Origin: a virus
IMG/VR virus record: IMGVR_UViG_3300050035_000066
Coordinates: 1 to 64,000 of that record
Strand: one strand, 5' to 3'
Length of the DNA stretch: 64,000 nucleotides
Shown: positions 1-64,000 of the stretch, in pieces
How the letters are laid out: every line of letters starts with the position of its first letter
Numbering within the stretch: the stretch's first letter is position 1
Program-made: the position numbers and the translations under genes
Notes under the pieces: model-generated
What the model saw: the letters and a program-made list of their open reading frames with translations, nothing else
The model's database searches: none
What the model was told of the DNA's origin: nothing

Positions 1-2061
1 ATCTATGGGACCAATGGATGTTCCAAAATTGGTGGCCATCTGGTCTTCGATCGACTTCAGTTGATCATTGGTTTGCTTCTGGACATCAGTGATCTGGGTT
101 TCAATCCCAGCAGTCACACCCTTGATGTATCCAGCAATTCCATTTCCAACAGCATTAGTCAGTGCAATGAGGTTGGTAGCATTCATCATATCTTTGAAGA
201 TCTCAGAGATAGATTTACCAACATTCAATCCCATAACGAGAGCCATAGTGACAAATCCCACGATGGTTCCAATCAACTGACCAAGTTTAGGACCAAGTGC
301 AGCGACAGCTACTTTGTTGATGATCGTCATTAAAATCATGGCTGCAAGAGCATTGGCAATCGCTCCAACTAAGGTAGCCATGGCACCTGTGAGTCCGAGA
401 ATGCCACCTATGGCTGCATTGGCACCAAGTAGACCGGGCATCGCTGCCATGGCAATCGGTGCGCAGATGATCGCCAGAACAATGATGGCCACTATCAACA
501 AGAATTGGAAGAAACCAGTCTGGTACCAATGCGTCTTCACAATCGTGTAGCAATTGAAGATCAAATAGCAGCAGGCAGTAGACATCTGAGTGTAGTCCTT
601 AATGGACAAACTCTTGTAGATGTCTTCATGCAAGGGAACCAAAAAACCAGATTCATCTGCATCAGCAAGGGCATCTTCAGCAAGAATCTCAACAGCATTT
701 CCGTTGTAAACAAGATTGCGGTGTTTGAGTCCGATTAAAGTGATCCGCTGCCAGTGGGTACCATTTACTTGCCAACCGATCGTAATTCCACTTGTGAGAG
801 TGGGACCAGCAGACACGAGTTCATAGATTCCTGTGGTTATGTTAAGAGTCCAAACTGGATCAGCATACGTTGGGACAGTGGCCGTCTCAATCCGGAGTTC
901 ATCACTCGTACCGTCAACCCAAAGAAGACCTGAACCAGATTCCTCATACATGTAGTTCCACTCGATCGTCATGTTATAGTTCATGGCTGATCCAGCAGTG
1001 GTGCCAACAGTGATTGAGTTTCTAAGCATGGCTGGAAAGGGTAATTTAGTTGGAGCTATTCCAATCATGCCTCCGGTATACCAAGCATTCCAAGCATCCC
1101 ATGATGCCTTGGCTGCAAGCCATTCACCTTCCCATGTTGTGTAATCCGTGGATCCAGAAAGAGTAGGATCTTCAAGAATGGTCTGAAAGAACTTGTAGAC
1201 ATACTTCTTGCATGAGTTCTCTTGAGTATTGAGACAGACACCAAAAGCTGCATAAGCAAAATCGATATCACCGATCGAACTATTAGTTTCGATGTTCGTT
1301 TCGATGTCGTCATACTTGGCATTGAGAGCTTTTTTAGTAGCTGTCACTGATTCGTCATAGAGTGATGTGCTCACATCTGTGACTTTCTGATTGTTGATCC
1401 GAAATGGAATGAATGGAAAGAAGGATCCAAGAGTAGAAGGGGCTGCCCACATTGCATCTAAAGTTGAGTTTCCAGTCCTATACTGGTAAATGAACACCAG
1501 AGGTGTAGTGCCACTTGGCAACTCCATGTAAGTGGCATAAAGATAAGTACCACTGGCATTGTAACCAGCCGGAGTGAAAGATGCTGTGGTCGTATCAGCA
1601 TAGGTGATTGTGATGGTGTTGGTTCCAACATTGTAGGCAATGTCGTAAGGTGTGCTCAACTGACTCGGTCGATTGATGGCCACATACTGATCAGCCCAGA
1701 AGGTGAAATCAGCATTAGTGATCATGCTAGATTGAACTTCGATTGAAGTTCCACCACCAAGAGGAATCTGTCCTGCAAGAATGGTTGAGTCGATACTGTG
1801 ACCTGAAGTGACAGTCCCAACTTCAAGACCGATATCAGTGTTGTAGGTTCCAGTCCTTGCCCATTGAGCAAAACTTTTTAGTCTTAGCCCCGGTCCTTGC
1901 AAATATGAATTTGAGATAGAGTCTGCGATAGATGGTTGATCACCAAGTACAGCACCGACCACCGTGGTCTTCAGGTAGTCGGGCCTTTTGTTGATGTCTC
2001 CAGCGAGGTTATAAACCACGCTGGAAACATACGTCTTGGTTGAACCAGTAAAGAAACCCAT
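1..2061 (-). CDS. N4 gp54-like virion protein, 3' end cut by window edge
   Basis: The reading frame opens at ATG 2061 and runs 687 codons to position 1 without a stop, so the C-terminus lies outside the window. The N-terminus (MGFFTGSTKTYVSSVVYNLA) and the following Tyr/Leu/Gly-rich stretch match what I recall of N4 gp54, an internal virion protein; that is family memory, not a search. From about residue 515 it becomes strongly hydrophobic, with several long Ile/Val/Ala/Leu runs to about residue 610. These could be membrane-inserting helices used during DNA entry. It is the last gene seen in the leftward late unit and starts 1 nt after the stop of the 82-residue gene. Role in ejection is inferred. 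Confidence 0.8.
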   Translation of the reverse strand, partial: MGFFTGSTKTYVSSVVYNLAGDINKRPDYLKTTVVGAVLGDQPSIADSISNSYLQGPGLRLKSFAQWARTGTYNTDIGLEVGTVTSGHSIDSTILAGQIPLGGGTSIEVQSSMITNADFTFWADQYVAINRPSQLSTPYDIAYNVGTNTITITYADTTTASFTPAGYNASGTYLYATYMELPSGTTPLVFIYQYRTGNSTLDAMWAAPSTLGSFFPFIPFRINNQKVTDVSTSLYDESVTATKKALNAKYDDIETNIETNSSIGDIDFAYAAFGVCLNTQENSCKKYVYKFFQTILEDPTLSGSTDYTTWEGEWLAAKASWDAWNAWYTGGMIGIAPTKLPFPAMLRNSITVGTTAGSAMNYNMTIEWNYMYEESGSGLLWVDGTSDELRIETATVPTYADPVWTLNITTGIYELVSAGPTLTSGITIGWQVNGTHWQRITLIGLKHRNLVYNGNAVEILAEDALADADESGFLVPLHEDIYKSLSIKDYTQMSTACCYLIFNCYTIVKTHWYQTGFFQFLLIVAIIVLAIICAPIAMAAMPGLLGANAAIGGILGLTGAMATLVGAIANALAAMILMTIINKVAVAALGPKLGQLIGTIVGFVTMALVMGLNVGKSISEIFKDMMNATNLIALTNAVGNGIAGYIKGVTAGIETQITDVQKQTNDQLKSIEDQMATNFGTSIGPID

Positions 2062-2062
2062 T

Positions 2063-2311
2063 TTACTCTCGTTCTGGCCAATGCCAACTACGGGGTTGAG
2101 GATTCTCATCTTCATCCAGATTCACTGAAGTCATCCACTTCACAGGAAGTGTATTCTCTGGATCAGAGTTCTGACCATCAGTGAAAACCTGAAGGTTGAC
2201 ACATGTATCGCTCCACACTGCAACAATAATTGCAGGAAGGTGAACAAGAGGTTCTTGTCCATAGGATCGCTTCTGGACAAAGTGAACTATTCTTCCAATC
2301 GTTGGTTTCAT
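2063..2311 (-). CDS. Small conserved phage protein (82 aa)
   Basis: The 82-residue product is rich in Trp, Val and charged residues and contains the stretch VNLQVFTDGQNSD, a pattern I associate with small conserved phage proteins of unknown function. A strong AAGGAGG ribosome site lies just before ATG 2311. The stop abuts the start of the gp54-like gene, so the two are probably translationally coupled. No enzymatic motif was seen. Its place between structural genes suggests a virion or assembly role, which is inference only. Confidence 0.8.
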   Translation of the reverse strand: MKPTIGRIVHFVQKRSYGQEPLVHLPAIIVAVWSDTCVNLQVFTDGQNSDPENTLPVKWMTSVNLDEDENPQPRSWHWPERE

Positions 2312-2319
2312 GCTCCTCC

Positions 2320-3213
2320 TTAGAGAGCGTTGTTTGTTTTGATCGTACCCAGAATGTCATCCAGATTCGTGTTGTCGAAGCTGGTTGGCACTGGGATACT
2401 CTCGTTGATTGTGAGCATCGTGATCCAAGCGTCAGAGAAGATCTTCGCTGCCTTCACTTCTGCATCACGCTGGTAACTCGTGACCTGCTGAGCATAGAGA
2501 GCTTTCTGTTTTCCAACCAGACCAACAACAGGAGTAACACCATCCGTTCGAGTGTCCATGGTCTGAGCACGAGACGTCTCAGTTTGTTCTTCGATCAGAA
2601 GTTCCTGTTTTCCAATCAATGCAACCTGTGCCACTGACTGAGCAACTTGCTGAATTGCAAGTGCGAGTTGTTGAGGCAGAAGGTTATCAATCTGGTACTT
2701 CTGAACACCATACTGTACATCTTCAGTAGCCAGTTTTGCCTTGGTTAATGCATAAGTTGCCTTGGCATTCTGAACCTGAAGTTCAGCTTCAGCATATGCT
2801 AGCTTGGCTGTTTCGAGTGCCACTCGTGCAGTGATTGCTGCAACCTGAGCTTGCACACTCTGCCAATATGCCTGATCCCTGCCAAGCAGGAATGTGACTG
2901 CAAACTGCATGGCATTTTGAGTCATGGCAATGTATGCCTTGGTGTATTCAGCACCAGAGATTCGAGTCTGTTTGTACTCTTCTTTAAGTTGGGCTGAATA
3001 GGAAGCCATCAACACATCGAAGGTACCAGTTCCATCAAGCATCTTGGTAGTCAAGTCGGCATTGGTCAACTTGGGAATTGGAAGATACATGTCTGGTGAA
3101 GTTGGTAACTCATAATCCGCTGATATGAGATCGATGGTAGGCAGAGTTACCGTATCATCAGCCGTCAGTACAGTGAATAGGGCATTTGCATCTGTTTCAA
3201 CACCGTAACTCAT
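2320..3213 (-). CDS. Alpha-helical virion structural protein (297 aa)
   Basis: I chose ATG 3213 (MSYGVETDANALF), preceded by AAAGGA, over the in-frame start 36 nt upstream that lacks a good ribosome site. Residues about 75-240 are mostly Ala/Gln/Leu/Lys with heptad-like spacing, indicating a long helical bundle or coiled coil. The ends are more polar. It lies in the late structural operon between the capsid block and the gp54-like gene. Similar helical proteins occur at this place in N4-like phages as structural proteins; the exact position in the particle is unknown to me. Confidence 0.85.
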   Translation of the reverse strand: MSYGVETDANALFTVLTADDTVTLPTIDLISADYELPTSPDMYLPIPKLTNADLTTKMLDGTGTFDVLMASYSAQLKEEYKQTRISGAEYTKAYIAMTQNAMQFAVTFLLGRDQAYWQSVQAQVAAITARVALETAKLAYAEAELQVQNAKATYALTKAKLATEDVQYGVQKYQIDNLLPQQLALAIQQVAQSVAQVALIGKQELLIEEQTETSRAQTMDTRTDGVTPVVGLVGKQKALYAQQVTSYQRDAEVKAAKIFSDAWITMLTINESIPVPTSFDNTNLDDILGTIKTNNAL

Positions 3214-3240
3214 GATTATCCTTTTCTCTATTACACCAGA

Positions 3241-3262
3241 GTGGCCCACAGAAGTGGGCCAC
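3241..3262 (-). terminator. 9-bp perfect stem-loop between structural genes
   Basis: GTGGCCCAC and GTGGGCCAC pair perfectly around an AGAA/TTCT tetraloop between the 211- and 297-residue genes. No U-run follows on the minus strand, so it may be an attenuator or RNA-stability element rather than a full terminator. Confidence 0.5.
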
Positions 3263-3284
3263 CTAAGTCATGATTGGTTAAACT

Positions 3285-3920
3285 TTAGACCCCACCGGCA
3301 GCAGCCTGTGCAAGTCGAAGACGCTCCAACTCTTCAGGGGTAAGCTGAGGGAGAACTTCAAAAGCAAATTCCTGTGCCCAGCGTTGCTCGACTCGGATCT
3401 TGTCCGTCTTCCGGTCCTTGGTGGTCCGGATGTCGAGGAACTTCCGTTCCTTCAGGTTGTTATAGATGATCATGGGCAGGTGATAACCCTCATCCGTTAC
3501 TTCCCCGTAGGGAATGTACTTGGTGACTGTGCCAATGACTTCATTGCCCACAGTGAAAATCTCGCCGGGTAGATCCTTCTTCTTTGGATCCAAATTAGTA
3601 ATTCGGACTCGGATCAACTTCAGACATTCCAGATTCAACTGCTCTCTCAATGTCAGTTTCTTTCCAGAAGTTCCCACGTTGGGGAGAGAGGGATCAACGA
3701 GTTCCGATACCGGGGGAGAGTCAACTACTGATTTCTCCGGTGCTTCCTGTGCTGCCTTGACCTTGGCACGAAGTGCTTCGAGGCCGATGTTGTTGGAGAA
3801 GGTGACGCCCATAAGACGGGCACGTTGCTTCAGAATCACGATCTCATCTGCGGCCATTGTCGGATCGTCAGAGATGATCTCTTTAGAAGCATCTGTCGAG
3901 TTCAAGATTTCATCAGACAT
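3285..3920 (-). CDS. Virion-associated protein with HeH/LEM-like N-terminal segment (211 aa)
   Basis: Residues about 25-60 (ILKQRARLMGVTFSNNIGLE followed by LRAKVKAA) resemble the HeH/LEM type helix-extended loop-helix found in phage structural proteins. The C-terminal half, about 90-200, is a mixed-charge segment with many Lys/Arg/Thr. It lies directly downstream of the capsid gene in transcription order, separated by a strong stem-loop, and is the next late gene. The position is comparable with N4 gp55, but I cannot verify homology. ATG 3920 is preceded by TTTGAGGAACC. Confidence 0.8.
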   Translation of the reverse strand: MSDEILNSTDASKEIISDDPTMAADEIVILKQRARLMGVTFSNNIGLEALRAKVKAAQEAPEKSVVDSPPVSELVDPSLPNVGTSGKKLTLREQLNLECLKLIRVRITNLDPKKKDLPGEIFTVGNEVIGTVTKYIPYGEVTDEGYHLPMIIYNNLKERKFLDIRTTKDRKTDKIRVEQRWAQEFAFEVLPQLTPEELERLRLAQAAAGGV

Positions 3921-3951
3921 GATGTTGGTTCCTCAAAGATGAATTTGTAAG

Positions 3952-3977
3952 TAAGGGGGAGCTTTCACTCCCCCTTA
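3952..3977 (-). terminator. Stem-loop terminator after the capsid gene
   Basis: TAAGGGGGAG and CTCCCCCTTA form a 10-bp perfect stem with a 6-nt loop 21 nt beyond the capsid stop. On the minus strand it is followed by a moderately T-rich stretch. It would insulate the highly expressed capsid gene from the genes beyond. Confidence 0.65.
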
Positions 3978-3998
3978 GTTATGGTTCAACTCGGTTAA

Positions 3999-5204
3999 TT
4001 AGACCGGGCAAACGGTGTGGATGATACCGATGCGCTCGGCACGCTTGATCAGGATACCGTAGTACCACTTGATCGAAGAGAACCCAGTCTCACCATAGGG
4101 ATCGGACGTGGTGGCCATTTCCCTACCGGGCATCTTGGTCAGGACGGAGAACTTGAGTGTCTCACCGTCAGTCTGGAAGCCGATGGTAGCAAAACTATCA
4201 TCACCCACACAGAGAATTGGGAACACGTCATAGTTGGCACCCGTTGCACGATAACCGGGGTTGGTGACAACCGCTGCACCACCACCTGCCCAGTTCAGCA
4301 TTTCTTGAACCTGAACGATACGGAAAAGATCGATGGAACCAATCTCACCATTCAGGATCGTCCCTGCATCAGCATAACGCTGGACGGGGATGAAAGCTGC
4401 ATTGCCAAACAGATCAACCATAGCCTTGAGGACCGGAGCCGTCTCGATACCGACATACACTACACGGCAAGCCGGGAGTGTCTTGGTATCGATCATGCGC
4501 GAACCCGTGATGACCTTGGTCTGGCGAGGAGTACGGTTGTTGGTGAGCGACTGATCGAGACGTACAAAGTTCTTGTAGTTCACGATTGCAGCAACATCAG
4601 CACCACCTTCTGCCGAACAGGTGACACGCGAGACAGCCGAACCGGAGTACAGAAGAACACCAGCCGCAGCCAGAAGATCCTTCTGAAGAACCGCTTCAGT
4701 CAACTGCACGGCACCGTTCATCAGTTCGGTCGCCAGATGATCCATCAACTCGGCATCCGAATCGAACTGGAGTGCTTCGTTGCTGAACTCTGTGAAGAAA
4801 CCGAACTTGACCAGCGTTCCGGTACGAACCAAACGGGTGAAACCAACACGGTTCACACGTCCACCATCCTCAGCAAGCAGGGGAAGGCGTGAGGTGATCG
4901 TGCCGATATCACGGCTGGATCCATACAGGTTGCCATTGGCATAGGATGCACCAGATGCATCCAGACCCTGATCGTTTACGTTGCGAGCATCGAGCAGAGG
5001 AACGTACTCGAAGACCTTGATGGTCTTGCCAAAATTCTTCGGCATGTTCGCGACACTCGCCAGCGGCATGAAAAACTGCTCAAGGCGAGCACGGATGATG
5101 GCCTTCTTGAGATAAAAAAACGTCTCAAGCTGATTGCCACCACCTGCATCGATATCGGAGGCCGTGCCTCCGGGAGTAAGCGTAGGTGCATTGTAATTCA
5201 ACAT
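3999..5204 (-). CDS. Major capsid protein (401 aa)
   Basis: The length (401 residues) equals that of the N4 major capsid protein gp56, and the gene sits in the expected order: portal, small protein, scaffold-like protein, capsid. The sequence is typical of a HK97-fold coat: Gly/Ala/Asn-rich N-terminal arm, conserved central stretches such as [19 protein letters not shown], and a C-terminus with the motif SIKWYYG. Codon use is strongly biased to C-ending codons compared with neighbours, as expected for the most expressed gene. The start ATG lies within ATACAATG, and an AAGGA site precedes it. Fold assignment rests on length, order and composition. Confidence 0.9.
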
Positions 5205-5219
5205 TGTATCTATCCTTCT

Positions 5220-6443
5220 TTAAAGGCGTTCAGCCATTTGTTTGAGAAATTCCTCATCACTCAGTGCAAGAGGATTTACGAACTTCTCAGCTTTTTTAGG
5301 AGTGCTTCTCGTTGAAGAAGCCGCATTCACCCTTTCATTGTTCGTCACGGCTGACTTGACGGTAGCAACCCGAGTTGTAATCGGAGTAGCCGTTGTCGAG
5401 ACAGTTGCAGTCTTGGTAGCGGTTGCTGCATTGAACGCACCTGCTGCGGCCAATTCATCACCTACTGCCTTGTACGCATGAATGAAGGGTGTAGCTACGG
5501 GGAGCGTGCCCAGAGTCCGACGACGATCAATCTCACTAGCGATTTGGGTATAAATACCGTTCACACGTTGAGAGTGAATTACTTCCATCAGGTCAGGGTT
5601 CTTCCACAGCACTTCCTTGCTGGCTTGATCCCAAGTATTGATTTGCTGAAGCGTGTCAACTCCACCATCATTGGATCGAAGATCTTGCACGGCAGATTTG
5701 AAACTAACTTCTTCATCAGAGACTTTGTGATTGCCTTCAAAGTAAGTTGTCTTGGGTTCCTCATCGAGTGTGAGAGTGTCGATTCCAGAATCCTTGACGA
5801 GTTTCTTAATCGCTTCTGGATTTTTCTTGTCCAGATCAATCAGAAACGAAAGTCGATTTTCATCCAGAAGACCTGCATTCTCCAACATCGTCAAGACTTT
5901 GCGATGAGGCGCAATCGCCTGCATCTTCTTGGTGTAGTTGGCACCCATCTGCATAAGCTGGATGGCTTCATCTGGATTTTTGAGGTCGATGGTTTTTCCG
6001 TTCGCTTTGATCGGAGTCATCAGACGCTCATACAAAGCTTTGTAGTCAGGAACAGTCTCAGTTGTAGTCTCCGTGGCCTCGGTAGAAGTTGCGGCTGATT
6101 TCTCACTTCCAGCAGGCTTCTCTTTGGTTACAACGGGATTAACCTTGACTGCTACTTTCTTCGCAGCTTCGGTAGCTGCTACCGCGGTAACTGCCACTGT
6201 TTCAGCAGCTTTTTCTTCTTCAGTCTTGTCATCGGCAACCACTGTTTCAGTGGCTGGGGTTTCAGTCTCAGTTGCTGTTTCTGTGGCTACTTTAGCTGTT
6301 TCAATTGCAGCAGCTTCTGTGGCAGCCGTAGCAGCAGCATCATCTGTAACTACCACTTCCTCAGTCGTAGGCACCTCAGAGGCACTGTTCAACTGAGAGA
6401 AATCTTCATCCGACATACCCAGAGGATTCTTCGCGGTAGGCAT
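5220..6443 (-). CDS. Scaffold-like protein upstream of capsid (407 aa)
   Basis: The N-terminal third (residues about 25-130) is extremely Ala/Thr/Glu/Val-rich and likely disordered. Residues about 130-310 are helical and charged. The C-terminal third is again low complexity with a final basic/acidic helix. A short motif occurs at both ends: NPLGMSDEDF at residues 6-15 and NPLALSDEEF close to the C-terminus. Position immediately before the capsid gene and the acidic, coiled composition fit a scaffolding protein, comparable in place with N4 gp57. Its ATG overlaps the preceding stop (TAATG), so translation is coupled. Function is inferred from context. Confidence 0.8.
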   Translation of the reverse strand: MPTAKNPLGMSDEDFSQLNSASEVPTTEEVVVTDDAAATAATEAAAIETAKVATETATETETPATETVVADDKTEEEKAAETVAVTAVAATEAAKKVAVKVNPVVTKEKPAGSEKSAATSTEATETTTETVPDYKALYERLMTPIKANGKTIDLKNPDEAIQLMQMGANYTKKMQAIAPHRKVLTMLENAGLLDENRLSFLIDLDKKNPEAIKKLVKDSGIDTLTLDEEPKTTYFEGNHKVSDEEVSFKSAVQDLRSNDGGVDTLQQINTWDQASKEVLWKNPDLMEVIHSQRVNGIYTQIASEIDRRRTLGTLPVATPFIHAYKAVGDELAAAGAFNAATATKTATVSTTATPITTRVATVKSAVTNNERVNAASSTRSTPKKAEKFVNPLALSDEEFLKQMAERL

Positions 6444-6781
6444 TAGTTGCTCTCTTCCTGACGAGCAGCTTCAAGTTCTTCTTCCATCTCGTCCATCTTG
6501 GCAGCAACTGCATTGCCCATCTGGACGCACTGTGAGAGCCAACGACGAAAGTGACCGGCTGCCTGTGCCATTGCCGTTGCATCAGCACGTTGCTCGGCAG
6601 TAAGTACAGGGTCACCACCCTGTTGAGCAAAACGAGCACAATCTTGGATGCAGTAGCTCTCCAAGACCAACTTTTTGAAAGTTGGATCGTTGTAAAGCTT
6701 CAAAGCGAGATCACGTTGTTCGACCAGTCGCTTTGCATCTTCGATGTGTAGTTCCATTTGCGTGACTTCAGAGTTTGCCAT
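6443..6781 (-). CDS. Small helical morphogenesis protein (112 aa)
   Basis: I chose ATG 6781 (MANSEVTQMELHIED) with an AAGGACC site 8 nt upstream, rather than the upstream TTG at 6808. The product is entirely helical by composition, with several Gln/Ala/Glu stretches and four Cys residues in the middle. It lies between portal and scaffold-like genes, as gp58 does in N4. Its stop overlaps the next start. A promoter-like sequence lies 50-80 nt upstream. No known domain was recognised. Confidence 0.8.
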   Translation of the reverse strand: MANSEVTQMELHIEDAKRLVEQRDLALKLYNDPTFKKLVLESYCIQDCARFAQQGGDPVLTAEQRADATAMAQAAGHFRRWLSQCVQMGNAVAAKMDEMEEELEAARQEESN

Positions 6782-6833
6782 TCTGATTGGTCCTTTTCTT
6801 TGATCCAAAAGTTAAACTTCATTCAACAAGTTG

Positions 6834-6862
6834 AACATACTCTAACTTACATTGTATGTCAA
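6834..6862 (-). promoter_or_regulatory. Candidate sigma70-like late promoter with overlapping palindrome
   Basis: On the minus strand TTGACA (6857-6862) is separated by 17 nt from TATGTT (6834-6839), upstream of the head-assembly genes. A 14-bp palindrome TTCAACAAGTTGAA (6822-6835) overlaps the -10 and could be an operator. TACAAT also occurs immediately downstream of the -35. N4 late genes use host sigma70 polymerase, so a site of this kind is expected here. Confidence 0.45.
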
Positions 6863-6863
6863 C

Positions 6864-9065
6864 TTATGATTGTGGAGGAGCCTGATTTTCTGAGGTAGCC
6901 GCCGCATGACTCAGGGTATTAAAGCCTACGGCAGCAGCTACATTCGGGTCCGTTTCCCCTTCCTTTTTAGGTTTAAGGAGAGCATGTGTAACTGCCAAAT
7001 CCTGATTGCCACGAGACTGAGCCTGTTGCTTTTCCATTTCTCGTGCATGGGCAGTACCAGTCTCTTGTTCGAGTGCATCAAGGTTCGTGCTATGGGCATT
7101 GGCGGTCACCAAGGCAATTTTGGCTTTATTAAGTTCAGTTTCAGCCTGAATTCTCTGGACTTCAGCCTGCATCTTCTGAAGTTCAAGTTGAGCTTCCTGC
7201 TGCTTCATTGGGTCAGGAGGAGGTGGCTGCCAGCTACGGAGCTTCTGAGCCAAAGCAGGCATCCGTTTCAACTCTGCAATTTCGGTCAGGATCATGACCG
7301 TCATTGTTGGATCCATATTAGGCCCAATGGTTTGCAACATAAATCCGAGATCCTTAGCACGCTCTTCGTCAATCTCAGCCGTGTTGATATCGACCTCAAG
7401 ATCAAATTGACCTTTGAGGTCTTCACGGTTAATTTTGACGTACTGCTCATTGGTGACTCGGATTGTCTCTTCATCTGAAAGGAACTCGGAATTCATGGCA
7501 ATGATCTTGGTTCCAACCACAGACATACCTTGAGCCAAACGACGAAGAATGGATGACTCACGTTTACTAGCTGCATCCATGGCACCTCTTGCTGTCGAAG
7601 CAAGGTTGCCATATGATTCACCTGAGATTCCACCAGCGAAGCTTTTCACACCTGTAAGTGCTTCAGCCTCTGAGTTTTGAAGGTTGATCATTTGTAGAGC
7701 AGAGTTGGGAATCTCAGGATACTTGTGTTCGATCAAACCTTGTGTTGGAGACAGGTTGGGGTTGAACTCATAATCCTGTCCACTCTCAAACCGGCGACGG
7801 TTGAAAGGATCCAGCATTCCTTTGGCAAATCCCTGTTGGCCATTGGCCGACCGACCCATAAGATCAATCATGCCCCGTGCAACTGCACCAAGGATTGCCT
7901 GATTGTCGCCCAAAAGCTCGGCATCAGGTTCGCCGTAAAGTTCACGCTTAACTGGGTTGTAAGTCACAACTACATAGGGAAGACCCTCATCTGGATAAGG
8001 GTTCATCTCCATGCGAATCATCTGGTTACCGATCCAAGTAGCAACAAATGGGACCAGATTACCGTCATCTTCGACATCGTACCAGCCCCAATATTCGTAG
8101 GCCACAACCTTCTTGCGAGCCTTGTCGCCAAAGTGGAAGGTCATGTCTTTGTTGACTGGGATGTGGTAAGCATCAGTCAGTGGAGTGTTGCCATTCCAGT
8201 TAACTTTGTCGAGATTTACATAGTTGATGCTCGACTTCTCCAACTCACCTTTGTAAGTTTCAAAGGAGACAACTGTGAAGAGAGCCTTCTCCCATTCACT
8301 TCCACATGAGGGGTCCATGAAGACATTTCTCGGATTCAATACTTCGATCCAAGGATGATTGGCCACAATCTCATCAGTCGTCTGCTTTTGAGTGCCATTT
8401 TGAACGGCAACAGTGGGCTGCTGAGATTCGAGGTAATAGTCTACGGCTGCCTTGAGAGCATCCGGAGTTTGTTGGTCATAAACACGGGGATTTTCCTGCT
8501 TCGTTTGCAGGGCTTGGGCCAGCATCTGTTGCTGCTCGGGTTTGGTGATGGGATAGTGTTCCCAGACTGGAACATCCTTCGTCACCTTCTTGGTGATTCG
8601 CTTCCAACTGACTCGTAAGACGGCAGTTCCATCATCAACTACCGATCGAACATAGTCATCAATGAATCGAATCCTATTGATCTTGGTTCGGAACTGCCAG
8701 TTGAGAACCATCTCATTCTGGCGAGCAGCATCGACATCAGCAAAGGTACAAGGAGAAACTTTGAACAGGTGATTGGATCCAAGAAAAGGCTCAGTCAGAG
8801 CCGAATAACGCCATTCAGCTTGGCGACGAACTAACTTCGGTTGAACTTGGGATCGACCCTTGATAACAGGAGGCTTGGCCTTACCGTGAGCCTTGAGAAG
8901 ATCATTCCACTCATCGATTCGAGCGCAATTGGTATCGTGGAAAGGTTTCGCATACTCCATGTCTGTCTTCAGACTCTGGAGAGTAGGCTCGTTCTTCCAC
9001 TTCGTGAGCTTCTCAGCTATCTCCGGACTGGGGGACTGAGGTTTCTGAGTATCGTTATCGACCAT
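6864..9065 (-). CDS. Portal protein (733 aa, N4 gp59-like)
   Basis: The length is close to the N4 portal gp59 (about 760 residues), and the gene lies upstream of scaffold-like protein and capsid in transcription order. The region about 75-160 (QPKLVRRQAEWRYSALTEPF and FIDDYVRSVVDDGTAVLRVSW) is the typical podoviral portal clip/wing start. Residues about 590-690 form a long Gln/Ala/Glu coiled coil likely corresponding to the crown/barrel helix. The C-terminal tail is polar. The stop lies near the promoter for the next gene. ATG 9065 is preceded by AAGGTGGGG. Assignment by family pattern and gene order is firm. Confidence 0.9.
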   Translation of the reverse strand: MVDNDTQKPQSPSPEIAEKLTKWKNEPTLQSLKTDMEYAKPFHDTNCARIDEWNDLLKAHGKAKPPVIKGRSQVQPKLVRRQAEWRYSALTEPFLGSNHLFKVSPCTFADVDAARQNEMVLNWQFRTKINRIRFIDDYVRSVVDDGTAVLRVSWKRITKKVTKDVPVWEHYPITKPEQQQMLAQALQTKQENPRVYDQQTPDALKAAVDYYLESQQPTVAVQNGTQKQTTDEIVANHPWIEVLNPRNVFMDPSCGSEWEKALFTVVSFETYKGELEKSSINYVNLDKVNWNGNTPLTDAYHIPVNKDMTFHFGDKARKKVVAYEYWGWYDVEDDGNLVPFVATWIGNQMIRMEMNPYPDEGLPYVVVTYNPVKRELYGEPDAELLGDNQAILGAVARGMIDLMGRSANGQQGFAKGMLDPFNRRRFESGQDYEFNPNLSPTQGLIEHKYPEIPNSALQMINLQNSEAEALTGVKSFAGGISGESYGNLASTARGAMDAASKRESSILRRLAQGMSVVGTKIIAMNSEFLSDEETIRVTNEQYVKINREDLKGQFDLEVDINTAEIDEERAKDLGFMLQTIGPNMDPTMTVMILTEIAELKRMPALAQKLRSWQPPPPDPMKQQEAQLELQKMQAEVQRIQAETELNKAKIALVTANAHSTNLDALEQETGTAHAREMEKQQAQSRGNQDLAVTHALLKPKKEGETDPNVAAAVGFNTLSHAAATSENQAPPQS

Positions 9066-9103
9066 CTAAATGCACCCCACCTTAAAGATACATTGTATAT
9101 GAA

Positions 9104-9544
9104 TCAGGAGAGGAACAGTGCAGCTTCTCGTTTACGACGAGCAAGCAAACCGGGATCCTCTTCCTCAAGTTGAGTTTTAGGGTTCCGGACATGGCACCAA
9201 CGAAGAAACTGAACAGCAACCTGATCCCAACCGTGGGAGAGCAATTGAACCAAAGAGGAAGGCTGATTCTTCACGTTATAGACGAAGCTGCAAAGGGCAT
9301 CAAACTGTTGCTGATTGCACTCAGCAGGGACATGAGCATTGACCATGGGGGCAAAGATGAGATCGATATCTCGATCCAGAATGTCAGAACCTTCAGGCTC
9401 AGTTACACCATTAGGAAATGACTCACCGGATCTGAGCCGATGTCCATAGGCAATGGCAGGTACGCCATTATCCGAATAGACATGCGGCACAAATCCTTCA
9501 GACGACTTGATGAGTGTTACACCAACTGGACTGATATTGAACAT
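9104..9544 (-). CDS. Endolysin, phage lysozyme family GH24 (146 aa)
   Basis: I chose ATG 9544, which overlaps the preceding stop as TAATG; an upstream TTG at 9565 is possible. The N-terminal region carries the lysozyme active-site block: Glu16 in KSSEGF and Asp25 in YSDNG, with the E-x8-D spacing of T4 lysozyme. Six residues after the Asp, where T4 has catalytic Thr26, this protein has Ala (AIAYGH). The rest (QQQFDALCSFVYNV and the C-terminal LARRKREAALF) is typical GH24. It would cleave peptidoglycan in the periplasm. No signal or SAR sequence is present, so a holin is needed. Possible holin genes lie just upstream in the same operon. Confidence 0.88.
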   Translation of the reverse strand: MFNISPVGVTLIKSSEGFVPHVYSDNGVPAIAYGHRLRSGESFPNGVTEPEGSDILDRDIDLIFAPMVNAHVPAECNQQQFDALCSFVYNVKNQPSSLVQLLSHGWDQVAVQFLRWCHVRNPKTQLEEEDPGLLARRKREAALFLS

Positions 9545-9810
9545 TACCTGACCGTCGCAATCCAATTTGTAAACTGGTTCATTGCATCATCTTCCCCATG
9601 GATCCCAGCAGCCTTGAGCAACCAGCTTACACTGGGAATGGAGATCGACAAGGTGAGCACCTGATTGGCAGCAAGAAGCCAGTTGTACTTGATGCCGTGA
9701 GTCTCACCTTCACCTTCAAGAGCATCAATGTGAATGCCCTTGCTGGCGAAGATTTGCTTCAAGTCTTCCCACTTCTCAGGTGTAATTCCAGAAAACTGAC
9801 GAGTAACCAT
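9544..9810 (-). CDS. Unknown lysis-cassette protein (88 aa)
   Basis: ATG 9810 (MVTRQFSGITPEKWED) has a GAGGTG site; an in-frame TTG lies 12 nt upstream. The N-terminal half is charged. Residues about 40-65 are moderately hydrophobic (NWLLAANQVLTLSISIPSVS) but not a clear transmembrane helix. The gene overlaps the endolysin start. I do not recognise the family; a lysis role is suggested only by position. Confidence 0.7.
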   Translation of the reverse strand: MVTRQFSGITPEKWEDLKQIFASKGIHIDALEGEGETHGIKYNWLLAANQVLTLSISIPSVSWLLKAAGIHGEDDAMNQFTNWIATVR

Positions 9811-9841
9811 ACTGCACCTCAAACTTGAATTTTAAGTCCAG

Positions 9842-10414
9842 TTAGATTCGTTTACCAATCAGGATCGTAAACATAGGTTGGTAACTAGTCCCATTACTCA
9901 CACTAGACTTGAGTGCTCGGGCTGCAAAGTCAATGTCATAACTCTTGATCTTCGCGATCGGAATTAGCACCCCGGTATTCCACTGCCAACCAACATTGGG
10001 GCCATTCCAACTAATCCCGGCTGCTGTCGGAAAGTAGATGTCCTTGCCACTGATAGTGACCTTCTGAGCAAGACCTGCACCTACATTCGAGGTCACTGTG
10101 AAAGGTTTCAGTGAATTAGGCAGAACGTCAAATACCGTAAAGGTGGATAGGCCGGTAGTGTTGATATCTCTTGAATAGAGAGCCGTCCCAGCAACCGCAG
10201 GCTTGGCATTGATGCTGTAGGACAAGCCAGCAGCAACATAGTTCTTGCCATCAAGGGCAGGAATGGGTAGAGGCGACACAGGTGCAGTCGGATCGGGAGT
10301 CGTAACCACCGGAACCGTGGAACTGGAATCCTGTGCGTGAGCGACGGTGCTCAGAACCAAAACAAAAAGGATTGAGCTAAGGAGAATACGGGCGAAACTG
10401 AAGGTCGTCTTCAT
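9842..10414 (-). CDS. Secreted protein with Sec signal peptide, possible beta-barrel (190 aa)
   Basis: The N-terminus has Lys, a long hydrophobic core (ARILLSSILFVLVLSTV) and an AHA cleavage site before Gln28, a classical signal peptide. A Ser/Thr/Pro-rich linker follows to about residue 52. The remainder alternates polar and hydrophobic residues with many Gly/Asn and ends in MFTILIGKRI, as small outer-membrane barrels do. It lies in the lysis cassette. It could act in the host envelope, for instance to change receptors or exclude other phages, or be a moron of host origin. Function unknown; the secretion signal is clear. AAAGGAT precedes the ATG. Confidence 0.8.
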   Translation of the reverse strand: MKTTFSFARILLSSILFVLVLSTVAHAQDSSSTVPVVTTPDPTAPVSPLPIPALDGKNYVAAGLSYSINAKPAVAGTALYSRDINTTGLSTFTVFDVLPNSLKPFTVTSNVGAGLAQKVTISGKDIYFPTAAGISWNGPNVGWQWNTGVLIPIAKIKSYDIDFAARALKSSVSNGTSYQPMFTILIGKRI

Positions 10415-10424
10415 GGTTTATCCT

Positions 10425-10715
10425 TTACTTCGAGTCGGGTTGAGTTGCGTCGAGGTTGTCGGGGGAAGCCGGATCTGCATCTGGTAACTTCTTGTTCGCT
10501 TTTGAAACCTTGGCCCAGATCGTCAGTGCAATAACCAGATTGCTACAGAAAAGGCTGACCTTGGTAAAGATCACCGGATGGCCAACGAATATTTGGCCAA
10601 CCTGTTCCCGAAAATCGGCTGAAGAGTTGAAGTAAACAGCAAATGCCACCAACCCAATCCAAACTGCATGGGTAGTAGCACTCTTCTTCTGGAACCAAAG
10701 CTTTAAGCGATCCAT
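10425..10715 (-). CDS. Candidate holin, two transmembrane segments (96 aa)
   Basis: Two hydrophobic segments are visible, at about residues 16-32 and 50-68. A short basic N-terminus and a polar, Asp/Pro-rich C-tail flank them. Size and topology fit a small phage holin, and the gene lies two genes upstream of the endolysin in transcription order. AGAGGA precedes ATG 10715. No family was recognised by sequence, so holin is an inference from topology and position. Confidence 0.65.
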   Translation of the reverse strand: MDRLKLWFQKKSATTHAVWIGLVAFAVYFNSSADFREQVGQIFVGHPVIFTKVSLFCSNLVIALTIWAKVSKANKKLPDADPASPDNLDATQPDSK

Positions 10716-10768
10716 ATGTGTCCTCTAATTCCTGTTGTAGTACAACATATCTTGGTGGAAAGTTCAAT

Positions 10769-10984
10769 TCATTTCCAATGTTGGGCGAGAATCTCCCCAA
10801 TTACCGTGAAAAAGGAGAGTGCGCTGGCTGAAAGCATCAACCATGCCACTTTCGCCATCATAGCCACGGAGCTTTCAAGTTTTGTGATTCTAATTGTCAA
10901 AGGAGGTTCACCATTTCCTTCCCAAATCACCTTTTTGATCTTGTTGACATCTACCTGAAGCTGTACTTCCAGATCTGTATGCAT
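10769..10984 (-). CDS. Small membrane-anchored lysis-cassette protein (71 aa)
   Basis: An amphipathic, charged N-terminal 45 residues is followed by one transmembrane helix at about 46-64 (WLMLSASALSFFTVIGEIL) and a short tail. The plan, a helical extramembrane part plus a C-terminal anchor, resembles XhlA-like accessory holins or membrane-anchored lysis factors. A palindrome TGTTGTAGTACAACA (10733-10747) lies between this gene and the next. Function is inferred from context only. Confidence 0.65.
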   Translation of the reverse strand: MHTDLEVQLQVDVNKIKKVIWEGNGEPPLTIRITKLESSVAMMAKVAWLMLSASALSFFTVIGEILAQHWK

Positions 10985-11240
10985 TCCTGAGCCTCTCTAA
11001 AATATAAATATAGGGTATACAGCTTTTGGAAGATCACCCGAATTTGAATCTACAGTGTATTTTTGCCCAAGTAAACCTTTAGGTAAGGCATGCTGAACGA
11101 AGCCATGTCTGTCTTAATCACCGCCTCATCATTCCAAGACCTTGTCTATCTCAACGGTTGCTCGAACTCAATTCGAACTTACCAGTTCCGAGAGTGATGA
11201 TAAACCGAAGTTCTTTTTTGTTCTCAAATGAAGTTGTCAT
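10985..11240 (-). other. Intergenic stretch with possible decayed ORF
   Basis: No intact gene is seen. On the minus strand ATG 11220 opens a 29-codon frame (MTTSFENKKELRFIITLGTG...) ending in TGA. A second coding-like frame further on ends with MPYLKVYLGKNTL and a stop. The first phrase resembles the beginning of phage structural proteins, so the stretch may be the remnant of a deleted gene between fibre and lysis genes. The alternative is a leader with no coding function. Confidence 0.3.
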
Positions 11241-14200
11241 TTAAAATCCGAACGGATAAGAGAACTGAACACCTTTGATTGCTGAAAATGATGGGGCAAC
11301 CAAATAGACGTGAAAAGTTCCGGTCATTGAACAAGCGGTATTAGTGGCCGTATTTGAAGTTGAGTTGTGGCCTTGTATTCCCCAAGCAAATAGACTTCCT
11401 ATCACTCCATCTTGCTGAAAAATTAAGAATCCATCAACATCTCCAACGAAATCCCGCAAACTACTTCCGCCCGAAGCCCCAACGACTGAAGACGATCCTC
11501 CACTTGTTATCGTATTCAAAACCTCATTGCCGTCCGTTTGGGCATCATATTCATAACGGCAACTTGAAGTATTTGCCGCAATTGCAAATGCGATTGGATC
11601 GCTAGTTGAAGCTCTAGCAACGCCGAAGTTGAAACTCCAATAGGTATTTGCCGCAAGCGTAACAGTCTCATTTGACTGATAAGCCGATACACTTCCAGGT
11701 AAGGTAACGGGGGTTGAATTGAAAGTGAAGTTTACCTTACTTGGAACAGCGCTCGCCGGTAAATAGCCGGTTCCGCTCGCATTCCAGTTAGTTCCGTCAT
11801 AGCAAAGATTTATCGGCTTATTCGCCGGAATGCTCAAGCTCGCGGTAAGGGTTGTTGTCCAACCGCTCGCGCCGGCAACCGCTACACTCTTGGCTCCCAG
11901 GCTGTTAATATTCACCGTCAAGCCGGCTCCGCTGTTCGCTGTTGTCGTTTCATACACGAGACAATTTCCGGCCTGGGGAATAAAGGTATTTGCAACTGTG
12001 CAACTCTGGGCCGTTCCGCTCGCCGAAGTGTCTGAGCAAGTTTGAGGCATGAAGCCGGTAATCGGAAGGTTTGTTTCGGCTGCCCTGCTATTTTGAGAAA
12101 CGTTGCTCCCACCGGATCCGGTTCCACAGGTTGGGCAAGAGATCACTGATCCGGTTATAACAATTGGGGAAGTTGCGGTATAGGAAGCGGGGCTCGAACA
12201 AGTTCCGTCAAATTTCAAATATCCCGCCGTGCAAGATCCCGAAGCCCAAAGGGCAACGATATCGGAGAAAGTGGCCGCAGCCGTTGTATTGAGAGCCGTT
12301 CGCTTGATGACTCCGTTGGAACCTGGATCCGCAAGGCCGCCCGATGCGCTCGTGCAAGTTCCATCGTTCTTCAGGAACCCCGAGCAAGATCCGCCCCCGA
12401 ATAGGGCAACAACATCACCATATGCGGGAGATCTCCAGGCTGAGCCCGTTGAGGCAGCAAGGCCGCTCGCCGGCCATCCGATAATGCAATTGGTTCCGAC
12501 TGGATATCCTTGTGAGTTCGTGCCGATGCAATTCGTATTAATCACACTTGGGAAGTAAGGGCCGTTGCTCCCATCGATCCCAAACATTTCCCCGGTTCCC
12601 GTCTGATTCCACCAGGTTTCGTTAAATTTACCGCCGGATGTAGCGTAGTGAGCAAAACCGAAGCCGGGGAACATAGATCCCCCGTAGACTCCCGAGCCGA
12701 TGTTGTCTGGGTATCCGCTGAAAAGGGAAGTTTGAGTTGCTGTATAGTCGTTCAGCATATGCGCATACATGCCCAACGCCGAACTTAAGATGCCGCCGGA
12801 ATCATACATATAGGGGTTGTTGAGATTATTGATTGCCCCGTAAACATCAATTACCCGATCAAAATACTGGCCGCAAGTTGTTGAGCAATGTGGAGCCGTA
12901 TTGGTATCATTCGGTAGCTGGGATTTCACCCAGTTGTTCAAATCGTTCGCGCTGAAAAAGGCCAAATGACAACCAAAATCAGTCGTGTTCCAAGGCTGAG
13001 GCGTGAGAGTGGACATACTCACAACTCCCCCATCAGCGTGAATGCTTGCCGCTACAGCGAGTAAATCCGCCTTGAGAGTGGCATTGGATGTGCAATATTG
13101 AATATCGTTGCGACCGCCAGTCAACTCAACCAGGACTGTGCTGCCGGGATTCGAAGCGAGCCAACTCGTGATGAGTGGATGAATGGTCGTTGAATAATTT
13201 GCGGCCATCGAAACGATTGTGGATCCGATTGGCAAAACTGTTTTGTGGGTTGCTTGCTTAAAGAAAGGAAGACTTGCCGCATAGAACGGCAAAAAGTAAT
13301 TTGCATTTTCAGCATTCCCGTAGCTCCCGCTAGTTGCGGAGATCAAAGGACAGGCTGCGGTCCAATGGGTAGAATCCACAACGGAGGCAACCTGGAAGAG
13401 ATCCAGGCCACTAGTCCATGCGGCATAAGGGGAAACCATTGCCGGCCATCCCCCAACCGCATCGGTTGAAAACCATTCATTTAATACAAGGTTGTGAGCC
13501 GCTGTCGAATGGAAAGAGCAAACCCCAGCGCTTTGAGTCCAACCCGTCATGGGTATTGCCGTTCCATGTCGAAAAGCTCCCGCGTCATCCCCAATCGTTG
13601 AATCGGGGCCAGCCCAGATAACGAGAGACGTTGAGCTTAAAAGCAAAGGGAAAGTGTTCGGGGTTGCCCATTTTACCCCGTTCGTCATCGTATGATCAGC
13701 CGTTATAACTTGCCCATCGGAGCCAACCGGGAGCCGTTGGGGAGATCCGGCCGAGCCCCCAACAATCATATCCCCCAAAGTTGTCATTGGGTTACTAAAT
13801 GTTCCGCCGGTAAACGTGCAAGCTGTTCCCGTACAACTTACCCCAGGCCCCGAGAAAGTGAATGCCCCAGGGGAACCGTTAATGCTCCCAACAACGTTAC
13901 TCGCTTGGAGTAATTGATTAAACATCGTTCGCGCATCAGTAACGCTGGTAATTGCCGAGTCGCTCGTAACCACTGATGCAATCGGAATATCGGAGCCAAC
14001 GAAAGCCGTACTCCTAACGGCCGGCACGCAACTCGAAGCCGTATTAAGGTAAACGCGATTCGTTACACTTGCTGTCATTGTGAGAGTTCCGCCGGCATAT
14101 GTCACAACGGATCCCCCGCAAAACGCGCGGCCGGCAGCAATGTTCAACGTAAGGCCGCTTCCCTGGGTAGGAAGGTAAAGAGTAGTGAAGACTTGTGCCG

Positions 14201-14468
14201 ATGTGGTCAAAGCCCCAAATGGAACCCAATTAGTGCCATCGCTAATACATGTGCGATGAGTCGATCCACCAGCAGCAATGCAATCAGTTCCTGAAGCATC
14301 ATCAATAGTTCGGATAACATCTCGTGATTCAGATGCAGCAGGAAGTTGGGAGATATGGACAGGAAGCACACGGAAATTACCCTTCACATCAGTCGGACCT
14401 TGAACGGTCTGACTGAATATGAAGGTTGGCAGGAAGATGAAAGGTACAAGATACTTGAGAATCTTCAT
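11241..14468 (-). CDS. Large fibre/spike protein with signal peptide and possible SGNH-type domain (1075 aa)
   Basis: It begins with a signal-peptide-like segment (KYLVPFIFLPTFIFSQT). Residues about 40-250 are Gly/Ser/Thr/Ala-rich fibre sequence with trimeric-fibre character. About 280-600 looks globular; it contains GGRNDI (Asn454-Asp455), which resembles block III (GxND) of SGNH/GDSL esterases, but no convincing GDS block was found. Two copies of a repeat, DVVALF..GSC.G.LK.DGTC, start at residues 685 and 736. The C-terminus is beta-rich. It lies beside a small fibre-associated gene, so a receptor-binding or polysaccharide-acting fibre is likely. A cytoplasmically assembled fibre should not need Sec export; this is odd. 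Base and codon use (frequent GCC, CCG, GGC) differ from neighbours, suggesting acquisition. Confidence 0.75.
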   Translation of the reverse strand: MKILKYLVPFIFLPTFIFSQTVQGPTDVKGNFRVLPVHISQLPAASESRDVIRTIDDASGTDCIAAGGSTHRTCISDGTNWVPFGALTTSAQVFTTLYLPTQGSGLTLNIAAGRAFCGGSVVTYAGGTLTMTASVTNRVYLNTASSCVPAVRSTAFVGSDIPIASVVTSDSAITSVTDARTMFNQLLQASNVVGSINGSPGAFTFSGPGVSCTGTACTFTGGTFSNPMTTLGDMIVGGSAGSPQRLPVGSDGQVITADHTMTNGVKWATPNTFPLLLSSTSLVIWAGPDSTIGDDAGAFRHGTAIPMTGWTQSAGVCSFHSTAAHNLVLNEWFSTDAVGGWPAMVSPYAAWTSGLDLFQVASVVDSTHWTAACPLISATSGSYGNAENANYFLPFYAASLPFFKQATHKTVLPIGSTIVSMAANYSTTIHPLITSWLASNPGSTVLVELTGGRNDIQYCTSNATLKADLLAVAASIHADGGVVSMSTLTPQPWNTTDFGCHLAFFSANDLNNWVKSQLPNDTNTAPHCSTTCGQYFDRVIDVYGAINNLNNPYMYDSGGILSSALGMYAHMLNDYTATQTSLFSGYPDNIGSGVYGGSMFPGFGFAHYATSGGKFNETWWNQTGTGEMFGIDGSNGPYFPSVINTNCIGTNSQGYPVGTNCIIGWPASGLAASTGSAWRSPAYGDVVALFGGGSCSGFLKNDGTCTSASGGLADPGSNGVIKRTALNTTAAATFSDIVALWASGSCTAGYLKFDGTCSSPASYTATSPIVITGSVISCPTCGTGSGGSNVSQNSRAAETNLPITGFMPQTCSDTSASGTAQSCTVANTFIPQAGNCLVYETTTANSGAGLTVNINSLGAKSVAVAGASGWTTTLTASLSIPANKPINLCYDGTNWNASGTGYLPASAVPSKVNFTFNSTPVTLPGSVSAYQSNETVTLAANTYWSFNFGVARASTSDPIAFAIAANTSSCRYEYDAQTDGNEVLNTITSGGSSSVVGASGGSSLRDFVGDVDGFLIFQQDGVIGSLFAWGIQGHNSTSNTATNTACSMTGTFHVYLVAPSFSAIKGVQFSYPFGF

Positions 14469-14481
14469 TTTTTGTCCTGTC

Positions 14482-14964
14482 TTATGCTGGGGGATACATC
14501 ATTGGGGTTACGTAACTGAATGTGTTGTCCAGTTGTTTGGCGAACATCTGTTGACTGATCGCATTCGGATCCAAGGAAATATCACCATGGCTCGTGAAAG
14601 CAGCAGGCCAAACAAATGTGCGTCCACCAACAGAGTCTTGGACGATACGAATGATGATCATTGGAGAACTCAAGTCAATTCCAACAATCGTGGACGAAGT
14701 GACATTGCCTGTGAGGGTTAACTCATTGGCAAAGGTCGCACCCACATTAAAGATTGGGGTGACACTGAAAGGCACTTCGTAAATGGCATCACTCGGACCG
14801 GGAAGTGGAGGGGAATCAAGAACCTTGAGCCAGTCAGAGACACGTTTGATCTCAGAAAGATGTCGAGCAACACGTTTGACTGTCTCATAAGCGTTGCCGA
14901 TCAGACGATCGATCAGAACTTCATGACCCCCAATGGGGTCTTCAGAATCTCTGTACATTGACAT
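14482..14964 (-). CDS. Appendage/fibre-attachment protein (160 aa)
   Basis: The N-terminal 55 residues are charged and helical (IDRLIGNAYETVKRVARHLS); the rest is beta-rich with Gly/Thr/Asn and repeated hydrophobic strands. The layout of helical adaptor followed by beta fibre is typical of short tail appendage proteins. It is encoded between the gp67-like gene and the large fibre, and its start abuts the preceding stop. It may anchor the large fibre to the particle. Role inferred. Confidence 0.75.
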   Translation of the reverse strand: MSMYRDSEDPIGGHEVLIDRLIGNAYETVKRVARHLSEIKRVSDWLKVLDSPPLPGPSDAIYEVPFSVTPIFNVGATFANELTLTGNVTSSTIVGIDLSSPMIIIRIVQDSVGGRTFVWPAAFTSHGDISLDPNAISQQMFAKQLDNTFSYVTPMMYPPA

Positions 14965-15666
14965 TTAACGCCACCCTCTTTGTCGGAAAACGATGCTGGT
15001 AGTGGAAATGCTGGTGTTGACTGTGTCATCCTGAGTAACGCTGGCACACTCGTTCTCATAGGTGTCATGGTGTCCTTGTGCGATTGCCATTGCTTCTTGC
15101 GTGTTCATGCCTGAATAAATTTTCCAAGCAATGAAGGCAGTCAGAGCACTGAAGAGAACTTCCGGCAGTTCCAATTCCGTCTCCATCTCATCAAGAGTTA
15201 GAGGAGGGTGTTTGGCCTGATATGTGAGTGATAATACCACACCCGGAACTGCTCTGGGAACCTGTAAGACTTTTGTTGTAGGGGTGAAAAGTGAGTCCGG
15301 ATTGCCTCGATCATTGAGTGGCAGATCCCGACCAAAGCCATCGGTTACCCCAATCACCTTGAGCAGATCGTCCGTAAAGGGTTCACCGATATCGTTAATG
15401 AATGGTCGAGGGTCACTGTGCCCATCCCAATTAGATTCAGCGAATTGTGAACTAAGTGGGTAGGTTGTCTTGCCTTCCCGTTGCTCAATCAATAGACCCT
15501 TTTCCTTCAAGATAAATCGAGTGTAGAGGTCGAGCAATCCGTTGTTAGTTTGAAAGATGACCTTGGGTTTGTGCCGTTCAGAAATCTCACCTTCACCAGA
15601 GTCACCCATGCTGAGGTTGCTCAACTCATGTAGAGATAAGTTGGTGAAGAGTTCGTCCACTGTCAT
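14965..15666 (-). CDS. N4 gp67-like virion protein (233 aa)
   Basis: The opening MTVDELFTNLSLHELSNLSM is the pattern I recall for N4 gp67 and its relatives. The protein is acidic. It has a central stretch with VLQVPRAVPGVVLSLTYQAK and a C-terminal helical part ending in a short Ser/Thr tail. It follows TerL directly, as in N4. A head-completion or connector role is likely but not shown by the sequence. GAGAGGGAT precedes ATG 15666. Confidence 0.8.
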   Translation of the reverse strand: MTVDELFTNLSLHELSNLSMGDSGEGEISERHKPKVIFQTNNGLLDLYTRFILKEKGLLIEQREGKTTYPLSSQFAESNWDGHSDPRPFINDIGEPFTDDLLKVIGVTDGFGRDLPLNDRGNPDSLFTPTTKVLQVPRAVPGVVLSLTYQAKHPPLTLDEMETELELPEVLFSALTAFIAWKIYSGMNTQEAMAIAQGHHDTYENECASVTQDDTVNTSISTTSIVFRQRGWR

Positions 15667-15678
15667 AAGAATCCCTCT

Positions 15679-17274
15679 CTATACAATATAGGATGAAAGA
15701 GCAGTTCGCTCATCAATTTTTTCGTCTTCCCACATTTGTTCCCCACCAACTTCCGGAGGAACAGCATCAGCAGGTTTCCATGGTTTGAGGAAGCCGAGCA
15801 TCGAAACTGTGTCAAGACAGTCGTCCTTTCCCTTCAAACCATTCTTTGTGGCCAGTCGAATCTGACCCAAGAATTTCTTCATGATGACGGTTAACTTCAT
15901 CTCTTCTGGAAAGAACATCTTACCGGCTTTAAACCAAGGGACTACAAGATTGAACCGAGCAAGTTTATCCACGATGGGTCGGATGCCGGGATCGCCACTC
16001 TTCTCTGAAGATGCAAAGTTGAACCAAACATTTCGAGTAATCATCTCGTTCTGGAGCCAAGTAACAAAAGCACCTTGCTGCCCGGTCACTTCGATGCCAA
16101 CTTGTTGAGGCTTATACTCTTGCACCAATCTAAAGAGGGTATCGATAGTGACATCCATGGTCTGCCTTTCGGCCTCACCGTCAACCCAAAGCCAGTCACC
16201 ATTTGAACTGTAGGCCCAGACTGCAATGGCCGAGTCATCAGCCTTCTTCTTTTTGGATGTTGCGAAGTCCGTTGTAATGTAGAAGTTATAAGAACTCTTG
16301 ACTGCCAGAAGTTTGGTTCTGTTGTACCACTTTATCTCGGAGTCTTGCACGAGACGCTCCTCTTCAGAGGAGATCCGGAGCATCAACTCTTGCTGGAAGC
16401 TATCCAACTTCCCCGTTTCCACAGCCATTTTATACTGTTCTTCAACATAATCAAAGGTGAATCGATCCGGCCAAGCTCCGGAGAACTCTTCTCGCGTGCA
16501 TGGATACTTCTCGCAGACTGGCCACACGTTGACATCCCACGCTCCGGACTCGACCGCTTCTATAAGAATGTCCTGTTTGTTGAACGGCGTGCCGTTGAAG
16601 ATGATCTTCCGACGAGTTGGGTCTAATGCGTGGTTCACTCCTTTATAGACTGTGTTCTTGATCGTTAGCATGGCGGCCATGGAGTCAGCGTCGTCATCAC
16701 TGACGAGATCATCCAATATGGCGAGCACAGGACGCTTCCCAAAGATCTTGGTTCCACGGAGTCCGGTCTTCGCACCGAACATTTTTATCCCAAGCATCTC
16801 CCCATTCTTGTTCTTGAACTCAATGTAGTTATCTGTAAAGTGAGCTTCAGGCAACCACTGTTGGAGAAATTCAGAGGCGTTGTATCTGAACTCGATGTTC
16901 TTGCGAGCAGACTTGACACCGTTTTCCATGGAGTCCGAGACATAGATCAAACTATCCACGTACCCAAAGTTAGGTATGTGGTGGAAGACTGCTAGAAAGA
17001 GTGTGAAGTATTCCATGAACAGAGTGGTCTTGGCTGCTCCTCTAAAACATATGTTTGCAATGTAAGCCGATGGTTCGACAATTTTGTCGAGCATCTTCAG
17101 ATGCACAGGGGGTGTCTTGTGTGATTCCCCCACCGTTCCATTCACGAGCTTGATGAAGTTCATGAAGGTCAATGCAAATTCCGAGGGCATGTATTCAGGG
17201 GAATTCAGGATAGAGTAGTCCACCTGATTCAACCACTGGTCAAGCTCCTGCTTAACTAATGCTGGCACTTGCAT
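15679..17274 (-). CDS. terL: Terminase large subunit (531 aa, N4 gp68-like)
   Basis: Packages DNA into proheads and cuts concatemers. The ATPase half has a Walker A-like CFRGAAKTT at residues 76-84 and a Walker B LAILDD at 184-189. The RNase H-like nuclease half shows Asp336 (YITTDFATS), Glu395 (VGIEVTGQQ) and Asp484/485 with Asp488 (KGKDDCLD). Length fits N4 gp68. The start codon lies inside the 3' end of the gp69-like gene (23-nt overlap), with GAGGGAG before the ATG. All key residues appear intact. Confidence 0.93.
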   Translation of the reverse strand: MQVPALVKQELDQWLNQVDYSILNSPEYMPSEFALTFMNFIKLVNGTVGESHKTPPVHLKMLDKIVEPSAYIANICFRGAAKTTLFMEYFTLFLAVFHHIPNFGYVDSLIYVSDSMENGVKSARKNIEFRYNASEFLQQWLPEAHFTDNYIEFKNKNGEMLGIKMFGAKTGLRGTKIFGKRPVLAILDDLVSDDDADSMAAMLTIKNTVYKGVNHALDPTRRKIIFNGTPFNKQDILIEAVESGAWDVNVWPVCEKYPCTREEFSGAWPDRFTFDYVEEQYKMAVETGKLDSFQQELMLRISSEEERLVQDSEIKWYNRTKLLAVKSSYNFYITTDFATSKKKKADDSAIAVWAYSSNGDWLWVDGEAERQTMDVTIDTLFRLVQEYKPQQVGIEVTGQQGAFVTWLQNEMITRNVWFNFASSEKSGDPGIRPIVDKLARFNLVVPWFKAGKMFFPEEMKLTVIMKKFLGQIRLATKNGLKGKDDCLDTVSMLGFLKPWKPADAVPPEVGGEQMWEDEKIDERTALSSYIV

Positions 17275-17938
17275 CTCCCTCGATTAATTTCTGGGCTGTG
17301 ATCTCGTTAGTGGGTACGCCTTGAGCGATCATGTCTCTCTGCCGAGTCGCCAGCTTCACCAACATATCTTTGAGTTCGTTCATGCCTGACGTTTCACGCA
17401 GGTCGATGTTGACAAGCGGTCCAGCTTCTTTTGGCTTGGCCAAATGAGTGAGGATTGAATTGGCTGCCTGAGTCCTCACCAGTTCGCTGACCGCCGATGT
17501 CATTAGATCGACCTGAGTGTTGATGGCTTTCTGATATGCATCTTGGTTCAACACCCAACTCGGTACCAAGGTCTGCTCTAAGATAAGATTGACGAGCTTT
17601 CCTTTATTGTATGCAGACACATAAGACCCGATGTCTTTATTGGACGTACCCTTGGCGACGAGTTGCTGATAGCGAGTCGGGAAGGTTTTGCAGTACGCAT
17701 CCTGATTGCTCATGCCCATCAGCTTGTGACTTACATATATGACAGCATGTAAATAGTCTTCTGTTTTAAACTTCCCCTCCTGCAATACTTTGGTGTACGA
17801 CAGGAAGTTGTCCCGGACCTGTTCTGCCACAATGGGGTCTGTGACACAAGTGTTGATCATGTCTACAAGAGACTGTGTGGCCGCACCCTTGAGATTGGGT
17901 GGCAAGGCACGAGCGACTTGGTCTAAGCTAACGGACAT
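17252..17938 (-). CDS. N4 gp69-like packaging protein, possible small terminase (228 aa)
   Basis: The protein is fully helical by composition, with patterns such as LHAVIYVSHKLMGMSNQDAY and YVSAYNKGKLVNLILEQTL. It overlaps the start of terL, the place taken by gp69 in N4-like phages. It ends with a Thr/Ala-rich region and Glu/Ile patches. A DNA-recognition function as small terminase is plausible from position, but no helix-turn-helix is clear. GGGGAGAT precedes ATG 17938. Confidence 0.8.
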   Translation of the reverse strand: MSVSLDQVARALPPNLKGAATQSLVDMINTCVTDPIVAEQVRDNFLSYTKVLQEGKFKTEDYLHAVIYVSHKLMGMSNQDAYCKTFPTRYQQLVAKGTSNKDIGSYVSAYNKGKLVNLILEQTLVPSWVLNQDAYQKAINTQVDLMTSAVSELVRTQAANSILTHLAKPKEAGPLVNIDLRETSGMNELKDMLVKLATRQRDMIAQGVPTNEITAQKLIEGDASASIS

Positions 17939-17959
17939 GTAATCTCCCCTAATATATGT

Positions 17960-18385
17960 TTAGTTTAAAAGCTTGAGGCGTGAACCCAGAAGAGTCAGGT
18001 ACGTTCCCATCGCTGAGAACTGTGCCAGAAGCAATTCCTGTTGGAGACTTTCCAGAAGCGTAAAGTGATTGCTGCCAATGAAACCTTCCAGCTTCACGAC
18101 CTTGTCATTTAATTCGGCATACTCGACGTGCAGCCGATCGATGAAACTGGCATACACACAGTGACTCTTCTCAAAGATGTCCTTGAGTACCCAAGTAACA
18201 TATCCATCGAACCCAATCAGGTTTGGTTTGCCCGGTATCTGTACCAGATACCCTTCATCCTCATCCCGTTCACCGGCAAGCCTTGGCCAGTCACGAAGCT
18301 TGTTGTATTCGGCCCTTGTCATTGGGGTCGCCTTTACCTGCTGCTTGCTCAGGTAATCCTTCATCTGTATCTTGGTTTCGCTCAT
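17960..18385 (-). CDS. Conserved phage protein at the divergent junction (141 aa)
   Basis: First gene of the leftward late unit. Residues about 20-75 (MTRAEYNKLRDWPRLAGERD, then GYLVQIPGKPNLIGF) are a pattern seen in many phage proteins of unknown role, describing short proteins that keep Trp, Pro and Gly. The C-terminal half is two predicted helices. No catalytic motif was found. AAAGGAT lies before ATG 18385. Confidence 0.8.
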   Translation of the reverse strand: MSETKIQMKDYLSKQQVKATPMTRAEYNKLRDWPRLAGERDEDEGYLVQIPGKPNLIGFDGYVTWVLKDIFEKSHCVYASFIDRLHVEYAELNDKVVKLEGFIGSNHFTLLESLQQELLLAQFSAMGTYLTLLGSRLKLLN

Positions 18386-18552
18386 GAAATATTTTTATCC
18401 TTTGGGTTGCATTGTTCTCAAACAGAGTTTAGGCTATCTTCCAGTTCAATAGCAACCCCAAAAACTTCTCTCTATTAAAAAATAGAGGTGAGGTAACGCA
18501 GAACTGTGTCTAAAAGAGGGTTGTTTTCCACAGCTAAAAGAAAGGAGAATCA
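18386..18552. other. Divergent junction between late and early units
   Basis: No gene. The leftward late unit and the rightward early unit start on either side. A 7-bp A/T-rich hairpin (CTCTATT...AATAGAG, about 18470-18487) with A/T runs on both sides could terminate in either direction. AAAGGAG at 18541-18547 serves the first early gene. In N4 the direct terminal repeats and genome ends lie between the corresponding genes, so the physical ends may be near here. No end signature can be read from one assembled strand. Confidence 0.5.
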
Positions 18553-18732
18553 ATGGAAACAAAGCTTTTAACCAACATGCTGGAACAGGTAAAGCAAATT
18601 CAGACTACTTGTCTGAAGAGTACTAAGCCTTTAGATACGAGCATCTCAACCATTCCTGATGACAAGTATGCCAAACTCATGGCACCATGCACAGGACCAA
18701 CGGACGATCCCACCCGAGGAGACTTGCACTAG
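18553..18732 (+). CDS. First early gene, small unknown protein (59 aa)
   Basis: ATG 18553 is preceded by AAAGGAG at a suitable distance and the frame runs 59 codons to TAG. The N-terminal half is helical (METKLLTNMLEQVKQIQTTC); the rest is Thr/Pro/Asp-rich. No family recognised. As the leftmost rightward gene it would be among the first transcribed after infection if the N4 pattern holds. Small early phage proteins of this kind often act on host functions, but nothing in the sequence shows it. Confidence 0.65.
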   Translation: METKLLTNMLEQVKQIQTTCLKSTKPLDTSISTIPDDKYAKLMAPCTGPTDDPTRGDLH

Positions 18733-18948
18733 AACTTGACAATCTCAAACTTAAATGATAACGTCATCTCAAGTCGCAGCAGTCTTGCTTCGTGCCAACC
18801 CCAGTGGATAGTGGGGATATAACTTCCACAGTCAAAGTGGGCCTCTCCTCCCATGATTTGACATTAAGGCTCCCTCTCTTCTCTTCCTCCTCCGAGACAA
18901 GATGATGGGAGCCTTCCTTATTGACCCAACATATGATAGAAGAGATGT
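18733..18948 (+). other. Non-coding leader with inverted repeat
   Basis: No convincing ORF. AAGGCTCCC (18866-18874) and GGGAGCCTT (18907-18915) form a 9-bp perfect inverted repeat separated by 32 nt, and CCCCA...TGGGG occurs around 18803-18820. It precedes a conserved early gene and may hold a promoter or attenuator. Confidence 0.4.
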
Positions 18949-19212
18949 ATGACAGTCTTCCGCAACTACCATATGGCAGAAGCAAGACAGTTCGTTGGAA
19001 ACAACTGCATTGAACTTCTCTACTGGATGTGTGTCCCCGGAGTCGATGACTGCCTTGAACTCCACACCACAGATCACCCAATCATCCATGGACCCAAGGA
19101 AGAAGTAACCGAGATCGGTGACTGGATCGTCAAGGATATCAAGGGTGAGTTCCATCTCATGAAGCCAGCAGAGTTTGAACATCTCTCCATCACTTTTAGA
19201 TCCCAAACATAA
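18949..19212 (+). CDS. Conserved phage early protein, PGD-type (87 aa)
   Basis: The pattern FVGNNCIELLYWMCVPGV, then GDWIVKDIKGEFHLMKP, matches a widespread small phage/prophage family of unknown function in which a beta-rich core ends with a GD.I..G..GE.Y..KP.IF motif. The start was taken at ATG 18949; another ATG lies 4 nt upstream in another frame. The stop lies within the left arm of a long inverted repeat. Function unknown. Confidence 0.8.
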   Translation: MTVFRNYHMAEARQFVGNNCIELLYWMCVPGVDDCLELHTTDHPIIHGPKEEVTEIGDWIVKDIKGEFHLMKPAEFEHLSITFRSQT

Positions 19213-19300
19213 ATAGGAAGTCTATAGTAAAAAACCCTCAGCATATTTTTGGGGACATTCTATATTTATGTTTGAAGTACCCTCTAAGAAATACTGAGGG
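19205..19300 (+). repeat. Interleaved inverted repeats, possible RNA pseudoknot
   Basis: AAACATAAATA (19205-19215) pairs with TATTTATGTTT (19263-19273), and CCCTCAG (19235-19241) pairs with CTGAGGG (19294-19300). The arms alternate A-B-A'-B', so both pairings together would make a pseudoknot, or the two hairpins exclude each other. The first arm overlaps the stop codon of the preceding gene. A near-repeated 12-mer GGGG(A/C)CATTCTA occurs at 19251-19262 and 19298-19309. Confidence 0.6.
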
Positions 19301-19341
19301 GCCATTCTAAAAAAGTTCATGATTAAGTTTCAAAGTAGTTT

Positions 19342-19365
19342 GGACACTGTGGACACTTAGGACAC
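19342..19365 (+). repeat. Three direct repeats of GGACAC with 9-bp period
   Basis: GGACAC starts at 19342, 19351 and 19360, spaced exactly 9 bp, in non-coding DNA before a hairpin-rich early leader. Such phased short repeats can be protein-binding sites. The copy number is small, so chance is possible. Confidence 0.5.
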
Positions 19366-19389
19366 AGGGTACCCCCCCGGTATCTATCT

Positions 19390-19421
19390 GGGGCGCTACG
19401 CGCCTTCTGGGATCTTATCCC
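19390..19421 (+). promoter_or_regulatory. Two tandem 3-nt-loop hairpins, candidate vRNAP promoters
   Basis: GGCGC-TAC-GCGCC (19392-19404) and GGGAT-CTT-ATCCC (19409-19421) each have a perfect 5-bp stem and a 3-nt loop, just before the ribosome site of an early gene. N4 vRNAP recognises promoters extruded as 5-7 bp stem, 3-nt loop hairpins with the start about 11 nt downstream. Form and location fit, but I have no consensus for this phage. Confidence 0.5.
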
Positions 19422-19437
19422 ACAAGGAGCTATCACC

Positions 19438-19758
19438 ATGGCGTCAGCGAAGCAAGCCGTTGGTAATGTATTAGATGCAGTCATTGCATCGTCTAATGCC
19501 ATCACTGGTACAGTTTGCCTACTGGGCAAGTCTGCAACATATGGCAACAACTGGATGGACGCAGTCCTCAACAAGCAGAGCGTAAGCCTCGCTGTTGATC
19601 AAGCCATCTTTGAGCAGAGCTATCGTGCCATTAAGGCACAAGAGCTTGCACAGATTCAGAAGACCATCCAAGCATGGGCATCTGATACAGCAACTGAGTT
19701 GCTTTATAAGGAAGCACTCGCAGTCGTGGATCAAGCCATTACTTCTGTAAAGAAGTAG
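19438..19758 (+). CDS. Early protein, Ala-rich helical (106 aa)
   Basis: ATG 19438 follows AAGGAG at 19424-19429. The product is Ala/Gln/Val/Leu-rich and predicted entirely helical (TAITGTVCLLG..., SLAVDQAIFEQSYRAIKAQE), with no Arg or His cluster and two Cys. It may form a coiled coil or small bundle. No family recognised. It lies immediately downstream of the tandem hairpins, so it is probably among the earliest, most strongly expressed genes. Confidence 0.8.
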   Translation: MASAKQAVGNVLDAVIASSNAITGTVCLLGKSATYGNNWMDAVLNKQSVSLAVDQAIFEQSYRAIKAQELAQIQKTIQAWASDTATELLYKEALAVVDQAITSVKK

Positions 19759-19801
19759 TGGCTTAGCCACAAGCTGAGATAGTCTAGTCTCAAACTAGAC
19801 T
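19758..19801 (+). promoter_or_regulatory. Third 3-nt-loop hairpin plus terminator-like stem
   Basis: GTGGC-TTA-GCCAC (19758-19770) is another 5-bp stem, 3-nt loop hairpin, overlapping the stop of the preceding gene. AGTCTAGT (19781-19788) pairs with ACTAGACT (19794-19801) around a 5-nt loop and could end transcription. The first is a further candidate vRNAP promoter. Confidence 0.45.
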
Positions 19802-19836
19802 TCCCTTAAACACTAACTTGTACTGGAGGTAGTTCA

Positions 19837-20064
19837 ATGGCAATTGAATTTGTTCCAACTTCAAGTAATTATCCTGATGCTGCCTCAGTACTTGAGCAGT
19901 ATCGTGTTAATCGGTTGAAAACAAAGCCGATTAGTAAGTCAGATCTCGACAATCTGACTGAACTGTTTGACCGTTTAAACGGCAAGCAAGCAATGGCTAT
20001 AGTCATTCAGATTGAACAGTTTCGTGCCAATCGTCGTGCAACTGCACGCAGGGGTGTTCAGTGA
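19837..20064 (+). CDS. Small unknown early protein (75 aa)
   Basis: ATG 19837 has a GGAGG site at 19824-19828. The product is helical and basic at its C-terminus (RANRRATARRG). The central part contains SKSDLDNLTELFDRLNGKQA, possibly a helix-turn-helix-like pair, and the basic tail could bind nucleic acid. No family recognised. Stop overlaps the next start (GTGA). Confidence 0.75.
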   Translation: MAIEFVPTSSNYPDAASVLEQYRVNRLKTKPISKSDLDNLTELFDRLNGKQAMAIVIQIEQFRANRRATARRGVQ

Positions 20065-20312
20065 GTGCAACTCATTCACCAACTTTCGACAGATTGTTCA
20101 TCAACTGTCAAGCTATTTGTGATCGTTACTTTAGCGATCCACAAACACATGTTAGTAGTGCAATGTCGTTCAATTCTGAACGTGCTTGCACACACAATCT
20201 AGTGAACTTGGAGCTTGGTACGGTTATCCGTACTGCTCAATATTCACCTAATGAAGTCGCTGATCTCAATGCAGATATGCGACTTACTAACCAACGCTGG
20301 TTGCCAGTGTAG
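20061..20312 (+). CDS. Small unknown early protein (83 aa)
   Basis: Starts at GTG 20061, overlapping the TGA of the previous gene. The product has several Asn/Asp/Cys residues and a likely helix at about 5-30. No domain recognised; coupled translation with the upstream gene is likely. Confidence 0.65.
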   Translation: MSATHSPTFDRLFINCQAICDRYFSDPQTHVSSAMSFNSERACTHNLVNLELGTVIRTAQYSPNEVADLNADMRLTNQRWLPV

Positions 20313-20328
20313 AGAGTGAGCATTGCTA

Positions 20329-20529
20329 ATGCAAACCCCAATCGATTCAATGATGGGTATGTGCGCCATCGGACTCGCCGTATGTGGCGTATGCTTTGTC
20401 TTTGCAATAGTTTATATGGTGTTGGAAGACAAGCTCCGTATCGCTGAATACGAAGCTCTTGAGCAGGAACGTCTCACTCGTGATGATAACGCTCATCGCG
20501 AGAACATTGCCATGCATTGGCAGAATTAA
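20329..20529 (+). CDS. Small membrane protein (66 aa)
   Basis: A hydrophobic segment at about 8-32 (MCAIGLAVCGVCFVFAIVYM) is followed by a charged helical tail. I prefer ATG 20329; a TTG lies 6 nt upstream. GAGTGAG is the likely ribosome site. One transmembrane helix with a cytoplasmic tail is predicted. Function unknown. Confidence 0.65.
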   Translation: MQTPIDSMMGMCAIGLAVCGVCFVFAIVYMVLEDKLRIAEYEALEQERLTRDDNAHRENIAMHWQN

Positions 20530-20536
20530 ACTCGCC

Positions 20537-20617
20537 TAGCTCGTCGTCCGACTGAGCTAAACCATCCCACCAAATCTCTGCGTAGCAAACGCTGGCATCT
20601 GCCCATCAGATGCCAGC
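20537..20617 (+). other. Two stem-loops in an intergenic gap
   Basis: TAGCTCGTCG...CGACTGAGCTA (20537-20559) forms a stem with one bulge. GCTGGCATCTG (20591-20601) pairs perfectly over 11 bp with CAGATGCCAGC (20607-20617) around a CCCAT loop. Neither is followed by a clear T-run. They may stabilise or process early transcripts. Confidence 0.5.
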
Positions 20618-20640
20618 ACATTTCAACTTCGAGGTGAACT

Positions 20641-20766
20641 ATGGCTGTATTTGGTTATCTTGCATTTGCGATCGCAATACTCATCTACACTATAGGTCGT
20701 AGCCATGGGTATAAAGCTGGTCGTAAAGCTGGCTTAACTGCACATATTAAACTAGATGATGAGTAA
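20641..20766 (+). CDS. Very small membrane protein (41 aa)
   Basis: ATG 20641 follows GAGGTG. Residues about 4-20 are hydrophobic (YLAFAIAILIYTI), followed by a basic Gly/Lys/Arg segment (GRSHGYKAGRKAG). A single-span membrane peptide of early genes is likely. No family recognised. Confidence 0.6.
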   Translation: MAVFGYLAFAIAILIYTIGRSHGYKAGRKAGLTAHIKLDDE

Positions 20767-20784
20767 TCTCATTTAGTTTTTTTC

Positions 20785-20812
20785 TTGGTTGTTCCATCTA
20801 CTTAACAACCAA
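20785..20812 (+). terminator. 9-bp stem-loop
   Basis: TTGGTTGTT (20785-20793) and AACAACCAA (20804-20812) pair perfectly around a 10-nt loop. A T-run precedes, not follows, the stem, so termination in the plus direction is uncertain; it could serve minus transcripts. Confidence 0.4.
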
Positions 20813-20840
20813 TAATCTCAACTTTTCCAACTTTGAATCT

Positions 20841-20855
20841 GATCCAAGGAGGATC
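20841..20855 (+). promoter_or_regulatory. Ribosome site inside a palindromic GATCC...GGATC element
   Basis: GATCC-AAGGA-GGATC presents the AAGGAGG ribosome site in the loop and 3' arm of a 5-bp hairpin ahead of the 142-residue gene. The same 15 bases recur at 53345-53359 before another gene. Confidence 0.55.
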
Positions 20856-20864
20856 AATACTCAC

Positions 20865-21293
20865 ATGGCAATCGACTTCAGCAAGACTTTCGGTGCAGGT
20901 GCGGCTACTGCAACATCATCCAACCAGAGCAAGCCCAAGGCACAGTTCTGGATCAACATCGGCGTGCTCACCGAGCACAAGGATGACAACGGCGAGCAGC
21001 GTTTCGTATCACTGGCCACAGGCATTGCCTTGGACACGATGGAAACACTGCCCACAAACAGCAAAAACGTTATGTTCGGCCAGTTTCAGGCTGCACGTAA
21101 CGACCTGCGTGACCAGTTGGTCGCAGCAGCGAGCACACTCAAACCCGGCGAAGCGGCATACATCAATGCCGAGTCCGGTCTGAAAATTCAGATCCGTCGC
21201 GTGAGCGAGGAAGTCAACGCAGTTGCCGGTGAAGGCAATCCGTTCCGCGTCAAGCTGGGACTGGTGTCCGACTCCACAGCGGCTGCTGTGTAG
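20865..21293 (+). CDS. Abundant early protein of unknown function (142 aa)
   Basis: It has strong C/G-ending codon bias compared with neighbouring early genes, resembling the capsid and SSB genes, so it is probably made in large amounts. The N-terminus is Ala/Ser/Thr-rich. About residues 26-60 read AQFWINIGVLTEHKDDNG, then RFVSLATGIALDTMETLP, a pattern seen in conserved phage proteins near SSB genes. The rest contains a helix FGQFQAARNDLRDQLVAAAS and a beta-rich end. A nucleic-acid-binding role is possible but not shown. Confidence 0.8.
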   Translation: MAIDFSKTFGAGAATATSSNQSKPKAQFWINIGVLTEHKDDNGEQRFVSLATGIALDTMETLPTNSKNVMFGQFQAARNDLRDQLVAAASTLKPGEAAYINAESGLKIQIRRVSEEVNAVAGEGNPFRVKLGLVSDSTAAAV

Positions 21294-21303
21294 TCAAGTC
21301 ATG

Positions 21304-21385
21304 GGCTGCATCCAGTAATGGGTGCAGCCTATCGACCTTGGATTTCGATAATCCAACTACCTAAAAGCTAAGTTTAACTTTTAGG
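21304..21385 (+). other. Cluster of three stem-loops after the abundant early gene
   Basis: GGCTGCATCC (21304-21313) pairs with GGGTGCAGCC (21320-21329), with one G-T pair. TTGGATT pairs with AATCCAA (about 21338-21356). ACCTAAAAG pairs with CTTTTAGGT just after. The first may be a terminator; together they may protect the transcript 3' end. Confidence 0.5.
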
Positions 21386-21436
21386 TCCAATTTGGCGATA
21401 ACCGCCTAAGTACTAAATCCATATCTGAGGTGTCGT

Positions 21437-21619
21437 ATGAAATGGTACCTTGATGAGGTATTTCCATGGGAATTTGTCATTCGTGAAGTTCCTGAAAATG
21501 CCACATACACTCAAATTAAGAATGGACGATATATTGCAGGATTACCTAAGCTTAGGGGTATTCGGGCTAAGGTAATTGGTGATGCAATCGTCTATCTTTG
21601 GAACTCAATGTTCCAATAA
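21437..21619 (+). CDS. Small unknown protein (60 aa)
   Basis: ATG 21437 with GAGGTG upstream. A basic, aromatic-rich peptide (MKWYLDEVFPWEFVIREVPE; central GRYIAGLPKLRGIRAK). No family recognised and no membrane segment. Could be a small beta-rich domain. Confidence 0.65.
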   Translation: MKWYLDEVFPWEFVIREVPENATYTQIKNGRYIAGLPKLRGIRAKVIGDAIVYLWNSMFQ

Positions 21620-21655
21620 CCATAAACGCCAAACATGAATTTGAAGGAGATCCAA

Positions 21656-21817
21656 ATGATCAAAATACTCGGTTGTGTTTTGCTACTTTTTGTAGCAATC
21701 ATTGTCATAGCTGAAATGGGGATATGGATAATAGTTGTGCTCCTGAGTATACCTTGGATATTTGGTGTAATGGTGCTCTACCAATATATCTTTAGTGAAC
21801 CAAAAATAAAATCATGA
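21656..21817 (+). CDS. Small two-span membrane protein (53 aa)
   Basis: I chose ATG 21656 because AAGGAGA lies 6 nt upstream; an in-frame ATG 21 nt earlier lacks one. Almost the whole protein is hydrophobic in two stretches, at about 2-20 and 22-43, separated by Gly/Trp. Function unknown. Confidence 0.65.
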   Translation: MIKILGCVLLLFVAIIVIAEMGIWIIVVLLSIPWIFGVMVLYQYIFSEPKIKS

Positions 21818-21929
21818 TCCAGGTTTGCAGTGGGTGACCATAGGACAGTTTTAATGAGGAATGCTTATTTCAAAAAGAGTGAGTGAATAATCTACCACTA
21901 CAAATCTAAATATGAAGGGAATCCAAACC

Positions 21930-22103
21930 ATGGATCAATTTGAGTTGGAACCTATTCCAGATAAAGAAGTTGCTCTCGAATGGTTGAAGGCACAACAGAA
22001 ACATGGCAATACAATTGCCCTTCATCATGCTAGACGAATTCTTCCTGTCTTATTGTCTTTGAAACCAGAAACAGTTGAAGCTTTTATGAGGGAAAGATCA
22101 TGA
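21930..22103 (+). CDS. Small acidic protein (57 aa)
   Basis: Start at ATG 21930 (MDQFELEPIPDKEVA), with GAAGGGA upstream; an ATG 18 nt earlier is in frame. Helical, Leu/Glu/Lys-rich, with ALHHARRILPVLLSL in the centre. The stop overlaps the next start (ATGA). No family recognised. Confidence 0.6.
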   Translation: MDQFELEPIPDKEVALEWLKAQQKHGNTIALHHARRILPVLLSLKPETVEAFMRERS

Positions 22104-22294
22104 CTGAATTCATCGCTTTACACCTGACTGCTGTGAACGGTATGGGAATCCTAATTGTGATCTTGGTCACAGCAATTGTTGCTGTGAGTATCATCTACGA
22201 GATCATTCGATTCAATGAGAAAAAGCAAATTAACAAGCCGAAGGAGCGCATTAGCTATGACGCAAAAGATACTTCGCTACGCAGGTATCGGTAG
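22100..22294 (+). CDS. Small single-span membrane protein (64 aa)
   Basis: ATG 22100 overlaps the preceding TGA. One strong transmembrane helix at about 14-38 (GILIVILVTAIVAVSIIYEI) is followed by a basic tail of about 25 residues. The 3' end overlaps the SLOG gene start in another frame. Function unknown. Confidence 0.65.
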   Translation: MTEFIALHLTAVNGMGILIVILVTAIVAVSIIYEIIRFNEKKQINKPKERISYDAKDTSLRRYR

Positions 22295-22838
22295 TCGGCA
22301 AACTCCTCATCCGGTGCAGGACATTATGACATCCATCGGTCAGCAATTAGCTGATCGATGGATGTTACGTTCTGGTCATGCTGAGGGAGCCGATCAGGCA
22401 TTTGAAACTGGCGTACTTCTGTATGCCATGTCAATCAACTCGCATGATCCAAACATGGAAATCTTCATTCCTTATAACGGATTCAATGGAGCTTTCCGAT
22501 CCAGCAAATATATCCTTGTCCAACCTAGTGATGAATTAAAAAGGATTGCTAGACACTTTCATCCAGCATGGGAACGCTGTACGGAGATGGCCAAGTATCT
22601 TCACATGCGAAACGTATGGGAAATTGCTGGTCAAGATCTCAATACACCAGTGGATATGGTGGTATGCTGGACTCTCAATGGTAAGTTTGAAGGTGGAACT
22701 GGCCAAGCATTGCGTATGGCCCAGCACCTCAACATACCGATCTTTAACCTCGCAATCCTTGGTGTAGACCAAGAACTCTGCGATTTCATTCAACAAAAAG
22801 AGAGTGAACTCAATGTCGAACCTGAGCATTCCAACTGA
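22257..22838 (+). CDS. SLOG/DprA-like Rossmann-fold protein (193 aa)
   Basis: The start at ATG 22257 (MTQKILRYAGIGSRQTP) has a GAAGGAG site and gives the family N-terminus. The motif YAGIGSRQTP, then MLRSGHAEGADQAFETG, matches the SLOG superfamily: a GxGS-type loop and the RSGxAxGAD phosphate/ribose-binding block. Later blocks include VDMVVCWT and EGGTGQALRMAQ. Members bind nucleotides or nucleotide-derived signals; phage copies are annotated as DprA-like proteins with unknown substrate. Being an early gene beside a macro-like and a MazG-like gene suggests nucleotide-signal handling. Substrate not established. Confidence 0.85.
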   Translation: MTQKILRYAGIGSRQTPHPVQDIMTSIGQQLADRWMLRSGHAEGADQAFETGVLLYAMSINSHDPNMEIFIPYNGFNGAFRSSKYILVQPSDELKRIARHFHPAWERCTEMAKYLHMRNVWEIAGQDLNTPVDMVVCWTLNGKFEGGTGQALRMAQHLNIPIFNLAILGVDQELCDFIQQKESELNVEPEHSN

Positions 22839-23061
22839 TCTGGTCGAACTATGGAAATTCCTAGCCGACCAGAAGGATCCATTTCCTGTTGAGCCGGAGG
22901 ACATGAAAAACTTTGTTCTCCGGATCGCCAAAGCTGAAGAGGATCTGAAGCTTGAAAAACAAGTCCACAAGATTACCTTGCGTGATCTTCAAACTGCTGA
23001 AGAACAAATCAGCACAACCTGCAAAAAGTGGCTTGCTGTTATTGATAAGAAGAAAGCCTAG
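22813..23061 (+). CDS. Coiled-coil early protein (82 aa)
   Basis: I took ATG 22813 (MSNLSIPTDLVELW); a GTG lies 9 nt upstream. From residue 38 to 80 it is a heptad-like Leu/Glu/Lys/Gln coiled coil (RIAKAEEDLKLEKQVHKITL). It overlaps the SLOG gene end in another frame. No family recognised; likely a dimeric helper protein. Confidence 0.65.
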   Translation: MSNLSIPTDLVELWKFLADQKDPFPVEPEDMKNFVLRIAKAEEDLKLEKQVHKITLRDLQTAEEQISTTCKKWLAVIDKKKA

Positions 23062-23065
23062 TCTC

Positions 23066-23098
23066 ACAAGGTTTCCTTGCTGCGCGTGGAAACCTTGT
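23066..23098 (+). terminator. 11-bp perfect stem-loop
   Basis: ACAAGGTTTCC (23066-23076) and GGAAACCTTGT (23088-23098) pair around an 11-nt GC-rich loop, directly after a stop codon. A short T-stretch follows. Likely terminator or mRNA 3'-end structure. Confidence 0.5.
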
Positions 23099-23120
23099 TC
23101 GCGTTAAAAGGAGAAAAACA

Positions 23121-23426
23121 ATGTGGTTCCTGGTCGATGAACTTATTGAGCAGTCTGTCTTTCACGGTACGCACCGTGAAGTGTGGGAGAAGTTTCGTTC
23201 TCTCGAACCAAGTGACCAAGCTCATCATCATGTTGAGCCTGAATTCCTGCCCTTGATCAAGGGTAGCAAACGTGAAGCTCCTGTGGAGCGTGCAGATCCT
23301 GATTACACCGCTGGTGTAAAACGTTGCATCCGGGATCACGCTACCCGAACTGCCAGACAGCAGATTCGCAAAGAGTTACGTCAGTATATCTTTGGGGGAT
23401 ATGCAAGTGTGCGCTGTGAGGAATAA
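23121..23426 (+). CDS. Unknown early protein with basic C-terminus (101 aa)
   Basis: ATG 23121 follows AAAAGGAG. Residues about 1-45 are acidic and aromatic with several His (HHHVEPEF). About 62-95 is strongly basic (RCIRDHATRTARQQIRKELR), suggesting nucleic-acid binding or interaction with an acidic partner. No family recognised. Confidence 0.7.
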   Translation: MWFLVDELIEQSVFHGTHREVWEKFRSLEPSDQAHHHVEPEFLPLIKGSKREAPVERADPDYTAGVKRCIRDHATRTARQQIRKELRQYIFGGYASVRCEE

Positions 23427-23486
23427 AATCACTTCAATACTCGTCTTTTGTTTGAGTGTTCCTCCGAAATAAAGATGTCTAACTGA

Positions 23487-23506
23487 GGGGGCCAGCAATG
23501 GCCCTC
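23487..23506 (+). promoter_or_regulatory. Start codon and ribosome site locked in a hairpin
   Basis: GGGGGCCA (23487-23494) pairs with TGGCCCTC (23499-23506) around GCAA. The pairing holds the ribosome site and the ATG of the following gene. This would reduce initiation unless the hairpin is opened, for instance by coupling. Confidence 0.5.
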
Positions 23507-23743
23507 TACATTAAACCTTTAAAGGATAGTTCCTCAGTGAATGCTTACATCCCACATTCCTTGCCTGCAATGACTTCAAAGATTCGTGCAAACCAATCAA
23601 CAGATTGTCAGAGAGGCAGTCACGAAAGATGTGGCGGCCATCGTGCTCCTAAATATGGACAGCGTCCAATCTGCTGCTGCCCATGCCACAAGAAACCAAA
23701 AGAGGTATCAAATGACATGCAGCCAAATGCTCACGAAGTATGA
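23498..23743 (+). CDS. Small Cys/His-rich protein, possible zinc binding (81 aa)
   Basis: The start ATG 23498 lies inside a hairpin. The C-terminal half contains STDCQRGSHERCGGHRAP and ICCCPCHKK, a dense C/H arrangement resembling small zinc-ribbon-like phage proteins. The N-terminal half is Ser/Pro-rich. Zinc binding is inferred. It overlaps the next gene by 32 nt. Confidence 0.65.
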   Translation: MALYIKPLKDSSSVNAYIPHSLPAMTSKIRANQSTDCQRGSHERCGGHRAPKYGQRPICCCPCHKKPKEVSNDMQPNAHEV

Positions 23744-23939
23744 AGATACGGCTGAAGAGAGCCGTGTAAACAAGCTTCTGGATAAGCTGATCACGCTTGA
23801 GCGTGATCTCAAAGAAGCTCGTGTTGGTTGGAATACAACTATTGCTGAAAACCTCAAACTCACAACTCAGATAGAGAACGCCAATTATATTATTGGTGTT
23901 CAACAACTGGAATTGGAACAACTAAGGAAGAGCGTATGA
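23712..23939 (+). CDS. Small coiled-coil protein (75 aa)
   Basis: ATG 23712 (MTCSQMLTKYEDTAEE) was chosen because the sequence upstream in this frame is the antiphase part of the Cys/His gene. The rest is a continuous Leu/Glu/Lys coiled coil (KLLDKLITLERDLKEARVGW). The stop overlaps the next start by ATGA. Function unknown. Confidence 0.6.
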   Translation: MTCSQMLTKYEDTAEESRVNKLLDKLITLERDLKEARVGWNTTIAENLKLTTQIENANYIIGVQQLELEQLRKSV

Positions 23940-24211
23940 AAATAGTTCTCAATCATGAAGGCACGCTCAATGCACAAGAAGAGTGTGACCTACGCTATCT
24001 GCTTGCAGATGCTTTGCTCGATTTCATTCGAGTACGTCGAGAGCCACTCTACGTTGAAACACATTACATGTGGCAATCCAAGGAATTCAGAGACAAAAAG
24101 AATATTGAAGTCTCTCGTCGTATGGATCTTGCTCACAAACTTCGCAGCACTGCACTTAACCTGACTCTTGAGGAAAATAATGGCAAACAAGAAAGTGTTT
24201 GTATTCGGTAG
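23936..24211 (+). CDS. Unknown early protein (91 aa)
   Basis: ATG 23936 overlaps the preceding TGA. The sequence is mixed helical, with an acidic N-terminus (ALNHEG-like start, EECDLRYLLADALLDF) and a polar C-terminus (ALNLTLEENNGKQES). The end overlaps the macro-like gene start. No domain recognised. Confidence 0.65.
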   Translation: MKIVLNHEGTLNAQEECDLRYLLADALLDFIRVRREPLYVETHYMWQSKEFRDKKNIEVSRRMDLAHKLRSTALNLTLEENNGKQESVCIR

Positions 24212-24566
24212 CAATGAGGCAGGCATTCATGGAGCGGGGGCAGCTAAGGCTGCCCTCCAATTGCATGGTGCTATATTTGGTAAAAGCTATGGTCACTATG
24301 GTAACAGCTTTGCCATTCCAACCAAGAGCGAACTCATCGAGACAATGAACATCGAACGAGTTCGTGATTACGTGACGGGTTTCATTGCTTATGCAAGAGG
24401 TCATCGTCACCTAACATTCATCGTTACACGTATCGGTTGTGGACGCGCTGGTTTCAAGGACAGAGAAATTGCACCGATGTTTTTCGATGCTCCCAAGAAT
24501 TGTCAGTTCGACAAGACATGGGAACCATTTCTTGGAGATAGTGTCGAGTATTGGGGGAGGTTCTGA
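24180..24566 (+). CDS. Macro-domain-like phage protein, A1S_2505 type (128 aa)
   Basis: I chose ATG 24180 with GAGGA upstream over the in-frame TTG 12 nt earlier. The opening KKVFVFGSNEAGIHGAGAA, then SFAIPTKSELIETM and FIVTRIGCGRAGFKDREIAP, is the conserved pattern of a phage family related to macro domains, with the GxxGxHGAGAA loop and GCGxAG loop that contact ADP-ribose-like ligands in relatives. It may bind or hydrolyse ADP-ribose derivatives, for example to oppose NAD-based defence. The ligand is not shown by sequence. Confidence 0.85.
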   Translation: MANKKVFVFGSNEAGIHGAGAAKAALQLHGAIFGKSYGHYGNSFAIPTKSELIETMNIERVRDYVTGFIAYARGHRHLTFIVTRIGCGRAGFKDREIAPMFFDAPKNCQFDKTWEPFLGDSVEYWGRF

Positions 24567-24592
24567 TGAATCACATACAAGGAGGTTATCGC

Positions 24593-24907
24593 ATGATGAC
24601 GCATTTTGGAGATCCCTGCATTCACTGCCAGATTCTCCATGACGATGTTCCTGTTGGACCGTGCCAAGGCGATCCAGCGAAGGTGATTGATATTGCCTTC
24701 TGTTCGCTTGGTGTTCGACGGGATGGAATCGAGCGGTTCGTGGTACTGCAAAGTGATAATACACTGCGAGAGCATTACGCGCACCCGGCGATGCACTTCG
24801 GAACACGCCATCAGGTGAACTGTACTGTCTTTCCGGCGTTGAGGTACGATCCGGAACTAAAGCAGACCGCCATTCGCGCTGGTTGGCTGGTAGGGAGGAC
24901 TCACTAA
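24593..24907 (+). CDS. Unknown protein with Cys/His motif (104 aa)
   Basis: AAGGAGG at 24580-24586 fits ATG 24593 (MMTHFGDPCIHCQILHDD); earlier in-frame starts exist at 24551 and 24566. The CIHC and nearby His/Asp could bind a metal. The rest is mixed beta/alpha. From about 24600 the base composition becomes GC-rich. No family recognised. Confidence 0.6.
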   Translation: MMTHFGDPCIHCQILHDDVPVGPCQGDPAKVIDIAFCSLGVRRDGIERFVVLQSDNTLREHYAHPAMHFGTRHQVNCTVFPALRYDPELKQTAIRAGWLVGRTH

Positions 24908-25377
24908 TGTTAACTAAAACTGAAAAGAAAGATGCTCTGCAATCTTTCATTGATGCTCGTAATCACTTAATACGAGTAATGGAACTTGATGGGAAAAGCA
25001 TAGATGAAATGCTTCAAACCATTAATACAAGTCTTTACGATATTGGCCCAATCATTGTTGAAAATCGTAGAAAAGCAAGAGAGGGGATGAGCATGAAACT
25101 GAACGAAAAGCAGAAGCAGATTGCATGGGGAGCGTGGGTTGACCACTATGACGAGAACAGCAACGCGATTGGTGTGTATGCAGCAGTAGCCGCCGTTCTG
25201 GAGGCCCAGCGCTTCAAGGATAGCCCGAAAGCGCTATCGTTCCACGATTGGTGGACATCGCAGGGTAGGTTCATCGACCCGGATACAGAGGATGTTCCTT
25301 GGTTCGATAAGCGTGAGGCGCTGGCAGAATATGCGTGGGACGCCGCTATGCGCCAGTCTGAGGAAATGTGCAGCTAA
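24907..25377 (+). CDS. Unknown two-part protein (156 aa)
   Basis: ATG 24907 overlaps the preceding TAA, with GGAGGA upstream. Residues 1-62 are AT-rich in DNA and helical. From about residue 62 (MSMKLNEKQKQIAWG), with an internal ATG and ribosome-like GAGGGG, the DNA is markedly GC-rich and the protein is Trp/Ala/Asp-rich. The two parts may be a recent fusion of separate genes. Function unknown. Confidence 0.65.
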   Translation: MLTKTEKKDALQSFIDARNHLIRVMELDGKSIDEMLQTINTSLYDIGPIIVENRRKAREGMSMKLNEKQKQIAWGAWVDHYDENSNAIGVYAAVAAVLEAQRFKDSPKALSFHDWWTSQGRFIDPDTEDVPWFDKREALAEYAWDAAMRQSEEMCS

Positions 25378-25503
25378 CTCCGCAGGATCATCGAAGCGGA
25401 TTCTAACAGAGCTGAGCCGTAGAGCCTACGACAGCAGCGTGCCTATCACGCTGCTGGTGGTAGTAATCACCGCAATCAACGAGAAGAGAGAAGGAGACCG
25501 AGC

Positions 25504-25701
25504 ATGAGTGTACAGGTGTGTTACGAGTCTACGGTCGAGGGGCAGGCCACAGTCACCCTCCTCCAGCACGGGTGCAACAAGTTCAGCGTCCAGTACGGCA
25601 AACAGTCTACGGGCATCACGGACTATAACCGAGCGGCCATGAACCTAGGGTCGTGCTTGATGCATGCGCTGGCGTGTGCTGGAAAGGTGGACAACCGGTG
25701 A
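25504..25701 (+). CDS. Small unknown protein in GC-rich segment (65 aa)
   Basis: ATG 25504 follows GAGAAGGAGA. The product has four Cys and a beta-rich pattern (TVEGQATVTLLQHGCNKF) ending in a helix (AMNLGSCLMHALACAG). The GC-rich codons differ from most of the phage. No family recognised. The 126-nt gap before it holds no clear gene. Confidence 0.6.
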   Translation: MSVQVCYESTVEGQATVTLLQHGCNKFSVQYGKQSTGITDYNRAAMNLGSCLMHALACAGKVDNR

Positions 25702-25750
25702 TAAAGATATTGATCACCGCTCGGAGGGACGCAGCAAAGGAGCAGAAGCC

Positions 25751-25951
25751 ATGAATTGTAAAATTTGTGGTGAACCAATTAAATTAGTTCCTTCTGCTCA
25801 GGAGCGTGCTAAAACATATGGTAAAACTCCTGAGTATTACACCAATCTGTTCACAACACATAGTTGGTGTGAACTTCATAAGCGTGAGGAATCTCTAAGA
25901 GAATTCCTTGCTGCTAAACAGGAGAAATCCAATGAGCTTGAGCATTCATGA
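25751..25951 (+). CDS. Zinc-ribbon-like small protein (66 aa)
   Basis: ATG 25751 has AAAGGAG upstream. It starts MNCKICGEPIK, with CxxC, and has a later C..H pair (SWCELHKREE) that could complete a metal site. The C-terminal part is a charged helix. It overlaps the MazG-like gene start. Function unknown. Confidence 0.65.
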   Translation: MNCKICGEPIKLVPSAQERAKTYGKTPEYYTNLFTTHSWCELHKREESLREFLAAKQEKSNELEHS

Positions 25952-26513
25952 AAAACGAGTGTTTGATAAAGCATTCGGAATAGAAACATCACGGCTGCAA
26001 ATGTATACAGCCGTGGAAGCAGTAAAAGCATTAAGCCCAAAAACTGCATCACAAATGCTCCTCGAATTTCATAAGAAGTTCAATATACCTATGTTACCTT
26101 CACCCTGCATTCCACTACCCTCTCGTCAACAACTCAGAGTCGAGTTGATCGATGAAGAGTTTAAAGAATTCAAGGAAGGCATTGCAAATCATGACATCGT
26201 TGAGATAGCCGATGCATTGGCTGATCTCATCTACGTCATTTACGGTGCAGCCCTTGAGTTCGGTATTCCGATCGACAAGGTTGTTGAAGAAGTTCATCGT
26301 TCCAACATGACCAAGGTCTGGCCGGATGGTACTATCCACCGTCGTGAAGACGGTAAGATCATGAAACCTCCCACGTATTCACCTGCCAACATTAACAGCA
26401 TTCTCTACCCCAATGGAGAAATGAAATATTCAAATGAGTTCACTTCAGGATCATCAAATCGAATTGGAGAGGTTGTTCAGCAAGAACCAATTGATCCCTC
26501 GGATCAAGGCTGA
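25932..26513 (+). CDS. MazG-like / PRA-PH-type nucleotide pyrophosphohydrolase (193 aa)
   Basis: ATG 25932 (MSLSIHEKRVFDKAF) follows GGAGAAA. The all-alpha hydrolase signature is visible: EEFKEF, then EIADALADLIYV, i.e. ExxE and ExxD metal ligands, then EVHRSNMTKVWPDG and GKIMKPPTY, typical of phage MazG-like pyrophosphohydrolases. Such enzymes hydrolyse (d)NTPs or related nucleotides; phage versions may change alarmone or nucleotide pools. It overlaps the RNAP1 gene by 80 nt. Exact substrate not known. Confidence 0.88.
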   Translation: MSLSIHEKRVFDKAFGIETSRLQMYTAVEAVKALSPKTASQMLLEFHKKFNIPMLPSPCIPLPSRQQLRVELIDEEFKEFKEGIANHDIVEIADALADLIYVIYGAALEFGIPIDKVVEEVHRSNMTKVWPDGTIHRREDGKIMKPPTYSPANINSILYPNGEMKYSNEFTSGSSNRIGEVVQQEPIDPSDQG

Positions 26514-27249
26514 ATTCACCAACTGTGCTGTATTCAACTTTGAACATTTTCTCAAAGAGGTCAATATTCCTATCCTCTTTGGGATAGACATGCTCACTCA
26601 AATGGCTCTTCACAAGAGAGCCAGCATGGCAACTATGGTTGGTTGCCTTCGGCATCACTGCAACACTGCTCAAGAGGTTGCTGATCTATTGCTGCTCGCA
26701 GCAGAAAACAACCTTGTCAACTATGATGTCAGCACTCAAACATTCATTGTCAACTTCACGTTGAGTGATGATGTCCAAGCTGAACTTGATCGGTTCCAAT
26801 ATCCATTGCCTATGGTTGTGGAACCAAAAGAAGTAAAGTGCAATCGAGATACTGGGTATCTTACAACTTCGGGATCTATCATTCTCAAGAACAATCATCA
26901 TAACGATGATGTTTGTTTGGAGCACATCAATCATGCGAATCGTGTTGAGTTCGTCATCAATGCAACAACTGCCAAGATGGTCAAGAATCGCTGGCGTAAT
27001 CTCGACAAGCCCAAACAGGGTGAGACTGTTGAAGAATTTCAAAAGCGCAAAAAGGCGTTTGAGAAATATGACTCAACAGCGAAAGATGTCATCGATCTCT
27101 TGCTCAAGGAAGGCAATAGTTTTTTCCTAACTCACAAGTATGACAAACGTGGCAGAATTTACTGTCAGGGTTATCACGTCAATTACCAAGGAGCATCATG
27201 GAACAAAGCTGTGCTAGAGTTTGCCAAGAAGGAGCAGATGGTCGATTGA
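26434..27249 (+). CDS. RNA polymerase II subunit 1 (N4 gp15-like, 271 aa)
   Basis: Small subunit of the two-subunit T7-type RNA polymerase that transcribes middle genes in N4. Length matches N4 gp15 (about 269). The N-terminal region is helical. The C-terminal end carries YDKRGRIY (R239-G240-R241), equivalent to the TxxGR/DxRGR block of T7 polymerase, followed by YHVNYQGASWNKA. The palm motifs A, B and C are on the partner subunit (28740-29945). ATG 26434 lies within the end of the MazG-like gene. Confidence 0.93.
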   Translation: MSSLQDHQIELERLFSKNQLIPRIKAEFTNCAVFNFEHFLKEVNIPILFGIDMLTQMALHKRASMATMVGCLRHHCNTAQEVADLLLLAAENNLVNYDVSTQTFIVNFTLSDDVQAELDRFQYPLPMVVEPKEVKCNRDTGYLTTSGSIILKNNHHNDDVCLEHINHANRVEFVINATTAKMVKNRWRNLDKPKQGETVEEFQKRKKAFEKYDSTAKDVIDLLLKEGNSFFLTHKYDKRGRIYCQGYHVNYQGASWNKAVLEFAKKEQMVD

Positions 27250-27260
27250 AGGTCCAGACA

Positions 27261-27488
27261 ATGGACCTTCAGACGTTCAACTGTCTCAAGCGTACCTTCG
27301 CAGATCTTGCAATTGGTGACACATTCGATTTCATCAGAATGGCTCAACCTGTGATGAATTCGTTCTATCGCCGTTATGTAAAGATTTCTGCTCGACGGTA
27401 TCAAGCAACCACGGAACCAAAGACTATATACAACATTGGTTCCATCCATACCTGTGTCTACCATCTGGAGGAAATCGATGGGTTTTGA
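27261..27488 (+). CDS. Small unknown protein between polymerase subunits (75 aa)
   Basis: I chose ATG 27261 (MDLQTFNCLKRTFAD), preceded by GAAGG at 27248; another ATG 63 nt upstream overlaps RNAP1. The IGDTFDFI stretch and a Tyr/Arg-rich centre suggest a small beta domain. Its 3' end overlaps the next gene. Function unknown. Confidence 0.65.
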   Translation: MDLQTFNCLKRTFADLAIGDTFDFIRMAQPVMNSFYRRYVKISARRYQATTEPKTIYNIGSIHTCVYHLEEIDGF

Positions 27489-27822
27489 ATTTGATCTTCG
27501 TACGGTTCCTGCTGATAATCAGGATCCAAAAATTCAACATCTACAGGCCATGAACAATCAACTCTGTAAAGAGTTGATTGCTCTGGCTGAACCAAAAACA
27601 CAAATCTGGATGGACATTGAATCCGCTCCATTGAATGGAATGGCTATCCTACTCGCTCGTATCGACAAGGAAGATGACACTGTCATCTTTGCCACAGAAG
27701 GTTTGTGGGAGCTTGTTGAATACAGTGACATTGATGGCAGACCCGTTTATGACTGGTCTGTCAAATCTGGTTACATGGATGAGCCAACTCACTGGATGTT
27801 TCTTCCAAAGGTGGTAAAGTGA
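27478..27822 (+). CDS. DUF551-like protein (114 aa)
   Basis: ATG 27478 follows GGAGG. The centre and end (WMDIESAPLNGMAILLA and EPTHWMFLPK) match the DUF551 pattern W.dI.sAP.dG...P.tHWmplP, a small domain frequent in phages. Its role is unknown. An N-terminal helix (HLQAMNNQLCKELIALA) precedes the domain. Confidence 0.8.
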   Translation: MGFEFDLRTVPADNQDPKIQHLQAMNNQLCKELIALAEPKTQIWMDIESAPLNGMAILLARIDKEDDTVIFATEGLWELVEYSDIDGRPVYDWSVKSGYMDEPTHWMFLPKVVK

Positions 27823-28103
27823 AACATTTCAAGATCACTGGTACCATGGTTGAGGAAAACGATGGTTGTCCAACAATCTATATCCGAACCAAAACAGAAA
27901 CGCAGGAGTTCATTGACATTCCAGAATGGATGACTCCTGCCCAAACTGAAGCCGTTAATAGGAAATACGCACAAGATCCTGATGGCTCACCCTCACTCAA
28001 GCATTTTTATACTCGTGTGAAACCTGCCATCGGTGGATACTGTAGTATCCGATGGTGTGGGATATGGCTTGGTATAGAGAAAGATGGGTACACTCACTCA
28101 TGA
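27819..28103 (+). CDS. Small unknown protein (94 aa)
   Basis: Starts at GTG 27819, overlapping the preceding TGA. Mixed beta-rich sequence with Tyr/Ile/Gly and an end CSIRWCGIWLGIEKDGYTHS. No recognised domain. The stop overlaps the next start. Confidence 0.6.
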   Translation: MKHFKITGTMVEENDGCPTIYIRTKTETQEFIDIPEWMTPAQTEAVNRKYAQDPDGSPSLKHFYTRVKPAIGGYCSIRWCGIWLGIEKDGYTHS

Positions 28104-28360
28104 GTGAAATGACACCCAACAAAACCATGCCTCATCGCATCTACCTCAATTACATCTTATTTTTTCAATCAACCAGTGAATACGAAGCTCGTCGTCAGTT
28201 TGACATATTAAAACTGATGGTAAAAGATCCCCGTCATCACTATTACAAACGAAAAGTGGAATTGTTCAATGGGCAACACTGCATTGATTTCTACAAGTTT
28301 CGTGAAGAAGAGGAGTGTAATGCTTCACACTATATCGTTGAACCTCCTCCTTTGGCTTGA
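28100..28360 (+). CDS. Small unknown protein (86 aa)
   Basis: ATG 28100 overlaps the preceding TGA. Aromatic and basic in the centre (RHHYYKRKVELFNGQHC), with an acidic tail. No motif recognised. Overlaps the next gene's start region by 41 nt. Confidence 0.6.
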   Translation: MSEMTPNKTMPHRIYLNYILFFQSTSEYEARRQFDILKLMVKDPRHHYYKRKVELFNGQHCIDFYKFREEEECNASHYIVEPPPLA

Positions 28361-28550
28361 GGATGGTCTGGATGCTATTGGGCAGAAGCAGAGTCAAACA
28401 GACTTCGTTTCTGCCCATAAGAAGTTATCTCAACAGCAGGCTGAGATTATTTATCAGACTGCAACTAACATGATCACCATTCACAAAACACAGAAGCGAG
28501 CCATCGCTTATGTGCAGCAAGAAAAATGCAAATACAGGAAAAAATCATGA
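28320..28550 (+). CDS. Small helical protein (76 aa)
   Basis: ATG 28320 is preceded by GAGGAG. N-terminus LLLWLEDGLDAIG is hydrophobic-acidic; the rest is a Gln/Lys-rich helix (KLSQQQAEIIYQTATNMITI) with a basic tail. Possibly a coiled-coil protein. No family recognised. Confidence 0.6.
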   Translation: MLHTISLNLLLWLEDGLDAIGQKQSQTDFVSAHKKLSQQQAEIIYQTATNMITIHKTQKRAIAYVQQEKCKYRKKS

Positions 28551-28777
28551 TCTGCAATGAACGAGTTCCTTTCCGACTAATTCAGATGCCTTGCTGTCAG
28601 CATCTATTCTGCAACGTCAACCACCGTTGGCCTAGCTTCTGTCCAAATTGTGGAGCACATGTATTCCCTCAAATAAAGGGCTGTGCTCTCATTTTGGATG
28701 AAGATGCTTGGCTCAAATATGACAATGGAGAGAAAGACAATGCAAAGATTCTCGGCAAAAGAGTATCTCAAGATTGA
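28547..28777 (+). CDS. Zinc-ribbon protein just before RNAP2 (76 aa)
   Basis: ATG 28547 overlaps the preceding TGA. PCCQHLFCNVNHRWPSFCPN, then CG, forms two Cys pairs like a zinc ribbon (C-x5-C, CPNCG). The tail is acidic. It overlaps the RNAP2 start by 38 nt. Zinc-ribbon proteins next to polymerase genes can act in transcription; here that is only suggested by position. Confidence 0.65.
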   Translation: MICNERVPFRLIQMPCCQHLFCNVNHRWPSFCPNCGAHVFPQIKGCALILDEDAWLKYDNGEKDNAKILGKRVSQD

Positions 28778-29945
28778 CGTTGCCAACAGCTTTGGCTTGG
28801 ACAAGAAAAGCTGGGCAGAGCGAATCCGTTGGTTCGATGACAATGAAAAAGACTTTGGCCAACTGATTTACAAAGCCGAAGAACCTGCAATGTTCTTCGC
28901 TGGAATCTCTGCATGGGAAGCAGTGAAGAAGGGCGAACCGATCGGTTATCCGATATCCCTCGATGCAACATCTTCTGGTCTACAGATACTGGCTGCTCTT
29001 ACAGGTGACCTGTCAGCAGCCAAGCTCTGTAATGTGATCAACACTGGCAATCGTGAAGATGCCTACACCAATGTCTACAAGTTCATGATCAACATTCTCG
29101 GTGAGGATGCAAAGATCCAACGTGAAGACACGAAGCGCGCGATTATGACTAGTTTGTATGGTTCACGGGCTGTGCCTAAAGAAGTATTTGGTGAAGGTGT
29201 TTTATACAACTTGTTCATCTCCACCATGCAACTCTTGGCTCCAGCAGCATGGGAATTGAACCAAACATTTTTGGATATGTGGAACCCAACAGCGTTAGAG
29301 AATAGCTGGATCCTGCCTGATAATTTTCACGTTCATGTGAAGATCGTCAGCACGATGGGTGAGACTGTCCATGTATTCAATGAACCCATCGACACAGTAC
29401 GCAAGATTAATGCTCCAATGTCCGAAGGACGATCTCTTGGAGCCAATACCATTCACTCTATTGATGGCATGATTGTGCGTGAGATGACTCGTCGTTGTGA
29501 CTACAACCCAGAAATAGTTCAAGAAGCCTATCGAATCTTAGTAGATCAACCAAAAAAGCCTACTTATCCTCGAACAGATAACGTGAAGATGGTTGAAACT
29601 CTTTGGCACAACTATCAATATTCTGGATTCCTATCTGCTAGGATTCTGGACTACATCGATGAAGACTCAGTGAACGTGATTGACGTTCGTCAAGATGTCA
29701 TCAACCTACTTCGATCACTGCCGGAAATACCATTCCAAATCATCGCTGTTCATGACTGCTTCAGGTGCCTGCCCAACCATGCCAATGACATGAGAGAGCA
29801 GTACAATCTGCAACTGATGCTGATTGCTCGCTCGAACTTGCTGGGCTTTCTGCTCAGTCAAATCATGGGCAAGCCAATCGTCATTGGGAAACTCCATCCA
29901 GATTTTTGGAAACAAATCATGGACACTGACTATGCTCTAAGTTAA
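28740..29945 (+). CDS. RNA polymerase II subunit 2 (N4 gp16-like, 401 aa)
   Basis: Catalytic subunit of the middle-gene polymerase. I chose ATG 28740, with GGAG at 28727, giving the N4 gp16 type start and about its length (404). Key T7-family residues: Asp75 in LDATSSGLQ (motif A), Lys132 and Tyr140 in TKRAIMTSLYG (motif B, K-x7-Y as T7 K631/Y639), IHSIDG at 239-244, and His338-Asp339 in AVHDCFR (motif C). All catalytic residues are present. Six small genes lie between this gene and the other subunit gene. Confidence 0.95.
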   Translation: MQRFSAKEYLKIDVANSFGLDKKSWAERIRWFDDNEKDFGQLIYKAEEPAMFFAGISAWEAVKKGEPIGYPISLDATSSGLQILAALTGDLSAAKLCNVINTGNREDAYTNVYKFMINILGEDAKIQREDTKRAIMTSLYGSRAVPKEVFGEGVLYNLFISTMQLLAPAAWELNQTFLDMWNPTALENSWILPDNFHVHVKIVSTMGETVHVFNEPIDTVRKINAPMSEGRSLGANTIHSIDGMIVREMTRRCDYNPEIVQEAYRILVDQPKKPTYPRTDNVKMVETLWHNYQYSGFLSARILDYIDEDSVNVIDVRQDVINLLRSLPEIPFQIIAVHDCFRCLPNHANDMREQYNLQLMLIARSNLLGFLLSQIMGKPIVIGKLHPDFWKQIMDTDYALS

Positions 29946-30000
29946 GATTATGGAGAGTCTTCTGTAAGGGACTTCACCTTAATGGAAAGAGGTTCAACTA

Positions 30001-30483
30001 ATGAAGTACATCGTCTCTGTAAACCCCGATGCAAAAGAAGTAGCTATTTCCCCGCATGGTGAATCAGTTCCCACAGGATTTGAAGAAGTGACTGAGTTCT
30101 TCCATGGTGAGGACACTGACTCACCGGAAGTTCCCGAAACCGACAACCTGGGCTTTTCAAAGAGCCACACTATCTACAGCCATGTCAAAGATATTCTCTT
30201 TGCCAATGGTCAAGTCGATGTGAAGTATTGGAAGATCATCATGGTGTTTCCAGTTCAAATCGATGCAGAAATCAAAGTGGAACAGACAATTCAGCTTGAT
30301 GTGTCTGGCTCCGGTACGGGTCGCTATCCGGAAGATACCAACTGGACGGAAGTGAGCGACGGTACAGACTATCCGCCCACTGGGCAGACAGAACCTGTTA
30401 CTGAGCCAATGGAAGAGAAACTTCCAAGCATCGAAGAAAATGCTGACTTTGATGAAACACTGGGATCAGCTAAAAACATCTAG
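30001..30483 (+). CDS. Unknown acidic protein (160 aa)
   Basis: ATG 30001 follows AAAGAGG. The N-terminal 105 residues look globular with beta strands ([30 protein letters not shown]). The C-terminal 55 are acidic, Pro/Thr/Glu-rich and likely disordered. A strong terminator follows the gene. No family recognised; it may be the last gene of the RNAPII transcription unit. Confidence 0.75.
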
Positions 30484-30502
30484 TTAGATCGTTTTTGCGA
30501 AG

Positions 30503-30528
30503 AAGCCCCCCAGATTCTGGGGGGCTTT
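30503..30528 (+). terminator. Intrinsic terminator
   Basis: AAGCCCCCC (30503-30511) and GGGGGGCTT (30519-30527) form a 9-bp GC-rich stem with a 7-nt loop followed by TTT, directly after the 160-residue gene. Confidence 0.8.
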
Positions 30529-30542
30529 CACTTTGGAGAATT

Positions 30543-30881
30543 ATGACTGATCGCAGAGAACAAATCCTACTTCGCATCGAAGCTCGTTGCGACATCGTTG
30601 ACACAGGCTTCATTCTTGATGACAAGCCATCACCCTGCCATCTATGGACTGGTCCAACATCCGGAGATGGACGTGGTGGTGGTTACGGTCGCATGAGCCT
30701 GGATAGTCAAACCGTTGCTGTTCACATCGTCATAGCCACTCACTATTATGGTTACATCCCAAGAGGCAAGCAGGTTGATCATCTCTGCAACCAGAGACGA
30801 TGTGTTAACCCTGCACATCTTGAGATTGTCACTCACCTTATCAACCAACGCCGAAGGAGTATGCGAGCCAATGGGGAATAA
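30543..30881 (+). CDS. HNH homing-type endonuclease (112 aa)
   Basis: ATG 30543 ([15 protein letters not shown]) has GGAG upstream. The HNH_3-type pattern is clear: [25 protein letters not shown], then [20 protein letters not shown], with the His-Asn-His metal site and two structural Cys. Such free-standing enzymes cut DNA and spread between phage genomes. It lies right after a terminator and before a gene cluster, and not within any gene, so it is probably a mobile insertion. Confidence 0.9.
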
Positions 30882-31077
30882 TGTTAGTCGTTCTACTCAA
30901 TGGTCTGAGGAACCTGTGAAACCAACAGGTCCAATTTGTGGAGCAATGCAACCATCATGGCCATTTAAGGTTTGCAATCGCAAACCAAATCATGATAGTG
31001 ATCACTGTCAACAAAAACAACAAGGGATCGCCATGGTCGATGTATGGTGGCCCAAGCACAAGGAGCCAAAGGAATAA
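30871..31077 (+). CDS. Small Cys/His protein (68 aa)
   Basis: ATG 30871 with AGGAG at 30855, overlapping the HNH gene by 11 nt. The centre contains [20 protein letters not shown] followed by H/C residues, a possible zinc site of Cys/His type. The end is Pro/Lys-rich. The stop overlaps the ATPase start (TAATG). Function unknown. Confidence 0.6.
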
Positions 31078-32111
31078 TGGATCTTTACCGCTGTACACCA
31101 CGACAGGCTCGTGCGTTCATCATTGATATTCTCGAAGCCGGACTGGTCCCATATTTAGAGAGCAGTCCAGGAATGGGTAAATCAACAATCATTCATTCCA
31201 TTGGATCCGAAGCCAAGCTCTTCAAGATTGATCATCGTCTCTCCACCTCGGCACCAGAAGATCTTTCTGGGCTACCTCACTTCAACAAACTTGGCCAAGC
31301 CATGTTTGCTCCATTTGTAGATCTCTTTCCGATCGAAGGGACACCCATCCCTGATGGTTGTGAGGGCTGGCTACTCTTCTTGGATGAATTTAATGCTGCA
31401 CCCCGGAACATTCAAGCGGCAGCTTACAAGCTCATCTTGGATAAGATGGTAGGCCAGAAGAGACTTCATTCTCAGGTCGCCATCGCAGCAGCAGGTAATC
31501 TGGCTACTGACAAAGCCATCACCAATCCTCTTTCAACTGCCATGCAGTCGAGGCTCATTCACCTTGAAATGACCACCGACTTTGATGAATGGTTAGAGGA
31601 TGTCGCCTTCAAATATAACTTTGACCAGAGAGTCATTGCTTATCTGTCTGCCTACAAAGATAAGTTTATGGACTTCCGTCCTGACCATCACGAGAAGACT
31701 TTTTGTTGCCCTCGTACTTGGGAGTTCGTTCACAAACTGATTAAAGACAAACCTGAGTTGCCTGATAGTTTCGCCATTTTGTTGGCTGGAACCATTACCA
31801 GTGGTGTGGCTGCCGACTTCGTTCAATTCTGCAAGGTCTATAAGGAACTGGTCAGTATCAGCGAGATTCTTCGTGATCCTGAAACGTGCCGATTGCCTCA
31901 AGAAAACAATGAACGGTGGGCTACGATCACCATGATGATGAGTGAAATCACTGAAAAGAATTTCAAGGATCTCTCCAAGTATGCCGATCGATTTGGCCTC
32001 GATTTCCGTATTCTGTTTTACAGATCGGTGATCGTTCGTCATATGAATCTGCGAACTCATCCTGCCTTTGCTTCAGCAATGGTTGCACTCTCACGTTACC
32101 TTCACGATTAA
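31077..32111 (+). CDS. MoxR-like AAA+ ATPase (344 aa)
   Basis: ATG 31077 overlaps the preceding TAA. Walker A SPGMGKST at 30-37 and Walker B LLFLDEFN at 99-106 are intact; N152-type sensor sequence (AAAGNLATDK) and an arginine-rich C-terminal part follow. MoxR-type ATPases work with VWA-domain partners as chaperones, and the VWA gene follows directly. N4-like phages carry such a pair of unknown function. The pair could remodel a protein complex. Confidence 0.88.
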   Translation: MDLYRCTPRQARAFIIDILEAGLVPYLESSPGMGKSTIIHSIGSEAKLFKIDHRLSTSAPEDLSGLPHFNKLGQAMFAPFVDLFPIEGTPIPDGCEGWLLFLDEFNAAPRNIQAAAYKLILDKMVGQKRLHSQVAIAAAGNLATDKAITNPLSTAMQSRLIHLEMTTDFDEWLEDVAFKYNFDQRVIAYLSAYKDKFMDFRPDHHEKTFCCPRTWEFVHKLIKDKPELPDSFAILLAGTITSGVAADFVQFCKVYKELVSISEILRDPETCRLPQENNERWATITMMMSEITEKNFKDLSKYADRFGLDFRILFYRSVIVRHMNLRTHPAFASAMVALSRYLHD

Positions 32112-32123
32112 TTGGAGGAACCA

Positions 32124-33260
32124 GTGGAAGACTATTCACATCTGAATAAAGATCTGGATAAAGCCAAGACTTCGATCTTCATGGGCAAGCATCCAACTTT
32201 TTTTGGATCACTGATGTGCTCGTTGAATTTTCGTTGGGACACCAGCATTAAGACAGCAGGCACCAATGCCATTGATCTAGTCTGGAATCCAGATTTCTTC
32301 ACGCAACTTACACCCAAGGCTCGTGAGACAGTTCTCAAACATGAGCTTTGGCATGTTGCTCGACTTCATCACATCAGGCAGGGAACCAGAGATCATCAGA
32401 ACTGGAACATTGCCTGTGACTACCGTATCAACAATGATCTACATCGAGAGGGATGCAGCTTTCAAGGAATTGAAAATTGCTGCTTGAATCCTTCCTATGA
32501 TGACAATGGCATCATGGCTGAAGAAGATATCTATGATCTGCTTCAGAAGTTACCTCCACCATCCCCTGACAAGGGTAGTTGGCAACAAGGTGATGACGGT
32601 GATCTGATCCCTCAAAAAGATTCACAAGCCAACCATGCAGCAACTGTCAATGCTGTAGTCCGAGCAGTGCAGGAAGCCAAGCTGGCTGGTGAAGCTGGAT
32701 CTATTCCGGGAAGTGTAGAAGAGATACTCAAAAATTTTCTTGAGCCTCAGATACCATGGCGAACCGTGTTTATGCAATGGTTCACCGACCTACTCAATGA
32801 AGATTTCACATGGAGACGACCCAACAGACGTTTCTCTGATATCTATCTACCATCACGCTTTCTCGATGATGGTCGGTTAGAGCATCTGGCTTACTATCTT
32901 GATGTGTCTGGCTCAATCTCTGCATCAGAGATACTCACTTTTAATAGTGAGGTCAAATATATTCAAGAGACTCTAAAGCCTGAACGTCTCACGTTAATTC
33001 AATTCGATGTTCGTATTACCAACGTGAAAGAATTCAAGGAAGAAGATCCCTTCGATGAAATACAAATTGTAGGTCGAGGTGGTACTTCATTGGTTCCAGT
33101 GAAGGCTCACATCGAGAAAATCAAACCTACCGCAGCAGTGATCTTTACTGATCTGCAAGTTCCACCCATGCAACCACTAGATTTTGATATTCCAGTGATC
33201 TGGGTGACAACTAGTAAAGCTGCAACAGTACCATTTGGCAAGCTCATTCGCTTGTCCTAA
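32124..33260 (+). CDS. VWA-domain protein with metallopeptidase-like N-terminus (378 aa)
   Basis: I chose GTG 32124 because GGAGG lies 5 nt upstream. HELWH at 73-77 is a zinc-protease-like motif of the DUF2201 N-terminal domain; the NIACDY stretch (94-99) could give a third ligand. The C-terminal half is a VWA domain with the MIDAS motif DVSGS (Asp260, Ser262, Ser264). It is the partner of the adjacent MoxR-like ATPase. No peptidase activity is known to me for this phage family. Confidence 0.85.
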   Translation: MEDYSHLNKDLDKAKTSIFMGKHPTFFGSLMCSLNFRWDTSIKTAGTNAIDLVWNPDFFTQLTPKARETVLKHELWHVARLHHIRQGTRDHQNWNIACDYRINNDLHREGCSFQGIENCCLNPSYDDNGIMAEEDIYDLLQKLPPPSPDKGSWQQGDDGDLIPQKDSQANHAATVNAVVRAVQEAKLAGEAGSIPGSVEEILKNFLEPQIPWRTVFMQWFTDLLNEDFTWRRPNRRFSDIYLPSRFLDDGRLEHLAYYLDVSGSISASEILTFNSEVKYIQETLKPERLTLIQFDVRITNVKEFKEEDPFDEIQIVGRGGTSLVPVKAHIEKIKPTAAVIFTDLQVPPMQPLDFDIPVIWVTTSKAATVPFGKLIRLS

Positions 33261-33297
33261 CCGACGACGGAGTCAGTCGTATTGGAGCTAAAACCCA

Positions 33298-33465
33298 ATG
33301 AAGAACAAAGATGAAGAAATTGAGAAATTGATCGACAAGGCATCAAAATCAAATGACTCCAATGATGCCCTGAAGTTCTCACAAGCTGCTTGTAATGCAG
33401 CTAACGCAGTGATGTGCATGATCAATGCAAAGATTGCTGAAGCGAACATACCAATCGCAAAGTAA
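33298..33465 (+). CDS. Small conserved phage protein (55 aa)
   Basis: ATG 33298 follows GGAGC. The frame runs 55 codons; the pattern DALKFSQAACNAANAV looks like a conserved small phage protein often beside SSB or metabolic genes. Acidic-basic N-terminus and Ala/Asn-rich helix. Function unknown. Confidence 0.7.
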   Translation: MKNKDEEIEKLIDKASKSNDSNDALKFSQAACNAANAVMCMINAKIAEANIPIAK

Positions 33466-33480
33466 TACAGGTAAAATCAA

Positions 33481-33523
33481 ACGCCGAGATCGGTCTTGGT
33501 CTCAACCGATTGGATCTCGGCGT
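33481..33523 (+). terminator. 11-bp stem-loop, possible terminator
   Basis: ACGCCGAGATC (33481-33491) and GATCTCGGCGT (33513-33523) pair perfectly around a loop of 21 nt that itself contains GGT...ACC. There is no T-run downstream, so this is a possible attenuator. Confidence 0.45.
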
Positions 33524-33546
33524 TACCTGAACTAAGAGAGGAAACA

Positions 33547-33729
33547 ATGGACGATCAACAATATATCGAGGACTCCAAAGTTCTGTTGAGCAGGATGCGT
33601 ATAGCAACCTACCCACTGAAGCGAACTCTGGAAAAGATCAAACACAACGAGAAGCGAATGGCGATGCTTAAACAAGCCGAGATTCTCGAAGAAGCCATGA
33701 CTGCCTTGGAAAAATATCTTCACAGATAG
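33547..33729 (+). CDS. Small helical protein (60 aa)
   Basis: ATG 33547 follows GAGGAAAC. The product is acidic at its N-terminus, then basic and helical (MRIATYPLKRTLEKIKHNEK). Helical throughout. Function unknown. Confidence 0.65.
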   Translation: MDDQQYIEDSKVLLSRMRIATYPLKRTLEKIKHNEKRMAMLKQAEILEEAMTALEKYLHR

Positions 33730-33768
33730 TCATCAAACCGTGGATAATATCCATCAGTGAGGTTCCAT

Positions 33769-33993
33769 ATGCCAACGCCAATTAGAGAAGCGTTCACTCC
33801 CTATCAGGAAGCTGTTCGATTGGGCACAGTTGCACATGAAGTTGGAATCAACTGGTCCGTTGTTATCTTCAAAGAAGATAGTACAGTGGCCGCATTCATC
33901 AACAACTGCACTCAACATGGTTATCGTACTCGCAATGAAGCCATCACCAGCGAAGGCAACTACGCTGTTCAGTATCACCATTCTGCTGACTGA
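33769..33993 (+). CDS. Small unknown protein (74 aa)
   Basis: ATG 33769 with GTGAGG upstream; an in-frame GTG lies 12 nt earlier. The sequence mixes Thr/Ala/Val/Ile and His (VAHEVGINWSVVIFKED), resembling a compact alpha/beta domain. No motif recognised. Confidence 0.65.
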   Translation: MPTPIREAFTPYQEAVRLGTVAHEVGINWSVVIFKEDSTVAAFINNCTQHGYRTRNEAITSEGNYAVQYHHSAD

Positions 33994-34004
33994 GGAGAAA
34001 GACA

Positions 34005-34451
34005 TTGATCATCAACCAATCGTACCTACTCGAAAAGGCACCCATCAAAAATATGGTATCCTCCAAACAAAGGTTTAAGGGGTTTTCTTGGGGTCTGACA
34101 GAGTGTGGCTACGACATCAGAATCAAACAGCGAGTCGTCATGTACCCCGGTCACCGCTTTGTTCTTGGATCAAGTATTGAAGAATTCGATATGCCCGACG
34201 ATCTGATGGGTAGAATTCTGAACAAATCAACGTGGGCACGGCTTGGTGTGGATGCTTCTATCACCACAAATATAGAGCCAGGATGGAAGGGATTTCTAAC
34301 CATCGAGTTGCATTATATGAAACTTCGGCCTATCGTTATTCCAGCAGGAGTTGGGATCGCTCAGGTTATCTTTGAGAGCATCACAACCCCCACAGGGTAT
34401 ATTGGCAAGTACCAGAACCAAGAAAATAAACCCATAGCGGCACGGAGATGA
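34005..34451 (+). CDS. dcd: dCTP deaminase-like protein (148 aa)
   Basis: The start is TTG 34005 with GAGGAGAAA 8 nt upstream. The dCTP deaminase/dUTPase blocks are visible: ECGYDIRI at about 33-40, GRILNKSTWARLGV at about 68-81, and IEPGWKGFLTIEL with the catalytic-type Glu at about 99. It would convert dCTP to dUTP or act on dUTP; the length is slightly short of bacterial Dcd (about 190). It belongs to the nucleotide-metabolism genes of N4-like phages. Confidence 0.88.
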   Translation: MIINQSYLLEKAPIKNMVSSKQRFKGFSWGLTECGYDIRIKQRVVMYPGHRFVLGSSIEEFDMPDDLMGRILNKSTWARLGVDASITTNIEPGWKGFLTIELHYMKLRPIVIPAGVGIAQVIFESITTPTGYIGKYQNQENKPIAARR

Positions 34452-34452
34452 A

Positions 34453-34782
34453 GTGGCACAGTTCAAATTCCTAAGTCAACAGTTTCTTGAAGCAATGGAT
34501 GAGCTTGGCGAGTATGGTTTCACCAAGCATGGTGAAAACAGTTCTCAAGCCAAGATTCTCAAGGGCGATTTGTCTCGCTCTTATCCTCGACATCAAACCA
34601 AACAAATCATGGAACATGCTCGTGATCACACCCACCAATATGAGGGTGGTATCTATCACGATTACTTTGGAGATCTGATCCATCAACTAGCCGCTGTAGC
34701 CTACAACGCCATGATGGAAGCTCAGATGGCTGGGCTGGTTGATTCTGACATTCCGCAGGCAACTGCGGAAAATTCTGATTGA
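34453..34782 (+). CDS. Conserved phage protein of unknown function (109 aa)
   Basis: Starts at GTG 34453, 1 nt after the preceding stop. The pattern AMDELGEYGFTKHGENSSQA, then EHARDHTHQYEGG, resembles a small phage family with many His that could bind metal. The end is acidic. Function unknown. Confidence 0.75.
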   Translation: MAQFKFLSQQFLEAMDELGEYGFTKHGENSSQAKILKGDLSRSYPRHQTKQIMEHARDHTHQYEGGIYHDYFGDLIHQLAAVAYNAMMEAQMAGLVDSDIPQATAENSD

Positions 34783-34823
34783 GGTGTTGGACGTACTCTG
34801 ATGGGCTACAACCAACACCTTTT
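34782..34823 (+). terminator. Terminator-like stem with T-run
   Basis: AGGTGTTGG (34782-34790) and CCAACACCT (34812-34820) form a 9-bp stem with a 21-nt loop, followed by TTT. Confidence 0.6.
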
Positions 34824-34860
34824 CAGAAATATAATCCTATCTTACAGAAAGGATAAAACT

Positions 34861-34935
34861 ATGGCCTACAAACCTAAACCCATGCCGATGTCAAAGCCCA
34901 AGCCGAAACCCAAGATGTTCATTGCTTCGCTGTGA
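34861..34935 (+). CDS. Lys/Pro-repeat micro-ORF (24 aa)
   Basis: ATG 34861 follows GAAAGGAT. The peptide is mainly alternating Lys/Pro (KPKPMPMSKPKPKPK), then MFIASL. Such basic PK repeats bind acidic partners or nucleic acid. Very short, so coding is uncertain, but the ribosome site and placement between terminators support it. Confidence 0.4.
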   Translation: MAYKPKPMPMSKPKPKPKMFIASL

Positions 34936-34961
34936 GAGGGGGTGATCCATATCTAATACAG

Positions 34962-34998
34962 AAGGCCCACGACTCGACTCCTTGAGTGGTGGGCCTTT
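34962..34998 (+). terminator. Intrinsic terminator
   Basis: AAGGCCCAC (34962-34970) pairs with GTGGGCCTT (34989-34997), extended by ACTC/GAGT with a G/G mismatch, followed by TTTGTATTTCTT. Clear terminator before the rIIA-like unit. Confidence 0.8.
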
Positions 34999-35159
34999 GT
35001 ATTTCTTCAGTGAATTAGTTGCACAATATCTGTTGGGTTGTCCCCGGTAGATCGTTATGTGCAGCGGTTCGATCTTGCGCCTATAGATAAGATGTCACAA
35101 ATTTCATTTTGGATGTGTTCTCAATTGCTCATTCTGTAAATATTTTTTTCGAGGTGTCA

Positions 35160-35390
35160 ATGGATCCAAGTTTAAAGGTTTCCATCCGTAAGGCGATAGC
35201 CGCTGATCACAATCGTAAACGTGAGCATCAAGAAACATGTGCTCTTCGTTTAACCAAAGAACAGATGACTTTCTTAACTGACCAGCGAAAGAACTTTGGG
35301 GTCGGTCGAGGAACCTACATGCGTCGATTGCTTATCGTCGCTATGGAAAAGAGGAAGGCACGTGAACAAAAGATAGAGGAACTCATCTGA
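35160..35390 (+). CDS. RHH-like DNA-binding candidate (76 aa)
   Basis: ATG 35160 follows GAGGTG. The sequence CALRLTKEQMTFLTDQRK, then GVGRGTYMRRLLIVAMEKR, resembles a ribbon-helix-helix: a strand, then two helices with small-residue turn. It is basic overall. It precedes the rIIA-like gene after a 220-nt promoter-containing gap, so it may be a regulator. Inference from pattern only. Confidence 0.6.
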   Translation: MDPSLKVSIRKAIAADHNRKREHQETCALRLTKEQMTFLTDQRKNFGVGRGTYMRRLLIVAMEKRKAREQKIEELI

Positions 35391-35450
35391 GTCTCTTCAT
35401 TCTTTGTTTTTTGATTTCCATCTCTTAAACCCAAGGAGCAGAGTACCGAC

Positions 35451-37943
35451 ATGCAAGTTAGTGAAACGCATGACCACGTAAATCATGCCATCATTGGGGG
35501 TCAAGCCTCTATTGAAATGGGCATCTCGACCAGTGCAGAATTCTTCAATATTCTGTCTACAACTTTGTATAAGGATCAGATGTTGGCAGTGGTTCGTGAA
35601 GTCTTGTGCAATGCATGGGATTCACACATCGAATCCGGAATCAAAGACACACCCATCTCCATCACCATCAACAAAGAACAGTTCATCGTCAAGGATTTTG
35701 GCAAAGCCATTCATCATGACGACATAGGCCCGATCTACGGTGTCTATGGAAATTCCACCAAGAAGAACGATGGCACCCAGACAGGTGGCTTCGGTCTTGG
35801 GTGCAAGGCTCCGTTCGCCTACACCGATCATTTTGAAGTAACCTCATGCCATGAGGGTGTGAAGACAATTTATCATCTTTCAAAGGCAGCAATTCAGAGC
35901 AATGGCAAACCTGCTATCATTCCGATTGCTTCCTTTCCAACAACTGAAACTGGACTCACTGTCAAGATCGACATAAAGAATACCATTGATTATTCACGGT
36001 TTCTTTCACTTACTGAACGCATCGTGCATAACGGTGAGATGTTGGCAAAGATCAATGAGATCACGAAACCCAGACTCGGATTCGATTCCGCAGTTCGTAA
36101 CTACTATGTGTATCGGGATATCAATTTACTCAACATTCCTTCATCGATTACAGTTCGTTACGGCAATGTGATTTACCCTGTGGATTCAAGTAAGGAACTT
36201 TCTGATCCATATAATGCGATCATTAAATTTCTTAACAAGCTGAACACCTACCCCCATGAAAATTCTGGTTACAAAATTCTATTTCAAGCACCCCCACATA
36301 GCTTATCAGTTACACCCAGCAGAGAGTCTCTGTCCATGCAAGAACATACTGTCAAAACTCTTCTGAAGATGTTTGATGATTTTCTTGTAGAAATGAAAGC
36401 CAATTTTCAAATGGAGTGTGACAGCTTCGCAGAAACAACTATTCAAATGGCTGTCGAAGGAAAACTCTACAAAACTCTATTAAGTCGTGCTTGCCGTCTT
36501 CCTGTGGAACTTAAAAGTCAGAGAATGACCAAAGTCCTTCCTGATTGGAAAGCCATGGCAGAGCAGTACATGACTGCCACTTATCCAAAAGATCTTGAGT
36601 TTCGTAAGATCGATTGGAAGTGCCGTGTCATGCTCATGTCCCAAGAGAAACTTGTTGATCGTGGGATGGCTCAAACATGGTTGAAAGAAATCGACAATGT
36701 GACTGAACTCAACGATGAATATCATTGGAATCGTAAACCACATGCTTATCCTTGGTTGGGTAGACGCATCATTGCTCCACTTATTGGTAAGCTGAACATG
36801 GATCCAAATATGAAAGCCGACAAGCTCTATGTCATCGATACTGATGACGTTGGTTTCAGACATCAGGGTCGTGATCCCGGATTGATCCAAGCAAAGAAGA
36901 TTCAGGTGAAACATCATTTTTACACAGCATCTTACTTGCGGAACATCATTGTCATTTCTCGACGCAAGTTTGATATTCACAATCGAGTTATTGAACACGA
37001 AGTGTTCAAGAAATTTGGAGAGTCAACTGGTTACTTGTTTTACCACGTTGGCCTTAAGGTTGAAGACGCTGTGAATGCCAGAGCATTCTTTGCCAAAACA
37101 GGCATGAATGTTGTGGATATGATCGATCGTCAAGATTGGGAAGAATTACCAATCTCGGTGATACGAAAATCTGATGCCACACTTCCACTTCGCAAACCTC
37201 GTAGCAAAGGACTGGTAACAGTCAAATCACTCCTCCAACATGGTCGAGTGAACACGGACATGATTCACAGTGAGAATGCTGAAAGGTTAGAGAAGCCTGA
37301 GTATGTGGTTCGAATTTATAAAGAATCACAAAACAACTCAACTTCATTTTTGAACTTCCTCAATGGTGATCAAGCACAAGTATTTGCAGAACTCTATGGA
37401 GATCGTGGGTGTGCCACACTCAACAAAATCCAATACAACAACTACATCAAAAAAGGTGCTCGTACTCTTCAGGATTTCTTACTCGATGAGATTGTCAGTT
37501 ACTTCTATGCCAATTTAACCGAAATCAAGAAATGGTGGTCTTGCTATCCGAATAGGATCGTGGATCACAATAAGGCAATGGGTCGTTTAGATTATGAGCA
37601 GCAGAATGTGCTCAAAGCGATCTATAAAATCCCGGAGTTGGCGACTCAGTATCAGGTTACGGCCACACTAACAGACACCTCGAACAAGTACGTTCGACTT
37701 TATGATGCAGTGGTTGGGAATAGATATCACAACAATCATCCAGCTTTCACAACTCTGAAAGGAATAATCGATCAGATTATTCTGAGTAAGGACAACCAAC
37801 TTCTGTTCAAGAAACTCACAGAATGTAAGTTATTAAATATGCTGGATGGTAACGATCTCTATGAAGTTTACAACCGCATCAAAACCAAACCGACACAATT
37901 GGCTTCGTTCTTGTCAATTGTCACAACCATCCTGAACAGCTAG
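35451..37943 (+). CDS. rIIA: rIIA-like protein with GHKL ATPase domain (830 aa)
   Basis: ATG 35451 follows AAGGAGC. The N-terminal GHKL ATPase has the N-box EVLCNAWDSH (Glu50, Asn54, Asp57), the G1-like DFG at 82-84, and the G2 loop GGFGLGCKAPF at 112-122. The rest is long, basic and helical/beta with no further motif. The following gene is rIIB-like, as in T4 and N4-like phages. T4 rIIA/rIIB block a host exclusion system; the role in this phage is unknown. Confidence 0.85.
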   Translation: MQVSETHDHVNHAIIGGQASIEMGISTSAEFFNILSTTLYKDQMLAVVREVLCNAWDSHIESGIKDTPISITINKEQFIVKDFGKAIHHDDIGPIYGVYGNSTKKNDGTQTGGFGLGCKAPFAYTDHFEVTSCHEGVKTIYHLSKAAIQSNGKPAIIPIASFPTTETGLTVKIDIKNTIDYSRFLSLTERIVHNGEMLAKINEITKPRLGFDSAVRNYYVYRDINLLNIPSSITVRYGNVIYPVDSSKELSDPYNAIIKFLNKLNTYPHENSGYKILFQAPPHSLSVTPSRESLSMQEHTVKTLLKMFDDFLVEMKANFQMECDSFAETTIQMAVEGKLYKTLLSRACRLPVELKSQRMTKVLPDWKAMAEQYMTATYPKDLEFRKIDWKCRVMLMSQEKLVDRGMAQTWLKEIDNVTELNDEYHWNRKPHAYPWLGRRIIAPLIGKLNMDPNMKADKLYVIDTDDVGFRHQGRDPGLIQAKKIQVKHHFYTASYLRNIIVISRRKFDIHNRVIEHEVFKKFGESTGYLFYHVGLKVEDAVNARAFFAKTGMNVVDMIDRQDWEELPISVIRKSDATLPLRKPRSKGLVTVKSLLQHGRVNTDMIHSENAERLEKPEYVVRIYKESQNNSTSFLNFLNGDQAQVFAELYGDRGCATLNKIQYNNYIKKGARTLQDFLLDEIVSYFYANLTEIKKWWSCYPNRIVDHNKAMGRLDYEQQNVLKAIYKIPELATQYQVTATLTDTSNKYVRLYDAVVGNRYHNNHPAFTTLKGIIDQIILSKDNQLLFKKLTECKLLNMLDGNDLYEVYNRIKTKPTQLASFLSIVTTILNS

Positions 37944-37953
37944 GAGTTTCAAA

Positions 37954-39765
37954 TTGATCAACGAATTCCGAATTGTCGCTGCGGTGCTCGATACGGTAAA
38001 GCTCACCTTGTATGGGGAAGATGGAGTAACCATCACTCTCACACAGGGTGACGCTCGTATTCGTCGCATCGTTGACGAAGTCATTCCTCAGATCCGTGAT
38101 AACGGATTTGCCGTTGTAAATCTAGCAACTGAAGTAGGGAATCCTTATGCAGACTTTGAAGAGAAGTCTGGGAAGGTTCGCTTCTTCCGTGTTGCCAAAG
38201 ACAAGCTGAAGAATCTTTTTGGCTTTGGATCCAAAAAAGAAGAAATCCCAGTTGTCGAAGTTACACTTCAATCAACTGCTGGTGAAATACTCGTTGCTGA
38301 TTTGCTCAGTAAGAAAAGCAACGAGAATGTTGCTGATGCAGTTATTGCCCCGATCAGCAAAAACGTAATCGATGAGATTATGCAACATGCTACTCCAGCA
38401 ACTGATCCGATGTTCTCGGAAGAGGGTCTGGATAAGCAAGCTTCGATTACGGATGAAACTGGGCACACACCAAGTCATCCAACTGTGACTGATTCTACGG
38501 ATACGATCATTGCCGTAATCGACAACAAGATCGTCCCCGGCATGGAACGCATCAAGTCTCAGTTTGATCGGGCTGCCAAGCTCGGTTCAGTCATCGGTGT
38601 GGAAAAATTCTTGGAACGTCTCAGTAAAGTCATCAGTCAACGTAGACACTCGGTCGATGATCTTCTCCAGTTTCTTGAGAGAGGTGATCTTCCGATTGCT
38701 GACGATGGTTGCATCTTGATTTATAAGATGTTGAAAAGATGCAACTTCAATCAGTATCCCAATGCTGCCTACGCCGACTGTCACACCAATAAGGTGCCAC
38801 AGTGGGTTGGTGCTCGTGTCTTCATGAATCCAAAGCTCGTTGATCCCAATCGACAGCAGGATTGCTCCAACGGTCTGCACGTAGCTCGTAGGGGCTATAT
38901 GGGCAACTTCAGTGGAGATGTCTGCGTCATGGCCAAACTGGCACCTGAAGATGTGATCGCAGTGCCTGAATACGATGCCAACAAGATGAGGGTATGTGGT
39001 TACAACATCATCTTTGAATTGTCCAGCGAGCATTATGCTCTGCTCAAGTCGAACAAACCTCTGACATTAGTTGACAGCGGAAAAATGCTGTTGGCAAGAG
39101 CACTCAAGGGAGATCATCCCAAGATGACGGACACCGTAGAAATTACGAAAGGACAGGGTGGAGGAATCAAGGTTACACATTTGATTCCACCTTCCAAGCC
39201 CGTAGCACCAATCGTTTTAATGGAACCAAAACAAGAATTGGTTCCTGCTGAAGCTCTCCCTGACAACAATGCTGAAGCGTTCGACAGTCCTGTTGATCCT
39301 CGCCAAGTTGTCAAGGAAGTGGAAAAGGGAACAGAAAACCGGAAAGAAAAGGTTCATGCTCTCATGGCCGCTTTCTTGCAATCCATGCAGGGAACCAACG
39401 AACCAAAGCAACTTGCATTGGTAGAGCAACTTGTCCAGATTAAAAAAGCTGCCAAAGTCAGTTGGGAACGTCTCGGTGTTAGTCCGGAAACAGTCGCTTT
39501 AATGGACAGTCTTCTGGTCGTGGTAACACCAACAACAAAAATCCCACCAACAGTGGCAACCCCTCCACCACAAGTTGTATCCAATGAACAGGAGAATCAA
39601 AGCTTGTCTCAAAGGATACTGAAACTCGCCTCCATCACCCTGATGGATGTCAACACTGCCCAAAGCATCTTGGAAATCAAGAAAAAGGCTAAGAAGAGTT
39701 GGACAGCCCTGAAAGTTCCAGACGAGATCGTGAATCGAGTCTTGGCGCTTACCACCTCAAAGTAA
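37954..39765 (+). CDS. rIIB: rIIB-like protein (603 aa)
   Basis: Starts at TTG 37954 with TAGGAG upstream. Residues about 245-350 contain the conserved rIIB-like block (FLERGDLPIADDGCILIYKM; VGARVFMNPKLVDPNRQQDC; NGLHVARRGYMGNFSGDVCV). The N-terminal 110 residues are a separate beta-rich part. The C-terminal region has two similar units: EQLVQIKKAAKVSWERLGVS, then SILEIKKKAKKSWTALKVP, suggesting a duplicated helical module. Paired with the rIIA-like gene; membrane-associated in T4. Confidence 0.8.
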   Translation: MINEFRIVAAVLDTVKLTLYGEDGVTITLTQGDARIRRIVDEVIPQIRDNGFAVVNLATEVGNPYADFEEKSGKVRFFRVAKDKLKNLFGFGSKKEEIPVVEVTLQSTAGEILVADLLSKKSNENVADAVIAPISKNVIDEIMQHATPATDPMFSEEGLDKQASITDETGHTPSHPTVTDSTDTIIAVIDNKIVPGMERIKSQFDRAAKLGSVIGVEKFLERLSKVISQRRHSVDDLLQFLERGDLPIADDGCILIYKMLKRCNFNQYPNAAYADCHTNKVPQWVGARVFMNPKLVDPNRQQDCSNGLHVARRGYMGNFSGDVCVMAKLAPEDVIAVPEYDANKMRVCGYNIIFELSSEHYALLKSNKPLTLVDSGKMLLARALKGDHPKMTDTVEITKGQGGGIKVTHLIPPSKPVAPIVLMEPKQELVPAEALPDNNAEAFDSPVDPRQVVKEVEKGTENRKEKVHALMAAFLQSMQGTNEPKQLALVEQLVQIKKAAKVSWERLGVSPETVALMDSLLVVVTPTTKIPPTVATPPPQVVSNEQENQSLSQRILKLASITLMDVNTAQSILEIKKKAKKSWTALKVPDEIVNRVLALTTSK

Positions 39766-39772
39766 TATTTGC

Positions 39773-39807
39773 GTACACCCCCTTTCCAAGTTATACTGGG
39801 GGTGTAC
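39773..39807 (+). promoter_or_regulatory. Inverted repeat before the HTH gene
   Basis: GTACACCCCC (39773-39782) and GGGGGTGTAC (39798-39807) form a 10-bp perfect inverted repeat with a 15-nt spacer, upstream of a helix-turn-helix gene. It could be an operator or a terminator. Confidence 0.45.
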
Positions 39808-39834
39808 TCGAATTTGACTTGGAACGGAAATCCT

Positions 39835-40140
39835 ATGTCCGACGTTTACCGCGCAAACAGGAAGGCTACCGACGCAGACATCCTCCGGCTGAACACTGTT
39901 GGATTGTCATTGGCTACCATTGCCCGTGCGTTGGGCTGCCACCCCACAACTATAACTTTGCGGTTGAAATCCCTGAAGGTTGCACCTGCGGATACCCGCA
40001 GAGCCTTTATGGAAGATGTATTCTTGTCTCTCTCTGAACCAGAGCAGGAATGGTTTGCTGACACTATTCAGACAGTCCATTCCCTTCGGGAATTCATCAC
40101 CAAGCTCATCACCGATGAGTATCAACGCACACACCCATAG
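39835..40140 (+). CDS. Helix-turn-helix protein (101 aa)
   Basis: I chose ATG 39835 (MSDVYRANRKATDAD). The pattern ADILRLNTVGLSLATIARAL, then GCHPTTITLRLKSL, is a typical helix-turn-helix like resolvase-type or small phage regulators (T-x3-IA-x2-LGCHP-TTI). The C-terminal half is acidic/helical. Terminators flank the gene. It may regulate the replication genes downstream or bind the inverted repeat just upstream. Confidence 0.75.
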   Translation: MSDVYRANRKATDADILRLNTVGLSLATIARALGCHPTTITLRLKSLKVAPADTRRAFMEDVFLSLSEPEQEWFADTIQTVHSLREFITKLITDEYQRTHP

Positions 40141-40168
40141 TTTCTAGCCCTCCCCCATCTCACAAGAG

Positions 40169-40190
40169 AAGCCTCCGTAAGGGGGCTTTT
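40169..40190 (+). terminator. Intrinsic terminator before helicase gene
   Basis: AAGCCTCC (40169-40176) pairs with GGGGGCTT (40181-40188), with one G-T pair, loop GTAA, followed by TTCT. Ends the regulator unit before the replication genes. Confidence 0.65.
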
Positions 40191-40205
40191 CTACAGGAAG
40201 AACAA

Positions 40206-41540
40206 ATGACATTCGAGAGCGAATCGATTCTGAATCAGGATCAAGAGACAGCCGCTGAAGGCTTCTTCAAATATTTGTTTGATAAAGGCACCGAGCTTAT
40301 CATCAGCGGTCCCGGAGGTGTGGGAAAGACATTCCTCATGGGTCATCTGATCGACACGATCATGCCGCGTTATCATGAAACTTGTAAACTCATGGGAATC
40401 GATCCCATTTACCATTCCGTGATCATGACGGCAACCACTAACAAAGCCGCAGAAGTGCTCGGGCAGGCCACCAATAGGCCCACCCAGACCATCCATTCAT
40501 TCCTTAACCTCAAGGTGTTGGACGACTACAACACAGGCAGGAGCAAGCTCATAAAGACTCGCAACTGGACTGTGCATCAGAATCTGATTATCTTCATTGA
40601 CGAATCTTCAATGATCGACCGACCTCTGTTGGAAATGATCCGTGAAGGAACCAGTCAGTGTAAGGTCATTTATGTGGGAGATCATTGTCAATTAGCTCCC
40701 ATCATGGAACCGATTAGTCCCATCTATCGTCAGGAAATTCCGTTCTATGAACTGACGATTCCCATGCGAACTGACAATCCACACTTGCAGGAAATCAACA
40801 ATCAGTTGCGAGAGACAGTCAAAACTGGGATCTTTAAACCGATCAAGGTTGTTCCCGGTGTGATCGACTATCTCAACTCTGCTGAAATGGAAGCAGAGAT
40901 CAACAAAGTATTCGTTGAGAAGAAAACCAACAATCGAGTGCTGGCTTATACAAATGTTCGTGTCATAGATTACAACGATTACATTCGACAGATCAGGAGT
41001 TACACCGAAACATATGTTTTAGGTGAGCAGTTGATCAATAATAACGCCATTCAAGTCAAAGCTGGATCCAATCATGGAATGATTTCTGTAGAAGAGGAAG
41101 TTGAAATCGTCAAGATGGCAACTTCTACCACTATGGTGGTGATCGATGAAAAAGATCCGCATAATCCAGTAGAATTGGAAGTGCTGGTTTGCGATTTGAA
41201 AACACCTTACAGAGAAACTTTCCAAGACATTCCGCTACCTGTGGACAAGGCTCATTTTGCGAGATTGATCAAGCACTACTCTCAGCAAAAGAATTGGTTC
41301 ACCTACTTCTTACTCAAGAATACTTATCCTGATTTACGTCCTCGTGATGCAGCTACTGTGCATAAAGCACAGGGCAGCACTTACGATACCGTATTTCTTG
41401 ATCTCACCAATCTCTCTACCTGCCATAATCCGAATCAGGTAGCACGTATGATGTATGTAGCTTTCACCCGAGCACGTCAGCGTGTTGTCCTTTATGGAGA
41501 ACTGGCAAATAAATACGGGAGTCTGCTACAAGGAGCTTGA
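40206..41540 (+). CDS. Dda/PIF1-like DNA helicase (444 aa)
   Basis: ATG 40206. Walker A GPGGVGKT at 35-42, Walker B FIDESS at 130-135, motif III-like VYVGDHCQLAP (about 156-166), motif V VHKAQGSTYDTVF and motif VI VAFTRARQRV near the C-terminus. This is the SF1B helicase set of Dda and PIF1. N4 uses a helicase of this kind (gp37) at its replication fork. It translates just ahead of a small gene and the DNA polymerase. Confidence 0.92.
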   Translation: MTFESESILNQDQETAAEGFFKYLFDKGTELIISGPGGVGKTFLMGHLIDTIMPRYHETCKLMGIDPIYHSVIMTATTNKAAEVLGQATNRPTQTIHSFLNLKVLDDYNTGRSKLIKTRNWTVHQNLIIFIDESSMIDRPLLEMIREGTSQCKVIYVGDHCQLAPIMEPISPIYRQEIPFYELTIPMRTDNPHLQEINNQLRETVKTGIFKPIKVVPGVIDYLNSAEMEAEINKVFVEKKTNNRVLAYTNVRVIDYNDYIRQIRSYTETYVLGEQLINNNAIQVKAGSNHGMISVEEEVEIVKMATSTTMVVIDEKDPHNPVELEVLVCDLKTPYRETFQDIPLPVDKAHFARLIKHYSQQKNWFTYFLLKNTYPDLRPRDAATVHKAQGSTYDTVFLDLTNLSTCHNPNQVARMMYVAFTRARQRVVLYGELANKYGSLLQGA

Positions 41541-42056
41541 ATGCAGAATTCCTATCAATGGGTTGACAGTATCATCACCAAACTTTTTGAAGCCGAGGAT
41601 AACTATTTTGATAGACTGATCGTTGATCTCAATCGCATGAATTGCGAAGTCAAGAAGAAGAGTTTCCGAGGCTTCATGCACATGGGAGTACGATATATAC
41701 CTAGATCAGAACGATGGTCTGTACGCACTGGTCGTGTTCCCACACCCTTACCAAGTCTGGATTTTTCTTTGTTGGATCAATCCGACAAGTTAACTGTTCA
41801 CTTCAATCGCGTGAATCTGGATAAGAGTCAAATCAGACAAATTCTGTTTGAACTACTCTGCCATTGCAACACTCTCCAGGAAATTCGAGATTCACTTCCA
41901 GAGTGCCTTGTGCCTCTTGTTCCAGACGTGCAGAGTCTACCTCGATTCATTCAAAATCAATTCTATCTGGTTCAAGGAAACAAATATTTCATGCGCCAGT
42001 ATGAAAAGGTTCTGCCAAAAATCGAATATTACTCTACAGTTCACCTAATTTATTGA
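41541..42056 (+). CDS. Unknown protein in replication operon (171 aa)
   Basis: ATG 41541 directly follows the helicase stop. The centre is basic (NCEVKKKSFRGFMHMGVRYI); the rest is mixed with hydrophobic helices (FELLCHCNTLQEIRDSLPEC). It lies between helicase and DNA polymerase as in N4. A replication role is possible. No motif recognised. Confidence 0.75.
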   Translation: MQNSYQWVDSIITKLFEAEDNYFDRLIVDLNRMNCEVKKKSFRGFMHMGVRYIPRSERWSVRTGRVPTPLPSLDFSLLDQSDKLTVHFNRVNLDKSQIRQILFELLCHCNTLQEIRDSLPECLVPLVPDVQSLPRFIQNQFYLVQGNKYFMRQYEKVLPKIEYYSTVHLIY

Positions 42057-42070
42057 GAAAGGTCTGCTGA

Positions 42071-44098
42071 ATGCGCTACCTGTCATTTTCAGAACAACCG
42101 ACTTATCCAATTGCAATTCTGGTTTCGGTTATTCGTAAAGATGAGATCTTGCGAGAGTATGTCAATCAGTTCGACATTCCTCAAGACGATGTGATGGTCC
42201 TTGACCTGCACTATGCACAAGGCAAGAAGAAAACTCCCGCAGTTGAAATGAAGCAATACATCACAGAGGAGTTGATTCCAGCATTGACTACGATGGAAGC
42301 CAAATACATTGTGGTTACGGATTCGGAATATTTCAAGATACTCACCAAGGCACAGAGAACCGAAATCAATCTAGGTTATGTGCTTGATTGTGCCTATGGT
42401 GACTTCAAGGTTGTCTACGTTCCGAACTATCGCACGATCTTTTACGATCCGGAAAAAATCAGAGCCAAAATCAAACAAGGAATAAACGCTTTGCTTCATC
42501 ACATTGGTGGCAGCTACAAAGCTCCTGGCAATGGCATTATCAAGTTCGCAGCCTATCCAAAGACAGATGAAGAAATTCAAGCATGGTTGGATAAGTTGCT
42601 GGACATGAACACCGACCTATCTATAGATATTGAAGGCTTCAGCCTCAAGCATTATAAAGCTGGAATTGGAACCATCACTTTCTGTTGGTCAAAGCATGAG
42701 GGAATAGCCTTCCCAGTTGATTACGTTCCCATTCCCGGAGCCACCAGTGCCCCCTATGGTCAACAAGTTCGTAATGAACCAAGAAGGAAAATGCTTCGAG
42801 CCTTTTTTAAGAAGTTCTTGAAGAGAGCTTTGTATCACAGCATCCACTATGATGTGTGTGTACTAATCCAGCAATTGTTCATGTCCAATTTGTTGGATAC
42901 CGAAGGAACATTGAACGGTCTGGATATCCTGCTTAGGAATTGGGAAGACACCAAGCTCATCACTTACTTGGCTACCAACTCCTGTTCAGGAAACAAACTT
43001 TCATTGAAGGATCAAGCTCAGGAATTTGCCGGCAACTACGGCTTGACTGAGATTGAAGACATTAGTCGAATTCCTCTTGATGAACTTTTGCATTATAACC
43101 TCATTGATGGTTTGTCCACTTGGTATACCTATGAAAAGCATTATCCAGTCATGGTAGCTGATCAGCAACTTGATCTCTATCAGGGTCTGTTCAAAGATGC
43201 AATCGTGGATATTATCCAAATGCAGTTGACCGGATTGCCTGTCAACATGAAACGAACTATCGAAGTCAAAAGTCTATTAGAGGCCGATGAAACCAAAGCA
43301 TTGAAGACAATCCTAACCAGCAAAGTGGTGAAAGATTTCACCAAAGTGATGAATAAGGATTGGGTCGTGAAACGCAATGCCAAGTTAAAAGTCAAGAGAG
43401 TCTCACTTTCTGACGCAAATGAAACTTTCAATCCCAATTCCGGACCTCAACTTCAGAAACTGCTTTATGAAATGCTTGTACTGCCGGTGATCTCGTACAC
43501 AGATAGTAAACAACCATCTGTGGACAAAGATACATTGACAGCTTTGGTTCATCACGCCAAGGATCTCGATGCCAAGAATTTTCTTTTGGCTATGATCGAC
43601 TACTCGTCGGTCAACAAGATTCTTACGAGCTTCATTCCAGCTTTAATGGATGCAGCTTTAGGGCCAGATGGTTGGCATTATGTATTTGGCAGTTTCAATC
43701 TGGGAGGAACTGTCTCAGGTCGTCTCAGTAGCTCTGATCCAAATTTACAAAATCTTCCAGCGACGGGAACCAAATATGCAAAGCTGATCAAGAGTTGCTT
43801 CGAGGCACCTCCGGGTTGGTTGTTGTGTGGTTTGGATTTCGCTTCATTGGAAGACAAAATCAGTGCCCTCACAACCAAGGATCCTAACAAGATCAAGGTT
43901 TACACCGATGGTTATGATGGTCACAGTCTCAGAGCACAAGCGTACTTTGGTGATCAAATGCCTAAGATCCGACTATCTAACGGCAGAAGAGCTTTCAAAG
44001 TCACATCATCAACAGGTACGTTGTATTTGCTGGAAGGCGATGTCGTGGTTCTCCCCAATGGTCGGCAAATGCCGATCGAACTAGCGATCACGAATTAG
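42071..44098 (+). CDS. DNA polymerase I family, N-terminal fragment (675 aa)
   Basis: Carries the 3'-5' exonuclease domain (DIEG with Asp186 and Glu188, HYDVC block, and YNLIDG with the third Asp) and the palm up to motif A (GLDFASLEDK, Asp589). It runs to YFGDQMP at residue 631. After that the sequence departs from PolA: residues 632-675 (KIRLSNGRRAFKVTSSTG... ending in ELAITN) are unlike any polymerase segment. Motifs B and C are on the next ORF. The two ORFs are in the same frame, separated by 60 nt with in-frame stops. It would need to pair with the next product for polymerase activity. Confidence 0.9.
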   Translation: MRYLSFSEQPTYPIAILVSVIRKDEILREYVNQFDIPQDDVMVLDLHYAQGKKKTPAVEMKQYITEELIPALTTMEAKYIVVTDSEYFKILTKAQRTEINLGYVLDCAYGDFKVVYVPNYRTIFYDPEKIRAKIKQGINALLHHIGGSYKAPGNGIIKFAAYPKTDEEIQAWLDKLLDMNTDLSIDIEGFSLKHYKAGIGTITFCWSKHEGIAFPVDYVPIPGATSAPYGQQVRNEPRRKMLRAFFKKFLKRALYHSIHYDVCVLIQQLFMSNLLDTEGTLNGLDILLRNWEDTKLITYLATNSCSGNKLSLKDQAQEFAGNYGLTEIEDISRIPLDELLHYNLIDGLSTWYTYEKHYPVMVADQQLDLYQGLFKDAIVDIIQMQLTGLPVNMKRTIEVKSLLEADETKALKTILTSKVVKDFTKVMNKDWVVKRNAKLKVKRVSLSDANETFNPNSGPQLQKLLYEMLVLPVISYTDSKQPSVDKDTLTALVHHAKDLDAKNFLLAMIDYSSVNKILTSFIPALMDAALGPDGWHYVFGSFNLGGTVSGRLSSSDPNLQNLPATGTKYAKLIKSCFEAPPGWLLCGLDFASLEDKISALTTKDPNKIKVYTDGYDGHSLRAQAYFGDQMPKIRLSNGRRAFKVTSSTGTLYLLEGDVVVLPNGRQMPIELAITN

Positions 44099-44108
44099 CC
44101 CCAGCCAA

Positions 44109-44138
44109 TGGCCTCACCTTAGACGGAAGGTGGGGCCA
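44109..44138 (+). other. 12-bp hairpin between polymerase fragments
   Basis: TGGCCTCACCTT (44109-44120) pairs with AAGGTGGGGCCA (44127-44138), with one G-T pair, loop AGACGG, in the gap between polymerase ORFs. No T-run follows. An AAGGAG ribosome site for the second ORF lies beyond it. Confidence 0.6.
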
Positions 44139-44158
44139 TCTGAATTCAAGGAGAAAGC

Positions 44159-44893
44159 ATGATCATAATAGACCCGGCTGCCCAGATCGAAGAAATCACG
44201 CCTAAAGAATTCGACGTGGAATCCATCAACTCCATTCAGTCACTTTACAAAGAACTGAGGCAGGATTCCAAATCTCCAACTTTTGCCCTGACCTATCAGG
44301 GCACGTTCAAAACTCTTATGACCAACTGTGGCTTTACTGAGGTACAGGCTCGCAGCATTGAGGCTCGGTACCATGAACTCTATGCAGTCAGTGATGCTTG
44401 GGTACAAGACAAGTTGGATCAGGCCAGTCAGTGTGGCTACGTGGTCATTGCCTTCGGTCTGAGGATCCGAACTCCTCTGCTGAAACAAGTTGTCAGGGGC
44501 AATCGCAAGACGCCCTACGAGGCAGAATGCGAGGGCAGGACAGCCGGAAATGCACTCGGTCAGAGTTGGTGTTTACTCAATTCGAGAGCCAGCACTGAAT
44601 TCATGGGCAAAGTCCGAGAGTCGGCTCATCGTTTATTCATCAAACCCTGTGCCCACATTCACGACGCCCAATATATCTTAGTGAAGGACAGGATTGATAC
44701 GGTTATATATGCCAATGAGCATCTGGTCAAGGCTGTTCAATGGCAGGACTCTCCAGAGATCGAGCATCCCCTAGTTAAGTTGGGGGGAGAGTTCTCAATC
44801 TTCTGGCCAAGCTGGGCTAAGGAGATCAGCATACCTAATTATGCCACTGAAGAAGAAATCTTCGCCATTGTCAAAAAAGCCATTACAATATAA
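44159..44893 (+). CDS. DNA polymerase I family, C-terminal fragment (244 aa)
   Basis: ATG 44159 with AAGGAG 9 nt upstream. It starts with IDPAAQIEEI and continues into the PolA fingers: motif B RQDSKSPTFALTYQG (Arg34, Lys38, Tyr46), then motif C HIHDAQY (His168, Asp169). It would supply the fingers and the second palm carboxylate missing from the upstream ORF. Together the two ORFs give a complete PolA set except for the unrelated tail on the first. The natural split between motifs A and B is unusual. Confidence 0.9.
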   Translation: MIIIDPAAQIEEITPKEFDVESINSIQSLYKELRQDSKSPTFALTYQGTFKTLMTNCGFTEVQARSIEARYHELYAVSDAWVQDKLDQASQCGYVVIAFGLRIRTPLLKQVVRGNRKTPYEAECEGRTAGNALGQSWCLLNSRASTEFMGKVRESAHRLFIKPCAHIHDAQYILVKDRIDTVIYANEHLVKAVQWQDSPEIEHPLVKLGGEFSIFWPSWAKEISIPNYATEEEIFAIVKKAITI

Positions 44894-44927
44894 ATGCTGT
44901 CTAAACTTGAGTTTGAGGTCTTACATT

Positions 44928-46274
44928 ATGGTTTGTAAAATCCTCGCTGCTTGCCTCTTTCTGAGTGCGACCATCAGTGTCGCTTCACCAATTGCCATCT
45001 CGGCAAACCACATCACCGATGATCACAACGTGACCATCTCTAAAGCTCAGTTATGTTTTGCCCCGGTGAATGCAGCCATGCAGCCGATCGGTTTCCGTTC
45101 AGACACGACCCAAGTGGTCAATAATCCTGTTTGCAACGAGATCGTTGCAGGCGTCATTCAAGGAGTATTGGTCCTGTGGCCGAATTCACCAGGGAGTTAC
45201 TACCATATCTATGCTCAAACTGATTACTCGAATCGGATCATCAGAGATTGGGGAATGGCCTATATTACTTCAGGACCGTGGACACTCGATGCCTTCGATC
45301 CGGATATGGCCATTCTCCCCGTCACTGCCATCACGATAGGAACCATTACAACTGGTTCCCCTTTGACTCCAGCTTCATGCACCATTACTGGTGGAAGCCC
45401 TGCTCTTTTGAACTGTACCATCCCACAAGGGTATACAGGACCAACCGGACCACAAGGATTACCCGGTGGTGCTGTCTACTGGCGAAGTGCTTATGCCAGT
45501 GGTACAACTTACGGTCTTCTCGATGCTGTGAGTTACAACGGGTCGAGTTATGTTTCCATTCTTGGATCCAACATAGGTAATACCCCCGATAGTTCACCGA
45601 CCTACTGGCAACTTCTTGCTGCGGGTGGAACCAACGGGACAAATGGTACCAACGGATCTACTGGTGCTGCTGGAACAAACGGCACGAATGGAACTAACGG
45701 CACGAATGGAACCAATGGTACAAATGGAACTTCTCCATTGGGCACCTCGATCACGAGTCTCACAGTCGGCATGGGTAGTCAGGTCATTACGACCCAAACT
45801 GGCCTAGCCTTTGGCGTTGGTCAGTATGTTCGAGTCGTAGACTCGGCTACTCCGACCAACTACATGGAAGGAATCATTACCGCCTATTCAGGAACGACTT
45901 TAACAGTCAATATTACCGTGACCAGTGGCAGTGGAACCTTCACCACATGGAACATCGTCGTCGCTGGACAGATTGGTGGATCCACAGGAATTGATTACTA
46001 TATCACTTTCACTGGCTGCACTATGGACGTTGGTGGCAATAGCCATGACTGCACAGCAGTTCAAAACTTCTCAGGTGCCACACCAGTGATAAGTCCACCT
46101 GACACTGCTTTTTATCTTCAGTGCAATGCACTGACAGGTTATGATTGGGGAACATCAGTGAATGTGAATTCTCAGACCACGACCAATTTCAATTACAGTA
46201 TTGATGTCGATCGATATAATGGTCTTTCTGCAACATCTTTTCCAGTCATGTGGTGTCACTATCATCACAACTAG
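44928..46274 (+). CDS. Secreted collagen-like fibre or adhesin (448 aa)
   Basis: I chose ATG 44928, with GAGG upstream. Residues 1-19 form a Sec signal peptide (KILAACLFLSATISVAS). At about 160-180 a Gly-Pro segment (YTGPTGPQGLPGG) begins, then a CBM5/12-like module with YWRSAYASGTTYGLLDAVSY. A 35-residue collagen-like GTN/GXX repeat follows at about 230-265 and a beta-rich C-terminal half. The parts fit a trimeric fibre or cell-surface adhesin. Its place right after DNA polymerase and its signal peptide are odd; it may alter the infected cell surface. Confidence 0.8.
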   Translation: MVCKILAACLFLSATISVASPIAISANHITDDHNVTISKAQLCFAPVNAAMQPIGFRSDTTQVVNNPVCNEIVAGVIQGVLVLWPNSPGSYYHIYAQTDYSNRIIRDWGMAYITSGPWTLDAFDPDMAILPVTAITIGTITTGSPLTPASCTITGGSPALLNCTIPQGYTGPTGPQGLPGGAVYWRSAYASGTTYGLLDAVSYNGSSYVSILGSNIGNTPDSSPTYWQLLAAGGTNGTNGTNGSTGAAGTNGTNGTNGTNGTNGTNGTSPLGTSITSLTVGMGSQVITTQTGLAFGVGQYVRVVDSATPTNYMEGIITAYSGTTLTVNITVTSGSGTFTTWNIVVAGQIGGSTGIDYYITFTGCTMDVGGNSHDCTAVQNFSGATPVISPPDTAFYLQCNALTGYDWGTSVNVNSQTTTNFNYSIDVDRYNGLSATSFPVMWCHYHHN

Positions 46275-46352
46275 TTATTTTGTTTCTTGAGTAATTCCAT
46301 TGCTCAAGTTAGGGGAGGGGAAACCCTCCCTAACTTTCCAAAGGGAGTAAAG

Positions 46353-46775
46353 ATGACCTCCAAGCAAAAACCTCTCCACTATCATTTGGTAACTGGCGAG
46401 ATCTTCTTCAGACATAAATCGTCTGAGGAAGTTGGCACTACCCGCCTTAACGCAATTATTGCCGACCCACAGAAGGCAATTCCCGTTAAGCTTCTGGGCG
46501 CAGCACAACAAACACTCCAGCTTAACTTTTTCAAAATGATGGGTGATGACGCAAAAGACACGAATGTGCTCAATTGTGTGATTTACTCATTCAGTCATCT
46601 GGGGTACATGACTTCGGACGAGTTCCATGCAAGTCCTGATGGAACAAAGCTACAAGAAGTCGCTGTGAACACAGAAGAACCTGCAACATCTGGTGAGAAC
46701 AAGCTGAGGATTATGCCCCCGGTTGGTATCTCACTGGAGCAAGCGGTAGCGGGGGCTGAAAAGACAAAGGAATGA
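46353..46775 (+). CDS. Conserved replication-operon protein (140 aa)
   Basis: I chose ATG 46353 with AAAGGGAG upstream. The first half (PLHYHLVTGEIFFRHKSSEE) is beta-rich and the second helical; the C-terminus is acidic, Ser/Glu-rich. Comparable in place with N4 genes between DNA polymerase and primase. No known domain recognised. Confidence 0.75.
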   Translation: MTSKQKPLHYHLVTGEIFFRHKSSEEVGTTRLNAIIADPQKAIPVKLLGAAQQTLQLNFFKMMGDDAKDTNVLNCVIYSFSHLGYMTSDEFHASPDGTKLQEVAVNTEEPATSGENKLRIMPPVGISLEQAVAGAEKTKE

Positions 46776-46867
46776 CAACAATTCTCAGTCTGGCTTTGAG
46801 CTTTTTTCTTCAGGCGGGACTGATGATCATCATGGAGTGGTGTACGAAACTCTTGGCGACCATCTAA
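46772..46867 (+). CDS. 31-residue single-span membrane peptide
   Basis: ATG 46772 overlaps the preceding TGA. Residues 4-21 are hydrophobic (ILSLALSFFLQAGLMIIM), with a short polar tail. Probably a micro-membrane protein; coding is supported by the overlap and codon pattern, but the length is small. Confidence 0.5.
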   Translation: MTTILSLALSFFLQAGLMIIMEWCTKLLATI

Positions 46868-46949
46868 TCCTGCGCGAACATTGGAAACTCAGAAGGGCCA
46901 CAGTGCTATAAGGCTGTGGCCCACCAATTTTACATTGAGGAGTAAGACC

Positions 46950-47921
46950 ATGATCATTAGCAATCACACCGATATTCCCTTGGCATTAGCCGTTTGGCTT
47001 CTCCACGATGAATATGATTTCATCCTTGAACCGAATTACATCTCGGCTACAACTCTGATGAGGCCGATCCGTCACATCATTTTGCCAAGTCGAGTTCCCA
47101 GTGATGAGCAAGAGATGGATGTCTCCGATCTCATCCCATCGGCTCTGGGCAAGTCCCTGCACGACTCGATTGAGAAGGCATGGGTCAAGGGTCACAAGCG
47201 TTCTCTCAAGTTGTTGGGCTACCCAGACAACGTGATCAACCGTGTACTCGTCAATCCAAAACCAGAAGAAATCCAAAGTGATTCAATTGTCATTTGGGTC
47301 GAGCAACGCACCATTCGCAAGTTCCAGAATTTTACGATCGGTGGCAAGTTTGATCTGGTCACCGAAGGAATATTGCAGGATAATAAGTCCACCTCTGTTT
47401 ATGCATGGGTGTACGGAACCAAGGATGAAGACTATGCCTTGCAGGGCAGCCTTTACAAATGGCTGAACCCCGACAAGATCACTGAAGACTTTATTCGGAT
47501 CAATTTCATTTTCACCGATTGGCAAAAGAACATGGCCAAGCGTGATCCGAAGTATCCACAGAGTCGTCTCATGCACAAGGACATCACACTCTGGTCCGAT
47601 GAACAGACTGAAGCGTGGATCTCTCGCAAGTTGGGATTGATTCGTCAGTATCAGGAAGTGGCTGAAAAAGACATTCCCGAATGCACTGATGAGGAACTTT
47701 GGAGAAGTGAACCAAAGTTCAAATACTACTCCGATCCTGCGAAGGCAATTGCTGCTAACAGGTCAACCAAAAACTTTGAATCTCTTGCTCTTGCTCGTGC
47801 ATTCATGGCCGAGAAGGGTGGCATTGGAAAGGTCTTGACGGTTCCCGGAGAAGTTCAACGCTGTAATTACTGTGCTGCGTATTCAATCTGCACACAAAAG
47901 GACAGATATCTTCATGATTGA
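46950..47921 (+). CDS. RecB/Cas4-like PD-(D/E)XK nuclease (323 aa, N4 gp42-like)
   Basis: ATG 46950 with GAGGAG upstream. The RecB-family motifs are visible: His71 (LHDSIE), GGKFDLV (Asp135), DNK (Asp144, Lys146) and QGSLYKW (Gln165-x3-Tyr169). The C-terminus has C-x2-C-x5-C (CNYCAAYSIC) like the 4Fe-4S cluster of Cas4/AddB, but no matching N-terminal Cys was found. It overlaps the primase gene by 8 nt. Likely a DNA exonuclease or end-processing enzyme. Confidence 0.88.
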   Translation: MIISNHTDIPLALAVWLLHDEYDFILEPNYISATTLMRPIRHIILPSRVPSDEQEMDVSDLIPSALGKSLHDSIEKAWVKGHKRSLKLLGYPDNVINRVLVNPKPEEIQSDSIVIWVEQRTIRKFQNFTIGGKFDLVTEGILQDNKSTSVYAWVYGTKDEDYALQGSLYKWLNPDKITEDFIRINFIFTDWQKNMAKRDPKYPQSRLMHKDITLWSDEQTEAWISRKLGLIRQYQEVAEKDIPECTDEELWRSEPKFKYYSDPAKAIAANRSTKNFESLALARAFMAEKGGIGKVLTVPGEVQRCNYCAAYSICTQKDRYLHD

Positions 47922-50064
47922 TTTGACTGGAGTAACACACCATCCTGCAATTGAAGAGATTGTAGAAGTGTTGTGCAACAAGACTCAAAACACAGATCAT
48001 GGTTTCTTTCGTACAGAAGTCGCTTACTTTCTAGGTAAGATGGCCTCTTGTATGAGGGCAATTATCGTCACCAAAGACCGGGGAGAAATCCCCATTAACA
48101 TTTATGCTTTGGCTCTCGCAAATTCGGGTTTTGGTAAAGGTTACTCCGTCAATATCATGGAGAACGAATTCATTAAGGGATTCAAGAAACGGTTCATGGA
48201 AGAAACACTTCCAACTATGGCCGACAAGAATCTCTGGGTGATAGCCAATGATCGTGCTCTTCGTGCTGGTTCTGATCAGCAGGAAGAGTATGACAAGGTT
48301 GTAGCCGAATACAAGAGAACAGGTGCATATCCATTCACCTTTGACTCAGGCACATCACCAGCCGTCAAGCAACTACGACATAAGTTGATGATGGCTGATT
48401 GTGGATCTATCAATCTTCAGATTGATGAAATTGGATCCAATCTGTTGGCCAATGTCGAAGTGCTCACTCTCTACTTGGAGTTGTATGATCAGGGGCTCGT
48501 CAAACAAAAGTTGACGAAGAACACCAACGAAAATCAACGTGGTGAAGAATTGGATGGGAAGACCCCAGCCAATGTGTTGCTGTTTGGCACTCCTGGAAAG
48601 TTGCTTGATGGGAGTCAGACTGAGGATCAGTTCTATCAGTTCCTTGAGACTGGCTATGCTCGTCGTTGTATCTTTGGAAATGGGATCCAAACAAGAAAAG
48701 CATTCAACACTATGACTGCTACCCAGATTTACGATCGACTCTTACAACCAGTCAACAATTCACTTGTGACAAAGTGGGCCAACCACTTCCATCATCTTGC
48801 TGATCCAGCTATGTTTGGTTGGAAAGTTTGTGTGGAAGACGCAGTGGCTATTAAGCTACTGGAATACCGCATCGCTTGTGAGCAAGCCTCTGACAAGATG
48901 GCTGATCATGAAGATGTTCGTAAAGCTGAACTCAGTCACCGTTACTTCAAAGCTTTGAAGCTTGCAGGTGCATTTGCTTTCATTGATGAAAGTCTGGAAA
49001 TCACAGAGGATCATCTCATGTCAGCAATCCTGTTGGTCGAAGAAAGTGGCTTTGCTTTTCAAACGATCTTGAATCGTGAGAAGGCATATGTGAAGCTGGC
49101 CAAGTACATCGCTGCGGTTGAAACTGATGTAACTCATGCTGATCTGAATGAAGCACTACCATTTTACAAGTCTGGTAATGCTGCACGTCAGGAAATGATG
49201 ACCCTTGCTACAGCATGGGGTTATCGCCACAGCATCATCATCAAGAAGTCGTTCATTGATGGTATTGAATTCTTCAAGGGAGAAACTCTAACAGAAACAA
49301 ATCTGGATGAAATGATCGTCTCTTACAGTGATCACTGGGCTTACAACTATCTAGGTGAGAAAGTTCCATTCTTTCAATTGGATAAGTTGACTCAAATGCA
49401 GGGATTTCACTGGTCGAACCATCACTTCAAAAATGGTCACCGTGCTGAAGAAAATGTCATCGTTGGTTTCAACATGTTGGTACTGGATGTAGATGAGGGA
49501 ACCAACTTATCTACAGCCTGTGAACTTATGAAGGACTATAAGTACACGGTTTACACTACCAAACGCCACACTCCTGAACACAATCGGTTTCGCATGATTC
49601 TCCCCATCAACTATATTCTAGAACTCGACTCGGATGAGTATCGAGAGTTCATGGATAACGTGGTCGGTTGGCTGCCTTTCAATATTGACGAAGCTGCCAA
49701 CCAGCGATCACGTAAATGGGAGAGCTTTGAGGGTGGTACCGTCAGCTATAATATGGATGGTGAAATCCTCGATGCACTGGCCTTCATTCCCAAGACCAGC
49801 AAGAATGAAGCCTACAAGCAACAGTTCCAATCAGTTCAGTCATTGGATAATCTGGAACGGTGGTTCGCTCAACGCATTCTCACAGGCAATCGAAACAACC
49901 AACTACTGCGTTATGCATTGGCATTGGTCGATAGTGGAATGAGTCTTATGGATGTGGACAAACAGGTCCACTCATTCAATGCAAAGTTGAATTCAGCTTT
50001 GCCTGACAGTGAGATCAATTCTACAATCATGGTCACGATTGCTAAACGCTATCAAACCAAATAG
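47914..50064 (+). CDS. Primase/ATPase-like replication protein (716 aa, N4 gp43-like)
   Basis: ATG 47914 overlaps the nuclease stop. A variant P-loop (NSGFGKGYS) is at about 70-78. A primase-like region near 520-600 contains LDVDEGT (Asp525, Asp527) and TTKRHTPEHNRFRMILPI, then a Ser/Arg block, resembling archaeo-eukaryotic-type primase folds of phage D5-like proteins. The rest is helical. It matches the place of N4 gp43, described as primase. Function is inferred from motifs and order. Confidence 0.8.
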   Translation: MIDLTGVTHHPAIEEIVEVLCNKTQNTDHGFFRTEVAYFLGKMASCMRAIIVTKDRGEIPINIYALALANSGFGKGYSVNIMENEFIKGFKKRFMEETLPTMADKNLWVIANDRALRAGSDQQEEYDKVVAEYKRTGAYPFTFDSGTSPAVKQLRHKLMMADCGSINLQIDEIGSNLLANVEVLTLYLELYDQGLVKQKLTKNTNENQRGEELDGKTPANVLLFGTPGKLLDGSQTEDQFYQFLETGYARRCIFGNGIQTRKAFNTMTATQIYDRLLQPVNNSLVTKWANHFHHLADPAMFGWKVCVEDAVAIKLLEYRIACEQASDKMADHEDVRKAELSHRYFKALKLAGAFAFIDESLEITEDHLMSAILLVEESGFAFQTILNREKAYVKLAKYIAAVETDVTHADLNEALPFYKSGNAARQEMMTLATAWGYRHSIIIKKSFIDGIEFFKGETLTETNLDEMIVSYSDHWAYNYLGEKVPFFQLDKLTQMQGFHWSNHHFKNGHRAEENVIVGFNMLVLDVDEGTNLSTACELMKDYKYTVYTTKRHTPEHNRFRMILPINYILELDSDEYREFMDNVVGWLPFNIDEAANQRSRKWESFEGGTVSYNMDGEILDALAFIPKTSKNEAYKQQFQSVQSLDNLERWFAQRILTGNRNNQLLRYALALVDSGMSLMDVDKQVHSFNAKLNSALPDSEINSTIMVTIAKRYQTK

Positions 50065-50116
50065 GAACCTGTCAGTGCGTTTCTTGAGTTCGTACTGACA
50101 GGTTCAGGAGAGAAAC

Positions 50117-50857
50117 ATGGCACACGACATCAATGAACCAAATGATCAACTAGTTCTAGTGGTTGGTTATTCGTCAGGGGGCAAGAGTGCATCCTTGCGT
50201 AACCTTACAAATCAGGAACGGTGGCTCTATCTGAATACTGAAGCTGGCAAGAGATTGCCCTTCAAGAATTCATTCAAAAGCTATCGCATCACCGATCCCT
50301 ATCAAGTGCATGAAGCATTTGATTATGGGACCGACAATCCTGAAGTGGATGGCATTGTTGTTGACTCACTTACATTTCTCATGGATATGTTTGAGTCACA
50401 ATATGTGATCAACTCGGCCAACACCATGAAAGGTTGGGCAGATTTTGCTCAATTCTACAAGGTGCTGATGCAGCAAAAGGTCACACTGTTCAACAAGCCT
50501 GCCATCTTCACTGCCCATGTGCTTGATACTCTCGATGAGAGAAACATGGAAATGAAGACCAGTGTTCCCGTCAAGGGATCATTAAAAAACAATGGCATTG
50601 AAGCTTACTTCTCCACTGTAGTTGCCGCGAAGCGTGTGGCAATCAAGGAGTTGGAAAAGTACGGCAGCAAATTGTTGGTCATCTCTGATGAAGAGAAGGA
50701 ACTCGGCTATAAGCATGTGTTCCAAACTCGACCTACAAAGACCACTACCGGGGAGCGCCTCCGTTCGCCAATGGAAATGTTCACCAAAGAACAGACCTAC
50801 ATGGACAACGATGTTCAGGTGCTTCTGAACCATTTGCATGAGTTCTACCACGGATAG
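50117..50857 (+). CDS. RecA-like ATPase (246 aa, N4 gp44-like)
   Basis: ATG 50117 with AGGAGAG upstream. P-loop GYSSGGKS at 17-24 and Walker B GIVVDSLT at 79-86 mark an AAA_24/RecA-like ATPase. The C-terminal half is basic and helical. It precedes the SSB gene exactly as gp44 does in N4, and probably works with SSB and primase in replication or recombination. Confidence 0.88.
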   Translation: MAHDINEPNDQLVLVVGYSSGGKSASLRNLTNQERWLYLNTEAGKRLPFKNSFKSYRITDPYQVHEAFDYGTDNPEVDGIVVDSLTFLMDMFESQYVINSANTMKGWADFAQFYKVLMQQKVTLFNKPAIFTAHVLDTLDERNMEMKTSVPVKGSLKNNGIEAYFSTVVAAKRVAIKELEKYGSKLLVISDEEKELGYKHVFQTRPTKTTTGERLRSPMEMFTKEQTYMDNDVQVLLNHLHEFYHG

Positions 50858-50902
50858 GTAGAACTTCTCACCTTTCAAATTCATCTTTGAGGATTCAAAT
50901 CA

Positions 50903-51655
50903 ATGAACAATGTGTTTGGCAATCTCACAACGCAGGGACTGGAAGAGTCTTCTGATCGTCTTGGCGGTTTCGCACCGTTAGAAACCGACATCTATACCGG
51001 TATCGTGAAGGCACTCTTCGCCGGTGAATCACAGGGCGGGGCAATGAGCCTCACACTGATCGCTGATTTCGGTGGCAAGGAATTCAGCGAAACGGTCTAC
51101 GTGACCAATAAGAAGAAGGAAAACTTCTTCGTCAACAAGAATGATCCCAAGAAGCGTGTTCCGCTTCCCGGCTTCACGATTGCTGATGACATCTGTCTGA
51201 TTACGTCAGGCAAGCCGCTCGCAGAGCAGGTTCCGGAGGAGAAGGTCGTGAACCTTTACGACTTCGACGCCAAGAAGGAATTGCCCAAGGCAGTTCAGAT
51301 GCTCATGGAGTGCGTCGGTCAGCCAATCGCTCTCGGCATCGTCAAGCAGACAGTGAACAAGCGTGAGAAGCAAGGTGATGAGTATGTCCCCACGACTGAA
51401 ACACGCGATGAGAACGTCATCGAGAAGGTCTTTCATCCCGAGTTTAAGCTCACCGTTGCGGAAGCTCGCAATGGCAAAGGCAGCGACGAAGCCAACAAGT
51501 TCTATGATGCTTGGCTCAAGAAGAACAAGGGTGTCACTCGTGACAAAACCACTGTCAAGGATGGACAGGGCGGAAGTTCGGCTCCTCCAAAGGCAGGCAG
51601 CAAAACGGCTCCAGCAGCCAACGCTGCTCCTCGCAAGAGCCTGTTTAGTAAGTAA
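50903..51655 (+). CDS. Single-stranded DNA-binding protein (250 aa, N4 gp45-like)
   Basis: ATG 50903. Length and order match N4 SSB gp45, which binds single-stranded DNA and also activates sigma70 polymerase at late promoters. The N-terminal 190 residues are the beta-rich DNA-binding part; the tail is a Gly/Ser/Ala/Lys linker ending in PRKSLFSK. Codon use is heavily C/G-ending, a sign of strong expression. Such a protein may be the late-gene activator here. Confidence 0.9.
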   Translation: MNNVFGNLTTQGLEESSDRLGGFAPLETDIYTGIVKALFAGESQGGAMSLTLIADFGGKEFSETVYVTNKKKENFFVNKNDPKKRVPLPGFTIADDICLITSGKPLAEQVPEEKVVNLYDFDAKKELPKAVQMLMECVGQPIALGIVKQTVNKREKQGDEYVPTTETRDENVIEKVFHPEFKLTVAEARNGKGSDEANKFYDAWLKKNKGVTRDKTTVKDGQGGSSAPPKAGSKTAPAANAAPRKSLFSK

Positions 51656-51658
51656 GCA

Positions 51659-52213
51659 ATGAAGATCCCAGTAGTTGGGTTCGATCCTAGCTTACGAAGT
51701 TGGGGGGTGGCACAAGCCACCCTCGATCTCCAGACGGGTTACCTGACCGACCTTGTACTTTCGATCATTGAACCAAAAGAGCCACAAGGGAAACAGGTAC
51801 GGAAAAATTCACATGATCTCTATCGGGCCGAACAACTCGCAAAGGAAGCCTTTCGATGTGCTCGTCTCGCCAAAGTTATCTTTGTGGAAGTTCCCGTTGG
51901 ATCACAATCTGCAAGAGCTATGGCATCCTACGGAATTTGTGTTGGCATCCTTGGATCCATAATGTCAGAAGGCATTCCTTTGATCGAAGTGACAGCCACT
52001 GAGGTGAAAAAATCATTTACTGGTGACAAAAATGCCACCAAAGATGAGATGATTGCCTATGCAGTTTCGACTTATCCCACTGCAAACTTTCCTCGTCATA
52101 GAGGTAAAGTGTCGAATAAAGCTGAACACGTAGCAGATGCAATTGCTACGATTCATGCTGGTGTCAACACCCCAATGTTTCAAAATCTAATGCGATTATT
52201 CGCAGGAGTGTGA
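51659..52213 (+). CDS. RuvC-like Holliday junction resolvase (184 aa)
   Basis: ATG 51659, 3 nt after the SSB stop. The RNase H-fold pattern of RuvC-like phage resolvases is visible: GFDPSLRSWGVA (Asp9), IFVEVPVGSQSAR with the Glu, and EHVADAIATIHAG with a terminal Asp. It would cut branched DNA before packaging. Closely follows SSB, as in N4-like phages. Confidence 0.88.
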   Translation: MKIPVVGFDPSLRSWGVAQATLDLQTGYLTDLVLSIIEPKEPQGKQVRKNSHDLYRAEQLAKEAFRCARLAKVIFVEVPVGSQSARAMASYGICVGILGSIMSEGIPLIEVTATEVKKSFTGDKNATKDEMIAYAVSTYPTANFPRHRGKVSNKAEHVADAIATIHAGVNTPMFQNLMRLFAGV

Positions 52214-52221
52214 AAAGAACT

Positions 52222-52716
52222 ATGCAAATCATCCTCGTCCAACACGAAATCGAGCAGGCTCTCAAGATGTATTTGGGTCAACGACTCACGATTACCGAGG
52301 GCACTGAAATCAACATCGATCTGGCTGCAACTCGTGGCTCTGAAGGCACGAAGGCCATTATCGATCTGATTCCGGCTGCTCCGGCAACTGTGGCCACTAC
52401 AGGCAAGAGCAATATGCTCACCAATCTTCGTCAGCCAAGGACCAAGTCAGCTATACCAGCAGCATCCACCAAGGATGTTCCGGATACATCTGTTATGAAA
52501 GTCCAGAAGGTCGAAGTTTCCGAGTCTGAGACGGTTCAGGAAGCAGAGCCTGAAGTGGTTGAAGCTGAAGCCGAGCCTACCGAGGCAGAGGCAGAGGCAG
52601 ACGATCCAGAGCCAGTGGAGGAAGTTGTGGCTGATCCTCCAGCAGCCGCAGCACCAGTCACGGCAACCCCGGTGAAGAGTCTCTTCGCCAACCTCCGGAA
52701 GCCGACAAACGTCTAA
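52222..52716 (+). CDS. Acidic C-tail protein after resolvase (164 aa, N4 gp47-like)
   Basis: I chose ATG 52222; a GTG at 52210 is the alternative. The N-terminal 60 residues (MQIILVQHEIEQALKMYLGQ, then IDLAATRGSEG) are conserved in N4-like phages. A low-complexity Glu/Ala/Pro tail follows. Two related short motifs occur: NMLTNLRQP (about 55-65) and SLFANLRKP at the end, similar to the KSLFSK end of SSB, as if both bind the same partner. Function unknown. Confidence 0.75.
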   Translation: MQIILVQHEIEQALKMYLGQRLTITEGTEINIDLAATRGSEGTKAIIDLIPAAPATVATTGKSNMLTNLRQPRTKSAIPAASTKDVPDTSVMKVQKVEVSESETVQEAEPEVVEAEAEPTEAEAEADDPEPVEEVVADPPAAAAPVTATPVKSLFANLRKPTNV

Positions 52717-52740
52717 TCTGGAACCAAGAATAAAAATTGA

Positions 52741-52769
52741 GGAGCCTCCTTCGGGGGGCTTCTTCTTTT
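52741..52769 (+). terminator. Intrinsic terminator before tRNA-like sequence
   Basis: AGCCTCC (52743-52749) pairs with GGGGGCT (52754-52760) around TTCG, extended by GG/TC, followed by TTCTTTT. Strong terminator 5 nt before the tRNA-like element. Confidence 0.75.
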
Positions 52770-52773
52770 CATG

Positions 52774-52841
52774 GGGTGAGTAGCTCAATGCAGAGCAGCG
52801 GTAATACCCGTGCGTTGTGGGTTCGATTCCCACCTCACCCT
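52774..52841 (+). tRNA. tRNA-like sequence with shortened anticodon arm
   Basis: The acceptor stem GGGTGAG (52774-52780) pairs fully with CTCACCC (52834-52840). The D-stem GCTC/GAGC and T-arm GTGGG-TTCGATT-CCCAC are perfect. The anticodon arm is only GCGG-TAATAC-CCGT, three nt shorter than a standard 5-bp stem and 7-nt loop, so no anticodon can be assigned with confidence; the D-loop is also short (6 nt) and lacks GG. No CCA is encoded. It may be a decayed tRNA, an atypical tRNA or a tRNA-mimic element. Confidence 0.6.
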
Positions 52842-52919
52842 CTCGAATTTTTCTTTTAATCCAACATAAGTTGGAGTATAAATACAACAGAAATAGAGAA
52901 TTCTTGGAGGAATTTCTTA

Positions 52920-53171
52920 ATGACGCATCCCGCCCTGCAACTCAGTTATGCCTATCAAACATGTGTTTGTAGTGAATGCACTCTCAGTATATGTAGGGGG
53001 GAACGTGTTGTTTACTATACCGAACGTCTCGCAGCAGATCCCCTCACAAAACGGGTAAGCAAGATTCGACACACTTTGTGTGAGTCCTGTGGTCAAGAAG
53101 CTGAGGAATCTCTGACGTGTTACGCTATTGACGAGTCCCTGACCGATCTCATCAAAGCTCAAGAAGGGTGA
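52920..53171 (+). CDS. Small zinc-ribbon-like protein (83 aa)
   Basis: ATG 52920 with TTGGAGG upstream. Contains TCVCSECTLSIC and LCESCGQEAEESLTC, Cys groups suggesting zinc binding. The end is acidic. Function unknown. Confidence 0.65.
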   Translation: MTHPALQLSYAYQTCVCSECTLSICRGERVVYYTERLAADPLTKRVSKIRHTLCESCGQEAEESLTCYAIDESLTDLIKAQEG

Positions 53172-53179
53172 AAGGATCT

Positions 53180-53293
53180 ATGCGCTTTTACATTGGAACT
53201 AAAGTCGTGGCTGCCAAGCCCATGAACAAACAAGCTGCCGAAGAACACCTTCAAGATGTGATTGGTGAAGATTGGTACATCATTTACCAGTAA
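53180..53293 (+). CDS. 37-residue unknown protein
   Basis: ATG 53180 follows AAAGGATC. Reads MRFYIGTKVVAAKPMNKQAA and ends GEDWYIIYQ; compact mixed composition. Short but with good ribosome site and length; a small phage protein is plausible. Confidence 0.5.
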   Translation: MRFYIGTKVVAAKPMNKQAAEEHLQDVIGEDWYIIYQ

Positions 53294-53317
53294 TTCAACC
53301 TCAATCCAAATTTAAGG

Positions 53318-53344
53318 AGGCCACTTACGAGTGGCCTTCTTCTT
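53318..53344 (+). terminator. Intrinsic terminator
   Basis: AGGCCACT (53318-53325) and AGTGGCCT (53330-53337), loop TACG, followed by TCTTCTT. The next gene begins with the repeated GATCC...GGATC ribosome element at 53345-53359. Confidence 0.7.
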
Positions 53345-53365
53345 GATCCAAGGAGGATCGAAAGA

Positions 53366-53692
53366 ATGGCTTGCTACAAACACTACACACTCAAAAAAAT
53401 GAGCACCATTGCCTTCAACAAAATGTTGAAGGAAGAAGGCGCTTGTGCAAAAGGTCGCAGATTCACGAAGGATAAGACCCTTCAGAAATTCTGGAAGACC
53501 TGTCAAAATGGCTCATGGATGCGCTGGCTTCTTTGGCAAATGAGTGAAACCGAGGGATGGATTCCCGAATCTGATGTTTCCACGCTCTGTAATCATGGAT
53601 ATGATATCTACATACATACTTTAAGTAATGATGATGATGCAGATCTGCTTGCAGAGGCCGAGTTCTATCGCCGTCAGATTTCAGTGGAGTAA
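53366..53692 (+). CDS. Last rightward gene, unknown protein (108 aa)
   Basis: ATG 53366 follows AAGGAGG within the repeated hairpin element. The protein is basic in the first half (FNKMLKEEGACAKGRRFTKD) with Trp-rich centre (FWKTCQNGSWMRWLLWQMSE) and an acidic tail. Ends just before a bidirectional terminator. No family recognised. Confidence 0.7.
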   Translation: MACYKHYTLKKMSTIAFNKMLKEEGACAKGRRFTKDKTLQKFWKTCQNGSWMRWLLWQMSETEGWIPESDVSTLCNHGYDIYIHTLSNDDDADLLAEAEFYRRQISVE

Positions 53693-53694
53693 AC

Positions 53695-53720
53695 AAGTGG
53701 AGTGCTTCGGCACTCCACTT
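53695..53720. terminator. Bidirectional terminator between converging units
   Basis: AAGTGGAGTGC (53695-53705) and GCACTCCACTT (53710-53720) pair perfectly over 11 bp with a TTCG loop. It lies between the last rightward gene and the vRNAP stop, with T-rich sequence on the minus side. It can end transcription from both directions. Confidence 0.75.
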
Positions 53721-53729
53721 CGTATTTGG

Positions 53730-56700
53730 TTAGTAATCCGCACCACCAAGGCTCCAGAATGGTCCCATGTTTAATCCCTTGAGAGCATTCATTGGTCCAA
53801 GTGAGTAACCAAGATGACCTGAGAGAATTTTTCCGAAGATGTTGTCATCGATCACTGAACCAGTCTCATTCAATCCCGGCATGAATGCTGTCATGAGGGA
53901 ACCAAAAGGATTATCTCTCATCATGCTCAAGGCAATCTTGGCAATGCGAAGTTTGTAAGCTAAGAACCATGTTATACCCATTGTGTCGAGATAGTTACGA
54001 GTACGACCAGCTTTCCAATCGAAGTTGACATACTCTTCACTGACTTTACTGAGAGCTTCTTCACTGCTGATCTTTTCACGTTTGGTCATGTGATCATAGT
54101 AAATTCCCTTGGCGATGAAATCACCATACTCCATGAGTCTTTCCAGACCTTTGTAGAGTGAAGTGTCCCGAGCCACGATGGCATACTTGAGCGGTGTCTG
54201 TATTGCAGTTGGTGCTTTGTCAATTTGCTGCTCCAACCATTCAGACACTCGACCTGAAGACAACTTCATTTCATTCTCGTCTTCGAGTTCACCGATCGTA
54301 TTAAGATCACCATGCTTGATCAGCGGATAGATACTCATCCGTTCATAGCTGTCTTGAATCGACTGCAATTTGGCGTTGATCTTGTGAATTTCTAAAGGAC
54401 TCGTTGTGGCCCAACGATCTGCTTCGAAATCCATCTCCTTCTGTCTGAACTGCTGATAGAGGTGAACTTCATGAAGTTTGGCTCCAATTCCCTGGACGAT
54501 ATCGAGAGTAGGTACACCACGTTGGATTAACTGACGCACGTTGTCCATCATGATGCGAGCAGGGATGGTTATCGACTTCACAATCATGTTGTTACGCATG
54601 TTGCTCATGAAGCCCTGAATGGTCGTCTCAGTCTGCATCACTCGTTTGTAGGCATCGATCCCAAGAAAAGAAGTCAGTCCATCCTTGACGGCTCTCTGTA
54701 CTTCTGGTGACCACCGAGTATTGCCTGTCCACATGTCACCAAGGGAAGGTTGGCGATATCCAATTACCTGATCGACTAGCTCCTTCCGGACCATGAACTC
54801 TTTCCCAAACTTAGATTTGATGTAGCTTCTAGTTTCAGGAGAGAAAAGAGCAATGGCATCCTTTTGGACGGCATCAGTGATCTTACCATCAAAAAGATTG
54901 ATATATTCCGACTTCCTATTTCCCATTGGGGAAGCAGGATTGATTCCCTCCTCGTAGTTATCTTTGAGGGTGTCAATCAATGTGTGGTTCATCTGGGTGG
55001 CCATGTGTTCTTCCACCTGACGACCACGCCACACACCTAACATCTTGGATAGATCTTGGCTCTGCTCACGTCTGGCAGCCATTACTGGGTCAAGGGCACG
55101 CTCATAAGCGAAGACCTGACCACGCTCATTGAAGAGTGGCATGAGATTCTCACCCATGGATTTGTCAAGGTGAGCACGGTCTGCAATTCGCTTGACCAGA
55201 GTCTCATCCACGATTCGACCAGCAGTGTTGTGGGTTGAGAAACCCCAAGTTGAATCGATCCCACTCACTGTGTGGTCGATATTCTGGACCATACCCTGAG
55301 AGAAGGCCATCTTGCCACTCAGCGGAGCGTAATAATAGCCACGAGATTCCTTCTCCGAATCCAAGAAAGAACCTTTATAATCCCCGATCCGGTGATAACC
55401 CAAACCCATCAAGCGACCAAATTCACTATCCTTGTCGACAATTAAAGACGTTCCCTGTTCTGGAATGCTTGGGATGAATCCCTTGTAGTGATTGTTCTCA
55501 AGCAACTTACCTTCGACTTTGGCGAGTTCACCTTTTCGTGTGTTATAGAGATAGGTGAGCATGAACTTTGAGGCTTCAGGTTTGTTCTTCATTACATCTG
55601 AAAGAGCCTTCTGGCGATCAGCCGTCATGTGATCCAAAGCGTAAAGTGAGGTGAGGTGATCGATAGCTTGCACTGTTTGCTTGGAGACATTCAATTCCTG
55701 ACGACGAACGACACCTTCTTTCTGAAAATCGGTGGGACGATAAGTCACACCACGCTCGTTATAGAGATGAGCAACTGCATTTGCATTGCGAAGAAGATTG
55801 TCACCAGCACCTTCGCCCATCATGTAACCGGCGAGTTGCTTCATCTTCCGTTGGTAGATTTCAAAGTTCTTTGGATCAGAGGTACGGACCTGAGCTTCCA
55901 ACTCTTTGACTCGATCAGCACGCTTGTCTGGGCTGGACAGTAGTTCAAAAAGCTGCTCCACGGAGTGTGTGTCCATAAAGGATGTCGCATCAGATTTTCC
56001 CCAACCATGGAACATATGTTGGTTGAGTTCGGGTGTGAGTGTGTGGTCAAACTTCTCATTGAGAAGATCTGGAACCCTCTTCCTGAAGTTCTGACGAATC
56101 TGTGCTGACATAGTTTTGATGACCTTTACCATGTCATAGACCTTACCACTCGACTGAGTACGTCCAATCATTTCTGTAGCCAGAGCATGAAGTGATCTGT
56201 TCAAACCTTCAACATTATTCAGTTGATGGATAAGCATGTCTCCAGCTAGTTCACCATTCTTCTTCGAGATCAGAGATGAAACCATTGATACGATTCCACC
56301 AGCAATCTTTCCGAACTTGGTTGGTGAATTTGAGATTCGTTCACCTAACGACTTGCCAGCATCTGAAGCATAGGTGAGTAGGTCTACCATCTTCTGATCG
56401 GCAAAGTCTGTTGCACGATGGAATTTGTCTGCACCCATGGAAAGAACAGTTCGTTCATCGAGAGCTTTCTCAATGAGGTGGTTAGTCAATACCTTCATGG
56501 CATCAGACACGTTGGTTGTTCTTTTGTCACCCGACAGGGTTGTCGAGAGCCAATCCATCAAACCATTTCCAGCATTGTTGAGAACTGCATCCAGTGTGCC
56601 TGCTGTGTCCTTTTCAGTTTTAGGCATCGGAACTTTGTTCAGCATGTCACTGAAACTCTTGCTGGTCATGGACAGAGCCATGAAGGTGGGCAGAATCGAA

Positions 56701-59700
56701 CCCTTTTCTTCTGCTCCATCGACACCAGTGAGAATCTTATACTTGGCTTGAGCCATGTTTGATTCACGTTCCCATTCAGGTGTCCCTTCTTTTAAGTTTG
56801 GATCCATGAAAGCAGTGAAATCCTTTGTGTGGTTGAGCACATTCATATAGTGCTCTTGCATCCGGTTCATCACACTTGGATCCAATGTCCTCACAGTCTG
56901 AAACATCGCATTGAGCATTGAGAATGTATTCGTTTCGTTGTCCGACATATCTGTGAAGGCAGACTGCACTGCTCCAGTGGTTTGTTTGATGACTCGTGCA
57001 AGTGTGATATCTGCACGACCCTTTATAGCTAATCTTTCAGTTTTTGGATCGGTACCCGGACGTTTGGTTGCTTCTTCAACTTGAAGATCCATGTCCCGAT
57101 GCATTACTCGATCAATGTTGGTGCGGAGATCCGCGATATGTGAATCCTGATCTGCGGTGTAGTGTATCCCAGTTGATTCACGAAACACGTCACTAGGTCT
57201 GAAAGCTGCATGAGCAATAGTCAGTGCATTAAAACGTAATTGAGAGAGAACAGTATTGTCCACTCCAACTGAACGACCTTGCCAGATCGTCTTCTTGATG
57301 AGATTGATTACAGCTTCCTTAACTCGACTCATAAAGGTAGCTGTAGTCGCTTTCAAATCACTTGTAACATCTGGATTAGTCAATCCCCATGCCATAAATT
57401 CATTTGCAGCACCTGCATAGTCTCGATCTTGCAACTTCTCATTGAGAACATCCCAGAGTTGCATAACACCCTCAGTACTATGTCCAAGATTGGTATCGTC
57501 TGCTTTGTTATAGAACTGCATCATCAAATCATGGACACGACTGATTGCATCTCCGATTACAGGAGGTACATGCTCATTGTTGTAGTAGGCACGAACCTTT
57601 TCTATAGTTGCAGCATGAACCAATTCGTGTGTGAGTGTTTCTGCTGTCGGACTGATCAAGTAGAGTGTCCGAGTATTCTCGTGGAAGAATCCCTTTAATT
57701 CACCTTTATTACCCCAGCCTTGATCATTACGTTCAGCAATGTGATCAAAGCCAAGAAACTTTGTAGAGTGAGCTTGCACTTGTTCATGGGTACCGACCAC
57801 TACAGTGACATCATCGATTCCTTTTGAAGCTTGAAGCTGGCTCAACAAAGTTTTGAGTTCACGACCAACTTTCAATCTGGTAATTAGTTTGGGCAGATCA
57901 TCTGACTTGATGACTTGCACACCAGTTTTGGAATCAGTGATTCCGATACCCTTGAGAATTTTGCGTGCTGCTTCTTCACCTGCTGCATCGGATACAGGAC
58001 TCTTGGTGATAACTGGTTTGATACCATCAGATTGTCCACCCTCTTTATTAGGCTGCATCTCTGTTGGTGTCAGTGTCTCTACTTTGTCTGAACCAGACTG
58101 ATCGAAGTTAGTATCTGAAATTGGATCCAAAGAAGAAACATTCTCCTTCAAAGCCTCGGGCTGATACTTGCTGTGATCATCGATAGCTGGAATTGGCTCC
58201 ATCTTTTTCTGAGCCTCAATCATCTTGGCAGCATAACTATCTCTCAAGAGATCGGTAGCTGCATCATCACTCATGCCTTCAGAGATACCCTTCTCAATTC
58301 CATTGTGGAAGGGAGAGGCAGCCGAAGCCATCTGATCGGATGACATTCCCATCTCTTTCAATACTTCATGGCGAGAGTCGATGGAAGCTGCTGTCCAATT
58401 GAGATTGTCTGCTGTAGAAGCGATATCACGCATGATGTGATTCACCATGCCAGTATGACCACCCTCTTGTTCCATCATTTCGATTACATCCGGATTAGGT
58501 ACTTCCGGAGTACGAAGCAACTGCTGAGCTAGTGGCATGTTGTCACGGAGAGTTTGTTCCTTGTTACCTTTGAAGTCAGGTGCTTCAGTGATTTGAGTTG
58601 CTTCAGCATACTCATTAGCGAGTAACTGATGAATCGCATCCTGTTGACCCAACATTTTGAAATAGGCTTTACGAACTGACTCAACTGGATTGCTGTTCTG
58701 CCAGACATCCATGGCTGCTTCATTCGCAGTCTTGCTATAGTCTTTGATTTTGTCCAAAGGCATATGCAGACCGTCGAAGACAGGCATGATGCCATCATGA
58801 ATCTTGTTCAAGATGTGCTGAATCATTCTGCCATCGCCAAATCCGAGAACGGATGCTGGCATTCCACCTACACCGACTGGTCCGGGTACATCAACCTTGG
58901 GTGCAGTTCCATACTGACCATTAAGAGCTTGGTTGTATTGAAGAGACTTCTCATTGTAGATAGCTTTTTTGACAATGAGCAGATTTTGCTCATCCGTCTG
59001 AAGCAAAGGAGCCAAATTCTTAACAGAATCAATTGCTTTATCGATCTGTTCCTCCGAAAGAAAACCTCCCGGCTTGTAAGTTTTGTCATTGGCTTGACGA
59101 TCAGCTAATGCTACGCGGAGAGCAGCACGAACTGCTTCTGAATAAACAATGGAGTGTGTGTTGGTAGCTTTCTGGATCAGAGCCGATGCTTCGAGAACAT
59201 CCTTTCCAACCGTGTCAGAGATTGCAGCCGTGAGAGGCTTCACCAAAAAGGTCTTCATGTTACTTTGCAAAGTCTTGAAATGTTCAGGACTTGCTTTGAA
59301 GTTCTGAGGATCAATCTCTTTGATGAAAGGAGCATTGATTGGTGTACGATCGGCATTAGTGTTGCTCAAGAAATACTTCGATTCCTTTTTCCAGAAGATG
59401 AGTTGCTGACCAAACACTTGATTGAGGTCATCCTTCAACTGAGTGTAATCACGAGCCGGATTGTCTGACTTGGGGAACAGAGCCTTGGCAGGATCTTTCT
59501 CTCCACTCTGGAGAGCTTCTGTCATGTGGCTATACAGACCTGTCAGCAAATCGTTGCTGAGATTGCCTGCGATTCCATTCTCGCCCGATCCATAGATGGT
59601 GATGGTCAGTGGACTCTTGGCAATGGTTCGAGCCAAAGTCAAGAAACCCTTGTCATTTTCCCCAACACCGGGGAGGTAGCGTTTCGTTAGACGAGTAAGG

Positions 59701-62700
59701 GCATCCATGTGATTAGTGAGAGCTTTCTTCTCACCATCTGTGGCTGTGTCCTGCGAATTGATTTTGTCGATGAGTGCATACTCATAATGTTGAGCACCTG
59801 TCGCTGTGGTGGCATACAGATCAGGCATGTCCTCAGTAGAAAGTTCATGGAGAGCAATCTGTTTGGGTCCAAGAACCAGACCACCTTTGCGAACATTTCG
59901 CACCCAATTGGTATTGAACAATCCATTGGCCAACATGACCATGGCATTGATCGGACCATTGGTCTTGCCATCAGCTTCGAGATAGAGGCCAGTCCGGAAA
60001 TTGGATTTATCTGCGTGCTGCTCCAATCGAGCATTCTCTAACAGTGCGTGGAGAGCCAAAGGAGTCATGGCACCAAGATCATCCTTGGAGTCGATCACTG
60101 CTTGTTTGTAGGCTCCCAGTAACTCTCCAGCGAAGGCCGATTTGTCGCCCATGGTTCCTTCAGGAAGAGTGTGGAGTCCGTCACCTTGTTGTGCAACCCA
60201 AGTGTGCAAGAGCTTCATTACTGGGGCCAAAGGACCAGCCAAGAGAGCATCAGTCTTGACCTTATTGACTTCCGGAGAGTTCTTCTCGACCTTCAATCCA
60301 AGAGCCTGTGCTGTTGCCAGACCGAACGCAAGGCTATGTTGGGGGTCAGTCATATCCAACTTTGACCAAGTAGGAAGTAGAATCTCACGAACCAGCTTGC
60401 TGGCTTGTGGATTGTTGGCTCCCAGCATGTGCAGACGACCTACACGACTCATGTTGTGGCCAAAGTATTGGGCCATATCAGCAACATTCTCACCTGTGGC
60501 CTGTGCCCGGTTTGCCATCTGACTGAATAGACCTGTGAGGTGTTCAGCGGCTGTCCAAACTGTGATGTTCTGTCCCTCAAGTGTAACTTTGTGGGAAGTA
60601 TTCACTTTTGACAGATCGCTTCCTCCCCCAAAGAAATCTAGGAGGGAACTCATGCCCAGAGCATGATACAGATTCCACTGAGGAAGGTTGGGACGATATT
60701 CAGTCTGGTTGGCCTTCTCAACAGCCGACAACTGACGACCACTATTCTTGGTGTCACTTCCCATCTGGGTCTTGGATGCTTGAGGCTTATTGTCTTCAAA
60801 GTGGAACTGTTGTTCCGGCTTGATCACAACTGCATCAGCCAGAGCACCGGGGTAGGCTGAGAGATCTTGAAGAGTCTTTCCGAGTTCACCCAACTCCTTA
60901 CCGGGAACCAAACGAGTAACAGTCTGTTTGATTTCTGGATCAATCTCTACTTGCTGATTTTCAAGCATGTGTAGGTTGACCATGGCACGAAGAACTTCTG
61001 ACGACATCGCTTCAACGATGCCATCGGCGTAGGCACGGTCAGCAGTCTTGAGAGTATGCAGTCCCCAGAATTGACGAATTGCATTTGTAATACCATCTTT
61101 CACATCTTCAACTGAAGTTGTGGACTGTAAAGAATTCTTTAGTTGGTCATCGAAAATCTCGTGACCAACGATGCTTTCCATTTGGTCATCACGAAGCTTA
61201 GTGGTAGTGTGCCCTACTGTAATAAACCAATGAAGTCCTGCCATGACCGCTGATTCAAGTAGATGAGTATTGTAACTGTGGATCTGACCACCTGCACCAT
61301 CATCATGTGCTTCAACGAGGTTGAGCACCTTGCCATTCTTGAAACTATTGATGGTGTTGTCGTTATCTGTAGTACGACCTGTTAACAACCAGTTTAATTT
61401 GGTCGTATCTTTGTACTTCCCTTGCAGGAAGTTATCCAGATTCATTCGCATGGTGATCATCAAGCCACCGAAGTTCATCAAGGGAGCAGCTTCCTCTGCC
61501 GTGATCCCTTCTTTAGTTTTGAGTCTGTCCTGTAATCCTTTTGGATCTTCAACAATCGGAGCCAAGAGAGCTTTGTAAGCCTTTGACAGAACGTCTGTCA
61601 TCTCTCGCTTGACTGTTGAACCAGTGAAATCCTTAAAGCTTTTGCTCGATGAAAAAACTTCCCGTACCTTCTCAACAGGAGAATCGATTCCAGTGATTCG
61701 TGTTGTTGGCTCACCATTCTTCTGTGTGGCGAAAGCCTCGTGGAAATAGTTGACCACCTTACCCGGAACAGAAATCAGATTTGGATACAGTTTCTTGATG
61801 CCACCTGTGGTGACTTCTTTAACTGGTTCAGCAGGAACCGGTTTGGTATCGAGTGTGGCTGCCGTAAGTGGCTTGATCGGGAGAGTTTGAGTTTTACGGA
61901 TAACTCCATCATCATCAATACGATCACCAGTCACCTTGGTGACTTCAGGGAATTGTTCTTTTAATTGCTGCATCAAAGGACGGATTGACTTGATACCTAG
62001 TTCAGCAGTCTTTCCTTCACGTTGAGCATCGATAGCTTCTTTGACAGTTGATCCAAGACCAACCCAGCGAACAAAAGCAGTCTTACCATCATCGCGTAAT
62101 TCAATAATGGCAGAGGCAATCTTTTTGTCTCCCTCCATGACATCAGTCTTGTAGGCCGGATTTCCATCCTTGTCTTGTTCAGGAGCACGCTCAAACTTAC
62201 CAAGAGTGTGTTCAGTCGAGATAATAGGCTTCTCAACTTTAGGTGTGATTTCTTCCTTTACGGGTGTTGGTGTGGCTTCTACAACCACAGGTTTTTCAAC
62301 CGGAGTTTCCTTCGGTGTGAGTCGATCACTTAGAATCTGACGACGAGTTTCCTGCTTAGGTGTCCGTTCTTCAATAGCATCCAGTTTAGCCAACTGACGT
62401 TGTGCTTGTTTATCAGACTGCTTCGCAGCTTGCTCAGTCCACTTTGCTTTCTCTGCATCTGAAGTTTCGTCACCAGCCTTGAAGTTGAAAGCCTTCTGCA
62501 CAGCAGTTGCTTTCTTGATGTTTTTAGTGACAACACTTTCAGGATTTTGATTAGTCAGATTATCCTGTTGCTTCTGTTCATCAGCTACTTGTTTCTGATA
62601 CTGATCACTGAAGTCAGCGACTTTACGCTCACCACTCTTGAACTTTGGTGCAAGTTCGGTACCAGTTCCATCTGCAATTGCAGGATGCAAACCGATCGGA

Positions 62701-64000
62701 TTGATCTTGCGTTCACCCAGTTGTGGGTAGGCATCAACCAATCCGTTGTAGATATGAGCAAGTACAGATTGATCAGTGTGAACTGAGTGAGCAAAATCAA
62801 GTGAGTCTGCATCACGAGGAATGACTCTCAATCCTTCTTTGGATTGGAACCAAGAACGAATACCATCTCGTGAGTTGGCTTCCTTCGCTGGAGCCAAAGC
62901 AGAATACTTCACATCAGGAGAATTATTACCATTTACTGTGTGTTCATTGAGAGCCTCAACCTTGTTCCGCAGGTGCTGAACAAATAGGCCCATCTCTCCC
63001 AACTTATTCTTGGCGAGTTCTGTGTCTCCAGATGCAACTGCATCTCGAATCTTGGTGAGAAATCCAAGTGCCGAATCCTTGGTACCAGTTTCCTGATCCA
63101 AGAATTTACCAGTCAGAATGTCTGAACTGACTTTACTTGTTGCAGTGCTCGTATCCTGATTCTCTTTGAGAGCTTCAAGCAAAGCTTTGCTGGTCTTGAG
63201 AGATTCAATCTGACGATCACTGAGACTAATTCGACCTTGTTCATCGTGATCCAAGATCGAATTGATATTGTCTACGTTGCCAGTCTCCGGAAGTACATCA
63301 GCACGGAGAACAGTCTCATTGACCTTATTCAATCCAGCAGGTGTGTTTACATCAACTTCGGTAATGGGAGCTTGATCATCAGCAGTCTTTTTCAGGAGAT
63401 CACGAACTTGACCAAGAGCAGCTTTGACTTCAGGAGCCTGTTCAATGTTGGCAGCGATTTTCTGATAGGCATCAATGAGTTTGGTTCCATGAGCATCAGG
63501 ATCCATTGAATCTCGAATTTCATTTGGAATCGTAGTGAAGGGTTTCATCTCCCCAATCAAATCATTGAGGTAACTGGCCATTCCAAGTTTCTTTGTTGGA
63601 TCAGTTTCTGTGCTCACTGCATTAGCCAATCGAATAATGGCAGCAGGACGGTTAGGAGCATCATTCAGAATTTGAGCAATGTGGCCAACCTGTGGATCAG
63701 TTGGGTCATCTACTCCTTCAGCCTTGGGATCAAAAGCCATGGCCTTTTGGAAATCAGCAACATATTGAGTCGCTGATTTGTTGTTATTGGAATCGGCTGC
63801 AACTGTGGCAGCATCACTCTCAGCATTTGTTTGAGCAACGGTGGCCTTAACGATTTGAGCAGGACCGGAAACAGGTGAAGCAGCATTGGCATCAGCAATT
63901 GCTTTATCTGAAGCACCAGAAACATTTTTCGAGAAGTGGTCTACTATCGAGACAGTTCCTTTGGCAGCCAGTCTGGCCATTGTCACAGGAGAACGGAGCG
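53730..64000 (-). CDS. Virion RNA polymerase (N4 gp50-like vRNAP), 5' end beyond window
   Basis: Injected with phage DNA to transcribe early genes. The T7-type core has MSRVGR (Arg1184), ADGKTNG (motif A, Asp1339), KSPLTITIYGSG (motif B, Lys1457 and Tyr1465) and VFDG (motif C, Asp1738); numbering starts from GTG 63986. These match the N4 vRNAP set. Residues about 595-710 form an extra domain before the core; HELVH at 2120-2124 with Glu2196 resembles a zinc peptidase. The frame is open to the edge and the visible N-terminus resembles N4 vRNAP residues around 550-600, so about 500 N-terminal residues are probably missing. Catalytic residues are intact. Confidence 0.95.
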   Translation of the reverse strand, partial: LRSPVTMARLAAKGTVSIVDHFSKNVSGASDKAIADANAASPVSGPAQIVKATVAQTNAESDAATVAADSNNNKSATQYVADFQKAMAFDPKAEGVDDPTDPQVGHIAQILNDAPNRPAAIIRLANAVSTETDPTKKLGMASYLNDLIGEMKPFTTIPNEIRDSMDPDAHGTKLIDAYQKIAANIEQAPEVKAALGQVRDLLKKTADDQAPITEVDVNTPAGLNKVNETVLRADVLPETGNVDNINSILDHDEQGRISLSDRQIESLKTSKALLEALKENQDTSTATSKVSSDILTGKFLDQETGTKDSALGFLTKIRDAVASGDTELAKNKLGEMGLFVQHLRNKVEALNEHTVNGNNSPDVKYSALAPAKEANSRDGIRSWFQSKEGLRVIPRDADSLDFAHSVHTDQSVLAHIYNGLVDAYPQLGERKINPIGLHPAIADGTGTELAPKFKSGERKVADFSDQYQKQVADEQKQQDNLTNQNPESVVTKNIKKATAVQKAFNFKAGDETSDAEKAKWTEQAAKQSDKQAQRQLAKLDAIEERTPKQETRRQILSDRLTPKETPVEKPVVVEATPTPVKEEITPKVEKPIISTEHTLGKFERAPEQDKDGNPAYKTDVMEGDKKIASAIIELRDDGKTAFVRWVGLGSTVKEAIDAQREGKTAELGIKSIRPLMQQLKEQFPEVTKVTGDRIDDDGVIRKTQTLPIKPLTAATLDTKPVPAEPVKEVTTGGIKKLYPNLISVPGKVVNYFHEAFATQKNGEPTTRITGIDSPVEKVREVFSSSKSFKDFTGSTVKREMTDVLSKAYKALLAPIVEDPKGLQDRLKTKEGITAEEAAPLMNFGGLMITMRMNLDNFLQGKYKDTTKLNWLLTGRTTDNDNTINSFKNGKVLNLVEAHDDGAGGQIHSYNTHLLESAVMAGLHWFITVGHTTTKLRDDQMESIVGHEIFDDQLKNSLQSTTSVEDVKDGITNAIRQFWGLHTLKTADRAYADGIVEAMSSEVLRAMVNLHMLENQQVEIDPEIKQTVTRLVPGKELGELGKTLQDLSAYPGALADAVVIKPEQQFHFEDNKPQASKTQMGSDTKNSGRQLSAVEKANQTEYRPNLPQWNLYHALGMSSLLDFFGGGSDLSKVNTSHKVTLEGQNITVWTAAEHLTGLFSQMANRAQATGENVADMAQYFGHNMSRVGRLHMLGANNPQASKLVREILLPTWSKLDMTDPQHSLAFGLATAQALGLKVEKNSPEVNKVKTDALLAGPLAPVMKLLHTWVAQQGDGLHTLPEGTMGDKSAFAGELLGAYKQAVIDSKDDLGAMTPLALHALLENARLEQHADKSNFRTGLYLEADGKTNGPINAMVMLANGLFNTNWVRNVRKGGLVLGPKQIALHELSTEDMPDLYATTATGAQHYEYALIDKINSQDTATDGEKKALTNHMDALTRLTKRYLPGVGENDKGFLTLARTIAKSPLTITIYGSGENGIAGNLSNDLLTGLYSHMTEALQSGEKDPAKALFPKSDNPARDYTQLKDDLNQVFGQQLIFWKKESKYFLSNTNADRTPINAPFIKEIDPQNFKASPEHFKTLQSNMKTFLVKPLTAAISDTVGKDVLEASALIQKATNTHSIVYSEAVRAALRVALADRQANDKTYKPGGFLSEEQIDKAIDSVKNLAPLLQTDEQNLLIVKKAIYNEKSLQYNQALNGQYGTAPKVDVPGPVGVGGMPASVLGFGDGRMIQHILNKIHDGIMPVFDGLHMPLDKIKDYSKTANEAAMDVWQNSNPVESVRKAYFKMLGQQDAIHQLLANEYAEATQITEAPDFKGNKEQTLRDNMPLAQQLLRTPEVPNPDVIEMMEQEGGHTGMVNHIMRDIASTADNLNWTAASIDSRHEVLKEMGMSSDQMASAASPFHNGIEKGISEGMSDDAATDLLRDSYAAKMIEAQKKMEPIPAIDDHSKYQPEALKENVSSLDPISDTNFDQSGSDKVETLTPTEMQPNKEGGQSDGIKPVITKSPVSDAAGEEAARKILKGIGITDSKTGVQVIKSDDLPKLITRLKVGRELKTLLSQLQASKGIDDVTVVVGTHEQVQAHSTKFLGFDHIAERNDQGWGNKGELKGFFHENTRTLYLISPTAETLTHELVHAATIEKVRAYYNNEHVPPVIGDAISRVHDLMMQFYNKADDTNLGHSTEGVMQLWDVLNEKLQDRDYAGAANEFMAWGLTNPDVTSDLKATTATFMSRVKEAVINLIKKTIWQGRSVGVDNTVLSQLRFNALTIAHAAFRPSDVFRESTGIHYTADQDSHIADLRTNIDRVMHRDMDLQVEEATKRPGTDPKTERLAIKGRADITLARVIKQTTGAVQSAFTDMSDNETNTFSMLNAMFQTVRTLDPSVMNRMQEHYMNVLNHTKDFTAFMDPNLKEGTPEWERESNMAQAKYKILTGVDGAEEKGSILPTFMALSMTSKSFSDMLNKVPMPKTEKDTAGTLDAVLNNAGNGLMDWLSTTLSGDKRTTNVSDAMKVLTNHLIEKALDERTVLSMGADKFHRATDFADQKMVDLLTYASDAGKSLGERISNSPTKFGKIAGGIVSMVSSLISKKNGELAGDMLIHQLNNVEGLNRSLHALATEMIGRTQSSGKVYDMVKVIKTMSAQIRQNFRKRVPDLLNEKFDHTLTPELNQHMFHGWGKSDATSFMDTHSVEQLFELLSSPDKRADRVKELEAQVRTSDPKNFEIYQRKMKQLAGYMMGEGAGDNLLRNANAVAHLYNERGVTYRPTDFQKEGVVRRQELNVSKQTVQAIDHLTSLYALDHMTADRQKALSDVMKNKPEASKFMLTYLYNTRKGELAKVEGKLLENNHYKGFIPSIPEQGTSLIVDKDSEFGRLMGLGYHRIGDYKGSFLDSEKESRGYYYAPLSGKMAFSQGMVQNIDHTVSGIDSTWGFSTHNTAGRIVDETLVKRIADRAHLDKSMGENLMPLFNERGQVFAYERALDPVMAARREQSQDLSKMLGVWRGRQVEEHMATQMNHTLIDTLKDNYEEGINPASPMGNRKSEYINLFDGKITDAVQKDAIALFSPETRSYIKSKFGKEFMVRKELVDQVIGYRQPSLGDMWTGNTRWSPEVQRAVKDGLTSFLGIDAYKRVMQTETTIQGFMSNMRNNMIVKSITIPARIMMDNVRQLIQRGVPTLDIVQGIGAKLHEVHLYQQFRQKEMDFEADRWATTSPLEIHKINAKLQSIQDSYERMSIYPLIKHGDLNTIGELEDENEMKLSSGRVSEWLEQQIDKAPTAIQTPLKYAIVARDTSLYKGLERLMEYGDFIAKGIYYDHMTKREKISSEEALSKVSEEYVNFDWKAGRTRNYLDTMGITWFLAYKLRIAKIALSMMRDNPFGSLMTAFMPGLNETGSVIDDNIFGKILSGHLGYSLGPMNALKGLNMGPFWSLGGADY

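Follow-up and report, generated by a model that had tools for sequence, protein, structure and literature searches.

The 64,000-nucleotide stretch of DNA analysed here (the window) is part of IMG/VR virus record IMGVR_UViG_3300050035_000066, which is 68,476 bp long, and it derives from an N4-like phage (Schitoviridae). Most likely the sole replicative PolA of this phage is a two-subunit enzyme: a homing-endonuclease cassette would have split the gene, the endonuclease would later have been lost, and a C-terminal tail on one product and an N-terminal extension on the other would dock the two halves. That the enzyme is active and assembles through its tails we infer from the lines of evidence laid out below.

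The window carries N4-like hallmark genes for the virion RNA polymerase, portal, major head protein, rIIA and primase. Two adjacent reading frames, ORF1 and ORF2, are the only PolA match within the record, and a search of the record for a family B polymerase found none, so the product of the split gene should work. ORF1 matches the PHROG DNA polymerase family (E 1e-117) as well as Pfam DNA_pol_A and is 63-64% identical to N4-like PolA, and ORF2 matches PHROG DNA polymerase (E 5.8e-43) and is 67% identical to N4 PolA. The two frames lie on the same strand and in the same reading frame, separated by a gap of 60 nt (Table 1). In ORF1, homology to single-gene PolA extends from residue 1 to about residue 633, and in ORF2 it begins at residue 8 or 20; the exonuclease region and motifs A, B and C are all present, in order, spread over the two frames. 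The same PolA protein is matched over most of its length by N4 and more than 460 phage records, usually as a single gene. A first-pass annotation of the window had described a PolA-type polymerase split in two ORFs between motifs A and B, and the ORF map, the homology and relatives with the same split all bear this out. It had put the break at the palm-fingers junction; the break lies instead at the fingers tip, where a loop joins YFGDQMP to INSIQ ahead of the motif B helix.

Table 1. Features of the split polymerase locus, in window coordinates.
Feature	Position	Strand	Basis
ORF1, PolA N-terminal subunit (exonuclease region, thumb, palm to motif A, part of fingers) plus tail, 675 aa	42071..44098	+	PHROG/Pfam, identity to N4-like PolA
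Motif A, GLDFASLEDKI	43829..43861	+	sequence and alignment
C-terminal tail of ORF1, 44 aa (residues 632-675), proposed docking half 1	43964..44095	+	related tails in relatives, purifying selection
Spacer, 60 nt, two further in-frame stops	44099..44158	+	ORF map
Strong spacer hairpin, without T-tract	44108..44139	+	folding energy, z -3.3
ORF2, PolA C-terminal subunit (remaining fingers and palm, motifs B and C), 244 aa	44159..44893	+	PHROG, identity to N4 PolA
ORF2 N-terminal extension MIIIDPAAQIEEITPKEF, 18 aa, proposed docking half 2	44159..44212	+	related extensions in L003, L004, L155, L156, L171, L198
Motif B, RQDSKSPTFALTYQG, uninterrupted in the window	44258..44302	+	sequence and alignment
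Motif C, HIHDAQY	44654..44674	+	sequence and alignment

ORF2 has, as had been noted, an ATG and a ribosome site of its own, with AAGGAG ahead of the ATG at 44159. The hairpin described in the spacer is real, with a folding energy of -24.5 kcal/mol against -15.9 for shuffled sequences. All three of the in-frame stops reported earlier exist, but only two lie in the 60-nt gap, the other being the terminator of ORF1. There is no endonuclease gene at the polA break of the window, and the Pfam HNH model matches nothing in the record. A 382-aa protein encoded at 32112-33257 matches a PHROG labelled HNH endonuclease (E 6e-127), without a Pfam HNH match. A collagen-like gene with Gly-Thr-Asn repeats (44841-46274) lies directly 3' of ORF2.

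Relatives were collected from IMG/VR by a first scan and two alignment-led scans (best 80 matches each), which gave about 210 polA loci, some of them duplicated and most of them on metagenomic contigs. The majority of these loci are intact and others are broken at the codon where the window is broken; in this sample, which is biased to close relatives, the split at the window's codon is found in 20 of 120 distinct polymerases. In the split relatives a related tail of 37-50 residues closes ORF1, and a related extension opens ORF2 in every case where the start is readable (L036, L196 and the later HNH loci are not counted). Only a hairpin lies between the halves in L003 and L004-L006, as in the window, while short or unknown ORFs lie there in L155, L165, L156, L159 and L204. 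A gene of about 647 aa, judged by eye to be ribonucleotide-reductase-like, separates the halves in L171, L173, L179 and L198, and an HNH endonuclease gene does so in L036, L118, L196, L197 and L219-L227 (the end of ORF1 is unrecognisable in the contig of L220). The presence of an HNH gene at the same codon agrees with a homing insertion, one of the causes that the first-pass annotation had put forward. The ribonucleotide-reductase-like gene, at 3608-5551 in L171 and 3622-5568 in L198, is a cargo other than an endonuclease. Hairpins of unrelated sequence stand right after ORF1 in the endonuclease-less split loci (44099-44158 in the window, and L003, L004, L006, L155 and L156), and those of L003 and L004 are terminator-like, with T-tracts.

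PolA is also broken at a second site, about 15 codons upstream (before GYDGHS), in the N4-like phages VEc25, SP5M, PD205 and Pylas of E. coli and Klebsiella. These phages share with the window the split gene and a related tail on its first half; unlike the window, they are broken upstream and retain an endonuclease, as a free-standing HNH gene. Their motif B is uninterrupted. Splits of the group I intron type occur in the polA genes of JA-1 and nACB1, without a tail. Published descriptions treat HNH-split N4-like polymerases as putative introns (PMC3670811, PMC10410586).

Tail and extension are both under purifying selection, indicating that both are protein, and this argues against an intron, a remnant or a pseudogene. 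For the tail, pS and pN are 0.16 and 0.04 in the close pair L004/L006, 0.18 and 0.05 in the close pair L155/L165, and 0.81 and 0.11 in L171/L198. For the ORF2 extension, pS and pN are 0.49 vs 0.06, 0.71 vs 0.25 and 0.71 vs 0.30. Relatedness of the tails was evaluated with leave-one-group-out profiles, each held-out tail being scored with a profile of the other tails against 20,000 shuffles. Most held-out tails outrank nearly all of the 20,000 shuffles, and some single tails fail (p 0.036 for the window, p 0.13 for L003). The tails of VEc25, SP5M and Pylas, which come from the upstream break, are recognised by the profile of window-site tails (p 0.00005-0.00025), and the tail of L224, which comes from a break at the window site, ends like theirs: EGKTYTGEEFYEAF. 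Judged by these sequence comparisons, the tail is one recurring conserved module across the split polA relatives. The 44 residues had been singled out earlier as unlike the polymerase family; they do lie outside PolA homology, but they are not unlike everything else. Searched in public phage genomes, the window tail gave no match, and the VEc25-type tail matched split N4-like polymerases and weak unrelated sequences only. A tail scan with a 50-aa query returned its own contig as the sole match, and no description of tails in PolA was found in the open-access literature.

The split state changes at least 14 times on a quick tree of the polymerases. Flanking DNA is 96% identical between L222 (split) and L125 (intact) and 94-96% identical between L118 (split) and L072 (intact); in both pairs about 90-110 nt of the intact gene are swapped for a cassette of roughly 870-900 nt. 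The cassettes of L118 and L222 hold the tail, the HNH gene, the extension, a diverged half of motif B and an insert. Near-identical intact and split pairs, together with the repeated changes on the tree, indicate that the cassette is mobile. Close relatives of the window carry polA as a single gene, and the window would represent a derived, endonuclease-less state of the cassette, the endonuclease presumably having been lost in this lineage.

Relatives that carry the HNH gene have a further peculiarity: the codons of motif B are interrupted by 1-48 nt in 11 of the 11 HNH-carrying contigs with a readable motif B (10 lineages; L224 is unreadable there). The insert contains a strong hairpin in four lineages (48 nt in L118, 45 nt in L220, 47 nt in L221/L222 and 40 nt in L226), and a stop stands just ahead of the hairpin in L118, L220 and L221/L222. 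Short inserts measure 5 nt in L036 and L219, 6 nt in L197, 9 nt in L227 and 1 nt in L196 and L225. No interruption of motif B was seen in the other loci checked, including the window and the endonuclease-less split loci. These inserts would most readily be read as sites of translational bypass or frameshifting, and those with the strong hairpin resemble the bypass of T4. Established cases of translational bypass outside T4-like phages are, to our knowledge, very few. The inserts of 40-48 nt lie inside the motif B codons of ORF2, flanked by ACN codons, at about 3079-3130 in L118, 1150-1200 in L220, 4205-4257 in L221/L222 and 4145-4190 in L226. The short ones are at about 6113 in L036, 4209 in L219, 4375 in L197 and 4413 in L196, and in motif B of L227 and L225; most of them create a stop, and those of L196 and L225 are +1 shifts after TTT. 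In Acinetobacter phage nACB1 (L217) the motif B codons of polA are interrupted (2755-3608) by what looks like a group I intron carrying an HNH gene. As this HNH, placed at motif B, is related to the HNH of L118 and L036, motif B is likely to be the target of this family of enzymes.

We propose that a homing-endonuclease cassette entered a single ancestral polA at the loop that connects the motif A helices to the motif B helix. From the cassette the upstream fragment would have acquired a C-terminal tail and a stop, while the downstream one would have gained its own ribosome site and start codon along with a short N-terminal extension. Later loss of the endonuclease gene in the lineage of the window would have left a short, hairpin-containing gap. 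The two proteins would be made separately, probably from one mRNA, and tail and extension would pair as beta strands into a small domain that docks the halves at the outer face of the fingers. Such pairing would allow the enzyme to reassemble with no splicing step.

To approximate the heterodimer, ORF1 and ORF2 were modelled as a linked chain with the stops read as residues. This chain folds as a family A polymerase across both halves (mean pLDDT 81; Foldseek match to Taq, E 4e-18). Short strands are predicted in both tail and extension, with a tail pLDDT of about 64-68 in the large model and 76-78 in the small one, and confidence in the docking model is moderate. The structure of the docking piece had no significant match in the PDB, where T4 topoisomerase (8yo3) ranks fourth with a probability of 0.14. 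Most likely, the tail and the extension are the two parts of a split docking domain that would hold the two-subunit enzyme together. An adaptor role for the tail, suggested at first sight of the sequence, is probable. Two stretches of the tail profile also weakly match PDB chain 9hth_A (E 0.005), a 173-aa chain called DNA-directed DNA polymerase; this chain may be an intein, which would point to a possible Hint origin of the docking module.

A two-subunit polymerase is unusual, as the first-pass annotation remarked, but it has a precedent in the phage family B polymerase gp43A/gp43B of Aeromonas phages 25 and 44RR; the spacer is untranslated in 44RR, and the halves from phage 25 co-purify and are active (PMC2988022). 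Like the enzyme of the window, gp43A/gp43B is a replicative phage polymerase in two subunits; it differs in its family and break point, and it gave no match to the tail in a search that had no positive control. A homing endonuclease also splits an essential enzyme in Aeromonas phage Aeh1, where nrdA-a, mobE and nrdA-b lie in series and the two genes still give an active enzyme (PMC2988022). There too an essential enzyme is encoded by two genes, with tails reported on both sides of the break, but the enzyme is NrdA and the endonuclease is still present. Homology between the Aeh1 NrdA tails and the PolA tail was considered and rejected, as the PolA tail profile gives no match to the tail of NrdA-a.

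The evidence must be weighed against other explanations. Two active subunits might be held together by the polymerase interface, leaving tail and extension to bind a replication protein or protect the ends. The halves of a family A polymerase do share a large natural interface, and the docking contacts are ones that we only infer. Against this, tail and extension always co-occur at the break and are conserved at unrelated sites. The analogous tails flanking the break in Aeh1 NrdA are, moreover, said to be interaction domains required for assembly, in work by Crona and colleagues from 2011. We consider the interface-only arrangement unlikely. That the gene is simply broken, through assembly error or as a pseudogene in a phage that uses the host polymerase, is scarcely credible. 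The record is metagenomic, but the same break recurs in many independent contigs, which refutes the suspicion that the stops are assembly errors, and two kinds of isolates are split at a nearby site; all motifs are conserved, purifying selection is seen, and this is the phage's only polymerase.

Splicing could restore a continuous polymerase at either of two levels. At the level of mRNA, the intervening sequence would be a small or degenerate intron; intron-split polA is known in the N4-like phages JA-1 and nACB1, and introns were proposed by the authors who described such splits (PMC3670811, PMC10410586). No Rfam intron was found in the window or its relatives, which is weak evidence since Rfam also missed the JA-1 intron. 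Also speaking against an intron, which we regard as very improbable, are selection on tail and extension as protein, the ribosome site and start of ORF2, the lack of tails at intron-type splits, and the sequence between the halves, which is entirely different from one relative to the next although the tail persists. At the level of protein, a split intein or its remnant would join the halves. Insertion into a conserved polymerase segment and a weak resemblance of the tail profile to the beta strands of Hint proteins would suit an intein, but the tail starts with no Cys or Ser nucleophile, the extension lacks a terminal His-Asn, and the two together are far too short. The profile search that the first-pass annotation had proposed, run on 22 tails with intein families included, gave no Pfam or NCBIfam intein match. 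The intein or splicing cassette suggested there is therefore extremely unlikely, and a two-subunit enzyme docked through tail and extension remains the preferred reading.

In T4, an HNH homing endonuclease splits topoisomerase II in the series gene 39, mobA and gene 60, with a 50-nt translational bypass. Gene 39 is separated from gene 60 by the endonuclease (PMC5009743). The polA loci resemble this arrangement in the HNH split and in the bypass-like inserts that relatives of the window have in the second gene; they differ in the enzyme, and the window lacks both endonuclease and insert. In T4 as a whole, the PolA tail profile matches a single place, the C-terminus of gp39 (E 0.007), which outscores all 50,000 shuffles in one test and has p 6e-5 in another draw. 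The profile scores moderately on the tail of CP220 and weakly on other topoisomerase tails. The reverse test, from topoisomerase tails to PolA tails, is weak, and homology between the ORF2 and gp60 extensions is not significant. In phages 25, 44RR, 65, Abraxas, CP220 and 60AhydR15PP the PolA tail profile found no match, in a search without a positive control. The match to gp39 is significant but short, and because the reverse tests are weak and the extension tests negative, a common origin of the PolA and gp39 tails is probable, not proven.

A broader proposal, which we advance tentatively, is that a reusable docking domain (C-terminal tail plus N-terminal extension) might travel with homing-endonuclease cassettes and make breakage harmless in unrelated essential enzymes, namely PolA, at two sites, and T4-like topoisomerase II. 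The loaded cassette would add a ribosome-hopped insert at the endonuclease target in motif B, so that a replicative DNA polymerase would repeat the T4 mobA-bypass arrangement many times. The locus would offer a natural two-subunit PolA, for which related phages lay out a series of empty site, loaded cassette, cargo and endonuclease-less end state. With this series, it becomes possible to test how essential genes survive fragmentation, and in particular whether the enzyme is assembled by its tails and whether T4 topoisomerase uses the same module. In the relatives, the motif B inserts are strong candidates for translational bypass beyond T4-like phages, and the docking halves might serve as a split-protein connector.

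Tails resembling that of gp39 are visible by eye in phages 65, Abraxas, CP220 and 60AhydR15PP. The unsplit topoisomerase of Aeromonas phage 65 (L304, about 1480-1690) appears, by eye, to contain both tail and extension within a single polypeptide, as would be expected if one small domain had been divided into two parts. In Campylobacter phage CP220 (L306, about 1500-1632) the gp39-like protein ends in a tail, and thymidylate kinase and dUTPase genes come after it.
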